DNA of 36,611 nt, from IMG/VR virus record IMGVR_UViG_3300036715_000692, positions 1-36,611 of that record. The stretch is one strand, 5' to 3'. Source of the stretch: a virus. The notes below the pieces were generated by a model. The model was not told where the DNA came from. It made no database searches and saw nothing but the letters and a program-made list of their open reading frames with translations. The translations under genes were made by a program, and so were the position numbers. This document shows, piece after piece, positions 1 through 36,611 of this stretch (position 1 is the stretch's first letter; each line of letters starts with the position of its first letter).

Positions 1-392
1 TCTGCGACAGGTTCTGCGACAGTTACTTCTGCCTTAGCTTTGTTGGTGCTGCCAGCTGGACGACCACGCACGCCAGTGGATGGTGTTTTGGCTTTCTTTG
101 GATCACGCCCGAGGGTGATAACTTTATCCTTCTCAATTTCGGATTTAAAGAAATTATACATTGTGGAAGCCGATGCGCGTGATACGCCAACGCCAGTTTC
201 GATAGCAGCTAAAGTAGCAGCGCGGAAGTCTTTATTGGATGCATACAGGCCTTGTGTTTTTTCGACAATCTTTGCATCAAAAATTACTTGAGCAAGCGAT
301 TTCTTGGATGGTGCTTTCACGACGGCAGCGACGGTAACGATTGTTTCTGTTGATACATTTGTTGCAACGACTGCGGCATTTTTCTTAGACAT
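1..392 (-). CDS. Hypothetical basic protein with RGRPAGS tail (3' end beyond window)
   Basis: The reading frame opens with ATG at 390-392 (MSKKNAAVVATNVSTETIV) and stays open to the left edge, so the gene is partial (about 130 residues seen). A middle segment rich in Ala/Lys reads like a small helical domain (RAATLAAIETGVGVSRASAS). It is followed by a Lys-rich stretch and the motif GVRGRPAGSTNKAKAE, which resembles an AT-hook, so minor-groove DNA binding is possible. It is driven by the consensus promoter at 455-483. No family recognised; the DNA-binding idea rests only on that motif. Confidence 0.8.
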   Translation of the reverse strand, partial: MSKKNAAVVATNVSTETIVTVAAVVKAPSKKSLAQVIFDAKIVEKTQGLYASNKDFRAATLAAIETGVGVSRASASTMYNFFKSEIEKDKVITLGRDPKKAKTPSTGVRGRPAGSTNKAKAEVTVAEPVA

Positions 393-454
393 AATAAACT
401 CCAGTTTGTGTGTGTTGTGTTTAGGTAACAAGCTTGTCCTGCTACCTTATTTAA

Positions 455-483
455 AGTATATACTTGAGTCAGAAAGATGTCAA
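455..483 (-). promoter_or_regulatory. sigma70 promoter for the gene at 1-392
   Basis: On the minus strand TTGACA (478-483), 17 bp spacer and TATACT (455-460). It is followed by a leader of about 55 nt before the ATG at 392. Confidence 0.85.
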
Positions 484-491
484 CCTACCGA

Positions 492-725
492 TTATAATAA
501 GATTATAAAATCTGCATCATCTGTTGCTTTAATCCAACGTGACGATTTATCATTTTGATCTTTACCAACAGGGCAAACAAACAACCAAGGGCCTTTCTTA
601 GATGGCGAAAAAAGAACGACATCGGTTTCAGCCAATACAGTCCATTCGTGCCCTTGCTCGCGCACACGATTCTTGCCCTTTTGTGATACGCCTTTTAGCT
701 GAATTGTTTTACCAAGGAATGTCAT
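492..725 (-). CDS. Hypothetical 77-aa phage protein
   Basis: 77 residues, beginning MTFLGKTIQLKGVSQKGKNR. It is beta-rich in pattern (SH3/OB-like alternation) with a basic N-terminus and an acidic end (KATDDADFIILL). It is the last gene of the operon read from the promoter at 2466-2494, and its start overlaps the end of the upstream paralog gene by 17 nt. I do not recognise a family; function unknown. Confidence 0.7.
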   Translation of the reverse strand: MTFLGKTIQLKGVSQKGKNRVREQGHEWTVLAETDVVLFSPSKKGPWLFVCPVGKDQNDKSSRWIKATDDADFIILL

Positions 726-1104
726 AGTGTAGTGTTCTCCGTTCGTTATCTAATATTTTACATGCTGGTAATAGTAACTTAGCCCGTTCATCGCCAAATG
801 CAGCAAGTATTGCTAACTCACCTGGGTCCGACTCTAACATGTATGCACAGTCATCAAATAATAACAATGCTAATAATGCAAACCAGGCAGGCGACCAATG
901 ATTTCCTAAATTGAATTTTTCGAATGCTAAAGATTCCCATGAGCCGTTGCGTATGATATCACATCGAATTTTATCATGTAGATCAAACGCAAATATACGA
1001 TCTCCCGGAAAATGCGCATCGGCCCAAGCCCCTCGGTTTTTAGCTAAGGCTAATATCCTATCAATATGTCTTGCATTTGGTAAATGTTCCCATGCAGTAG
1101 TCAC
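709..1104 (-). CDS. LPNAxHIxR-family paralog 1 (131 aa)
   Basis: One of six proteins here that share an N-terminal motif of the form MTTAWxHLPNAxHIDRxLA and a C-terminal block LFDDCAYMLESDPGELAILA followed by AAFGDERAKLLLPACK. The middle (residues about 25-75) differs among members. This copy has lost the usual C-terminal IKE and ends ILDNERRTLHYDIPW. It overlaps the upstream gene by 4 nt (ATGA) and the downstream gene by 17 nt. Function unknown. The conserved ends with a variable centre suggest a scaffold carrying a variable binding region, which is inference. Confidence 0.8.
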   Translation of the reverse strand: MTTAWEHLPNARHIDRILALAKNRGAWADAHFPGDRIFAFDLHDKIRCDIIRNGSWESLAFEKFNLGNHWSPAWFALLALLLFDDCAYMLESDPGELAILAAFGDERAKLLLPACKILDNERRTLHYDIPW

Positions 1105-1283
1105 GTTACTTCCTTAACTTCATTTGTCAACAGTTCAATTGTCCAAGTGAGCCACATTGGTCGAACGGTTACATAAGCACCATCCACATGTGTTACAATA
1201 CCGTTTCGATTCGGTCTATGTCGTAAGTGAAAGATATCCTGACGTAGGATCTTTACTTTACTTCCAACTTTAATTTTGCACAT
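1101..1283 (-). CDS. Hypothetical 60-aa SH3/KOW-like protein
   Basis: 60 residues, MCKIKVGSKVKILRQDIFHL onward. The pattern VGSKVKILR...RNGIVTHVDGAYVTVRPMW resembles a small KOW/SH3-type barrel, where a GxxxxV turn is typical. Its start lies 31 nt inside the end of the upstream paralog gene, in another frame, and its stop overlaps the next ATG by 4 nt. This suggests translational coupling. The fold is an inference from the residue pattern. Confidence 0.65.
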   Translation of the reverse strand: MCKIKVGSKVKILRQDIFHLRHRPNRNGIVTHVDGAYVTVRPMWLTWTIELLTNEVKEVT

Positions 1284-1666
1284 TCTAATTCCTTAATTTT
1301 GTGAAAGGCAATACATGCTGGCAATAACATTATTGCTCTAGGATCGCCGAATGCAGCAAGTATCTTTAATTCGCCGACTTCCGAATCCATCATATATGCA
1401 CACTCGTCATATGCAATCAAACATGTTACTACATCTATTCCTGCATCATAACCCATTGACCATGCTGTTTCACGTGCAACTGATGCGATTACTCGCCGTT
1501 CGAGTGGTACAAGAACTCGCCGTGTGATAGCTCTTGCTACTTTTCGTTTATTTTGTTCTTCACGTGTTCGTGACTTTTGTTTCCATTGATGCCGATACTT
1601 TCGCAACGACTCTAACACACGCTCGATATGTATTGCGTTCGGTAAGTCATCCCACGGCGTGCTCAT
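1253..1666 (-). CDS. LPNAxHIxR-family paralog 2 (137 aa)
   Basis: Begins MSTPWDDLPNAIHIERVLES and carries the family C-terminal block (CLIAYDECAYMMDSEVGELK, then AAFGDPRAIMLLPACIAFHKIKE). The central region is strongly basic (QWKQKSRTREEQNKRKVARA), unlike the acidic or Ala-rich centres of its relatives. It overlaps the upstream gene at 1663-1666 (ATGA). Second family copy in this operon. Function unknown. Confidence 0.82.
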   Translation of the reverse strand: MSTPWDDLPNAIHIERVLESLRKYRHQWKQKSRTREEQNKRKVARAITRRVLVPLERRVIASVARETAWSMGYDAGIDVVTCLIAYDECAYMMDSEVGELKILAAFGDPRAIMLLPACIAFHKIKELECAKLKLEVK

Positions 1667-2052
1667 TTGTGTGGATCTTCGTTGTTTATGATACGCTCGA
1701 TTGCCTTTGGTAAAAAAGTAATCAATTCGGATTCTAGTAAATAATTTTTGCCATCGGTTCCGCTGCTATTCGTATATGCTTGGCTACGAATCCATTTTTT
1801 AAGATTATGAATTTGTTCGTTAGTAAGCTTTATCTTTGGTTCTACCACTTCAACAAGTTCACGGTCGGCACTGAAGTATAAATCGCGATAACCTTGTGTG
1901 CGTGGTTGCCAAACACATGTTTCAATTTTTGCGGAATCATGATGATCGCTGGCGAAACTTATTGCAGCATGGAGGTCATCACTTTCGAATAATACTTCGC
2001 CCATATGTTCCCGAACATATCTAGGATCGAGTTGGAAGACTTGATATTCCAT
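1663..2052 (-). CDS. Hypothetical 129-aa protein
   Basis: 129 residues (MEYQVFQLDPRYVREHMGEV onward). The N-terminal half looks like a small alpha/beta unit. The C-terminal half is helical with a charged tail ending IERIINNEDPHK. It has a clear ribosome site (AAGGA in the 3' end of the preceding zinc-ribbon gene) and begins five bases after that gene's TAG. It overlaps the next gene by 4 nt. No family recognised. Confidence 0.75.
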   Translation of the reverse strand: MEYQVFQLDPRYVREHMGEVLFESDDLHAAISFASDHHDSAKIETCVWQPRTQGYRDLYFSADRELVEVVEPKIKLTNEQIHNLKKWIRSQAYTNSSGTDGKNYLLESELITFLPKAIERIINNEDPHK

Positions 2053-2056
2053 TATG

Positions 2057-2204
2057 CTATTCCTTGTTAAACTTATTCGTTAAATCCGCACCACATCGAG
2101 CACAATAATCAGCCTTATGTATGACATAGTTATATTCATTGGCTGCATATTCCCTCCATGTAAAATTTATGTCCGAACAGCCAGCATATGAATTTAGGTA
2201 TCAT
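2057..2204 (-). pseudogene. Small zinc-ribbon gene interrupted by a +1 frameshift
   Basis: The first frame starts at ATG 2202-2204, one base after the upstream stop, and reads MIPKFICWLFGHKFYMEGIC-S-Q to a TGA at 2136-2138. Skipping one base at that TGA continues as EYNYVIHKADYCARCGADLT and on to TAG at 2057-2059. The joined product (about 48 aa) has the CWLFGHK start and YCARCG end typical of tiny phage zinc-ribbon proteins, and its two ends fit exactly between neighbouring genes. This could be a real mutation, a sequencing error, or programmed +1 shifting at CAA-TGA like that of prfB. The sequence alone cannot decide. Confidence 0.6.
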
Positions 2205-2205
2205 A

Positions 2206-2436
2206 TTAGCTTTCTTCGTCATCTTCCAGGCCATCGGTTAGCGCATCAACTGCCGCTGTATCCAACTTAATTTTACGGTTGGCATTGATCATTGCAACTG
2301 ACACTGGACGGTACGGCCAGAGTGGACAGGATTTTTCACTTGAACAATTTTGAATTTGCTCCCTATATGTTCCTGCGACTAAAGGGTCATAAATACACAT
2401 TTTGCAGTAATCATTGATTGCTTTAGTTCTGCTCAT
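2206..2436 (-). CDS. Cys-rich zinc-binding phage protein (76 aa)
   Basis: The N-terminus SRTKAINDYCKMCIYDP has a CxxC pair (C11, C14). A second pair lies in NCSSEKSCPLWPYRP (C31, C37), so a four-Cys zinc site is likely. The spacing DYCxxCIYDP...C..xxCPLWPYRP is one I recognise from small uncharacterised proteins in many phages. The C-terminus is acidic (DGLEDDEES). First gene after the promoter at 2466-2494, with a GGGAG ribosome site. Role unknown. Confidence 0.8.
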   Translation of the reverse strand: MSRTKAINDYCKMCIYDPLVAGTYREQIQNCSSEKSCPLWPYRPVSVAMINANRKIKLDTAAVDALTDGLEDDEES

Positions 2437-2465
2437 ATCGTACTCCCGTTATTTGGTATACAGTA

Positions 2466-2494
2466 ATTATAACAGTGCTAAAAAGTTGCGTCAA
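2466..2494 (-). promoter_or_regulatory. sigma70 promoter of the 492-2436 operon
   Basis: TTGACG (2489-2494), 17 bp, TATAAT (2466-2471), followed by a 29-nt leader with GGGAG before ATG 2436. Confidence 0.88.
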
Positions 2495-2507
2495 CAGGTA
2501 TATTATA

Positions 2508-2515
2508 GATAAATA
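2508..2515 (+). promoter_or_regulatory. T4-late-like promoter motif GATAAATA upstream of HNH gene
   Basis: GATAAATA differs at one base from the T4 late promoter TATAAATA. It lies about 60 bases upstream of the plus-strand HNH gene and recurs before other genes in the window. Function inferred from the match and position only. Confidence 0.4.
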
Positions 2516-2529
2516 ATAGTATCCGTCAC

Positions 2530-2571
2530 GACACGCCAATGTCTACGGACTCTAACACTAAGAGGAGTGTC
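2530..2571 (+). promoter_or_regulatory. Leader stem that could mask the HNH ribosome site
   Basis: GACAC at 2530-2534 can pair with GTGTC at 2567-2571. The latter abuts the AGGAG ribosome site (2563-2567) of the HNH gene. An inner CTCT/AGAG hairpin includes the start of the same site. Sequestered ribosome sites are known for T4 homing endonucleases; here it is inference. Confidence 0.35.
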
Positions 2572-2575
2572 AGCA

Positions 2576-3265
2576 ATGTATTTAGTCAATAAATATACCA
2601 CGTGGTATAATAACATAATATCAAATGCCAGTGACAGGATAATAACTGGATATACTGAGACACATCACATTATTCCAAAATGTTTCGGTGGTACTAACGA
2701 TACTATAAATTTAGTAATACTAACAGCAAAAGAACACTTTATATGTCACTTACTATTGACTAAAATGGTAACTGGTCGGCAGAAATATCAAATGGTACAT
2801 GCTGCTAGATTCCTATGCAAACATCCTGCCCACACCGAATATAAGATTAGTAGTCGATCATACGAATACTTAAGAAAAGAATCTGCAATAGCTCAACAGA
2901 ATAAGATTATAACAGACGAATTTCGACAGAAAATGTCGAATATACGAATAGGAAAACCCTTATCGGACGAACATAGGAAAAAGATTGGAGACATACATCG
3001 TGGCAAGGTAGATTCGGATGACACTCGTAAGAAGAAATCTAGGTCGGCTACGGGGCGAAGACATACAGAAGAATCTAAATTAAAGATGTCTATAATTCAG
3101 TCAACTATTCCACATCCGAAATGGTCCGAAGAAACACGCGCTAAGATGAAGGATCGACCATCACAAGTCGGATGGGTGTGGTGGTGTAACGGAGTTGATC
3201 AAAAACGACAAAAAGATTGTCCCGGCGATGATTGGTATAGACAAAGTCACAAAAAGAAACTATAA
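2576..3265 (+). CDS. HNH homing endonuclease with NUMOD3-like repeats, copy A
   Basis: The start ATG at 2576 is chosen because AGGAG sits 8 bases upstream; an in-frame GTG at 2567 overlaps that site. The protein (229 aa) opens MYLVNKYTTWYNNIISNASD. Its HNH core contains ETHHIIPKCFGGTNDTINLV followed by LTAKEHFICH. Residues about 115-190 carry NUMOD3-type repeats (RQKMSNIRIGKPLSDEHRKK). It is a free-standing mobile gene on the strand opposite the surrounding operons and is paralogous to the gene at 23291. It is expected to cut DNA site-specifically to spread itself. Confidence 0.9.
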   Translation: MYLVNKYTTWYNNIISNASDRIITGYTETHHIIPKCFGGTNDTINLVILTAKEHFICHLLLTKMVTGRQKYQMVHAARFLCKHPAHTEYKISSRSYEYLRKESAIAQQNKIITDEFRQKMSNIRIGKPLSDEHRKKIGDIHRGKVDSDDTRKKKSRSATGRRHTEESKLKMSIIQSTIPHPKWSEETRAKMKDRPSQVGWVWWCNGVDQKRQKDCPGDDWYRQSHKKKL

Positions 3266-3313
3266 CAAACACTCAACCATCGGCTGTATATCGATGATTA
3301 CAGAATCTACCAT

Positions 3314-3469
3314 TCATGCATCGGCACATGCCCATTTACCGCTCTTCCATGTTTTAACATGGTTCTCGTGCAACGGTGTCGGCTTAGTTACGCTATCGTA
3401 TCCAACGAAGTAGTGATTATATATCCACTCCTTCTTTTCATTCTGCTTATACCATAGCGTAATGTTCAC
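3314..3469 (-). CDS. 51-aa hypothetical protein with GTG start
   Basis: The frame starts with GTG at 3467-3469, preceded by GGAG six bases upstream. It overlaps the upstream stop codon as GTGA, and it has no internal stop for 51 codons (NITLWYKQNEKKEWIYNHYF onward, ending TWKSGKWACADA). The overlap and ribosome site argue that it is translated, by coupling to the L7/L12-like gene. Function unknown. Confidence 0.65.
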   Translation of the reverse strand: MNITLWYKQNEKKEWIYNHYFVGYDSVTKPTPLHENHVKTWKSGKWACADA

Positions 3470-3831
3470 GGATATCTCCGTAGCTTTTCAGCCAACACTA
3501 ATTGTAAAATTTCGTTAGCCAATTCATCCTCACCTTGTAACAATGCTTGTGAACCAAGCTCACGAAGCTCTTGTAAGATTTGATAAACCGAATTCTGCAC
3601 TTGAACACCATTCGAAACAAGGATACGAATGAATCCTTCGATTTCAAATTGATAATCTGGGCCATCCATGTATGTTGTGCGAACTTCCCATGTCTGTGGG
3701 CCCTGATATTCGGAAGCATCTTTTGCTTCTTTTAATCCAGTTCCTGTTAGTGATCGGATTGCTTTAATAACAGCAATCTTATTCACTAACGCTGGTGGCA
3801 TCGAGAATGTGATAGCTTGGATCGATGCCAT
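3466..3831 (-). CDS. Protein with ribosomal L7/L12 C-terminal-domain-like motif
   Basis: 121 residues. Positions 18-37 read KIAVIKAIRSLTGTGLKEAK, closely matching the helix-turn-helix signature of the bL12 C-terminal domain (KxxVIKxVRxxTGLGLKEAKD), which recruits translation factors on the ribosome. The flanking sequence differs from cellular L12: there is no N-terminal dimerisation domain or hinge, and a helical C-terminal half ends LANEILQLVLAEKLRRYP. bL12 homologues are known in some phages. A role in binding translational GTPases or ribosomes is inference. It overlaps both neighbours (TAATG upstream, GTGA downstream). Confidence 0.75.
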   Translation of the reverse strand: MASIQAITFSMPPALVNKIAVIKAIRSLTGTGLKEAKDASEYQGPQTWEVRTTYMDGPDYQFEIEGFIRILVSNGVQVQNSVYQILQELRELGSQALLQGEDELANEILQLVLAEKLRRYP

Positions 3832-4094
3832 TACTTGCTCACGACTTTAGCTTTGACTGGTTGGTACAAATCCCATCCAATAATGTAAACAGGCACAACG
3901 ATTGTTTCGCATAAGATGATTGCCCAAATTACTGAACTGGCACTCAGCTCATATTGGATATTTGGATCGCGATGTGTTTCTTCGTTCGCAACACCAAATG
4001 TTTCGTAGTGCTTACCATCAATCACTTTATCGTTATCGCAACCAGCCAATAACATTGATGCAGCAACGATAAATGCAAGTAGTTTAGTTTTCAT
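3831..4094 (-). CDS. Small membrane lipoprotein
   Basis: 87 residues. A lipoprotein signal peptide (MKTKLLAFIVAASMLLAGCD) has lipobox LAGC with the acylated Cys at residue 19. It is followed by DKVIDGKHYETFGVANEE and a hydrophobic transmembrane segment (VIWAIILCETIVVPVYIIGW). The DGKxYxTxG...NPNIQY arrangement is familiar from phage lipoproteins of unknown role. It is expected in the inner membrane or envelope of a Gram-negative host. Ribosome coupling to the next gene is by TAATG. Confidence 0.85.
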   Translation of the reverse strand: MKTKLLAFIVAASMLLAGCDNDKVIDGKHYETFGVANEETHRDPNIQYELSASSVIWAIILCETIVVPVYIIGWDLYQPVKAKVVSK

Positions 4095-4103
4095 TTTGAT
4101 TCC

Positions 4104-4295
4104 TTAATCTAATATACCACTGTTAAATAAACCATTTTTTACCGCAAGTTCTTGCATATATTCGCGACACTCGTCTTCATCATCGAATTGCCGTTTTGAT
4201 GCAAGGTCCCAATCTGACATTTCATAGCTGCGGACTTGAGCCACAATAAGTCTTTGCCTATCACCTCGAGGATATACAACCATATAATATAACAT
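4104..4295 (-). CDS. Hypothetical 63-aa protein
   Basis: 63 residues: MLYYMVVYPRGDRQRLIVAQ, then an acidic helix (DDEDECREYMQELAVKNG). It sits between two small genes in the unit read from the promoter at 4932-4960, nine bases before the lipoprotein gene. No family recognised. Confidence 0.65.
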   Translation of the reverse strand: MLYYMVVYPRGDRQRLIVAQVRSYEMSDWDLASKRQFDDEDECREYMQELAVKNGLFNSGILD

Positions 4296-4303
4296 GCTAA
4301 ACC

Positions 4304-4513
4304 TTAGTAAATTATTTTGTCACTATTTAACAAATCACGCAATTCTTGTGCCCTGATCCGTTGTTCGTGTTCTTCGTGGACCACCCCAAAAGGAAACTCA
4401 GCAACGATACCACGGTGTGACCCTTCGCTCATCTCTTTCTCTGTCGCATCAGTGACGATAACCGAGATATTCTTATCTGACTGAATCCTAGTTAAAACTT
4501 CGAAAGTTCTCAT
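4304..4513 (-). CDS. Hypothetical 69-aa protein
   Basis: 69 residues, MRTFEVLTRIQSDKNISVIV onward, with a charged helical C-terminus (EHEQRIRAQELRDLLNSDK). It overlaps the upstream gene by 4 nt. Function unknown. Confidence 0.68.
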   Translation of the reverse strand: MRTFEVLTRIQSDKNISVIVTDATEKEMSEGSHRGIVAEFPFGVVHEEHEQRIRAQELRDLLNSDKIIY

Positions 4514-4902
4514 TTTGATTCCTTAGTTTTGTTTAACCGTTTCCATGATGCCCAAAATGCTGGCCCAATATCCATAGAAACATAATCGTCTCCTTGAAGA
4601 CCTTGTTCAGAATAATGCACATTTTGGACAGCTTTTATGCTGAAACCAAATTCACGTAAAGACTTTTTTAATTCCTTTAACCATAGTTTGTCAGTATAGA
4701 TTAAACCGTAGCCCGGAACATTCCAAGAGTTCGGAGTAAAACCGTGGGAAATAAAATGGGCCCTCAATTCGCCATTGAACGGATCCTCTGGATAATATGT
4801 TTTACTTGTGTAACCAATAGAAAGTTTAACAATTTCGATTGATCGAGCTTCTTCGGACCACAGTCCTTTTCCGTTAGTGTGCGTAAGAAATGAGACATCC
4901 AT
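4510..4902 (-). CDS. Hypothetical 130-aa protein
   Basis: 130 residues, beginning MDVSFLTHTNGKGLWSEEAR and ending FWASWKRLNKTKESK. It has an aromatic-rich alpha/beta composition with no visible motif. First gene after a perfect consensus promoter, with ribosome site GGAG eight bases before the ATG. Function unknown. Confidence 0.72.
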   Translation of the reverse strand: MDVSFLTHTNGKGLWSEEARSIEIVKLSIGYTSKTYYPEDPFNGELRAHFISHGFTPNSWNVPGYGLIYTDKLWLKELKKSLREFGFSIKAVQNVHYSEQGLQGDDYVSMDIGPAFWASWKRLNKTKESK

Positions 4903-4931
4903 GTTCGACTCCAGTTATTTAATATACACAT

Positions 4932-4960
4932 ATTATATAAGGAAAATAAAAAGATGTCAA
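4932..4960 (-). promoter_or_regulatory. Perfect sigma70 consensus promoter
   Basis: TTGACA (4955-4960), 17 bp, TATAAT (4932-4937). It drives the operon 4902 to about 3314 and lies immediately beyond the terminator of the giant RNA. Confidence 0.9.
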
Positions 4961-4968
4961 CAGGAAAC

Positions 4969-4997
4969 AAAAAAGCCCACATAATTTATATGTAGGC
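4969..4997 (-). terminator. Rho-independent terminator of the giant non-coding RNA
   Basis: An 8-bp stem (4975-4982 with 4990-4997) with a 7-nt loop is followed on the minus strand by six T. One pair is G-U when read on the minus strand but would be C-A on the plus strand, which supports minus-strand transcription. Confidence 0.85.
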
Positions 4998-5747
4998 TTC
5001 CTTGCACTGCTTTACTATTCTCTAATATTATATCATCTATATTACATTTCGGATATTTTAGTATCTGAAAGTGGTACGGGCATATATCGCCCTATTGGGG
5101 TGGGCTAGGTACCTTTGAATAAAATCTCCATGGCAAGTAAAGTCGCTCAAGTTTATGTTATCAAGACCTTACATCTTTACATGTAAGACCATAAAAGTAT
5201 ACCATGTTGGTTTGGCGATGTCATAACCGATCATCTCCCAACAGTGGGTTGTGTTCTATACACAATACTAACACGGCGAGAATCTCCCTGTTTCCAGTGG
5301 ATCCCGAACGATTCTACAAACCGTGCAGTTTCGAGACTTTCATTCCTGAAGAAATCGGGGTCTCTCATCAGTTGTGACCATTATTCTATTAAGTGTTTAT
5401 CGACGCTCCCGTCTATTCGGACCTTAACCGACCAAAGAACGCGATGATCATTCCAATCACATGCCCGCATATATTACACCGTGCTTCTTGGGTGGGACAC
5501 GGTCATATCCTTCTCCGGATAGTCGTTTAATTTCTAAGGGGAATTGAAACCCCGAACTAGCAAATATAAGATTTCTAGCGCCACACCTTTATAATATATG
5601 GATACTTCAATAGTAGAGCCACATATTATGACAGAAATTAAAGGAAGATGCATTGCACAGGGTGGGATCATTGGCGCAGCATCCTATTCCTATGCTTCCG
5701 TGCGTCAAATTATCTACAATGCACCTACCTTTAATCACTGTCTAACT
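4969..5747 (-). ncRNA. Giant structured non-coding RNA (~780 nt), GOLLD/ROOL-like candidate
   Basis: No credible gene exists between 4997 and 5787. A perfect promoter (5754-5782) and a terminator (4969-4997) on the same strand define a transcript of about 780 nt. A 5' domain is closed by three consecutive helices: 5738-5742 with 5630-5634, 5728-5735 with 5637-5644, and 5717-5723 with 5649-5655. Further hairpins include 5168-5174 with 5181-5187 and a two-part stem at 5073-5113 (ggtac/gtacc enclosing gggc/gccc). Length, phage setting and nearby tRNAs match the GOLLD and ROOL RNA classes, but I cannot confirm a covariance-model match. RNase P RNA and canonical tmRNA motifs were looked for and not found. 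Confidence 0.75.
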
Positions 5748-5753
5748 GTATTT

Positions 5754-5782
5754 ATTATACAACTCTACTGCTATTGTGTCAA
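5754..5782 (-). promoter_or_regulatory. Perfect sigma70 promoter of the giant RNA
   Basis: TTGACA (5777-5782), 17 bp, TATAAT (5754-5759). It begins five bases after the ligase stop codon, and the predicted +1 is near 5747. Confidence 0.9.
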
Positions 5783-5786
5783 AAGG

Positions 5787-7145
5787 TTAAACAATAGCAG
5801 CAGCAAATTGAGCTTCGATCTCTGCAAATGTATCTGCAACAGTCTTATCTTCACGCTCCTCAATTAAGCGTGGTAAGAACAGCGAGTGTTGTTTGCCAGC
5901 TTTAGTCGAATACATGATACCATTCGAACGGATAGTAACAATCTTACCCAACCATTCTTCTCTATGATTACTGATATAGATACGCAGCTCATCACTTATG
6001 CCTGATGCACCACATTCAAGTAAAGCATCTGCACTCTGACAAGTAAGTGATCCAAATAGATCCTTATTCTTATTCTTACCGGGTGCAAAACCCACAACAA
6101 CAAGTTCGATGTCCATAACTTCTTTCTGCTTGACCAAATCCTTCGATGTACCGTCTTTCCATATTGCATGGCGACTCTTACATACAGTACCTTCTAATTT
6201 ACGCTTGCGCATTTCACGATAGTGTGCTAACGCTTCATCGGGACTATAGACAATCTTTGTTTCAATCAATTTAATTTGATCAGAATTGCTTGCATCCAGT
6301 TGCCACTCCAGCAATGTGTATCGTTCGTGATAAGAAAGATCGTATTTGCCTTTTGGAACAAAGGATGACAGCGGGATCTGATCCCAACAATCATACACAA
6401 CAACTTCGCCAGCACCTAGTTCGCCACCTTTAGAAAGAGAATTCAAAATTCCATTACCAATCTGTCGTTCTAGCATTACACCGTTGCGATATACAGTAAG
6501 CTCACCGTGTGTGCTTGTTCCGTGTGTAAAGGTGTCTTTAGCTGCCTGTTCGATACCCAACGCACCGGATGGCATTAGTGTGCCTCCACGCGAAGTAACC
6601 CAGACAAAGCCATCCTGACGCACATTCACATACGCAAACATTCCATCTGCTTTGATCTGTGAATATACGCCCTCGGCCCAATCCCATTCTTCCATATTTG
6701 ATTTCTCTGGAAGAGAGCATCGCATGTAAGGTGTGACAGGAATCTCGTATGCTTCATTAATTCCTTTTACAGATTTATTCACCGTGGATTCGCTAAAGCC
6801 TGAACCCAAGTCTTTTATTAAAATCTTTCGATACCAGCCGTTCCATTCTTCGTTGGTAGCCATATCCATGTATTGTCTGATCAATGTAGCAGCATGATGG
6901 CCGGTGGCTTGACGTTTTATAAGTGCATTTGCTAACACTGTAAAAGCATTAAAGCTGAGACCGGCACCGTCGTCACCGAAGCGCTCTGGCACCTGTTTAA
7001 CACCGAATGTATCAATGTTATCCAATGCATAACGCAAACCAGCAAAGAAATCGTTGTTGCTTAATTTAGCTTCACGATTGATAACAGCTTCTTTGAACAA
7101 TTTGCTATTGTCGGATGCAATTTCTGCGATTAGTTTATGTGTCAT
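5787..7145 (-). CDS. ATP-dependent DNA ligase
   Basis: 452 residues from ATG 7145, which overlaps the upstream stop as ATGA. Nucleotidyltransferase motifs are in order: motif I KADG with the adenylated Lys165 (residues 165-168), Ia SRGG (185-188), III near STHGELTVY (211-219), IV LEGTVCKS (317-324) and V DLVKQK (336-341). An N-terminal helical region precedes the catalytic core, and an OB-fold region follows (VVVGFAPGKNKNKDLFGSL), as in T4-type ligases. It seals nicks during phage replication or repair. All catalytic motifs are intact. It is co-transcribed with the gene at 7142-7564. Confidence 0.93.
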   Translation of the reverse strand: MTHKLIAEIASDNSKLFKEAVINREAKLSNNDFFAGLRYALDNIDTFGVKQVPERFGDDGAGLSFNAFTVLANALIKRQATGHHAATLIRQYMDMATNEEWNGWYRKILIKDLGSGFSESTVNKSVKGINEAYEIPVTPYMRCSLPEKSNMEEWDWAEGVYSQIKADGMFAYVNVRQDGFVWVTSRGGTLMPSGALGIEQAAKDTFTHGTSTHGELTVYRNGVMLERQIGNGILNSLSKGGELGAGEVVVYDCWDQIPLSSFVPKGKYDLSYHERYTLLEWQLDASNSDQIKLIETKIVYSPDEALAHYREMRKRKLEGTVCKSRHAIWKDGTSKDLVKQKEVMDIELVVVGFAPGKNKNKDLFGSLTCQSADALLECGASGISDELRIYISNHREEWLGKIVTIRSNGIMYSTKAGKQHSLFLPRLIEEREDKTVADTFAEIEAQFAAAIV

Positions 7146-7564
7146 AATAACCAAATATTCTCTTTAAGAGCGAGTTTTTCATCCACGCTTAGTTTAGAAA
7201 TAACACCACGCGCAACAATAGTTCTTGCCGCCGCAGCATCCTGTTTTTCCTTCAAATTATTTATTGAATCCTGCACATAATTGACTTTCCATTCTTCGGA
7301 AGTATATGTCAGTGTTTCGTTTATACCGCCAGTTCGTGTTTCATAATGAAACTGCACACTCGGTCCAGTTGATGTAAGTGTTACATCCACTGAGATACCA
7401 ACCGAAATTGCCAATGCCTGCATATCCATCAGCCGCTTCGGCAATGATGCAAGATATGCAGCTTTCTCGATAGCTTCCTGACGTTTAGATTCTTCATTAG
7501 CCAATCGTTTAGCTTCGGCTGCTTCTATCCGTTTTATAGCGTTTTGTGCTTGTTTAGTGTCCAT
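7142..7564 (-). CDS. 140-aa coiled-coil protein on a leaderless mRNA
   Basis: Start ATG 7564 (MDTKQAQNAIKRIEAAEAKR) is chosen because the consensus promoter at 7571-7599 excludes the longer frame. Only six bases separate the -10 box from the ATG, so the mRNA should be leaderless. An N-terminal charged helix rich in Ala/Glu/Lys (about residues 5-45) is probably a coiled coil. A beta-rich middle and a C-terminal helix follow. It ends overlapping the ligase start. Function unknown; co-expression suggests a link with DNA metabolism. Confidence 0.78.
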   Translation of the reverse strand: MDTKQAQNAIKRIEAAEAKRLANEESKRQEAIEKAAYLASLPKRLMDMQALAISVGISVDVTLTSTGPSVQFHYETRTGGINETLTYTSEEWKVNYVQDSINNLKEKQDAAAARTIVARGVISKLSVDEKLALKENIWLL

Positions 7565-7570
7565 GTGTAT

Positions 7571-7599
7571 ATTATATGCGGTTAGATGGTAGTTGTCAA
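7571..7599 (-). promoter_or_regulatory. Perfect sigma70 promoter, leaderless
   Basis: TTGACA (7594-7599), 17 bp, TATAAT (7571-7576), six bases, then ATG 7564. It lies at the 3' end of the upstream paralog gene. Confidence 0.88.
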
Positions 7600-7991
7600 G
7601 CAACTTCTTTAATTGAATGAAGGGCAATACAAGCTGGTAACAACAAGACAGCCTTTTCATCACCAAAAGCAGCAATTATTTTCAGTTCGCCGATTTCTGA
7701 TTCGATCATGTATGCGCAATCATCATATGCAATTAGACACAAGATCGCATCCCTTGCCGCACTCCTTGCCGCACTCCATGCCGCACTCCATGCCGCATCC
7801 CTTGCCGCACTCCATTCCGTATCCCGTGTCGCATCCCTTGCCGTATCCCTTGCCGCATCCCAAGCCGCACCCCTTGCTGCATTCCATGTCGCACTCCATT
7901 CCGCACTCCATTGCTCTGGATGTGTTTTTAGCGATGCCAATATTCGGTCGATGTGTATTGCATTTGGTAAGTGAGACCATTCGGTTGTCAT
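7596..7991 (-). CDS. LPNAxHIxR-family paralog 3 with WSAARDA repeats
   Basis: 131 residues with the family start (MTTEWSHLPNAIHIDRILAS) and family end (CLIAYDDCAYMIESEIGELK, then AAFGDEKAVLLLPACIALHSIKE). The central region (about residues 28-80) consists of degenerate four-residue units of the type W/R-S/D-A-A, such as WSAARDAAWSAAWSAARSAA. In DNA this appears as a 12-base-periodic repeat around 7750-7915. It should form a long amphipathic helix. Repeat copy number may vary between relatives. The 4-nt overlap with the upstream gene marks it as the end of an operon. Confidence 0.82.
   Translation of the reverse strand: MTTEWSHLPNAIHIDRILASLKTHPEQWSAEWSATWNAARGAAWDAARDTARDATRDTEWSAARDAAWSAAWSAARSAARDAILCLIAYDDCAYMIESEIGELKIIAAFGDEKAVLLLPACIALHSIKEVA
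7745..7915 (-). repeat. Degenerate 12-bp-period repeat inside paralog 3
   Basis: On the plus strand, units resembling 'ccttgccgcact' or 'ccatgccgcatc' recur about every 12 bases, encoding tetrapeptides such as WSAA and RDAA on the minus strand. The repeat produces spurious long frames on both strands. Confidence 0.8.
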
Positions 7992-8194
7992 TTCTTCTTC
8001 CGTTCTTTAGGGAAATATCCGTCGGCTTGCTCGTCCGTAATATTACCCATAAAGTTTTCCATTACAGTCTTATCGCGTCCACTTGCAAGTCGAAATTCTC
8101 TAACAACATTATCCAACTGTCGAGTTACAGTGATGTGACAACCATCGGTTTTTTCTTCCACGGCATAGGAATACTTAGTCATCAATTTTGACAT
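7988..8194 (-). CDS. Hypothetical 68-aa protein
   Basis: 68 residues, MSKLMTKYSYAVEEKTDGCH onward, with a central beta pattern and a Lys-rich tail (GYFPKERKKK). An AGGA ribosome site supports the first ATG. It overlaps the HNH gene upstream by 20 nt and the paralog downstream by 4 nt. Function unknown. Confidence 0.7.
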   Translation of the reverse strand: MSKLMTKYSYAVEEKTDGCHITVTRQLDNVVREFRLASGRDKTVMENFMGNITDEQADGYFPKERKKK

Positions 8195-8633
8195 TACTTA
8201 ATTCCTCTGCAAGTTTCTTACGACGATTAAATTCTTTAGTTTCTCCGACGCTTTTCTTATTATTACACGGCGCACACATCACTTGTGTATTGGATAGGTT
8301 ATCGGCACCGCCCAATCCACGGGCTAAGATATGATCGTGTGTAAATAATACTTCAGCATCACCTTTCATACCATATAGATTTACATGTGCCGATGATGTA
8401 CCTGGTGAGGATTCTACAGCAAAATGTGTTGCTACTATACCACATCCAACACAAACAATGCCACCCGGCTTCTTCGATGCTCGGTAAAATGTGCGTAGCC
8501 GAAGTGATGTGCATCCAACCCACTTACCGCTCGGCCGTTGAACCTTTTCTTTCTTATCGTTGCAATGTGTTTTTATATCAATTAAAAACTCTGCTAAAGT
8601 AAGAACTTCGTACCTGAAATATTTTTGTGCCAT
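8175..8633 (-). CDS. HNH nuclease-like protein
   Basis: 152 residues from ATG 8633 (MAQKYFRYEVLTLAEFLIDI); the frame extends further upstream, but that part overlaps the previous gene. Two zinc CxxC pairs are visible (VCVGCG and MCAPCN). The HNH signature is FTHDHILARGLGGADNLSNT followed by QVMCAPCNNKKS, with the DH pair and the Asn that define the betabeta-alpha-metal fold. It is embedded in an operon in the same direction as its neighbours, unlike the two free-standing copies on the plus strand. It may be a resident nuclease rather than a homing enzyme. Confidence 0.85.
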   Translation of the reverse strand: MAQKYFRYEVLTLAEFLIDIKTHCNDKKEKVQRPSGKWVGCTSLRLRTFYRASKKPGGIVCVGCGIVATHFAVESSPGTSSAHVNLYGMKGDAEVLFTHDHILARGLGGADNLSNTQVMCAPCNNKKSVGETKEFNRRKKLAEELSNVKIDD

Positions 8634-8644
8634 GGTATTCTCGA

Positions 8645-8848
8645 TTAAACAGTTGGATAACCAGCTGCACTTCTTTCTCTTAAAAAGTCGGACCAGCGCC
8701 ACCCATAATATTTCATAAAACCTATATTTTTAAGAGTGTTGAATGTTCCCATAGCTTGTTCACTTTTCTTCCACGCAGCATACATCCTAGCCATCTCATG
8801 TATATTTGGTCGAGCTAAAACTCTGAATGTGTCGTCTTCTGTGTGCAT
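8645..8848 (-). CDS. Hypothetical 67-aa protein on a probable leaderless mRNA
   Basis: 67 residues (MHTEDDTFRVLARPNIHEMA onward), helical with aromatic residues (MKYYGWRWSDFLRERSAAGY). The ATG lies five bases after a TATAAT box. First gene of the unit 8848 to 7596. Function unknown. Confidence 0.65.
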   Translation of the reverse strand: MHTEDDTFRVLARPNIHEMARMYAAWKKSEQAMGTFNTLKNIGFMKYYGWRWSDFLRERSAAGYPTV

Positions 8849-8853
8849 AATGT

Positions 8854-8859
8854 ATTATA
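8854..8859 (-). promoter_or_regulatory. Probable -10 box, leaderless start
   Basis: TATAAT followed by five bases and ATG 8848. The sequence TATAATACATTATG is identical to that at 16562-16575. No good -35 is visible, so this is weaker than the others. Confidence 0.5.
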
Positions 8860-8894
8860 ACACTATATGGGAATAAAATAAAGAGGTAGTTTAA

Positions 8895-8902
8895 GATAAA
8901 TA
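8895..8902 (+). promoter_or_regulatory. T4-late-like motif GATAAATA
   Basis: It lies 24 bases before the plus-strand membrane protein gene. A TATAATAAATA follows at 8906-8916 and could serve as an alternative -10 or late box. Confidence 0.4.
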
Positions 8903-8926
8903 TTGTATAATAAATAGGAACTTCGT

Positions 8927-9265
8927 ATGTCATTCAAATCTAAAGTCTCAAAATTTAATAATCGACTTGCTGTATTATTGACTAATGTTGTTAGCACAAT
9001 GTGGTGCTCATACGCTTTTGGAATTTTAGCATTAGTTAGTTTACCAACCGCCCTTACATTAGGTACCGGGGCTATCGTATCATGGATAGCCCAGACATTC
9101 TTACAGCTTGTATTACTATCTGTTATTATGGTTGGTCAGGAAGTACAGAATAAGAAATCTGAAAGACGAGCAATTCAGGACCATGCAATGCTTATCGCTC
9201 AGCTTGCCGAAATTAAAGAGATGAATGAATCCTTGCGGTTACTACTCGACCATCACGATATTTGA
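8927..9265 (+). CDS. Small two-helix membrane protein
   Basis: 112 residues. Two hydrophobic segments (about 25-48, SYAFGILALVSLPTALTLG; and 53-70, WIAQTFLQLVLLSVIMVG) are followed by a charged coiled-coil tail (ERRAIQDHAMLIAQLAEIKE). The organisation resembles the low-affinity iron permease type of small membrane proteins, but metal transport is only a possibility. It is one of only four plus-strand genes. It ends exactly where the convergent minus-strand gene ends. Confidence 0.75.
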   Translation: MSFKSKVSKFNNRLAVLLTNVVSTMWCSYAFGILALVSLPTALTLGTGAIVSWIAQTFLQLVLLSVIMVGQEVQNKKSERRAIQDHAMLIAQLAEIKEMNESLRLLLDHHDI

Positions 9266-9511
9266 TTATCTGAGTAGTGTGATATTACAACCAGGAAACA
9301 TAATTCCAAATGCAGTAGCATCAACCTTATCGATACCTGCTACCTTATAAATAGAACTTCGCGTAGATCTACCTAGTACATCGTGACCATAACTTAGTTC
9401 ATACCTAGCATTAAGTCCGTAATTCATGAGCCATACATACATTTTATCATTGATAAAATACTCACCCGACCCGTATATGGATTGTGGGACATCTAATTGC
9501 ATTGAGCTCAT
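9266..9511 (-). CDS. Hypothetical 81-aa protein
   Basis: 81 residues, MSSMQLDVPQSIYGSGEYFI onward, ending AFGIMFPGCNITLLR. Rich in beta-prone and aromatic residues, with no motif recognised. It is convergent with the membrane-protein gene and lies just downstream of the tRNA cluster on the same strand. Confidence 0.6.
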   Translation of the reverse strand: MSSMQLDVPQSIYGSGEYFINDKMYVWLMNYGLNARYELSYGHDVLGRSTRSSIYKVAGIDKVDATAFGIMFPGCNITLLR

Positions 9512-9534
9512 ATTATGCTTTCTACATTAAATAA

Positions 9535-9618
9535 TGGTGGATCATTGCGGGTTCGAACCGCTCATTGTAGGGAGTCTCATAAGAGGTGCTTTGCAATGAA
9601 TGCCGATCTACATGACCC
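9535..9618 (-). ncRNA. tRNA-like RNA without an anticodon arm, alanine-type acceptor
   Basis: Seven-pair acceptor stem: 9612-9618 with 9539-9545 (gggtcat/atgatcc). It contains a G3-U70 wobble, the known AlaRS identity element, then discriminator A and an encoded CCA. The T arm has a canonical TTCGAAC loop. The 49 nt between acceptor and T arm hold no possible 5-bp/7-nt anticodon arm; I checked every 7-nt loop. This combination resembles a tmRNA tRNA-like domain, and smpB is encoded at 26179. A short frame GCA..TGA (9577-9603, AFIAKHLL) sits inside. Pseudoknots and the usual 5' D-loop motif of tmRNA are missing, so a decayed tRNA is an equal alternative. Confidence 0.55.
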
Positions 9619-9632
9619 GAAAATTGTTATAC

Positions 9633-9815
9633 AGGGTAAGGCTGGATTCGAACCAACATAATCTGGGTTATTAGCCCATCGCTCTAGTATGTTTGCTATT
9701 TCATAATAAGTTGTTGGCGCGCTTTCCAATTTCCTATTATTTCCTGACAAACAACCACAAGATAGTTCACGATGATCAATCGCTATTTTTCTCATTCCAG
9801 TTGAGCTACTACCCC
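9633..9815 (-). tRNA. tRNA interrupted by a 110-nt insertion in the D loop, anticodon AAT (Ile?)
   Basis: Joining 9797-9815 to 9633-9686 gives a tRNA of about 73 nt. The D arm is perfect (gctc-aactggta-gagc), the anticodon loop ctaataa has U33 and anticodon AAT, and the T arm is canonical (gttgg-ttcgaat-ccagc). The 110 bases at 9687-9796 split the D loop right after the conserved GG. The acceptor stem is imperfect and CCA is not encoded. The insertion is too small for a group I or II intron and sits where bacterial tRNA introns do not occur. It may be a dead tRNA or an unusual split tRNA. Confidence 0.6.
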
Positions 9816-9840
9816 TGTATAACAACTATTTTATTATGAT

Positions 9841-9957
9841 GAATGTATGAAGGAGTCCCGATTCTCCACCTTCTCTTAGTAAGCCCTTACGGGAATCATT
9901 TCTGATTAGCACTTACCATGTGCATTTTATTGATCGTTCTTCTACACTAATACATTC
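9841..9957 (-). ncRNA. tRNA-sized structured element with Thr-like GGT loop
   Basis: The ends pair over at least 7 bp (gaatgta at 9957-9951 with tacattc at 9847-9841). Inside are a 7-nt-loop hairpin tgcac-atggtaa-gtgct, which would present anticodon GGT with U33, and a stem aatca-gaaa-tgatt with a GNRA loop. A third stem (ccc-gtaa-ggg) follows. No T-loop sequence is present. It could be a tRNA-Thr disrupted by insertion or another small RNA. Confidence 0.35.
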
Positions 9958-9963
9958 AAACTT

Positions 9964-10048
9964 TGGTGCGGGTAGATGGGTTCGAACCTCCATGGATTTC
10001 TCCGGCAAATTTTAAGTTTGCTGCCTATACCTATTCGGCTATACCCGC
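9964..10048 (-). tRNA. tRNA-Leu (TAA)
   Basis: 85 nt including encoded CCA. The acceptor gcgggta/tacccgc pairs perfectly. The anticodon arm is gcaaa-cttaaaa-tttgc with anticodon TAA. There is a long class II variable arm, a GGTTCGAACCC T arm and discriminator A. It reads UUA codons, which are common in AT-rich phage genes. It lies seven bases downstream of the GIY-YIG gene. Confidence 0.95.
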
Positions 10049-10054
10049 ATAATC

Positions 10055-10768
10055 TTATTTCTTCAATGCTTTAACGGCATTATAGTATCTTCCACTCATT
10101 GCTGCAAGTGATAAAGATAAAATATTTGCAGCATTTTTCATTCCGTTATCTTTTACTAATTTAACAATTTCGTTATAATCTGTTTTCCGTGGCCGCCCTG
10201 TTTGTCCACACCCTGCACCTAATTGTTTCTTATCCTCATACATTTTTGTTATGCTTGCTGATAAGTTATCCTTATGTTTTTGTGTCTTCTCTTTACCTTT
10301 ATTTCCGCTACCGTTTTTATTACGAATCATTTTATCAGCATTCATTGCACATGCCGTTTCTCGTCCGTATAACAATACTACTCGTTCCCATGGATTCTTA
10401 TGTGTTCCATTCTTCTTTTGAGTAGACATCATTTTATCGATAATTTCTTGATGTTTCATCGGGTTATCATCGACTGTATATCCTGATGAATTTCTTACCT
10501 GATTATAATATTTTCGATTCGTACCGTAATATAATTCATCATCGGTAACAGAATTTAAATACTCTTCTTCTTTTTGTATAATTTCGGTAGAAGTCGTATT
10601 ACTACTTTCCCATAAAATTTTACGAACAAATAACTCAGGATGCTTATTATATGAATTCTTAAAAACTGTCCCGCTTCCGACATACCCGTCATCGGGTGTC
10701 CCTTGATGGCGTCCTATGTATTTTAGTCCATTAGATGTATTAGTCCATTCGTATATAAATCCGTGCAT
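10055..10768 (-). CDS. GIY-YIG homing endonuclease
   Basis: 237 residues. The N-terminus FIYEWTNTSNGLKYIGRHQG, followed by GYVGSG, carries the GIY...YIG strands and catalytic Tyr/Arg region of the GIY-YIG fold. The C-terminal part has a basic linker, a GRPRK AT-hook-like element and a helix-turn-helix-like end (YNEIVKLVKDNGMKNAANIL). It abuts the tRNA cluster, a usual location for free-standing homing genes. The ATG is six bases after a TATAAATA motif (10775-10782), so it is probably a leaderless late-type transcript. Confidence 0.88.
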   Translation of the reverse strand: MHGFIYEWTNTSNGLKYIGRHQGTPDDGYVGSGTVFKNSYNKHPELFVRKILWESSNTTSTEIIQKEEEYLNSVTDDELYYGTNRKYYNQVRNSSGYTVDDNPMKHQEIIDKMMSTQKKNGTHKNPWERVVLLYGRETACAMNADKMIRNKNGSGNKGKEKTQKHKDNLSASITKMYEDKKQLGAGCGQTGRPRKTDYNEIVKLVKDNGMKNAANILSLSLAAMSGRYYNAVKALKK

Positions 10769-10774
10769 AACACA

Positions 10775-10782
10775 TATTTATA
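10775..10782 (-). promoter_or_regulatory. T4-late-like promoter TATAAATA
   Basis: Exact match to the T4 late consensus, six bases before the GIY-YIG ATG. No ribosome site lies between. Confidence 0.55.
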
Positions 10783-10819
10783 TACGAATCTCCTAAATAT
10801 CGAGGATTAGTGGGCCGCC

Positions 10820-11134
10820 TTAAACCAATCCTTGTTGTACCATATCTTGTTCCAATGCAGCAGCAACACGATTTTTCATCTCACTCATATCGTCAACTTC
10901 GACTTCGACGATATACTTAGAAACAGCATCACGCCCCTTCTTGAATGCTTCCAAACGACCAGCAGCAATGGTACGGCCCATTTTCTTACTAAAGATATCG
11001 TTTGGTCCACATAACGCAATGGACACGAGAACAGTCTTAGCATCCTTAGGTGTAATTGCTAAGGTAGCGCCACGACTTTGGCCGATTGAGAAAGAAGTCA
11101 GTGTAGAACGATAGTGCATATATTCGGTTGTCAT
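10820..11134 (-). CDS. Hypothetical 104-aa phage protein
   Basis: 104 residues, MTTEYMHYRSTLTSFSIGQS onward, including KKMGRTIAAGRLEAFKKGRD and an acidic, helical end. The K-x-GRxIAxGRL stretch is familiar from uncharacterised phage proteins. It is transcribed alone from the consensus promoter at 11184-11212 with a 49-nt leader. Function unknown. Confidence 0.75.
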   Translation of the reverse strand: MTTEYMHYRSTLTSFSIGQSRGATLAITPKDAKTVLVSIALCGPNDIFSKKMGRTIAAGRLEAFKKGRDAVSKYIVEVEVDDMSEMKNRVAAALEQDMVQQGLV

Positions 11135-11183
11135 ATCAATCCTTTGTGTGTTTATTAAAATGTCTTACTGTGTTTAAGTAGTT

Positions 11184-11212
11184 ATTATATGACATCTATG
11201 CTGTAGTGTCAA
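11184..11212 (-). promoter_or_regulatory. Perfect sigma70 promoter
   Basis: TTGACA (11207-11212), 17 bp, TATAAT (11184-11189), at the very end of the upstream paralog gene. Confidence 0.88.
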
Positions 11213-11576
11213 CGGTTGTTTTAATTAAATCAAATGTAATACAGCCAGGCAACAATAGCGATGCTCTATCATCGCCGAGTGCCGAAAGTATCCTTAATTC
11301 ACTGACATCTGAATTCAACATATATGCACAATCGTCATATGCAATAAGAGCTAGAATTGTTCTATATGCAGCCATCGGAGTAGACATGAATACTTCATAA
11401 CTTAACCCATTTAACAATTGACAGGCATTTCTTGCTGCCAACCTACCTCGTAGTTGTTCCTGTACAGTCATCGGTAAGTTGTATGAAAACCTCCAATGCT
11501 CCGGGTGTGCTCTAACAGAAGCCAACACCCGATCAATATGTGCTGCATTTGCTGAATGATCATATTTTAGTTTCAT
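11196..11576 (-). CDS. LPNAxHIxR-family paralog 4 (divergent)
   Basis: 126 residues. The N-terminus is altered (MKLKYDHSANAAHIDRVLAS) but keeps NAxHIDRVLAS. The C-terminal block is clear (LIAYDDCAYMLNSDVSELRI, then SALGDDRASLLLPGCITFDLIK). The most divergent member at its start. It overlaps the hydrolase gene upstream by 4 nt, so it is co-expressed with an envelope enzyme. Function unknown. Confidence 0.8.
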   Translation of the reverse strand: MKLKYDHSANAAHIDRVLASVRAHPEHWRFSYNLPMTVQEQLRGRLAARNACQLLNGLSYEVFMSTPMAAYRTILALIAYDDCAYMLNSDVSELRILSALGDDRASLLLPGCITFDLIKTTVDTTA

Positions 11577-12109
11577 ATCTTCGCCTCTTTATAGAACTTG
11601 TGCTTCTCGATTATGGCCTTCAGTATATATACTTTCGACCACGTTGGATATGTATAACCTTTTTGTGCCATAACAGTTGGTGACAAATAATGTGTCGCAC
11701 CCATTGTGGGATCTTCTATTTGTTTTCTGATAACAACAGCAGCAACATCTTTTGCCAACTGCCAACCCTTTTCATCTATCACATTCTTTTGCATCGGTTC
11801 CAAGTGTGCGCTCATTGCAGCAGCTTTGAGTGACGGATTATTGTTAAAGATGCTAAACTGTTTTGGCGCCAATACAACATCGCACACGGGCTTTTTAACG
11901 GCTCGATTCATAATAACATATGCAACAGCTACCTGACCCATGTCCGACTCGCCGCGGCTTTCACCGTAAATTGCTGTCGCCAAACATTTCTCTTGCTTAG
12001 GGTCTATTTTGATTATGTGTTGCACTACACTTGGATAACATGCCATAGGTTCATAATCTACTTGGAGTAGTGTAGGAATAAAAGCAAATGACAATAGTAA
12101 AGTTCTCAT
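11573..12109 (-). CDS. Exported SleB-like cell wall hydrolase
   Basis: 178 residues from ATG 12109; the longer frame would start inside the -35 box. A hydrophobic leader (MRTLLLSFAFIPTLL) suggests export. Residues 42-70 (CLATAIYGESRGESDMGQVA continuing YVIMNRA) match the SleB/Hydrolase_2 lytic transglycosylase signature with catalytic Glu50. VCDVVLAPKQFSIF then follows, as in the family. It should cleave peptidoglycan and act in lysis or superinfection control. The -10 box ends six bases before the ATG, giving a leaderless mRNA. Confidence 0.88.
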   Translation of the reverse strand: MRTLLLSFAFIPTLLQVDYEPMACYPSVVQHIIKIDPKQEKCLATAIYGESRGESDMGQVAVAYVIMNRAVKKPVCDVVLAPKQFSIFNNNPSLKAAAMSAHLEPMQKNVIDEKGWQLAKDVAAVVIRKQIEDPTMGATHYLSPTVMAQKGYTYPTWSKVYILKAIIEKHKFYKEAKI

Positions 12110-12115
12110 GTCATA

Positions 12116-12145
12116 ATTATATGACAAAAGGATATATTGTGTCAA
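12116..12145 (-). promoter_or_regulatory. sigma70 promoter, leaderless
   Basis: TTGACA (12140-12145), 18 bp, TATAAT (12116-12121), six bases, then ATG 12109. Confidence 0.85.
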
Positions 12146-12424
12146 TAGGAATTAGTGATGGTCACGAGACATAGTGCCGACGTCCGTTGTAGCGCGTTAT
12201 CGGATATACTCTACCATCTGTCCACTGCGATGGACCCTTACTACAGCAGTCACGAAAGCAGTGCAGAGCCGATCGCTATTGCCGGATCCTGATGATTTCT
12301 ACTGTCTGTTCGCGCCACTGAACCAAATCAACCAACATATCTATTGTCTGCCGCTTACCAACAGTATATAAACTTATTGATACTGTCATGGAATAGGTTA
12401 TAAGGCGCGGCCCTTGGTTGATAC
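12146..12424 (-). ncRNA. Second structured non-coding stretch (~280 nt)
   Basis: No supported gene. On the minus strand three nested helices form a long arm: 12414-12422 with 12327-12335 (9 bp), 12407-12411 with 12350-12354 (5 bp) and 12380-12386 with 12361-12367 (7 bp). A further hairpin gtcca-tcgcag-tggac lies near 12220-12236. It follows tRNA-Met and a small gene on the same strand and has no promoter of its own that I can see. It may be processed from the polycistronic RNA. No known RNA family recognised. Confidence 0.45.
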
Positions 12425-12640
12425 TTACACCTTATACGGTGTCTCGGCTACCATATACCAGTCTGGTACAGGTCCGCCTAGATTTGGATTGTGTTTAGTG
12501 TTATAGTTGGTTACATACGATACAGCTTCAGCTTCTGTAGCAAACTCGATAATCTCATCGACTTTAGAACCCCATCCGCGTTCAGACTCGATAATGCTAA
12601 CACGCCACGGCCCGTTGCTTATTACTATTTTATCAGTCAT
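12425..12640 (-). CDS. Hypothetical 71-aa protein
   Basis: 71 residues: MTDKIVISNGPWRVSIIESE onward, with EAEAVSYVTNYNTKHNPNLG and an aromatic end. The pattern of strand, strand, acidic helix, strand is compact and domain-like. It lies 20 bases downstream of tRNA-Met. No family recognised. Confidence 0.7.
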   Translation of the reverse strand: MTDKIVISNGPWRVSIIESERGWGSKVDEIIEFATEAEAVSYVTNYNTKHNPNLGGPVPDWYMVAETPYKV

Positions 12641-12660
12641 ACTAACTTTCTTAAAAATAA

Positions 12661-12734
12661 TGCGCCCTGATGGTTTCGAACCATCGACCTACCGGTTATG
12701 AGCCGGTTGCTACTAACCCCTGAGCTAAGGGCGC
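12661..12734 (-). tRNA. tRNA with CAT anticodon (elongator Met or Ile2)
   Basis: The acceptor gcgccct/agggcgc pairs perfectly, and the anticodon arm is accgg-ctcataa-ccggt with CAT. The T arm is gatgg-ttcgaaa-ccatc, the discriminator is A, and CCA is not encoded. It lacks the three G-C pairs in the anticodon stem that mark initiator tRNA. Elongator Met and lysidine-modified Ile2 cannot be separated with confidence; the TTAGCTCAGG start is slightly more Ile2-like. Confidence 0.92.
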
Positions 12735-12745
12735 CTTGAACTTTC

Positions 12746-12994
12746 TTATCCGAATTTAGTTTTCGGAACTACTGCAACATCAACTACCTTACGCTTTGGC
12801 TTATCTTCTTGTGCCATAAACCAATTTAACAATTTGACTTGCACTTGCTCTACAACACTGCCGTATGCCGGATCATGTGTAAAACGAATGTGGGAATCTC
12901 CCCAAGCCCGACGAACCATAAATGCACGAACAGCAGCACGATGGGCTTTGTTAGCAGGATCAAATTTAACAGTATTCGGTTTTTGCAATAACAT
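12746..12994 (-). CDS. Hypothetical 82-aa phage protein
   Basis: 82 residues from ATG 12994 (MLLQKPNTVKFDPANKAHRA), preferred over ATG 13000 for spacing from its weak ribosome site. Sequence features include AAVRAFMVRRAWGDSHIRFT and a basic tail (DKPKRKVVDVAV). The LQKPNTVKFDPxNxxHR start is familiar from uncharacterised phage proteins. Function unknown. Confidence 0.75.
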   Translation of the reverse strand: MLLQKPNTVKFDPANKAHRAAVRAFMVRRAWGDSHIRFTHDPAYGSVVEQVQVKLLNWFMAQEDKPKRKVVDVAVVPKTKFG

Positions 12995-13009
12995 GATCAT
13001 TCTTTCAAT

Positions 13010-13123
13010 TTAATTAAAAAATCCGATTATGACAGGAACATAAGTATAACACCAGTTCGGCGCATCGTAAATATATATTGTGTTTATCAACATATAATCT
13101 ACTGCGTTTTTAATCGTTTCCAT
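13010..13123 (-). CDS. Hypothetical 37-aa peptide
   Basis: ATG 13123 is preceded by GGAG at good spacing and by a consensus promoter. The frame METIKNAVDYMLINTIYIYD continues to TAA at 13010. Hydrophobic and aromatic (ending WCYTYVPVIIGFFN), it could insert in a membrane. It is supported by its promoter and ribosome site; function unknown. Confidence 0.55.
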   Translation of the reverse strand: METIKNAVDYMLINTIYIYDAPNWCYTYVPVIIGFFN

Positions 13124-13146
13124 ATCATAACTCCTTTATGTGTCTT

Positions 13147-13175
13147 ATTATAGCAAGATGTATTACACCTGTCAA
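13147..13175 (-). promoter_or_regulatory. Perfect sigma70 promoter
   Basis: TTGACA (13170-13175), 17 bp, TATAAT (13147-13152). It drives the 37-aa gene, the 82-aa gene, tRNA-Met and beyond. Confidence 0.88.
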
Positions 13176-13192
13176 CTATTCCTATCTTATAT

Positions 13193-13465
13193 TTATATAA
13201 GTTCTAGTTGTGTCCAGATTGGATATACATCGTCGGTTGGTGTCAGGCTGTTAAGGTAGTCAAGTCCCATAAACCGTTTTCGACCTTCCACAGATATGTT
13301 ATATCCTTTGAGATTACCGCATGGGCCATACTGATTCCACATCACTGTAAGTTTAAGAGGCTTCAGCATACCAGATACCTTAACTGAATATAATTTCTTA
13401 TCTGCTATATTCCAAAAATATCCCGGATGCTTAGTAGTGACGAATTCTTTCGGCAGTGTGATCAT
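13193..13465 (-). CDS. Hypothetical 90-aa phage protein
   Basis: 90 residues from ATG 13465, one base after the upstream TGA; the longer frame overlaps the upstream gene. It reads MITLPKEFVTTKHPGYFWNI, then DKKLYSVKVSGMLKPLKLTV, with a C-terminal GYNISVEGRKRFMGLDYLNS. The PGYFWN...KLYSxKVxGxLxPLK pattern recurs in phages and may form a small DNA-binding domain; that is inference. Confidence 0.75.
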   Translation of the reverse strand: MITLPKEFVTTKHPGYFWNIADKKLYSVKVSGMLKPLKLTVMWNQYGPCGNLKGYNISVEGRKRFMGLDYLNSLTPTDDVYPIWTQLELI

Positions 13466-13466
13466 G

Positions 13467-13865
13467 TCAGTGTAATGTGCGCGGCAGTGGTGTAATTGTA
13501 AATGGCAAATCATCCACGCCATCCACGCCCTGAAGTGCATCCTTAAGTATCGACAAATGTTCAGATATGTCACTCATTTCAGAAGTCAAACTTTCGCGAT
13601 CATGCCGAAGTATCATACGCAGAATATTTCGACAGTGGGCCGGATCAATATCCTGAACTAGCAACAGGCGATTATCTTCAGTTAGCCAGACTTCGTCGGG
13701 ATAAGTTTCGCCATCATATGCAACATAGGTTTTATGTTCCAACCACTGAATAGTATAGCCGGCGTTGTCTTCTAACTCTTGCACGTCGATTACATACAAC
13801 TTGGAGTCGACTAGTGGCTCTACGACTGCCTGCATTTCTTCATATGTTAATACAGTTTTTTTCAT
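13467..13865 (-). CDS. Hypothetical 132-aa protein
   Basis: 132 residues: MKKTVLTYEEMQAVVEPLVD, then an alternating beta region (YTIQWLEHKTYVAYDGETYP) and a C-terminal helix (CRNILRMILRHDRESLTSEM). It overlaps the upstream gene by 4 nt. No recognised family. Confidence 0.72.
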   Translation of the reverse strand: MKKTVLTYEEMQAVVEPLVDSKLYVIDVQELEDNAGYTIQWLEHKTYVAYDGETYPDEVWLTEDNRLLLVQDIDPAHCRNILRMILRHDRESLTSEMSDISEHLSILKDALQGVDGVDDLPFTITPLPRTLH

Positions 13866-14062
13866 TTTGATTCCAATTTATAAGCGATTTTCATAGAAAC
13901 AATTGCCCTAGTCCCGACACCTTGCATCATTCTATACTGGATATGATAATCTGTATTAGGATACTTCTCCATCACCCATTGCATAGCTGCATTAAGTGTC
14001 GGGAATACTTCTGAACGGTCGAGTTCGACAAGTTCATCTGTAATTGATTTAACGAGTTCCAT
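13862..14062 (-). CDS. Hypothetical 66-aa protein
   Basis: The start at 14062 (MELVKSITDELVELDRSEVF) is preferred because it overlaps the upstream gene's stop by only 14 nt and has GAG upstream. The alternative ATG at 14095 would overlap by 47 nt. The middle (LNAAMQWVMEKYPNTDYHIQ) looks like a small alpha/beta domain. Function unknown. Confidence 0.65.
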   Translation of the reverse strand: MELVKSITDELVELDRSEVFPTLNAAMQWVMEKYPNTDYHIQYRMMQGVGTRAIVSMKIAYKLESK

Positions 14063-14189
14063 AACAGTCTCGTTGATACTCCATATACTCGGCATATCGT
14101 TCCGGAATTATGTTACCGCCGATATCATACAAACCAGTTTCACTTAACTTTCCCTGCGCATCATATGTTTCGATTTTAGATTTTGGCAT
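14049..14189 (-). CDS. Hypothetical 46-aa protein
   Basis: ATG 14189 has an AGGAA ribosome site and a consensus promoter. The frame MPKSKIETYDAQGKLSETGL continues through IGGNIIPERYAEYMEYQRDC to TAA at 14049. Gly- and charge-rich, with no recognised family. First gene of the operon 14189 to 13193. Confidence 0.65.
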   Translation of the reverse strand: MPKSKIETYDAQGKLSETGLYDIGGNIIPERYAEYMEYQRDCYGTR

Positions 14190-14209
14190 GATAGTTCCTT
14201 TATGTGTAA

Positions 14210-14238
14210 ATTATAGCTGGTGTATAAATGTATGTCAA
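14210..14238 (-). promoter_or_regulatory. Perfect sigma70 promoter
   Basis: TTGACA (14233-14238), 17 bp, TATAAT (14210-14215). It heads the 14189-13193 operon. Confidence 0.88.
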
Positions 14239-14403
14239 TCGGTATACGAAAGTCGGAATAAGAAAGCCAATATACGAAAACCGAGTATCATCAAACTCAT
14301 TCGTTGTTCATTTACAACACGGTGACTCGACTTTCGATCTAGATTAAATTTTGAGATTTAACAATTGAATGAATGACATGGAGTATTGAACAGCTATTGT
14401 AAA

Positions 14404-14901
14404 TTATTCGTCGTCGTCCGTTGTAAGGGAAAATACGATATTTGGATTTTCACGTTCTTTATGATGTTTTTCACAGAGCACTTTAGTCCATCCGTCACTC
14501 CGTGCCTCGCCGGGCGCTCCGCACCATTCACATGTTCGCATAGATAGCGTTTCGGCAAAATTGATGTAACTACGATTTACTCCTTCGGCATGGAATGCAT
14601 AAAATCTTAATCCACCGAACTTTTCTTTTACCTGCATTATTTGGGGGAGTTCTTCGATAGCCTCTGCTAATTCCTCTTCGTATACACGAATTCTTTCCAA
14701 GTTTCCAGGCGAAAGGTCTATTGATAGATAACTAATTTTATCTCGAATTCGTGTTACATTTCTTGATAGCATTTCACATAATGTTTCTATTATTGCATAC
14801 CATCCATACCCTACTTCAAAATAGTCTATCTGGGATTTTTGGAAAAGATCGGGCCATCGTTTAGCCATATCTTCGAGTTGTTTATCGGTTATTGAGATCA
14901 T
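14404..14901 (-). CDS. Zinc-binding phage protein (165 aa), leaderless mRNA
   Basis: 165 residues. N-terminal part DKQLEDMAKRWPDLFQKSQI is followed by a helical region. The segment EKFGGLRFYAF leads into a zinc ribbon, TCEWCGAPGEARSDGWTKVL followed by CEKHH (two Cys from CxxC, then Cys and His ligands). This architecture is frequent in phages, without known function. The tail is acidic. The ATG is five bases after the -10 box. Confidence 0.8.
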   Translation of the reverse strand: MISITDKQLEDMAKRWPDLFQKSQIDYFEVGYGWYAIIETLCEMLSRNVTRIRDKISYLSIDLSPGNLERIRVYEEELAEAIEELPQIMQVKEKFGGLRFYAFHAEGVNRSYINFAETLSMRTCEWCGAPGEARSDGWTKVLCEKHHKERENPNIVFSLTTDDDE

Positions 14902-14906
14902 GTCTT

Positions 14907-14934
14907 AGTATAGCATAAATTAGATAGATGTCAA
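14907..14934 (-). promoter_or_regulatory. sigma70 promoter, leaderless
   Basis: TTGACA (14929-14934), 16 bp, TATACT (14907-14912), five bases, ATG 14901. Confidence 0.82.
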
Positions 14935-15048
14935 TGATTTTCTATGTATGTGCATGTATAGGCGTATGTGTGCGGAAATGACGTAGGATTACTGTGCAAG
15001 AATGTAAATCTGATTTGGAAATCTGAGAATGAAAATCCTGTAGAATTT

Positions 15049-15534
15049 TCAGATATAATTAGGGCAGAAGGATTCGTAGATGAGTGAATTCTTTTGCAAC
15101 GGTATGATTATTTTAGCATCCTGAACATATTCGAATGCTGCAACAGGCTTATCTTCTCTTGTAGGCTTATCTACAGCAAAGTAATAATTTATGAGAGGTA
15201 GCACATTTCCCTTAGAACAATCTACTACCATATGTCTTACTATACTTTTAAATTCGACAGTCTTCTCTTCGATAACAATTGTTCTAGATTTATCATCGGC
15301 AACAATCAATATTGAGCCACTCGTGAATGTGTAACCATTTTGTGTAATTTTTTCTATGCTATTATCGTCTAGATACATTTTCGAAGGTCCGGTTTTATGA
15401 CCTTCGATTAAATGCCATTTTGGTTGAGATTGTTTTTCAGGTACCTTATCAGCAATTAGTGTAGTAGCACTTAATACTAATGTAACAAGAAGAAATTGTA
15501 ATCCCATAATGTTATTTACCTGATTAGTCTTCAT
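15049..15534 (-). CDS. Exported protein resembling adhesin-E domains
   Basis: 161 residues. The signal peptide is MKTNQVNNIMGLQFLLVTLV plus LSATTLIA. The mature part starts WHLIEGHKTGPSKMYLDDNS followed by IEKI, the W...x-Y/L-D..SI pattern of surface-adhesin-E-like secreted domains. Two Cys (VDCSKGN and ESFCPNY) could form a disulfide in the periplasm. Start preceded by GGGA. The family call is tentative. Confidence 0.7.
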   Translation of the reverse strand: MKTNQVNNIMGLQFLLVTLVLSATTLIADKVPEKQSQPKWHLIEGHKTGPSKMYLDDNSIEKITQNGYTFTSGSILIVADDKSRTIVIEEKTVEFKSIVRHMVVDCSKGNVLPLINYYFAVDKPTREDKPVAAFEYVQDAKIIIPLQKNSLIYESFCPNYI

Positions 15535-15565
15535 AATGTCTATTCCCGATCATCTTCCAGTCAGG

Positions 15566-15766
15566 TCATGTTACTTCAGAGATAGATATATTATCGAGTG
15601 TCAGCTTAATTATAACAGCATCTTCTTCCGACAATTCTATAACAAATTTTCTATGCCAGCAATCACCTATAAGAGTTGTGTTAATATGCGTTCCGCCATG
15701 ATCAAGCAAATATCGTATATTATTTCGATTGCTAGGCGAACAATCGAGTATAGTGTAAATCGGCAT
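15566..15766 (-). CDS. Hypothetical 66-aa protein
   Basis: 66 residues: MPIYTILDCSPSNRNNIRYL, then FVIELSEEDAVIIKLTLDNI. The strand/helix alternation suggests a small ferredoxin-like fold, similar in style to the tiny proteins at 16125-16803. It ends shortly before the exported protein gene. Function unknown. Confidence 0.6.
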   Translation of the reverse strand: MPIYTILDCSPSNRNNIRYLLDHGGTHINTTLIGDCWHRKFVIELSEEDAVIIKLTLDNISISEVT

Positions 15767-15781
15767 ACTTACGCCAAAATA

Positions 15782-16102
15782 TTATGGTGTGCTACTATCT
15801 GGTAAGCCCGGCACCTTAACTGTAATTTTGATAGTATGTTGGTCGTTGATACGCTGTTCTTCGGCTAATTCCTCTTCGGAACGCTCGCGGCGAATCTTTA
15901 CAAACTTCATGCCTAGGCGGAAAGTCAGAGCTGCTTCTGGATCCATTTCCATGATAGTTTCCCTATCACAGTTGCGTGTATCTTGCAGATCGACTGGATG
16001 TAATTCTTTGATCACTGTATATTCGCTCGGCTCCAATCGTTCGACAATACGCTTAAATTTTGCTTCTTCGTCTGCTGGAATAGTTATAGTAAATTTTGTC
16101 AT
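15782..16102 (-). CDS. Hypothetical 106-aa protein
   Basis: 106 residues, MTKFTITIPADEEAKFKRIV onward. A beta strand and helix resemble a small RNA/DNA-binding ferredoxin-like unit, followed by a charged helix (RRERSEEELAEEQRINDQHT) and a final strand (IKITVKVPGLPD). No recognised family. Confidence 0.7.
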   Translation of the reverse strand: MTKFTITIPADEEAKFKRIVERLEPSEYTVIKELHPVDLQDTRNCDRETIMEMDPEAALTFRLGMKFVKIRRERSEEELAEEQRINDQHTIKITVKVPGLPDSSTP

Positions 16103-16124
16103 GATATTTTCCTTTTGTGTTGTG

Positions 16125-16352
16125 TTACTGTGTTTTATGTAACGGTCGTCGAGTAATGCCCACCAACTTACAAGCCAATTTTAGTGCAGTTACGGCACAT
16201 ATATCTGTCTTAACTATGTATAAAAATGTATTAATTCCATTTGCACGATCAATCGAATAACGAGCTACATTGATACTATTTATTTTACAATATGTCAATA
16301 ATTTGACCGAATCTTCTTCTAATACCCTAACAAAATGCGTCGATATACTCAT
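16125..16352 (-). CDS. Small 75-aa protein, set of related tiny proteins
   Basis: 75 residues. The segment TFLYIVKTDICAVTALKLAC resembles VIVNTESALAIKLRHKL in its neighbour (16349) and DIVSTEAELLSLVLKYG in 16609. All share strand, T-[DE], then an Ala/Leu-rich helix near the C-terminus. They may be tandem duplicates of one small fold. It overlaps the upstream gene by 4 nt. Function unknown. Confidence 0.65.
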   Translation of the reverse strand: MSISTHFVRVLEEDSVKLLTYCKINSINVARYSIDRANGINTFLYIVKTDICAVTALKLACKLVGITRRPLHKTQ

Positions 16353-16564
16353 CTTTGTTTATACTCTGTCTGTAATTCAAGTTTGTGTCGAAGTTTTATT
16401 GCTAACGCTGACTCGGTATTTACGATTACACCGATCTTATATATTAGTGCGCCCGTCTTATTACTAAATGCAGCCACACACGAAGGATAAACCTTCTGTT
16501 CACGGAGCCATGCTATTTCCGCTTCCTTCTCGTTAATCTCTATATCGTATATAATCTTAATCAT
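16349..16564 (-). CDS. Small 71-aa protein, leaderless mRNA
   Basis: 71 residues, MIKIIYDIEINEKEAEIAWL onward with GVIVNTESALAIKLRHKLEL. Related in pattern to the genes at 16125 and 16609 (MIKIS start, T-E helix). The ATG follows the -10 box by five bases. First gene of its unit. Confidence 0.7.
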   Translation of the reverse strand: MIKIIYDIEINEKEAEIAWLREQKVYPSCVAAFSNKTGALIYKIGVIVNTESALAIKLRHKLELQTEYKQR

Positions 16565-16569
16565 AATGT

Positions 16570-16598
16570 ATTATACTACATTCTTTAATCGTTGCCAA
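16570..16598 (-). promoter_or_regulatory. sigma70 promoter, leaderless
   Basis: TTGGCA (16593-16598), 17 bp, TATAAT (16570-16575), five bases, ATG 16564. Confidence 0.8.
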
Positions 16599-16608
16599 TC
16601 GGTAAGTC

Positions 16609-16803
16609 TTATACTTTTTCCCATACATTATCGCTGCCATATTTAAGCACAAGGCTTAATAATTCTGCTTCTGTTGATACTATGTCAAAGTAATATTCAT
16701 GTAAAAAAACACCCTGGTTACTAATTCGGAAGTCAGCATTCTTCTCTTTATCCCGGATTATCTGGATATCGGATCTAGGAACATATAAAGAGATCTTTAT
16801 CAT
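16609..16803 (-). CDS. Small 64-aa protein of the same style
   Basis: 64 residues, MIKISLYVPRSDIQIIRDKE onward, with YYFDIVSTEAELLSLVLKYG. It shares the C-terminal strand/T-E/helix pattern with 16125 and 16349. It overlaps the peptidase gene upstream by 4 nt. Function unknown. Confidence 0.65.
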   Translation of the reverse strand: MIKISLYVPRSDIQIIRDKEKNADFRISNQGVFLHEYYFDIVSTEAELLSLVLKYGSDNVWEKV

Positions 16804-17561
16804 TTAGTCTTAACTAATGTCAACATGTCGGGTATTCTGGTATGTGCATTCCTACTACCGAGTAATATGAATATGCGTTGCCCTAGTGACGAGTTTATGA
16901 TCATTACTAGGCACCCACCGGCCGGGACAGTAAATCCTGTTTTAGATAACACTATACTGAGTGTAGATGTGAGTGGGTTCGTATTACGAATTTTAACTGG
17001 TTTTCTACCAAGAATAATTTCTGCGTCAGATCTACTAGATATATCTGTTATAACGGGGTTGAGTGATGCAACCATAAGTAATTTTAATAAGTCACGTGCA
17101 GTGCTGACATTACCGATATCTAATCCAGTCGGTTCTTTATATTGCGTATTAGTCATACCCAATTCTGTAGCTTTATTATTCATACTCTCAACACAATTCG
17201 GCAAATTGATACATAATATCTGTGCCGCAAAATTATCCGATCTGATAAGAGCAAGCGTTAATAATTCTCGTCTTGTCAATGTTTTCGTTGATCTAGGAAT
17301 TGCACTCTGAACTTGCCTAATGACCGGGATTGGTAATGATTCGGTAAGGTCCTGGTCTGCTGCAAGCAACGCTACGAGAAGTTTTGAAATCGATGCGATT
17401 GGTCGCACAATATCGCTATTTTGTTCCTTTAATATTGTACCGTCCTCACTTGCTACTAAGTAGCTCATTGTTATAGGTGGTCGAGATATATTACGATGCG
17501 GTTTGCTGTAACAATTAGTTGTTAGCGTAATAGAAATTAATAATAATAAAAATTTATTCAT
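16800..17561 (-). CDS. Serine D-Ala-D-Ala peptidase (PBP7/S11-like), exported
   Basis: 253 residues with an N-terminal signal peptide (MNKFLLLLISITLTTNCYS). All three active-site motifs of the penicillin-binding S11 family are present: SISK at 57-60, SDN at 108-110 and KTG at 207-209, in a compact protein like PBP7/DacD. It should hydrolyse D-Ala-containing bonds in peptidoglycan in the periplasm. A serine PBP-type enzyme is unusual in phages, where VanY-type metallo-peptidases are more common. Its stop overlaps the next gene, and it follows the GIY-YIG gene with a 4-nt overlap. Confidence 0.88.
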   Translation of the reverse strand: MNKFLLLLISITLTTNCYSKPHRNISRPPITMSYLVASEDGTILKEQNSDIVRPIASISKLLVALLAADQDLTESLPIPVIRQVQSAIPRSTKTLTRRELLTLALIRSDNFAAQILCINLPNCVESMNNKATELGMTNTQYKEPTGLDIGNVSTARDLLKLLMVASLNPVITDISSRSDAEIILGRKPVKIRNTNPLTSTLSIVLSKTGFTVPAGGCLVMIINSSLGQRIFILLGSRNAHTRIPDMLTLVKTK

Positions 17562-18244
17562 AAAAATTCCCAGCCAATATACAAATCAGATTTGCATCTA
17601 AGTCTTACTGTATCTTTTTTCAAATTATGAGATCTCCCTGCTTCTGCACAAGAAATAAATTCGCCATTAGGTGTTTTAACTGGCCGCATTGCTGCTAAGG
17701 GCTTAGTCGGAATTCCTCTAGTTTTATGAGTCCGAGGAATACCTTTCTGTGACAACGACATTTTCTGCTTTGATTCATCCGAATGTCGATAAGGGCTTGC
17801 TTCTTTCGTTTTTCTTATCTTCTCTTTAACTTCTATTGTAGATTTCTTTCCTTTTCGAGCCACAGCACTCTTTTTCCTGTGTTCTTCGGATTTTGGTTTA
17901 CCTTTGGAAGCTATCGACATTTTCTTTTTTGATTCTTCTGACAAAATCCTGCCGCTACACCCTTCTCCACCGTCTGTTCTGTTATTTAATATACCTGTAC
18001 CTAAATCCTTGCGGCCATACCACTCAATCATCCGACGCTCTATAGCAAATGCACCAATTTCAGTAAGGTTAGCTTCAAGTATAATTATATATCTACGATC
18101 TTTAGGCTGTGTAAAATGTTTATTAAACATTCTCTTCTTCGTGCCTTTACCTATATAGTACGGTGTGCCAGCTTTTGCAGTGATAGAATCTGTATCACGC
18201 ATATACGCATAGACATAAAATTCTAATGTAGGTAGTGTCTTCAT
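17558..18244 (-). CDS. GIY-YIG endonuclease with NUMOD3 repeats
   Basis: 228 residues. The N-terminus has FYVYAYMRDTDSITAKAGTP followed by YYIGKG (GIY-YIG core strands), then Arg and Glu of the catalytic region (FAIERRMIEWYGR). Residues about 98-170 are NUMOD3-like repeats (EESKKKMSIASKGKPKSEEH). The C-terminus is NUMOD1-like (FISCAEAGRSHNLKKDTVRL). Predicted homing endonuclease. It is unusual in being translationally fused by overlap to a host-envelope enzyme gene. The ATG is six bases after the -10 box. Confidence 0.88.
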   Translation of the reverse strand: MKTLPTLEFYVYAYMRDTDSITAKAGTPYYIGKGTKKRMFNKHFTQPKDRRYIIILEANLTEIGAFAIERRMIEWYGRKDLGTGILNNRTDGGEGCSGRILSEESKKKMSIASKGKPKSEEHRKKSAVARKGKKSTIEVKEKIRKTKEASPYRHSDESKQKMSLSQKGIPRTHKTRGIPTKPLAAMRPVKTPNGEFISCAEAGRSHNLKKDTVRLRCKSDLYIGWEFL

Positions 18245-18250
18245 ATTAGT

Positions 18251-18279
18251 ATTATACTGTAAGTATAATAGTGGGTCAA
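18251..18279 (-). promoter_or_regulatory. sigma70 promoter, leaderless
   Basis: TTGACC (18274-18279), 17 bp, TATAAT (18251-18256), six bases, ATG 18244. Confidence 0.85.
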
Positions 18280-18286
18280 CAGGTAA

Positions 18287-18670
18287 TTAACCTGTGTTTA
18301 ATCCTTGCGCCGGTGCTTGCCATAATGGGCCTACACTAACAGGACCATATGTAGAAACTGGTGCAGTAAGTGTTGTGCCGTCATCTAACTGAAAACTAAG
18401 GTGACCTCCACGATCCCGTGTATCCAGCATGTTGTCAAGCACTTTTACCATAAAGGTGCCATATGTATTATCGACTAAGATAACTTTTCTTACTTCGAAT
18501 ATAACACTAGCAGGATTCTTTGGATACCAGTTGAATGATACAATCCTGTCTAAGTTGGAACCGGTTAGTTTAAAATAACTAGGAATTCCGGATGTTATTA
18601 CGATACCTACTATTCCCGAACCTTCGAATGGACTTGTTGGCAATGCTTGTATTTGGGCGATTGTTGTCAT
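18287..18670 (-). CDS. 127-aa beta-rich, possibly virion protein
   Basis: Start ATG 18670 (MTTIAQIQALPTSPFEGSGI); the frame itself extends only to a TTG. The composition is beta-rich with many Gly/Pro/Thr and ends APAQGLNTG, resembling small decoration or tail-associated proteins. A GATAAATA box seven bases upstream suggests late, leaderless expression, unlike most neighbours. The structural role is inference. Confidence 0.65.
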   Translation of the reverse strand: MTTIAQIQALPTSPFEGSGIVGIVITSGIPSYFKLTGSNLDRIVSFNWYPKNPASVIFEVRKVILVDNTYGTFMVKVLDNMLDTRDRGGHLSFQLDDGTTLTAPVSTYGPVSVGPLWQAPAQGLNTG

Positions 18671-18677
18671 AGACAAC

Positions 18678-18685
18678 TATTTATC
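18678..18685 (-). promoter_or_regulatory. T4-late-like motif GATAAATA
   Basis: Seven bases before ATG 18670; no sigma70 -35 match. Confidence 0.45.
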
Positions 18686-18953
18686 TACTTCTGTATTTGT
18701 CCTTAAGCTCATCGGAGATATACGATATACGCATATGGTCTGATAGAAAGGGATCACGAAGCTTGATCATTGATGCACACTCTGCATTTATTTTACCCGA
18801 TGTTATGTAGCATCGTTTGGCTTCGAGCAAGTTGGTAAAACCCACTGGATAACTGGCTACTATAAAATCATTACCTAGGTCACAGAGTTTTTCTATTAAT
18901 TTTGCTGCATCGATAGCATCTACAATAAATTCTACATATACAAAATCATTCAT
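18681..18953 (-). CDS. Hypothetical 90-aa protein
   Basis: 90 residues: MNDFVYVEFIVDAIDAAKLI, LEAKRCYITSGKINAECASM. It begins with a beta-strand and an Ala-rich helix (ferredoxin-like style) and ends with a charged tail (LKDKYRSR). It overlaps the upstream gene by 4 nt. No recognised family. Confidence 0.65.
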   Translation of the reverse strand: MNDFVYVEFIVDAIDAAKLIEKLCDLGNDFIVASYPVGFTNLLEAKRCYITSGKINAECASMIKLRDPFLSDHMRISYISDELKDKYRSR

Positions 18954-19291
18954 ATATGAACTACTTCACTATATGTAATTCGTATTAATGAATTGCTAAT
19001 GTGCGAACATATCGGTTCGTATTCTTTTGTCTTTATAGCAAAATGGTTTATACCTAATAGATTAATTGTATCTTCGCAACTTGACGGTTGGATAAGATGA
19101 ACATTAAGGTGTATTTTCTGTTCGTCGAATTCTACGTCTATACTGGATATAACCTCACTATCAATCTTCATCACAATAGGGGTTCGGCGATATTCGAACG
19201 ACTCATCGGTTACAAGCCATACAACAGTTGCAACCGTTAATACTAAAGACATGGTAATAGTGATAAGTCTATTACCGGTAACATGTTTCAT
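18950..19291 (-). CDS. Membrane-anchored periplasmic protein (113 aa)
   Basis: A hydrophobic N-terminal anchor (residues 9-26, LITITMSLVLTVATVVWL) is followed by a soluble region with two Cys (SSCEDTI and PICSHIS) that could form a disulfide outside the cytoplasm. Ribosome site TGGAG. A TATAAATA box lies 24 bases upstream. No known family. Confidence 0.72.
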   Translation of the reverse strand: MKHVTGNRLITITMSLVLTVATVVWLVTDESFEYRRTPIVMKIDSEVISSIDVEFDEQKIHLNVHLIQPSSCEDTINLLGINHFAIKTKEYEPICSHISNSLIRITYSEVVHI

Positions 19292-19315
19292 TTGACTACT
19301 CCATTGGGTTATGTC

Positions 19316-19323
19316 TATTTATA
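19316..19323 (-). promoter_or_regulatory. T4-late-like promoter TATAAATA
   Basis: Exact T4-late consensus at the 3' end of the upstream gene, heading 19291 and 18953. Confidence 0.45.
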
Positions 19324-19831
19324 TATCTGTTTTGCAAAGTGCGTTAAATTCAGTTAGATGAGCATTAAACCCTTTAAGATCGAACATCGTTGTGCGTCGA
19401 ATAGAATTTGTATCCAACCATGTAAACCCTATAAGCTTATTCGTTTTTAACATCTGCACTAACATTTTTGATTCGGGTGCCGACCTTATCAGTAGTGGCC
19501 CATCCTGTTCCCATTGTATGAATTGTTTTGCAGTGAACTCTGTCTTTTCGGTCCGCATTTCTAAATACTGTGGCGAATTACCTTTCATCGTATCCCAAAA
19601 TATAGCTACACTGGCGGGAGAAGATGATTTTGCAGTGCAAACTAGACGCAGGCTAGTAATCATCCTCTCTGCTTTAACACCTATCTGTGTGCCTACTGCA
19701 CCTGTATGATAAATGTAACCCGAAACAGTCTTGTCTTTAGCAAGAACTTCGGTAATATTCCAATCTGCATTTTCAGCAAGAGCAGGTAACCCGATACACA
19801 TAATAGCAAGGCCGAGAAATATATTTTTCAT
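19319..19831 (-). CDS. Exported protein with signal peptide (170 aa)
   Basis: The signal peptide MKNIFLGLAIMCIGLPALAE has a likely ALA-E cleavage site. The mature part is beta-rich (WNITEVLAKDKTVSGYIYHT), with Cys in RLVCTAK and ALCKTDI near the ends that may pair. It reads like small periplasmic proteins of unknown role. It is driven alone by its own promoter. Confidence 0.78.
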   Translation of the reverse strand: MKNIFLGLAIMCIGLPALAENADWNITEVLAKDKTVSGYIYHTGAVGTQIGVKAERMITSLRLVCTAKSSSPASVAIFWDTMKGNSPQYLEMRTEKTEFTAKQFIQWEQDGPLLIRSAPESKMLVQMLKTNKLIGFTWLDTNSIRRTTMFDLKGFNAHLTEFNALCKTDI

Positions 19832-19856
19832 TACAATATCCTTTGATGTTATGTCT

Positions 19857-19886
19857 AGTATAAGCTATAATTATAATAGTAGTCAA
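19857..19886 (-). promoter_or_regulatory. sigma70 promoter
   Basis: TTGACT (19881-19886), 18 bp, TATACT (19857-19862), with a leader of about 25 nt and an AAGGA ribosome site before ATG 19831. Confidence 0.75.
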
Positions 19887-19925
19887 CAGAAGTGACTAAA
19901 TAACAGTATATTTAATAGGTATTGA

Positions 19926-20996
19926 ATGAGACAAAGCACATACGTACTATATGATAAACAGAACGAAGTCGTTTCTGATCATCTATGTAATCAGATATTG
20001 ATTGAAAAAAAGATATATTCGGAAAATTCCGAACTTACTGTAGATATATTAAAACAGATTACGGATGATTGCACATCGGAATATTTCTACGTTATTAAAA
20101 CTGATGTAGACATAATTTTTAATACATTCGACTTTACATATACTCCAGCAGTATGGGACAAGGATTATGTCCATATATGGAATAACGATAGTACCGTTCG
20201 ATTATATAATACACAGAATATAAGAGATAATTTAACAGCTTATACTGATGTAGAATTTTTAAATGGTAAAGTTAGTCTAAAACAATACACTGACAGACTT
20301 TATTCATACCCAATGTTTGCTGTGGTATTTTTAAGTTATGACGAAGAAGGTGCTGATGCCAATTATGAAAAACTAAGGGCAAAGATTCCTAGGATACAAC
20401 GTGTGCATAATGTGAAAGGTATATTTGAAGCTCATATGGCTGCTGCACAGTATGCCAAACAAAGTAACTCATCGATGTTTTATGTTGTCGACGCAGATGC
20501 AGATATATTACCGACATTCGATTTTAATTATAGACCACATTCTTTAGACCTACAATCTGTTATTGTATGGCATTCACGTAATCCTGTGAACGGATTAGAA
20601 TATGGATATGGTGGTGTAAAGTTATTTCCTACTGATCTATTACTGAACTACAAAGGTTCGCCGATAGACTTCACAACATCAGTATCTAACAGTTTTAAAG
20701 TAATAAATGAAGTTAGCAATATTACACGATTTAATACCGATCCATATTCCGCTTGGCGCAGTGGGTTCAGGGAATGTGTTAAACTTGCTTCTAAACTGAT
20801 TCCAAATCAAGATAATACTGAAACCGAACATAGGTTAAATGCTTGGTGTACCTTAGGTGCTGAAACTTTATTTGGTGATTTTGCAGTGATGGGCGCAATT
20901 GAAGGCGCAGAATTTGGTAAGCTATACATTAATCAATCCGAAATGCTCGGATTGATTAATGACTTCGATTGGTTAGAACAACGGTTTAGTTCTTAA
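19926..20996 (+). CDS. Putative glycosyltransferase with duplicated DxD domain
   Basis: 356 residues made of two related halves. Residues about 50-100 carry EYFYVIKTDVDIIFNTFDFT, and about 180-240 carry MFYVVDADADILPTFDFNY. Each holds a D-x-D-type motif, followed by 'HIWNNDS..RLYNT' or 'VWHSRNPVNGLEYGYGGVKL'. The second half resembles phage proteins I associate with glycosyltransferase-like folds. It may modify DNA, phage surface or host glycans. It is on the plus strand with its own upstream AT-rich region, convergent with 20993 by a 4-nt overlap. Confidence 0.65.
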   Translation: MRQSTYVLYDKQNEVVSDHLCNQILIEKKIYSENSELTVDILKQITDDCTSEYFYVIKTDVDIIFNTFDFTYTPAVWDKDYVHIWNNDSTVRLYNTQNIRDNLTAYTDVEFLNGKVSLKQYTDRLYSYPMFAVVFLSYDEEGADANYEKLRAKIPRIQRVHNVKGIFEAHMAAAQYAKQSNSSMFYVVDADADILPTFDFNYRPHSLDLQSVIVWHSRNPVNGLEYGYGGVKLFPTDLLLNYKGSPIDFTTSVSNSFKVINEVSNITRFNTDPYSAWRSGFRECVKLASKLIPNQDNTETEHRLNAWCTLGAETLFGDFAVMGAIEGAEFGKLYINQSEMLGLINDFDWLEQRFSS

Positions 20997-21328
20997 CAGT
21001 GTTTGCCGAGATATTTCTCAACTAAACTATTAATATCCTTTTCCAATTTATCCGTATTTATAAATATGCGAACATCTCGCATTTTTTTAAATGAATCTTC
21101 CATAGTTTCCCATGTAGCATTCTTATTTACTGGAATAGGATGCGTTAACTCGTTCCCCTTTAGTTCGACAACATTGCCATCATAATATTGAACAAGTATC
21201 TGCTCTACATACTTTGAAGGAATCTCTTTAGCATCAATTTCTTTAACTATGCGATCAAATACAGACGGTTTGCTGATACGAGAAATGGCGTTATCTATAT
21301 TGAAACTTGTTGTGGCTTTCTTTGACAT
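20993..21328 (-). CDS. Conserved phage protein (111 aa)
   Basis: ATG 21328 is preferred because AGGAG sits nine bases upstream, while the first in-frame ATG directly abuts it. The sequence includes RISKPSVFDRIVKEIDAKEI, YVEQILVQYYDGNVVELKGN and ELTHPIPVN. This arrangement is familiar from myoviruses, function unknown. It has a TATAAATA box upstream. Confidence 0.75.
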   Translation of the reverse strand: MSKKATTSFNIDNAISRISKPSVFDRIVKEIDAKEIPSKYVEQILVQYYDGNVVELKGNELTHPIPVNKNATWETMEDSFKKMRDVRIFINTDKLEKDINSLVEKYLGKHC

Positions 21329-21354
21329 GTTACTCATCTCCTAGTCCTCTTATA

Positions 21355-21362
21355 TATTTATA
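21355..21362 (-). promoter_or_regulatory. T4-late-like promoter TATAAATA
   Basis: Exact T4-late consensus 27 bases before the ATG at 21328, in the gap after the 21403 gene. A 7-bp stem (ggcggtt/aactgcc) near 21371-21387 may terminate the upstream transcript. Confidence 0.45.
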
Positions 21363-21402
21363 CGAAAGAAGGCAGTTAAAAACCGCCCGCTTTATGAGTG
21401 AG

Positions 21403-22149
21403 TTACTTAGGAACTGCTCTTACTGCATCACGTTTAAGCTTGGCTGCAACTTTATTATCTAGCAGAGTTTCTTTCTTCTCTACTCTTACTTCGGCTGCTT
21501 TTGCCCGATCTCTTTCTCTACGTTTAATCTTACGATCTTCGAGCGCGAGTGCTTTTGCATCTTCTTGCAATGCTGGGCGACCACGACCTGGTCGGGATTC
21601 TGGATACAATGCATATGCTTCTTCGCGTTTTGCTGCTGCATCTTTTTCCAATAGCTCTGCTTGTAGGATAAGTCCTTTAGCAGTAGCAGACGGGTCTGGC
21701 ATAATTGATGAAAGTGCATTAGCAATTGCATCAGTAGTAGCTACCGGTTGAACAACTGCTTCCTGTTGTTTCTTCATATACTCGTCTACCTTCTTATCAA
21801 TTGTAGCATTGATAAGAGCTAAAGGAACTACATGACCCGGAAGCGGAAGCATAGAGATGTTAGTTACAAGTTCTTTTCGAAGATATCCACGCTGATGAAG
21901 TGCTGTAAGGCAATTCTGTCCGTCAGGGAAAGTCCTGCGATTTAATACTTCGAAGAAATCATTAGTTTCCTTTGCTTCTTTGGAATTTAATGTTTGCTGA
22001 AGATAATCGTGATAGCTATCCGGTAATCTTTCTGTTTCGACGATTAAGCAATTAGCTTCATCGTTTGGTAATTTTCTAAATACAACTGCAACACGAACTC
22101 CTGTGTTTATAAGTTGTCCAACATGTTTTCGAAGGTTTTCGACTGACAT
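21403..22149 (-). CDS. Conserved phage protein with AT-hook-like tail (248 aa)
   Basis: The N-terminal domain (about residues 1-120) reads MSVENLRKHVGQLINTGVRV, then VVFRKLPNDEANCLIVETER and VLNRRTFPDGQNCLTALHQR. The C-terminal half is a charged helix with the AT-hook-like core SRPGRGRPALQED (residues about 186-198) and a Lys/Arg-rich end. It probably binds nucleic acid. The family is known to me only as conserved in phages. Ribosome site AAGGAG follows a strong hairpin. Confidence 0.78.
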   Translation of the reverse strand: MSVENLRKHVGQLINTGVRVAVVFRKLPNDEANCLIVETERLPDSYHDYLQQTLNSKEAKETNDFFEVLNRRTFPDGQNCLTALHQRGYLRKELVTNISMLPLPGHVVPLALINATIDKKVDEYMKKQQEAVVQPVATTDAIANALSSIMPDPSATAKGLILQAELLEKDAAAKREEAYALYPESRPGRGRPALQEDAKALALEDRKIKRRERDRAKAAEVRVEKKETLLDNKVAAKLKRDAVRAVPK

Positions 22150-22163
22150 ATTATTTCTCCTTT

Positions 22164-22181
22164 AAAGGGGTTTCCCCCTTT
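22164..22181 (-). promoter_or_regulatory. GAAA-tetraloop hairpin between two genes
   Basis: A perfect 7-bp stem (aaagggg/ccccttt) is capped by GAAA on the minus strand. It lies between the stop at 22184 and the ribosome site of 22149, with no T-run after it. It is probably an RNA-processing or mRNA-stability element rather than a terminator. Confidence 0.6.
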
Positions 22182-22183
22182 GA

Positions 22184-22483
22184 TTATACTGTTGTTGTTT
22201 CTGCGGCCGCTTCTGTTGCTGTTTCATCTTTCTTTTGAGTCGATTCAACGTAAGCCAAGAAGCCTGATAACTTATTGAATACATCACCGACTTGTGATAA
22301 CTCGCCTGCCTGGAATGCGCCACGACGTGATGCCAAATCGACTACACGAGCCAATAACTGTAGGTCAGCAATAGTAAGCTGAACTGGTTCGATTGATGTA
22401 GTAGGAGCCGCTGCTTCAGTGACTGGAACTTCTACTACTTCGGGTGTTGCTGCTGCTACTGCTTTCTTTTGTGCTTTTGCCAT
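22184..22483 (-). CDS. Conserved small phage protein (99 aa)
   Basis: Start at ATG 22483 (MAKAQKKAVAAATPEVVEVP), with CCGGAG upstream. The first 35 residues are Ala/Val/Thr-rich and probably flexible. The core QLTIADLQLLARVVDLASRR, then GAFQAGELSQVGDVFNKLSG, is a helical module that I recognise as conserved in large myoviruses. The tail is acidic. Function unknown. Confidence 0.8.
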   Translation of the reverse strand: MAKAQKKAVAAATPEVVEVPVTEAAAPTTSIEPVQLTIADLQLLARVVDLASRRGAFQAGELSQVGDVFNKLSGFLAYVESTQKKDETATEAAAETTTV

Positions 22484-22611
22484 TGTAATTCTCCGGTAAT
22501 TAAATTGTGTGAACAGTGATTCTGTACGCATATATTTACCGATGACGATTAGGATCAGCCCATCTTCGTGGTAGAAATTGGGTATTTTTTAAACGGAATA
22601 TGAAGAAATCA
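22484..22611 (-). other. Leader region of the 22184 gene
   Basis: About 128 bases without a gene between the terminator at 22612 and the ATG at 22483. No clear sigma70 promoter is visible. A gGTAAATAT element near 22535 may be a weak late-type box. Confidence 0.3.
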
Positions 22612-22642
22612 ACAAAAAAGACATCTTTTGGATGTCTTTTTG
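22612..22642 (-). terminator. Rho-independent terminator after the HNH gene
   Basis: An 8-bp perfect stem (aagacatc/gatgtctt) with a 5-nt loop and T-runs on both strands, ten bases past the HNH stop. It would work bidirectionally. Confidence 0.9.
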
Positions 22643-22652
22643 TTGTTACTGC

Positions 22653-23240
22653 TTAAGAAGCATAGCCTTTGGGTTGTGGTATGACCTTTACCAATTCATC
22701 CGGCCATCCGATATAATCCTTCCAAGCTTCGTCACGGATATGTATCGGCAACGTCTTTCTCTTAGCTAAAATTTCATAGTAAGATGGCTTGTGTGGTTTC
22801 TTCTTAGGCACAATAGACTTGTCAGCACCTTTCTCACTATTACAATCCTGACAAGAGGTACATACATTCAGCCAATTAGTTTTACCACCGTGGGACCGGG
22901 GAATTACATGGTCAAGAGTTAAAGCAGCAAGTTTTACCTTACCATTCAATTCCTTACATTTCCAAGTTGACTGGAGTTGACAAGTAAAATCGTCACGAAG
23001 GTAAACATTATTGCGACTGTATTTTAATGTCTTGTTCCACTTAGCTTGTTTAGCCATGATAATTATTGACGGTACCTTAATTTCTAGATACTGCGATCTA
23101 ATCGACCAGTCGTCATAATCTTTAAGGACAATTGCTTTACTTAGAAAGACTAGACGCATTGCCACTTGCCAAGAAACTATTGACAATGGGATATGCGAAA
23201 GTGGTTGGCCATCTGCATTTAATAATAAAACGTCGGACAT
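22653..23240 (-). CDS. HNH endonuclease of the 'LLLNADGQPLS' type
   Basis: 195 residues. The N-terminal module (SDVLLLNADGQPLSHIPLSI, VSWQVAMRLVFLSKAIVL) is characteristic of a widespread phage and bacterial HNH family. The HNH core is LTLDHVIPRSHGGKTNWLNV followed by CTSCQDCNSEKG, with DH, Asn and CxxC zinc ligands; FTCQLQSTWKCKEL provides the first Cys pair. Divergent from the neighbouring HNH gene. It may act in packaging, host DNA degradation or homing; its exact role is unknown. Confidence 0.88.
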   Translation of the reverse strand: MSDVLLLNADGQPLSHIPLSIVSWQVAMRLVFLSKAIVLKDYDDWSIRSQYLEIKVPSIIIMAKQAKWNKTLKYSRNNVYLRDDFTCQLQSTWKCKELNGKVKLAALTLDHVIPRSHGGKTNWLNVCTSCQDCNSEKGADKSIVPKKKPHKPSYYEILAKRKTLPIHIRDEAWKDYIGWPDELVKVIPQPKGYAS

Positions 23241-23254
23241 TTTGTAGTACCTTA

Positions 23255-23262
23255 GATAAATA
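23255..23262 (+). promoter_or_regulatory. T4-late-like motif GATAAATA
   Basis: Located 28 bases before the plus-strand HNH gene, followed by a 6-bp hairpin (23262-23267 with 23273-23278) just ahead of its AGGGA ribosome site. Confidence 0.42.
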
Positions 23263-23290
23263 ACTATTACATATAGTTAGGGAATTTATT

Positions 23291-23986
23291 ATGTATTTAT
23301 GCAACAAATATACTACTTGGTATAACAACATTATAGCAACCGCAATTGCAAGAGTCAACCACATCGGGTATTTTGAAAAACATCACATTATACCGAAGTC
23401 ATTAGGTGGCACAAATGACCCGATTAATATAGTTAAACTAACTGCCAAAGAGCACTTCGTTTGTCACATGCTTCTTCCACGAATGACTATAGGAGACCAT
23501 AGGTCTAAAATGATCAAAGCGGCTTGGATGATTGCAACTATGGGTAATAAAAATCAGAAAAGAGTTAAGGTAAAATCACGTGCATATTGCGCACTTAAAA
23601 GGCAATGGATTGAACACGGAAACTTAAATAAGCCTAAATCCGAAGAACATAAAAATAATATGCGAAAACCTAAATCTGAAGAACATAAACAAAAGATTTC
23701 TATAGCGCGGACCGGGGTATCTACGGGTCCGCGCTCAGATTATCAGAAACAGATTGTTGGTGCAATTTGGAAAGGTAAGACCATGGCTAAAGCAGGCTGT
23801 ATATATTGTAAAAATGAAACTTCTTTGATGAATTTAACAAAGTGGCACGGAGTAAAATGTAAATCACATCCAGATTTTGTAGATAGAATTACCACTAAAC
23901 AAGAATGTATTTATTGTAAGAAACTTGTAGACATTGCTAATCATACGCAGTGGCATGGCGATAAATGTAAACTAAAGTCTACCTGA
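23291..23986 (+). CDS. HNH homing endonuclease, copy B, with two C-terminal zinc fingers
   Basis: 231 residues, opening MYLCNKYTTWYNNIIATAIA, then FEKHHIIPKSLGGTNDPINI, paralogous to copy A at 2576. NUMOD3-like repeats occupy about residues 115-150 (KPKSEEHKNNMRKPKSEEHK). Unlike copy A, the C-terminus has two C-x2-C...H-x3-C fingers (CIYCKNETSLMNLTKWHGVK and CIYCKKLVDIANHTQWHGDK), probably extra DNA recognition. It overlaps the convergent gene by 8 nt. Confidence 0.9.
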   Translation: MYLCNKYTTWYNNIIATAIARVNHIGYFEKHHIIPKSLGGTNDPINIVKLTAKEHFVCHMLLPRMTIGDHRSKMIKAAWMIATMGNKNQKRVKVKSRAYCALKRQWIEHGNLNKPKSEEHKNNMRKPKSEEHKQKISIARTGVSTGPRSDYQKQIVGAIWKGKTMAKAGCIYCKNETSLMNLTKWHGVKCKSHPDFVDRITTKQECIYCKKLVDIANHTQWHGDKCKLKST

Positions 23987-24239
23987 CTATTTCTAGATAT
24001 GATTGAAATTCTTGCGGGACGCCTTTGAGGCAAATTGCTAAAGCATCCTCGCGATGATCGAAATCTACTCGAAATGTTTCATGCATTGGCACAATACCCG
24101 ATTGTTCATCTCGCTCGACTTTGTATTTAACTTCATTATTACACGACTCGTCTACCCAGTCTTTAAAAAAGATTTCTAGTAGTAATCGCTTATCTGTTGT
24201 AACACTGTTTTTGATTTTAAAAAATAAAGAGTTTGACAT
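23979..24239 (-). CDS. Hypothetical 86-aa protein
   Basis: Start ATG 24239 with AAGG upstream (MSNSLFFKIKNSVTTDKRLL). It contains a beta/helix mix with acidic stretches and ends GVPQEFQSYLEIVR. A GATAAATA box lies about 20 bases upstream (24261-24268). Function unknown. Confidence 0.65.
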   Translation of the reverse strand: MSNSLFFKIKNSVTTDKRLLLEIFFKDWVDESCNNEVKYKVERDEQSGIVPMHETFRVDFDHREDALAICLKGVPQEFQSYLEIVR

Positions 24240-24260
24240 CAATATACCTTATATTGATGT

Positions 24261-24268
24261 TATTTATC
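24261..24268 (-). promoter_or_regulatory. T4-late-like motif GATAAATA
   Basis: Twenty-one bases before ATG 24239. Confidence 0.4.
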
Positions 24269-24274
24269 CTTTAT

Positions 24275-24553
24275 TTAATCAAGAAACATCAACTTTAGGT
24301 TTATTGCTGAAACAGCCGCTCTAGCATCTGCTATATACAAATCGCGCTGTCGTTTATCCTGCGCTGTAATACCCGCCCAGATAGTTTCGAAAACTTCGAT
24401 AAATGTATTTTCTAACGTTGACTTTGCTTCGGCACTTATTCCGGGTGATGCCCCCATTGTTTCTCGTAAATCACTGAGTATTCGTTCCTTGGCGACAGAT
24501 TTGGCGATTTCTTCTATAAAATCATCATTAGTCGGCAACATGTAAGTGTTCAT
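24275..24553 (-). CDS. Hypothetical helical 92-aa protein
   Basis: 92 residues, almost wholly helical in composition: MNTYMLPTNDDFIEEIAKSV, then SAEAKSTLENTFIEVFETIW and AAVSAINLKLMFLD. No motif recognised. Confidence 0.68.
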   Translation of the reverse strand: MNTYMLPTNDDFIEEIAKSVAKERILSDLRETMGASPGISAEAKSTLENTFIEVFETIWAGITAQDKRQRDLYIADARAAVSAINLKLMFLD

Positions 24554-24592
24554 TAAAGTCCTTGTTATGTGTTGTTAAGATTCGTTACTAAC

Positions 24593-24627
24593 CTTGTAGA
24601 TTCGCAGGAAATAGACGAATCTACAAG
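24593..24627. other. Perfect 12-bp hairpin in an intergenic gap
   Basis: The arms at 24593-24604 and 24616-24627 pair without mismatch around an 11-nt loop. No T-run follows on either strand, so it is not a classical terminator. It lies just beyond the small ATA-start frame. Confidence 0.6.
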
Positions 24628-24629
24628 TG

Positions 24630-24719
24630 TTATCTAGTTTGTTGTTTGCAAGGTAAGCCTGACACATCGGGCAACCCAAATACAGCTACAATCATTGTTG
24701 CAAGTAGTATATGTTTTAT
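24630..24719 (-). CDS. Possible 29-aa exported peptide with ATA start
   Basis: Frame beginning ATA one base after the VWA gene's TAA, with GAGA just upstream. Read with Met it gives KHILLATMIVAVFGLPDVSG then LPCKQQTR and TAA. The hydrophobic N-terminal stretch is signal-peptide-like. An internal ATG exists but has no ribosome site. The non-standard start keeps confidence low. Confidence 0.35.
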   Translation of the reverse strand: MKHILLATMIVAVFGLPDVSGLPCKQQTR

Positions 24720-24720
24720 A

Positions 24721-25908
24721 TTATCTCTTACTAGGCGCTTCGTACCATGCTGTCATACCAAACGGTGCAACCAATCGATGACTTGGGTCGCCGTGGATAA
24801 GGAACAGTGTGTCTACCCAATTTTCATCACCCCAGCTACCGCATGGATAACCATCTGTCATCATGATAAAACGTTCTGGTTGGATATCGTTTTCCTTCAT
24901 GTAAGTCCAATTACACATGAAATCAGTACCGCCACCGCCCTTGATATCGTATGTATCGATTTCGTCAATGTTATCTGGCGTGAACATTACTTCGTTATAC
25001 ACGCGGGTGTCAAAGCACCAAACACGCAGTTTGAAATCTTGGAATTGTTCCATGATGCCTTTAACTTCACTAAGCAAGTCGCGCAACATCTCTTCGCCCA
25101 TAGAACCGGAACAGTCGATTGATACAGCAGCTTCAACACGAACATCTTCTTTCATACCTGGCAAATAAATTCCGCTAGCCTGACTCTTACGTGAACAACG
25201 GCTCCATGTAAAGTCATTCTTAATCATTGACTGGATTTTCATATTAAGAATTTCGCGCCAATCCATCTGTGGCTCAACCAAATCCTTTAACATGCGTTTG
25301 ACACCACCCGGTGTATTTCCTGCGCCAGCGGCCTTTGCAGCTTGCATTACTGCTGAACGAATTTCATCGCCCAAAACTCTGCGCTGCTCTTCTGTCATCG
25401 GCTCACCCTTGCCATCGCCTGGTTCCAAATGCACATCGAACTCCGGCCAATTGCTGTTTGGATCTTTTAATAACAACTCGTAAACTTCTTCAGCAAACAT
25501 GCCTTTATATTTGTCATCAAAGCATGCCTGTACACCAGAAGTCTTTGGATCTGGAAGCTTGCCGATGTTGTGTTCGTGTAATTCGTAATTGATAACATAG
25601 TCTGCCGCAGCATTCCACATTTTAGGTTTGCGACTTCCGCGACGACTCATGTGGTCATATACGCAGTGTTCAACTTCGTGTGCAACTAAGAAGATACATT
25701 CAGCTTTACTAAGCTTACTAATAAAATTCCTGTTGTAATAGAAATAGCGACCGTCTGTTGCAGCGGTTGGGCACCAGTCATCGTCTGTTGCATCTTTAAG
25801 AATCAAACGAGTTGCTAATGTTCCCCAAAACGGTTGTTGCAAGAGCAAAGAGATCCGTGCCCGTGTAAGTTGTTCTAAGACTGCTTCTTTACTGTTATCA
25901 ATTGCCAT
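24721..25908 (-). CDS. VWA-like putative metallopeptidase (DUF2201 type)
   Basis: 395 residues. The N-terminal metallopeptidase-like half has zinc motif HEVEH at 77-81 (FLVAHEVEHCVYDH) and NAAADYVINYELHEHN. The C-terminal half is a von Willebrand A domain with MIDAS motif DCSGS at 265-269 (SIDCSGSMG) and GGGGTDF. In bacteria such proteins pair with MoxR AAA+ ATPases, and one is present at 28978. A role in metal-dependent maturation or remodelling of a target protein complex is likely but unproven. Strong promoter at 25934-25962. Confidence 0.9.
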   Translation of the reverse strand: MAIDNSKEAVLEQLTRARISLLLQQPFWGTLATRLILKDATDDDWCPTAATDGRYFYYNRNFISKLSKAECIFLVAHEVEHCVYDHMSRRGSRKPKMWNAAADYVINYELHEHNIGKLPDPKTSGVQACFDDKYKGMFAEEVYELLLKDPNSNWPEFDVHLEPGDGKGEPMTEEQRRVLGDEIRSAVMQAAKAAGAGNTPGGVKRMLKDLVEPQMDWREILNMKIQSMIKNDFTWSRCSRKSQASGIYLPGMKEDVRVEAAVSIDCSGSMGEEMLRDLLSEVKGIMEQFQDFKLRVWCFDTRVYNEVMFTPDNIDEIDTYDIKGGGGTDFMCNWTYMKENDIQPERFIMMTDGYPCGSWGDENWVDTLFLIHGDPSHRLVAPFGMTAWYEAPSKR

Positions 25909-25933
25909 GTCAAGCTCCTTGTGTGTTGTCTGT

Positions 25934-25962
25934 ATTATATAACGTCACTGCTATTTTGTCTA
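25934..25962 (-). promoter_or_regulatory. sigma70 promoter of the VWA gene
   Basis: TAGACA (25957-25962), 17 bp, TATAAT (25934-25939), then a short leader with AAGGAG before ATG 25908. Confidence 0.82.
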
Positions 25963-25970
25963 TAGGAAAA

Positions 25971-26168
25971 CTATCCCCATGCACCTGGAACATCAACATT
26001 CCTGAATAATGCCTGTACATAACGAACTATAATCGAATTACCTACTAATACACTTGTGACTACTAAGTCGCCATGTAATGTCCATCCTTGTTGCAAATGT
26101 GCTGTCACATCATCGATTACAGTTTTTTTGGTGTGCCCATCTATAATGTAATATTCTGGTACTATCAT
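25971..26168 (-). CDS. DUF1737-like 65-aa protein
   Basis: 65 residues: YYIIDGHTKKTVIDDVTAHL, QQGWTLHGDLVVT. The Y-Y-I-V/I-D-G...V..x-GW-LHG pattern matches the DUF1737 fold, a small widespread domain of unknown role. It comes just after smpB. Confidence 0.78.
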   Translation of the reverse strand: MIVPEYYIIDGHTKKTVIDDVTAHLQQGWTLHGDLVVTSVLVGNSIIVRYVQALFRNVDVPGAWG

Positions 26169-26178
26169 TTTATTACCC

Positions 26179-26622
26179 CTATCGTTGTTTCATTATTTTT
26201 TGTTGCTCACGCTGCCAATCCCGATCCTTCTCAGACTCACGCTTGTCATGCTGTTTTTTGCCTTTTGCGAGCCCTATTTGACACTTTATACGACCATTTA
26301 CATAGTGTAAGTTAAGCGGCACTAAGGCATAGCCTGCTCTTTCGACCTTGCCAATCAACTTTTTAATCTCAGCAGCATGTAGCAATAATTTACGTGTGCG
26401 TGTCGGAGTTGTCGTAACATGAGTGGAGGTAGTTGATAGAGCGGTAATATGTGCGCCAAATAGAAAGATTTCGCCACCCTTGATAATTACATAGGCTTCC
26501 TTGATCTGTGCATTACCCGCACGGATCGCCTTCACTTCCCACCCCTCTAACATCACCCCAGCTTCATACTGCTCTTCTATGAAGTAGTCGTGGAAGGCTT
26601 TTCTGTTATCTGTAATACTCAT
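26179..26622 (-). CDS. smpB: SmpB, tmRNA-binding protein
   Basis: 147 residues, close to the cellular length (about 150-160). Diagnostic segments: [40 protein letters not shown], the [20 protein letters not shown] loop that contacts tmRNA, and [20 protein letters not shown] followed by [19 protein letters not shown]. The C-terminal basic helix that enters the decoding centre is present. SmpB with tmRNA rescues stalled ribosomes. The ATG overlaps an upstream small gene (ATGA). It could serve host tmRNA or a phage RNA. Confidence 0.95.
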
Positions 26623-26768
26623 TTTATTACCTTAAAATTTTCCATTATAAATTCTTCACTTACTAATTTTCCCACTTTCATATCTTCTGTATTATTTATG
26701 AAGTAGTACTGGATTTCGTGTTGTATGTAACCTTGTCCGACCTTAACTATAACCGACGGGTGTTTAAT
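26619..26768 (-). CDS. 49-aa protein with ATT start, coupled to smpB
   Basis: The frame fills the gap between the paralog at 26764 and smpB exactly. An ATT at 26766-26768 shares its last T with the upstream TAA, and the final TGA overlaps the smpB ATG. It has no internal stops over 49 codons ([40 protein letters not shown], ending ENFKVIK). Such exact overlaps at both ends are typical of real genes in this window. ATT is a rare start (known for infC). An internal ATG (MKVGKLV) is the fallback. Confidence 0.55.
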
Positions 26769-27180
26769 CGATGTTAGCAGCGTATTGTATTTCAGCACGA
26801 TTATACCATCCCTTTCCTTTAATTGATTCGAACGCGATTACAGCTGGCAATAATAGTATCGCCCTACCGTTACCAAATGCAGCAAGTATCTTTAATTCAC
26901 CTACCTCTGATCCCATCATATATCCGCAATCATCATACGCACACAGGCATGTTAATGCATCACTGGACCAATAGTTCATTTTAAGTAAATACCGTGCTGT
27001 CGAGCATATTTCGAACCTACCACTGTTCATTGTCGATTCATATGCTTCTCGCCATGTTATTATAAATGCTGCATCATATCGATCAGGTTGCTCAAAATCA
27101 ACATCTGGATATGCTTTTGCCAGAGCAACTACCCGATCAATATGTATTGCATTTGGTAAGTGAGCCCATGCGGTTGTCAT
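26764..27180 (-). CDS. LPNAxHIxR-family paralog 5 (138 aa)
   Basis: Begins MTTAWAHLPNAIHIDRVVAL and holds CAYDDCGYMMGSEVGELKIL, then AAFGNGRAILLLPAVIAFESIK. The middle is acidic/aromatic (DVDFEQPDRYDAAFIITWRE), and it has an extra C-terminal tail ([13 protein letters not shown]). Its first 49 bases are nearly identical to those of the upstream copy, showing recent duplication. It lies in the smpB operon. Function unknown. Confidence 0.83.
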   Translation of the reverse strand: MTTAWAHLPNAIHIDRVVALAKAYPDVDFEQPDRYDAAFIITWREAYESTMNSGRFEICSTARYLLKMNYWSSDALTCLCAYDDCGYMMGSEVGELKILAAFGNGRAILLLPAVIAFESIKGKGWYNRAEIQYAANID

Positions 27181-27181
27181 G

Positions 27182-27586
27182 CTAACTCATTTCTTCGCTA
27201 AAAACAATACATGCTTGTAACAGACACATAGCTTTCGTATCACCTAGTATAGCAAGTAATTTAATCTCATCAATTGCTGAATCTAATATATATGCACAAT
27301 CGTCGTATGCGATAAAACATGAAATTGCATCCCACGCACTATACCACGATATGCTATTCCCGCGTGTTTGTTGTATCGACGCTAATGCTGCATTCCACGC
27401 CATAGATTGTATCAACTCACGCGACATAATTTGTATCTCAGCTTTCATGATTTGCCATGCTGCAAATACTGCCTTTTCATCTGCCGTAAATACTGATTTT
27501 GACCATATCATCGGATTTGACACTAGTGATGCTAACACCCGATCAATATGTATTGCATTTGGTAAGTGAGCCCACGCGGTTGTCAT
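27182..27586 (-). CDS. LPNAxHIxR-family paralog 6 (134 aa)
   Basis: Begins MTTAWAHLPNAIHIDRVLAS. The C-terminal block is CFIAYDDCAYILDSAIDEIK, then LLAILGDTKAMCLLQACIVF. The middle is rich in Ala/Met/Ile with MAWNAALASIQQTRGNS. One base separates its stop from the start of paralog 5. It overlaps the upstream gene at 27583 by 4 nt. Confidence 0.83.
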   Translation of the reverse strand: MTTAWAHLPNAIHIDRVLASLVSNPMIWSKSVFTADEKAVFAAWQIMKAEIQIMSRELIQSMAWNAALASIQQTRGNSISWYSAWDAISCFIAYDDCAYILDSAIDEIKLLAILGDTKAMCLLQACIVFSEEMS

Positions 27587-27825
27587 TTTAGTGTCTTAAC
27601 GAATGCAACCGTTTCTTTAATATTTCCACGATGTATCTTTTCCATAAGAGGATTAAACAGTTCAAAAGTGTCCGGATGTTTCACTAGTGTACCAAAAGGG
27701 CCATCTTGCCCGGCACAGTAGTAACTCGGTCGAGTAAGAATGCTTTGTAATTTAGCAGGGCTTCTGTGATCGAACCGTTCTATCTGTTCTGATCCATAGC
27801 ATACTTTAAGAGTGTATCGTGTCAT
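27583..27825 (-). CDS. Hypothetical 80-aa protein on a leaderless mRNA
   Basis: Start ATG 27825 (MTRYTLKVCYGSEQIERFDH) lies six bases after a TATACT -10 box, which also rules out the frame's earlier ATG at 27843. The sequence is mixed alpha/beta with YYCAGQDGPFGTLVKHPDTF in the middle. It heads the operon carrying paralogs 5 and 6 and smpB. No family recognised. Confidence 0.72.
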   Translation of the reverse strand: MTRYTLKVCYGSEQIERFDHRSPAKLQSILTRPSYYCAGQDGPFGTLVKHPDTFELFNPLMEKIHRGNIKETVAFVKTLK

Positions 27826-27831
27826 ACATGT

Positions 27832-27859
27832 AGTATAGCACAATTATATAAAAAGTCAA
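27832..27859 (-). promoter_or_regulatory. sigma70 promoter of the smpB operon, leaderless
   Basis: TTGACT (27854-27859), 16 bp, TATACT (27832-27837), six bases, ATG 27825. Confidence 0.78.
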
Positions 27860-28836
27860 TGCGATAATAATTCTGTGTATTCATTGGTCTTTTTGTAAAT
27901 CATAAATTTGAATTTATAGCCCTGTGCAAGGCATGCATCGCGTTTCATATTATGCCTTGGTACATTTTTATTATATGTCCACTCGGATTTTACTTCTATA
28001 ATCAAATTATCCTTTGCAATATAAAAATCCGGAAAATAATAATGTTTCTTTCCATTATCGTCATAATAAGTGATTCTGGGTATTTCTGCAGTTTTTGTGC
28101 TAATTTCTTTTTCCGTATATTCTTTCAACATATCATCTAATGCTTTATTTTCCCACCCCTGTAAAAATATGATCGCTCCGGATGGCATAATATACTGCTT
28201 AGATTTATATCCATTCTTAACTTTTTTGGCATGTATTTCGGGATTCTGTGATGCATTCTCTACGCCGAATCGTTCGATCATAGTGTCTGTTCTTTTATTT
28301 TGCACATCCTTATTTGATAATGGATTTTCGGTACCATACCTGTCAATATTTGTGATAGTTGCCTTTGCTAATCTGTCAACTGCATTGTCTGTATTTTTCT
28401 TAGAAACAGATGCAGCAATTTCCGGAATTTTTAATTGATGATCTACTCCATATTTTTCCAAAAAGGATTCTTTCTTTTTATCCTTTACTGATTGTAATGA
28501 ATTTGTAGATTCGACACCGTGATTTAATAAATTAGTTACTTTGGTTTTAGCAGTTCGTATCGTTGCTGTCAGCGTTGTAGTCTTTTTTAATTGTGCTCTT
28601 ACTGTAGTAGTCTTAGACACATTGTCGACACCATACTTTTCTATGTTAGTTGCTTGGCGTTTTTCTAAAATTGTATTCATATCCTTATTAGCATAAGTGA
28701 TTGCAAATTTAGCTTTGGTCGAAATTGATTTACAGTCTTTACAGCAATATAACATATAATTACCATATTTATTTTTCGATGTAATATTGTTGCATATTGT
28801 GTTTTCACATTTGTGTGATTTAATTAATCTTGGCAT
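27856..28836 (-). CDS. PD-(D/E)XK-type homing endonuclease with repeats
   Basis: 326 residues from ATG 28836 (MPRLIKSHKCENTICNNITS). An N-terminal zinc-binding segment contains HKCENTICNN and CCKDCK. Residues about 60-200 have repeated motifs of the type EKYGVDNVSK, EKYGVDHQLK and ERFGVENASQ (DNA-recognition repeats). The catalytic domain near the C-terminus has FPDFYIAKDNLIIEVKSEWT, i.e. PD followed by ExK. Likely a free-standing homing nuclease. It is transcribed alone. Confidence 0.82.
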   Translation of the reverse strand: MPRLIKSHKCENTICNNITSKNKYGNYMLYCCKDCKSISTKAKFAITYANKDMNTILEKRQATNIEKYGVDNVSKTTTVRAQLKKTTTLTATIRTAKTKVTNLLNHGVESTNSLQSVKDKKKESFLEKYGVDHQLKIPEIAASVSKKNTDNAVDRLAKATITNIDRYGTENPLSNKDVQNKRTDTMIERFGVENASQNPEIHAKKVKNGYKSKQYIMPSGAIIFLQGWENKALDDMLKEYTEKEISTKTAEIPRITYYDDNGKKHYYFPDFYIAKDNLIIEVKSEWTYNKNVPRHNMKRDACLAQGYKFKFMIYKKTNEYTELLSH

Positions 28837-28860
28837 AATTTGCGCTCTCCATGTAATATA

Positions 28861-28889
28861 CATATAGCATGTTTATCGTGTAAAGTCAA
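28861..28889 (-). promoter_or_regulatory. sigma70 promoter of the 28836 gene
   Basis: TTGACT (28884-28889), 17 bp, TATATG (28861-28866); a GGAG ribosome site lies before ATG 28836. Confidence 0.65.
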
Positions 28890-28910
28890 TATTCTGCCAA
28901 AATTTCGATA

Positions 28911-28941
28911 AAAATAAAGCCCTGTAACTTACAGGGCTTTA
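28911..28941 (-). terminator. Terminator after MoxR
   Basis: A long perfect stem (aaagccctgtaa with ttacagggcttt) is followed by T-rich sequence on the minus strand, about 40 bases past the MoxR stop. Confidence 0.9.
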
Positions 28942-28977
28942 TAGGATTTAACTATTAAAATTTAATTCTTAATAGCG

Positions 28978-30078
28978 TCAGTCTTCCAAGATGTATTTGC
29001 CGAACTTCTGATGGAAGTCCTTAAATGTCTTAAGTTGACGATGGTTGATCGGCAATGCATAATCACGCAATGCAGTTTTCGCACCAAGCACTGTCATTTC
29101 AGTCTGGAAGTTTTCCATCATGAATGAAAAGAAGTTATCAACGCATTCGTGCCACAAGTCAACAGTCATGCCGTCTTCTTTCGTCTTTGTCTTTGTTTCC
29201 CATTCTTTCAATGTGTAGCACATTGATACAGTCAGAGAATACATTGCACTCAAATCATTGACGGTCAATTTCTTCTCTTTACCCAACAATACATCTTCCG
29301 ACTTAGGCATACGAGCAGCCACTTTGCGATGTGAAGCAAATTCTGTCGCCAAACCGTCGCCAACAGTGCCAGCGACTAACGCTGTATTCATTGACTCAGG
29401 CAATTCGTCTGTAATCAATTGTGACACAAACACCCATGAACGCGGAGTTGCAAATGCTTTGTCTGGACTCTTGGAATCAAAGTTAAACAATTTTTGCTTG
29501 TGGTGTGACAAGAATCCAACCACGTCAGCGTGAATGCGCTCGCCGATTGCCCATTTTTGCCAATCTTCAAAGTTCGCAGTCATTTCAACGTGAACCAACC
29601 GATTTGCAAGCGGACTTGGCATACGATATGTAACACCTTTATCGCTATCGCGATTACCTGCGCAAACCATTGACACACCTTTTGGCAAGTGATATTCGCC
29701 AACGCGACGATTCAAAATCAATTGGTACGCAGCAGCCTGGACGCTTGGCGGAGCAGCATTAATTTCGTCCAAGAACAAGATTGCATTTGCAAACAATCCG
29801 CCTTCGGTTGGCAAATCTGCAGGCTGTGCCCACTTCATTGTCTTTGTGTCTGGGTCGAAATATGGAATACCTTTGATGTCTGTTGGCTCCAGCAGTAACA
29901 AACGCATGTCGATAACTGGACGACCTGTTTCTAAGCCAATTTCTGCAATCAGTTCGGACTTGCCGATACCTGGAGGACCCCAGATCATTACAGGACGTCC
30001 AACCTTCATGCAACGTGTGATTAAAGTCCGTACGTCACGTGGGCGTTCGGTGCGATGTGTGTCTAATGCATTTGCCAT
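28978..30078 (-). CDS. MoxR-type AAA+ ATPase
   Basis: 366 residues from ATG 30078 (MANALDTHRTERPRDVRTLI); the frame extends upstream across the promoter. Walker A is GPPGIGKS at 34-41 and Walker B is ILFLDEIN at 100-107, followed by AAPPSVQAAAYQLILNRRVG and sensor 1 CAGNRDSD, the MoxR arrangement. The C-terminal lid is helical. MoxR ATPases act as chaperones with VWA-domain partners to insert cofactors or activate complexes. The partner candidate is the VWA gene at 24721. Promoter at 30139-30167. Confidence 0.92.
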   Translation of the reverse strand: MANALDTHRTERPRDVRTLITRCMKVGRPVMIWGPPGIGKSELIAEIGLETGRPVIDMRLLLLEPTDIKGIPYFDPDTKTMKWAQPADLPTEGGLFANAILFLDEINAAPPSVQAAAYQLILNRRVGEYHLPKGVSMVCAGNRDSDKGVTYRMPSPLANRLVHVEMTANFEDWQKWAIGERIHADVVGFLSHHKQKLFNFDSKSPDKAFATPRSWVFVSQLITDELPESMNTALVAGTVGDGLATEFASHRKVAARMPKSEDVLLGKEKKLTVNDLSAMYSLTVSMCYTLKEWETKTKTKEDGMTVDLWHECVDNFFSFMMENFQTEMTVLGAKTALRDYALPINHRQLKTFKDFHQKFGKYILED

Positions 30079-30138
30079 TTTTACTTCTCCAGTGGTTAAA
30101 ATTAAAAACTTCTTTGTGTTACTGCTCTGTATGTATGT

Positions 30139-30167
30139 ATTATGCCGCATTTACTAAATTACGTCAA
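30139..30167 (-). promoter_or_regulatory. sigma70 promoter of moxR
   Basis: TTGACG (30162-30167), 17 bp, CATAAT (30139-30144), followed by a leader and a GGAGAAG ribosome site. Confidence 0.75.
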
Positions 30168-30172
30168 GTGGT

Positions 30173-30436
30173 TTAACCCCAAATTGTAACCCACGAATTA
30201 TCTTTGTATAATCGAAAGTAACAGACATCCGTATGCGGACCTTTCTGTTCAATATACCATAGTTTATAAGGTTGGTTATAATCATCTTTATCGTCGGCAT
30301 TCTCATGTCGTTCAATCAACGACACTTGCAAACCTTCTTCTTTAAAATAATTTGTTATTGTATCTTCGACACTATCGTTAAGTAGAGCATATCCGATGCA
30401 ATCGGCATATTCTTCTTTATCAGCTTTATATTTCAT
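30173..30436 (-). CDS. Hypothetical 87-aa protein
   Basis: ATG 30436 (MKYKADKEEYADCIGYALLN) overlaps the upstream stop as ATGA, which decides the start. The middle is acidic (NADDKDDYNQPYKLWYIEQK), with aromatic-rich strands at the end (YFRLYKDNSWVTIWG). No family recognised. Confidence 0.7.
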   Translation of the reverse strand: MKYKADKEEYADCIGYALLNDSVEDTITNYFKEEGLQVSLIERHENADDKDDYNQPYKLWYIEQKGPHTDVCYFRLYKDNSWVTIWG

Positions 30437-30780
30437 TTTACATTCCCGGCCAATACTTCCCACATTAGCTTACCTTCTGCTTCTTCGATAAAGGTTGGCC
30501 AAATTTCGAACAACTTCGGTTGACTAATCTTTTCATAACCCTTCTTTTGTTTTGACCTAACAAGCTTGTCAAGTTCGACGCCAGTTACATTAGCCTTAAA
30601 TTGCATAGCTTTGCCGCGGCGTGCCCAAAATACGCAGCAATTCCACCCCGTATTCTTCGTAGGATAGTCTCCCCAGCGGCTTGTTGTTACAGCAGTTGGC
30701 CGTAAAAAATAACCCCAAACCTTATCATGATTGTCCTCGTTACACCAAAGGATGCTGCCAAATTCATTTTCGATACTCAT
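30433..30780 (-). CDS. WGR-domain-like protein (115 aa)
   Basis: The segment NHDKVWGYFLRPTAVTTSRW, then WNCCVFWARRGKAMQFKANV and LDKLVRSKQKKGYEKI, follows the WGR layout: aromatic strand with Lys/Trp, W-x-R-G central motif, K-x-KGY end. WGR domains bind nucleic acid in PARP and MolR proteins. Central to a three-gene overlapping cluster (30173, 30433, 30777). Exact function unknown. Confidence 0.7.
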   Translation of the reverse strand: MSIENEFGSILWCNEDNHDKVWGYFLRPTAVTTSRWGDYPTKNTGWNCCVFWARRGKAMQFKANVTGVELDKLVRSKQKKGYEKISQPKLFEIWPTFIEEAEGKLMWEVLAGNVK

Positions 30781-31427
30781 TTTATGCCTTTCAGTTTTGC
30801 AACAATTTGATCTTGTTCCATCTTATCGATCGTGTCTTGCAGACCCGGCCAATCATCTAGAAATATATATAATTCATATCCCCACCCCACATTACCGCCA
30901 CCGCCAGATCCTGTATGTATATGAACTAAACGTAAGGCACTATCATACGGATACCATCCATTATTTTTTGGATCGCGGATCAACGTACCGCTAATCCGGC
31001 CACGCCATCCTTTGTAGCCTGCGGGCAGATTAGCCTTTGACCCCCAATTAGTTACACCGCCCTTTGGACAATGGTGCGTATTAGATACAGATGGGTTATA
31101 TTGTGCATTAATGGAAATTTTTGTGAATTCGTCTGTTGGAAGAAATCTAGTCTGATCGTTTTTATTATAATGACCGAATATGATAGTATTCGTTGCATCC
31201 ATTATGCGTTGTTGATTTTTTAAGAACCATGGGCCAATTTCGTTAACATGTTTAACAGTAAGTTTTTCAGCCGCTAACCATGCTTCAAAATCACTACGAA
31301 TTGTTGCGAACTTCTTTTCTTCGTTAATTATTGAACGATTATGCCGCACACATGCTAGATATGATTTTTTATCAGTTTCATCAAACAGTTTACCAGTGTA
31401 TGGACATTTATATGCAACAACTTTCAT
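30777..31427 (-). CDS. Conserved phage protein, possible zinc binding (216 aa)
   Basis: The N-terminus KVVAYKCPYTGKLFDETDKK with SYLACVRHNR has Cys and His typical of a small zinc finger. A helical mid-region follows, then a Gly-rich beta region (HTGSGGGGNVGWGYELYIFL). I recognise the CPYTGKLF start as common among uncharacterised phage proteins. It overlaps the WGR gene by 4 nt. Confidence 0.75.
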   Translation of the reverse strand: MKVVAYKCPYTGKLFDETDKKSYLACVRHNRSIINEEKKFATIRSDFEAWLAAEKLTVKHVNEIGPWFLKNQQRIMDATNTIIFGHYNKNDQTRFLPTDEFTKISINAQYNPSVSNTHHCPKGGVTNWGSKANLPAGYKGWRGRISGTLIRDPKNNGWYPYDSALRLVHIHTGSGGGGNVGWGYELYIFLDDWPGLQDTIDKMEQDQIVAKLKGIK

Positions 31428-31443
31428 TTCTATGCCTTATAAG

Positions 31444-31474
31444 AAAAAAGGTACATCTTTTACAATGTACCTTT
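31444..31474 (-). terminator. Terminator after the TPR/Ser-rich gene
   Basis: Stem aaaggtacat with atgtaccttt and a T-run on the minus strand, about 35 bases past the stop at 31511. It can also act on the plus strand. Confidence 0.85.
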
Positions 31475-31510
31475 ATTATATGTTAGGTTTAACTAACTGT
31501 CAAACGGTAA

Positions 31511-32557
31511 TTACCAACTATCGCTGCTCGAATCGCTGCTCGAAGAACTATCGCTGCTTGAACTACTCGAATAATCACTTGACGAACTACTCGAGTAATC
31601 GCTGCTCGATGAGCTACTACGTGAGCTACTACTATTATCGTCATCGTCGTCTTTGCTACTGCTCGAAAATGGATTATAAGACGGAGTAGGTGCAACATAC
31701 GGCGCTGGTGTAGGATCTTCCCACGTGCTGTTTGTTGTCGACGAACTAAATGTTTCGTCATCGCGGTTGCGACGTCGGCGAACTAAATCGGAGTCATCGT
31801 CGCGAGTATGTTGTGAACGATGTAACAACGAATCTGCAAGTAAGGATCCGACCACTACACCGCCCACTACTGCTGCACCTGTGCCTAATGCTGACGGCCC
31901 ACTGTTCTGAACAGGTTGCTGATATGTAGGTTGGTAAGGTGGCGGATTGTATTGTGGCATACGAAGTGGTTCTGCCATATGTCGCTGTGCTATTGGTGAA
32001 TGATCATGCACATTGTTGCTAAATCCTGTTCCAGACTGTGTAGAATAATCAGTTTCAGTTGGCTTATTCTTTTTAAATATCATCCAATATATACCGTATG
32101 TACCGCCTGCAAGTAACAGAAAGAATATTAGTTTAGAAAAGAATGAACTACCTTCTTCCTTAACTGGTGCAGCTCGTGGAACATAAGAGGGTGGGGCAAT
32201 ATAAGCTGTTGGCGGCGTATATACATTGGCTTGCGCTGTCATTGCTTGTATTTCACTGACAGTTTTTCGATATAGATTCGAACTTCGCACATCACCCTTT
32301 GTATCCAAACTTGTTGCTAAATCAAGTTCAGCTTGTGCTGCACTCACATTGCGATCCATTTTCAGGATGATATATGAATTAAGCAGATGTGCGCGAGCAC
32401 TATCCGGCCGTTCTGCCAATACTTGATTGACCATATTACGAGCCTGGCCCAATTGCCCGGCAGATAAAGCCCGTTCGATCACTGCCGGGGAAGGTGCTGC
32501 GAATGCTGTTAGCATACTTGCTAGGAGCATAAATGCTACAAAAATTTTACGAAACAT
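31511..32557 (-). CDS. Exported TPR-like protein with membrane helix and Ser-rich tail
   Basis: 348 residues. The signal peptide is MFRKIFVAFMLLASMLTAFA. TPR-like helices (residues 25-100, ALSAGQLGQARNMVNQVLAE) follow, then a transmembrane segment (LIFFLLLAGGTYGIYWMIF). A Pro/Tyr-rich linker, a Gly/Val hydrophobic patch and an Asp/Arg stretch lead to a long Ser-rich end with SSSSSSDYS units. Low-complexity tails of this kind occur in bacterial membrane proteins. It may be a host-derived gene; its role is unknown. Confidence 0.8.
   Translation of the reverse strand: MFRKIFVAFMLLASMLTAFAAPSPAVIERALSAGQLGQARNMVNQVLAERPDSARAHLLNSYIILKMDRNVSAAQAELDLATSLDTKGDVRSSNLYRKTVSEIQAMTAQANVYTPPTAYIAPPSYVPRAAPVKEEGSSFFSKLIFFLLLAGGTYGIYWMIFKKNKPTETDYSTQSGTGFSNNVHDHSPIAQRHMAEPLRMPQYNPPPYQPTYQQPVQNSGPSALGTGAAVVGGVVVGSLLADSLLHRSQHTRDDDSDLVRRRRNRDDETFSSSTTNSTWEDPTPAPYVAPTPSYNPFSSSSKDDDDDNSSSSRSSSSSSDYSSSSSSDYSSSSSSDSSSSSDSSSDSW
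31515..31655 (-). repeat. Ser/Asp codon repeat tract
   Basis: Short repeats such as tcgctgctcgaa and actactcgag on the plus strand encode the Ser-rich tail; repeat unit about 6-12 bases. Confidence 0.75.
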
Positions 32558-32618
32558 AATAACTTCCTTTAGTTGATATGAACATTAAGGTTGTTCATTT
32601 ACCTTTGTTAATGCAGTA

Positions 32619-32647
32619 ATTATAAGGCATTGCTGCCTTATTGTCAA
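32619..32647 (-). promoter_or_regulatory. Perfect sigma70 promoter
   Basis: TTGACA (32642-32647), 17 bp, TATAAT (32619-32624); drives the gene at 32557 with a 61-nt leader. Confidence 0.88.
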
Positions 32648-33736
32648 TCAGAATGCATCCAACCAATTATACTGCTTTTTATTAAAGTTTTCGCGAGTGA
32701 AAACAATAACAGTAGTATTAGGTTTATCTTCATTGATGATGTAAGTAAATGTTCCGTCTTCAGCATCAATCTTTTTCAAGTTGGCTTGAGTGATCAACAC
32801 TTCGTCTGAAGTGGACGGGCCGCCGTCTTCATCAACAACAACATCAAACCCCATTGTGAATTCATCCTGTGCCAGTGGGCTGCCACGATATTGATTTGGC
32901 CAGTATGTACCAGCATCAAGTTCTTTGCCGTCCCTGAATGCGCTGATGTGATGTCTTGCATGGCCATTGTCAGCTGGTTTAGCATTAAGCATTTCCAGAG
33001 CTTGGTTCGGTGACTCTTTGTAGCGATTCATTTCTTCGACCAAAGCCTTAAGCATGTCAAAGTTAAACGATTCAAACATCAGAGTCAGACGCACAATTTG
33101 TGGAATGTGTGATTTATTATCCAACACATCATTGCAATACTCTTCAATGAATGCTGCATCCAAGCCTTTGTATTCGATACTGTAAAAAATACGACCGGGA
33201 CGATTACGCATATGTTGATTGACACGATATTTGTCATTCACTGTAAGTATAAATAATTTCTTGGATGGATATACACCATCCAACAAAGTCAGTGTCGCTT
33301 CTTGTTGTTCTTCGTCAAACACTTTTTCGAATTCGTCGAATACAATGACACACGGCTCATCAATCTGTTGGATGAATGTATTAAACCCGTCGCCAGTAAA
33401 TGGTGTATTGATAACCAATGTGGAAATACCCTGTTCAGCAGCCTTTTGTGAAATCATTTTAGCAAGCATAGTTTTGCCGCTACCTTTTTCACCGTTCAAT
33501 AATACGCCAGTGCTGCTTGGACGATTGTCGAATGTATTTAAGATGCGCTCGGCGCGCTCAGTTGTATTACCGTAGATTTTACCAGTGATCTGAAATTCGG
33601 TGATAGGTTTCAGGTACCAACCTTTTTCCGGATGTGCGCCAACTGTATATGTACCAACTGGAAGTGCATCGCGCACATCGTACTGGCCTTCTGCTGTTGG
33701 CCAAAGCACTTCTTGTGATTTCAGGTAGTATGACAT
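32648..33736 (-). CDS. AAA+ ATPase (phage type)
   Basis: 362 residues. Walker A is GEKGSGKT at 82-89 and Walker B is IVFDEFEK at 131-138. A sensor-like LTVNDKYRVNQHMRNRPGRI follows, with the arginine-rich R-x-RPGR end of the AAA module. The N-terminus is a short beta domain (LPVGTYTVGAHPEKGWYLKP). The C-terminal region (from about 235) is helical, then beta. Distinct from MoxR. Probably a protein or nucleoprotein remodelling ATPase in the phage cycle. Confidence 0.9.
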   Translation of the reverse strand: MSYYLKSQEVLWPTAEGQYDVRDALPVGTYTVGAHPEKGWYLKPITEFQITGKIYGNTTERAERILNTFDNRPSSTGVLLNGEKGSGKTMLAKMISQKAAEQGISTLVINTPFTGDGFNTFIQQIDEPCVIVFDEFEKVFDEEQQEATLTLLDGVYPSKKLFILTVNDKYRVNQHMRNRPGRIFYSIEYKGLDAAFIEEYCNDVLDNKSHIPQIVRLTLMFESFNFDMLKALVEEMNRYKESPNQALEMLNAKPADNGHARHHISAFRDGKELDAGTYWPNQYRGSPLAQDEFTMGFDVVVDEDGGPSTSDEVLITQANLKKIDAEDGTFTYIINEDKPNTTVIVFTRENFNKKQYNWLDAF

Positions 33737-33767
33737 GTTTTTCTTTCTGTATTGTTAATGTGTATGT

Positions 33768-33796
33768 ATTATATTGATTGTGTTAGATTGTGTCAA
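33768..33796 (-). promoter_or_regulatory. Perfect sigma70 promoter of the AAA+ gene
   Basis: TTGACA (33791-33796), 17 bp, TATAAT (33768-33773). Confidence 0.9.
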
Positions 33797-33800
33797 CAGG

Positions 33801-34268
33801 TTAGCCGAATTCTACTATTGTTACTGTTCCACCATCCGCTTCAACTGCTTTAGCAAAATCTTCAATCATTTCGACGATACGAGTTTTATCCCCGCCAGCT
33901 AATCCACAACCTATTAAAGGGAGACCGAACCGACCTACGCCCTTATATTGCTTTTGTAATCTTTCTAGAATCAATGCGAATGCTTCGTATTCAAAAAGAT
34001 CGTCGTCTTCACTGAAGCGGCCATATCCGTATTGTGTATATGCATTTACAATATTAAATAGTTTACCGAGCATAGTCGAATACGATCCAAGTTTGGTACG
34101 ATCACCTGCATTAGTTTCACAATCAACATCGTATGCCTTTGGATAACGAGCACGGATTTCCTTTGCTAATCCAGAGCCCATTGTATTAAAGCAATTACAC
34201 CCTTGCACGATTACATTAAACTCGCCAGCTTCGGCTAAATCAATTAAATTACCTTTTACTGTTTTCAT
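33801..34268 (-). CDS. Macro-domain protein (ADP-ribose phosphatase/binder)
   Basis: 155 residues, nearly the length of one macro domain. Motifs: KGNLIDLA (5-12), VIVQGCNCFNTMGSGLAKEI (19-38) for the pyrophosphate loop, and GLPLIGCGLAGGD (115-127) for the distal ribose loop, all well preserved. The GCNCFNTMGSGLA form is typical of the Poa1/ADP-ribose-1-phosphatase branch. It could remove ADP-ribose from nucleic acid or proteins, or sequester signalling ADP-ribose of host defences (DarT, TIR); this last part is inference. It overlaps the upstream small gene by ATGA. Confidence 0.9.
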   Translation of the reverse strand: MKTVKGNLIDLAEAGEFNVIVQGCNCFNTMGSGLAKEIRARYPKAYDVDCETNAGDRTKLGSYSTMLGKLFNIVNAYTQYGYGRFSEDDDLFEYEAFALILERLQKQYKGVGRFGLPLIGCGLAGGDKTRIVEMIEDFAKAVEADGGTVTIVEFG

Positions 34269-34417
34269 TTCTGTTCCAAAAAGTTGTCCATCTCTATTAA
34301 AAGTTCTTCCATACGCGCCCTGCGGGCGATACCACGCATAAATGGTTCGTCGTCTGTATCATCATTTTCATCGTCTCGTAGACGTAAATACTCAAGCAGT
34401 AGTTTCGAAAATTTCAT
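34265..34417 (-). CDS. 50-aa protein coupled to the macro gene
   Basis: ATG 34417 overlaps the upstream stop (ATGA), and the TGA overlaps the macro gene ATG. The frame reads MKFSKLLLEYLRLRDDENDD, then EPFMRGIARRARMEELLIEM, DNFLEQK. Charged and helical. Exact overlaps at both ends make it a real gene; function unknown. Confidence 0.72.
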   Translation of the reverse strand: MKFSKLLLEYLRLRDDENDDTDDEPFMRGIARRARMEELLIEMDNFLEQK

Positions 34418-34650
34418 TTCTTCCCCAGTGTCTGTTCTTTTAATGCTTCCAGGATACGAAGCGCAGTATCAAAGGATGCTTTATCTTTCTTACTATGACA
34501 CTTCGTTAAGTAAAAATCTAAATCATCCCAATCTACATTACCGATATGCTGCCAGTTACATTCTTCACGCATCAGTCTCTTGCGCTTGCCTTGTTCAGTT
34601 TCTTGTACCGTCTGGTCCACCGGAACGGATGTTTTCGTCGTGTTCTTCAT
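34414..34650 (-). CDS. Hypothetical 78-aa protein
   Basis: 78 residues: MKNTTKTSVPVDQTVQETEQ, then GKRKRLMREECNWQHIGNVD and WDDLDFYLTKCHSKKD. The start overlaps the membrane protein gene by 56 nt, with no later in-frame ATG before residue 27. A helical, charged protein of unknown function. Confidence 0.6.
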   Translation of the reverse strand: MKNTTKTSVPVDQTVQETEQGKRKRLMREECNWQHIGNVDWDDLDFYLTKCHSKKDKASFDTALRILEALKEQTLGKK

Positions 34651-35143
34651 TTTTACTCACAAAGTTGATTGGCACACAGAATTTACCCTTCCAGCTCTTG
34701 TATGCATGTTTAACAAAACTATCTTGTTCCGGAATTCTATTTTCTGGATGGATATAATTACCATCTGCATCATACATTTTGGCGCGCTTTTTATCATACC
34801 GGTAATCTGATATCTTCCAAACAATGGTCCCGATTAAGAACATGGTAAATAATGCCATCAGAATTACGATTGTAGCCACTGCTAAATCATTACCTAACCA
34901 CATATGATAAACTAAGCTGAAGCCAATTGCAAACGCAAGGTTAAAAAACAGATAACCGACAACTGCAAGTGCTAATGCCATTAATGCCATCAGTATTGCC
35001 CCGCCAACAACATGCTTTGTATATGTGCAAATATCGGCAGCATCGTCGCCATATTCATCATCGGCAGTTAGTGGTCGATATTTTGCAATCTTAGTTGCTA
35101 ACAGAAAGTGCCAGCTACTCGTATTAAAGTTTAATGCTTTCAT
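34595..35143 (-). CDS. Two-helix membrane protein (182 aa)
   Basis: Starts MKALNFNTSSWHFLLATKIA. Hydrophobic spans lie at about residues 47-75 (VVGGAILMALMALALAVVGY and following) and 88-110 (LAVATIVILMALFTMFLIGT), with charged soluble ends. Probably an inner-membrane protein. First gene of the macro-domain operon, with AAGGA ribosome site. Confidence 0.78.
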   Translation of the reverse strand: MKALNFNTSSWHFLLATKIAKYRPLTADDEYGDDAADICTYTKHVVGGAILMALMALALAVVGYLFFNLAFAIGFSLVYHMWLGNDLAVATIVILMALFTMFLIGTIVWKISDYRYDKKRAKMYDADGNYIHPENRIPEQDSFVKHAYKSWKGKFCVPINFVSKNEEHDENIRSGGPDGTRN

Positions 35144-35171
35144 TTTATTTCCTTAAATTTACTATAAACTA

Positions 35172-35200
35172 ATTATAACTGAAATCTTTAATATGAGCAA
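35172..35200 (-). promoter_or_regulatory. sigma70 promoter of the macro-domain operon
   Basis: TTGCTC (35195-35200), 17 bp, TATAAT (35172-35177). The -35 is weak. Confidence 0.6.
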
Positions 35201-35204
35201 GCGG

Positions 35205-36269
35205 TTACTCGTCCATATCGTATCGAACACGATATGCCGTTAGTGTATCTTCGATAGACTTATTAAGTAACATAAATCCTGTCATGTTTGTATCTTGCCC
35301 GGCACTAGTTTGCTTTGACCAAAGTTTATTTACATGTGTCATGAATGAATTAATCCATGCACCTTTTAATGCTTCTTCGATAAATGCTGTCATACCTGCC
35401 CAGTCTTCCTTCTCGGCATAATCATTTATATGTTTCTTCACTTCAATGAGCCCGAATGCCATGGATGATCCACGATCAAAAGATACAAGCCACTTAGTAG
35501 AGAGGCACGGACTATTCCATGATTCTGTGTCAGAAGAACCAAATCGTCTAAGTAATCTAGACATAGATCTATGTACTGGATCAGTGTCTAGCTTATCGGC
35601 TTCTACTATCTTTTTACAATTCTCGACATGTGTGGGAATAGAATCCACTAAGTCTTTAAAATAGATATGCTTGTAATTATTTTGATATCCTGTATCACCT
35701 TTACCATCGCCTACATAATCTTCGATATACCATTTATCTAGTATATCCTTAAACACGCTACCGTGAATGATGACATGGGTGACACGGCGGAAAGTATCTT
35801 CCTGTTTAATTTTTGCAGCTAGTCGATCTAATTCAAACTGTTGTGATGATGTCAGTCCGTCACCATCTCTCATTCTAGAAAGTTCGCTGTGATCATATGC
35901 GTCAGCATTATGTGGGCGGAAGCACTGTATGCCGAGTCGCCCTTCGTGATCAGCTTCAAACAATTTTGTTATATCCAGGTTGCCACGATTTACTTCTATG
36001 TCGTGACACGAATTCGGACCTTGGCCAAATTCATACAATTGGGCCTTTAATGCATTCATTACAATCGGTAAACCGAATCCAGAGCAATTTTCTACCCCGC
36101 CATAATCATCATATTCCCCATAGAAAGGAATTGGACACATGTCGTATAGTGCATTACCATAACAGAAATCTTTCTTCTCCTTGTTTTCTAACAACAAGAA
36201 TACAGCAACTTCTGTACCAGATGTTACAAACAAATTTGATACTGCGCAAGTTCCATTCCATGAGCCCAT
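35205..36269 (-). CDS. Conserved large-phage protein, 'MGSWNGTC' family (354 aa)
   Basis: Begins MGSWNGTCAVSNLFVTSGTE, with EVAVFLLLENK, then FYGEYDDYGGVENCSGFGLP. I recognise this N-terminal pattern (G-S-W-x-G-T-C...G...YGxYDDYG) from uncharacterised proteins in large phages, where it suggests a possible nucleophile-like N-terminus (Cys8). The C-terminal half is helical and charged. Function unknown. It starts one base into the stop of the upstream gene (TAATG). Confidence 0.8.
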   Translation of the reverse strand: MGSWNGTCAVSNLFVTSGTEVAVFLLLENKEKKDFCYGNALYDMCPIPFYGEYDDYGGVENCSGFGLPIVMNALKAQLYEFGQGPNSCHDIEVNRGNLDITKLFEADHEGRLGIQCFRPHNADAYDHSELSRMRDGDGLTSSQQFELDRLAAKIKQEDTFRRVTHVIIHGSVFKDILDKWYIEDYVGDGKGDTGYQNNYKHIYFKDLVDSIPTHVENCKKIVEADKLDTDPVHRSMSRLLRRFGSSDTESWNSPCLSTKWLVSFDRGSSMAFGLIEVKKHINDYAEKEDWAGMTAFIEEALKGAWINSFMTHVNKLWSKQTSAGQDTNMTGFMLLNKSIEDTLTAYRVRYDMDE

Positions 36270-36589
36270 TATTTCTTCTCCATAAATTTTTTCTGTAATC
36301 TTGCAAATTCGGCTGCTTCACGCTTTTCAATTGTTACTTTACGCTCTGCTTCGTCTTGCAAACGCTTGTTGTATTCAGTGTCATTTTCTTCGCGGCGAAT
36401 ATTTACTTCGAAGTGCGGTGACGGTGATGAATCATAGTCGTAGTGAAAATTTCCATCCCACTCTAATTCTGCATCTTCGCCATATGATGCAATTAAGAAA
36501 TCTATGTGACCCTTAACATCTTTCAATGTTCGGTTAAAATCATACGGAGAGACTGTTGTCTCACGCACTTTTATTTGTTTCTTAGTCAT
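36269..36589 (-). CDS. Hypothetical coiled-coil 106-aa protein
   Basis: 106 residues: MTKKQIKVRETTVSPYDFNR, then GEDAELEWDGNFHYDYDSSP and a C-terminal charged helix (RLQDEAERKVTIEKREAAEF). Co-transcribed with the 'MGSWNGTC' gene by TAATG overlap. A GGAG ribosome site lies upstream. The promoter probably lies beyond the right edge. Confidence 0.7.
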   Translation of the reverse strand: MTKKQIKVRETTVSPYDFNRTLKDVKGHIDFLIASYGEDAELEWDGNFHYDYDSSPSPHFEVNIRREENDTEYNKRLQDEAERKVTIEKREAAEFARLQKKFMEKK

Positions 36590-36611
36590 TTGTTGCTCCG
36601 TAAATTAAAAA

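What the first reader, a model, noticed from the sequence alone, without database searches (positions are those of the whole stretch)
4969..5782. Giant structured RNA with its own promoter and terminator
A ~780-nt gene-free segment has a perfect sigma70 promoter at one end and an intrinsic terminator at the other on the same strand, plus many long-range and local helices. The 5' domain is closed by three consecutive helices (5630-5655 with 5717-5742). In phages with tRNA clusters, RNAs of this size are the GOLLD and ROOL classes, whose function is unsolved. It could be a new class or a divergent member.
Basis: partly seen in the sequence, partly recalled or inferred. Interest (0 to 1): 0.88.

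Follow-up and report, generated by a model that had tools for sequence, protein, structure and literature searches.

The report
Self-cutting modular phage RNA
A large virus of bacteria carries a stand-alone gene for a ~780-letter RNA that makes no protein; it holds a predicted self-cutting hammerhead ribozyme and a tRNA-shaped domain, and about ten related viruses carry reshuffled versions that no RNA-family library recognises.

Summary
A 12/12 sigma70 promoter (5782-5754, -) and an intrinsic terminator (5005-4967, -) bracket a gene-free, strongly structured transcript of about 780 nt directly behind a DNA-ligase gene. It is not GOLLD or ROOL: neither appears even at E<=10. Divergent homologues lie at the same place in seven related phages, and parts of it in three more contigs, including a 385-kb jumbo phage.

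(1) The RNA contains a type-I hammerhead ribozyme (5377-5260, -; predicted cut between 5266 and 5265). A covariance model trained without the window finds it at E=2e-8, and 13 of 19 base pairs show compensatory change. (2) It contains a tRNA-like cloverleaf (5639-5529, -). A model trained without the window finds it at E=1e-10, and in whole phage genomes that model's next-best hits are mostly real tRNA genes.

The RNA is a string of independently gained and lost modules, with endonuclease or other ORFs inserted between them in several relatives. The hammerhead plus a 3' core are the most constant parts. Most likely it is a non-coding transcript that cuts itself into ~481-nt and ~299-nt pieces. 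The biological role is unproven. It is a new RNA family assembled from known parts, seen only in metagenomic phages.

The parts
5754..5782 (-). sigma70 promoter TTGACA-17-TATAAT; transcript start expected near 5747
   Evidence: 12/12 match; a promoter of this type at the same place in L003, L004, L005, L008, L016, L018 and L098
5630..5746 (-). 5' domain closed by three consecutive helices (5742-5717 with 5655-5630)
   Evidence: MFE structure; no sequence homologue found, relatives carry other 5' modules
5529..5639 (-). tRNA-like cloverleaf (TLS1): 7-bp acceptor-like stem AAUUUCU/AGAAAUU, two hairpins, T-arm-like hairpin GGGG-UUUCAAUU-CCCC
   Evidence: found by a model trained without the window, 52.7 bits, E=1.1e-10; folds alone as a four-arm cloverleaf; the model's weak hits elsewhere are mostly tRNA genes
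5445..5504 (-). conserved CCCACC module: stem ACCGUG/CACGGU around UCCCACCCAAGAAG, then AUGCGGGCAUG, then hairpin UGAU-UGGAAUG-AUCA
   Evidence: alignment A9 with L003, L005, L008 and jumbo-phage L089; stem types ACCGUG/CACGGU, UCUGUG/CACAGA, GUUGUG/CACAAC; overall 27/30 cells paired, L008 pairs imperfectly, not beyond strand shuffles with only five sequences
5396..5436 (-). two-hairpin module shared only with the 385-kb phage
   Evidence: degenerate pattern hits only this phage and L011; UCGG/CCGA versus CCGG/CCGG and GACG/CGUC versus GACA/UGUC, read from sequence
5260..5377 (-). type-I hammerhead ribozyme: stem I 5376-5372/5265-5261, CUGAUGA 5371-5365, stem II 5364-5360/5337-5333, GAAA 5332-5329, cleavage site GUA 5268-5266 (cut between 5266 and 5265)
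   Evidence: out-of-sample covariance hit 47.5 bits, E=2.1e-8; 12-sequence covariation
5038..5129 (-). conserved 3' core: GGAGAUUUUAUUCAAAG - hairpin - CCACUU - hairpin - AAAUGUAAUAUA
   Evidence: model trained without the window: 28.6 bits, E=0.0018; alignments A11, A14
4967..5005 (-). intrinsic terminator
   Evidence: 17-bp stem plus T-run
5787..7154 (-). ATP-dependent DNA ligase gene directly upstream, same strand (conserved neighbour)
   Evidence: phrog_114, E=2e-96; ligase relatives lead to homologous RNA loci

Best explanation
It is a free-standing non-coding RNA gene of a large phage. Transcription from its own promoter gives a ~780-nt RNA made of separately folding modules: a 5' domain, a tRNA-like cloverleaf, two small conserved modules, a type-I hammerhead ribozyme and a 3' core ending in the terminator. 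The hammerhead cuts the RNA after position 5266. This leaves a ~481-nt 5' piece with a 2',3'-cyclic phosphate, which holds the cloverleaf, and a ~299-nt 3' piece with a 5'-OH, which holds the 3' core. The pieces rather than the whole are then the working molecules; the cloverleaf is probably read or processed by tRNA machinery. Shown by computation: the gene architecture, homology, covariation, the hammerhead core with all consensus nucleotides, the cloverleaf, and module gain and loss. Inferred: that cleavage occurs in the cell, what the product ends are, and that the pieces act separately. Guessed: any role in translation or in protecting phage or host tRNAs.
For: Hammerhead model built from five relatives without the window: window E=2.1e-8, L005 1.6e-13, L008 2.7e-12, jumbo-phage L089 3.5e-5; the best of 80 bacterial control loci reaches 21.6 bits, E=0.05. 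Twelve hammerheads: 98.2% of cells paired, 13 of 19 pairs changed on both sides, covariation 0.533 versus 0.184 shuffled, 0/500. One copy per genome in the eight records hit. tRNA-like domain E=1.1e-10 out of sample; nine of twelve further weak hits of that model in whole phage genomes coincide with ARAGORN tRNAs. Second tRNA-like module in relatives: 99.3% paired, 10 pairs changed on both sides, 0/500. Modules come and go: TLS1 absent from L008, TLS2 absent from the window, CCCACC absent from L004/L016/L018. ORFs sit between modules in L003, L016, L029, L089 and L098, so the transcript need not be one continuous fold. Known phage hammerheads are thought to process transcripts (PMC3088659).
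Against: No expression or cleavage data. Stem I is only 5 bp in the window and no stem I-stem II tertiary contact was identified, so cleavage may be slow. Stem III of the window has one bulged U. Most stem I sequences are invariant partly because the search patterns demanded them; L089 is the exception, recovered on the same contig as the CCCACC module. The minimum-energy fold of the whole RNA does not contain the complete hammerhead junction. The cloverleaf has no CCA end, and its acceptor-like stem competes with the outer 5' helix.
Confidence: 0.62

Rival explanations
1. The RNA works intact as one giant assembly, in the manner of GOLLD/ROOL cages; the hammerhead is inactive, reversible or used only as a fold or a late switch.
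For: Similar size; strong overall folding; GOLLD also has a conserved 3' part and a variable 5' part and sometimes contains tRNAs in its linker (PMC12286853).
Against: No Rfam similarity to GOLLD or ROOL. The catalytic core is kept while stems change. ORFs interrupt the module string in several relatives, and lengths vary from ~780 to ~1370 nt.
Confidence: 0.14
2. The hammerhead plus 3' core is mainly a 3'-end processing and stability unit for whatever lies upstream (mRNA or RNA modules); the non-coding upstream modules of this window are passengers.
For: In L029, L089 and L094 ORFs lie directly upstream and the hammerhead-3' core-terminator unit is what is kept.
Against: The window and L003, L004, L005, L008, L018 and L098 have a dedicated promoter and conserved, covarying non-coding modules upstream, with no conserved protein frame in the window's copy.
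Confidence: 0.14
3. A tandem precursor of small stable tRNA-like RNAs, functionally like phage T4 species 1 and 2 RNAs (rnaC, rnaD), whose modules are excised by RNase P/E as well as by the hammerhead.
For: tRNA-like modules separated by AU-rich linkers; T4 rnaC has a T-arm and lies with rnaD in a tRNA array that also holds the homing endonuclease segB; endonuclease-like ORFs also sit in this RNA.
Against: No sequence similarity to T4 RNAs was found; no CCA ends; processing sites untested.
Confidence: 0.1

Closest known systems
Hammerhead ribozyme, type I (Rfam clan CL00010)
   Same: Core CUGAUGA...GAAA, NUH cleavage triplet GUA, A15.1-U16.1, three stems, stem I open-ended; covarying stems
   Different: Stem III carries a 60-85-nt conserved cap (shorter in L029) instead of a short loop, and the ribozyme sits inside a large multi-module RNA; Rfam misses it in the window and gives only a sub-threshold core match in L005
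GOLLD (RF01998) and ROOL (RF03087) giant phage RNAs
   Same: Phage-borne, ~800 nt or more, elaborate fold; GOLLD likewise has a conserved 3' and a variable 5' part (PMC12286853)
   Different: No covariance-model similarity; carries a self-cleaving ribozyme and tRNA-like modules; modules interrupted by ORFs in relatives
Phage T4 species 1 and 2 stable RNAs (rnaC, rnaD)
   Same: Small stable RNAs of T4; rnaC has a tRNA-like T-arm; homing endonuclease nearby
   Different: Separate short RNAs in a tRNA array, no hammerhead, no detectable sequence homology
tmRNA / tRNA-like domains
   Same: Acceptor-like stem next to a T-arm; the second module (TLS2) has a three-way shape like the tmRNA tRNA domain and also occurs beside a real tmRNA in L099
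   Different: No CCA, no tag reading frame, no Rfam tmRNA or tRNA match for the modules

Membership tests
Hammerhead ribozyme | Invariant core CUGAUGA, GAAA, A15.1-U16.1, H17 | tested here: met
   All present in the window at 5371-5365, 5332-5329, 5267, 5266
Hammerhead ribozyme | Three stems supported by compensatory changes | tested here: met
   13 of 19 pairs changed on both sides across 12 sequences, 0/500 shuffles
Hammerhead ribozyme | Score above Rfam gathering threshold (a curator's cut-off, not a biochemical criterion) | tested here: not met
   No hit in the window at E<=10; L005 23.2 bits versus 48.5. The small canonical-looking hammerheads of L095 and L092 are also missed at gathering
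Hammerhead ribozyme | Self-cleavage activity | not testable with these tools
   Needs an in vitro assay
GOLLD / ROOL | Match to the family covariance model | tested here: not met
   No match at gathering or at E<=10
GOLLD / ROOL | Location next to a tRNA island | tested here: not met
   Only two tRNAs in the window, at 9964 and 12661
GOLLD / ROOL | Homo-oligomeric cage | not testable with these tools
   Needs cryo-EM or native gels
tRNA (TLS1 module) | Cloverleaf with acceptor stem and T-arm | tested here: met
   MFE cloverleaf in the window and four relatives; TLS1 model picks up tRNAs
tRNA (TLS1 module) | Recognised as a tRNA by ARAGORN or Rfam, CCA-ready 3' end | tested here: not met
   No call at 5529-5639; 3' end AGAAAUUAAAC
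tmRNA | Match to RF00023 | tested here: not met
   No match in the window or L005 at E<=10
Protein-coding gene | Conserved reading frame | tested here: not met

The most novel reading that the evidence does not exclude
A new class of large phage RNA that processes itself: tRNA-like modules and other structured beads strung upstream of an embedded hammerhead ribozyme and a conserved 3' core, with beads exchanged between phages and endonuclease genes inserted in the linkers. It would be the first giant phage non-coding RNA known to carry its own ribozyme (to my knowledge).
Probability: 0.55. Interest if true: 0.85.

Novelty: new variant of a known kind. Interest (0 to 1): 0.74.

Why it matters
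The functions of phage-encoded hammerheads and of giant phage RNAs are both open questions. Here the two meet in one conserved gene with a promoter, a predicted cut site and out-of-sample covariation support, so a single in vitro transcription can test cleavage and a single gene deletion in a host-phage pair could test function. The tRNA-like modules link such RNAs to translation or tRNA metabolism, a concrete lead for a field where GOLLD and ROOL still lack a function.

Tried and rejected
GOLLD/ROOL and every other Rfam family: rejected; Thr_leader and trpB matches are only the terminator hairpin. Direct blastn of the segment against phage genomes: nothing but chance matches. Genome-contig scan with a loose hammerhead pattern: 117+ stretches; of the 80 loci fetched none passes the structure filter, so they served as negative controls. 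Cultured phages with the nearest ligase or ATPase (PA5oct, hairong, DLP6, ACP17, pf16) and T4: no hammerhead. A conserved post-cleavage hairpin (UUGU...ACAA) that might lock the cut product: present, but not above shuffled sequences, so not claimed. A short AUG frame after GGAGAUAUAUCC in L005/L008/L016: absent from the window and L094, so not a conserved ORF. MAFFT alignments of whole modules misplace variable stems; replaced by exact module boundaries, covariance models and hand alignment. Model R3 of the 3' core has almost no structure, so its window hit (E=0.0018) is moderate evidence only. RNAalifold on five close 3' cores gives 7 two-sided pairs but several broken by L008.

Full report
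CHECK OF THE OBSERVATION. The segment lies between a DNA-ligase gene (5787-7154, -; phrog_114) and the next promoter (4960-4932, -). On the minus strand a 12/12 sigma70 promoter ends at 5754 and an intrinsic terminator with a 17-bp stem lies at 5005-4967, giving a transcript of about 780 nt (~5747 to ~4967). The minimum free energy, -236 kcal/mol, is 4.8-6.2 sd below dinucleotide shuffles. Nine control windows of the same genome give z between -2.1 and +1.0, and homologous RNAs give -2.8 to -5.1. No reading frame is conserved.

NOT A KNOWN FAMILY. cmscan at gathering thresholds finds only two distant tRNAs in the whole window. At E<=10 the segment has no GOLLD, ROOL, tmRNA or hammerhead match, and homologue L005 gives only a weak Hammerhead_3 core match (23.2 bits). 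blastn against 50,697 phage records finds nothing beyond chance, and megablast of 25 kb of the window finds no relative, so no close relative is in that collection.

HOMOLOGUES. Ligase relatives and short conserved blocks led to homologous loci in IMG/VR contigs: L003, L004 (210-kb contig), L005, L008 (identical over the region to L009 and L013), L016, L018 (101 kb) and L098+L096 (one 48.5-kb contig) all carry a promoter followed by a divergent version of the RNA, behind the ligase or behind small genes that follow it. L029 (237-kb contig), L089/L011 (385-kb contig) and L094 carry parts. L001 and L002 are the same phage as the window (99.9-100%). Transcript lengths in the complete versions range from ~780 to ~1370 nt, the longest including an inserted ORF.

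HAMMERHEAD. Every complete homologue contains CUGAUGA, a short stem, GAAA, a stem with a long cap, and a UA step followed by a strand that pairs with the sequence before CUGAUGA, i.e. a type-I hammerhead. In the window the cut is predicted between 5266 and 5265. To avoid circularity, model R1 was built from L004, L016, L018, L029 and L096 only. It finds the window (47.5 bits, E=2.1e-8), L005, L008 and the jumbo-phage locus L089 (stem I ACACAG/CUGUGU instead of ACACAA/UUGUGU, core CUGACGA), while 80 bacterial loci that match a loose hammerhead pattern reach at most 21.6 bits. Whole-record searches give one hit per genome in eight records and none in T4 or five cultured phages with related proteins. 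Across 12 hammerheads (two of them, L092 and L095, ordinary small ones from other phages) 98.2% of cells pair and 13 of 19 pairs change on both sides; no shuffle reaches the covariation score, and slid structures fall to 32-49% paired. That alignment was fitted to the structure; a hand alignment of stem strands gives the same answer for stems II and III. Stem I invariance is partly ascertainment, since the search patterns contained it.

tRNA-LIKE MODULES. 5639-5529 folds alone as a four-arm cloverleaf with a 7-bp acceptor-like stem and a T-arm-like last hairpin, as do four relatives. Model R2, trained without the window, finds it at E=1.1e-10. In whole phage records R2's next-best, weak hits (14.7-25.8 bits) coincide with ARAGORN tRNA genes in nine of twelve cases, most often tRNA-Arg(UCU). 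The module lacks a CCA end and is not called a tRNA. Relatives have a second module, TLS2, with acceptor, connector and T stems: 99.3% of cells paired, ten pairs changed on both sides, 0/500 shuffles. TLS2-like DNA also lies beside a real tmRNA and tRNA in the unrelated phage L099. The window lacks TLS2 and L008 lacks TLS1.

OTHER MODULES. A 60-nt block around UCCCACCCAAGAAGCAC (5504-5445) is nearly invariant in its loops, with stems that vary in kind, in five loci including the jumbo phage. A further two-hairpin block (5436-5396) is shared only with the jumbo phage. A 3' core with GGAGAUAUAUCCAAAG and CCACUU follows the hammerhead in nearly all loci (L029 weakly); in the window it scores E=0.0018 out of sample. 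ORFs are inserted between modules or within them: an HNH-type ORF in L003 directly after hammerhead stem II, a GIY-YIG-like ORF in L089, and others in L016, L029 and L098. The endonuclease labels in L003 and L089 are my reading of the sequence, not a family search.

INTERPRETATION. The simplest account is a self-processing non-coding transcript: shared promoter and terminator, exchangeable modules, and a ribozyme that separates the 5' modules from the 3' core. Cleavage, product ends and separate action of the pieces are inferred. Hammerheads in prophages have been proposed to cut long transcripts into shorter units (PMC3088659), and GOLLD/ROOL form RNA-only cages of unknown purpose (PMC12286853); both remain live comparisons. 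T4's stable rnaC/rnaD, one with a T-arm and both beside tRNAs and a homing endonuclease, are the nearest analogue for the tRNA-like beads, although no homology was detected.

LIMITS. All sequences are metagenomic phage contigs; only five to twelve distinct homologues support each module; no scan of metagenome contigs was available; RNA tertiary structure and activity cannot be computed here. The literature search covered open-access papers only and found no description of this RNA.

Noticed in passing
L099:4844-5686 (also L100): An unrelated phage carries a tmRNA, a tRNA and a TLS2-like tRNA-like element in one array, with further structured-looking DNA between them.
   Followed up: partly
L003:6840-6883 and downstream: An HNH-type endonuclease-like ORF begins right after hammerhead stem II, so the ribozyme of this phage is interrupted within its core (contig ends before the rest).
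   Followed up: partly
L092:8523-8594 (-), L095:2095-2146, L097:2371-2468 (-): Ordinary small type-I hammerheads in other phages, L095/L097 just upstream of a small gene; L095 and L092 are not reported by Rfam at gathering threshold.
   Followed up: partly
L089:837-2513 (385-kb phage): CCCACC module, two ORFs, hammerhead and 3' core lie in the same order as in the window but spread over 1.7 kb with genes in between.
   Followed up: partly
window:5630-5655 versus 5529-5535: The 3' strand of the 5' domain's outer helix (5639-5633) is also the 5' strand of the cloverleaf acceptor-like stem; a similar overlap exists in relatives. Switch or folding artefact is unknown.
   Followed up: no
window:7571-7599 and 4932-4960 (-): Two further 12/12 sigma70 promoters in the same 5 kb, so perfect promoters are a habit of this phage.
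   Followed up: no
L016, 5' module of the RNA (printed): The 5' module of L016 contains a canonical T-arm AGCGG-UUCGAAU-CCGCU in a tRNA-like setting not called by Rfam or ARAGORN.
   Followed up: no
L090:1409-1672 (phage T4 rnaC, rnaD): T4 rnaC folds strongly (z -4.6) with a T-arm; rnaD does not fold better than shuffles (z -0.8).
   Followed up: partly
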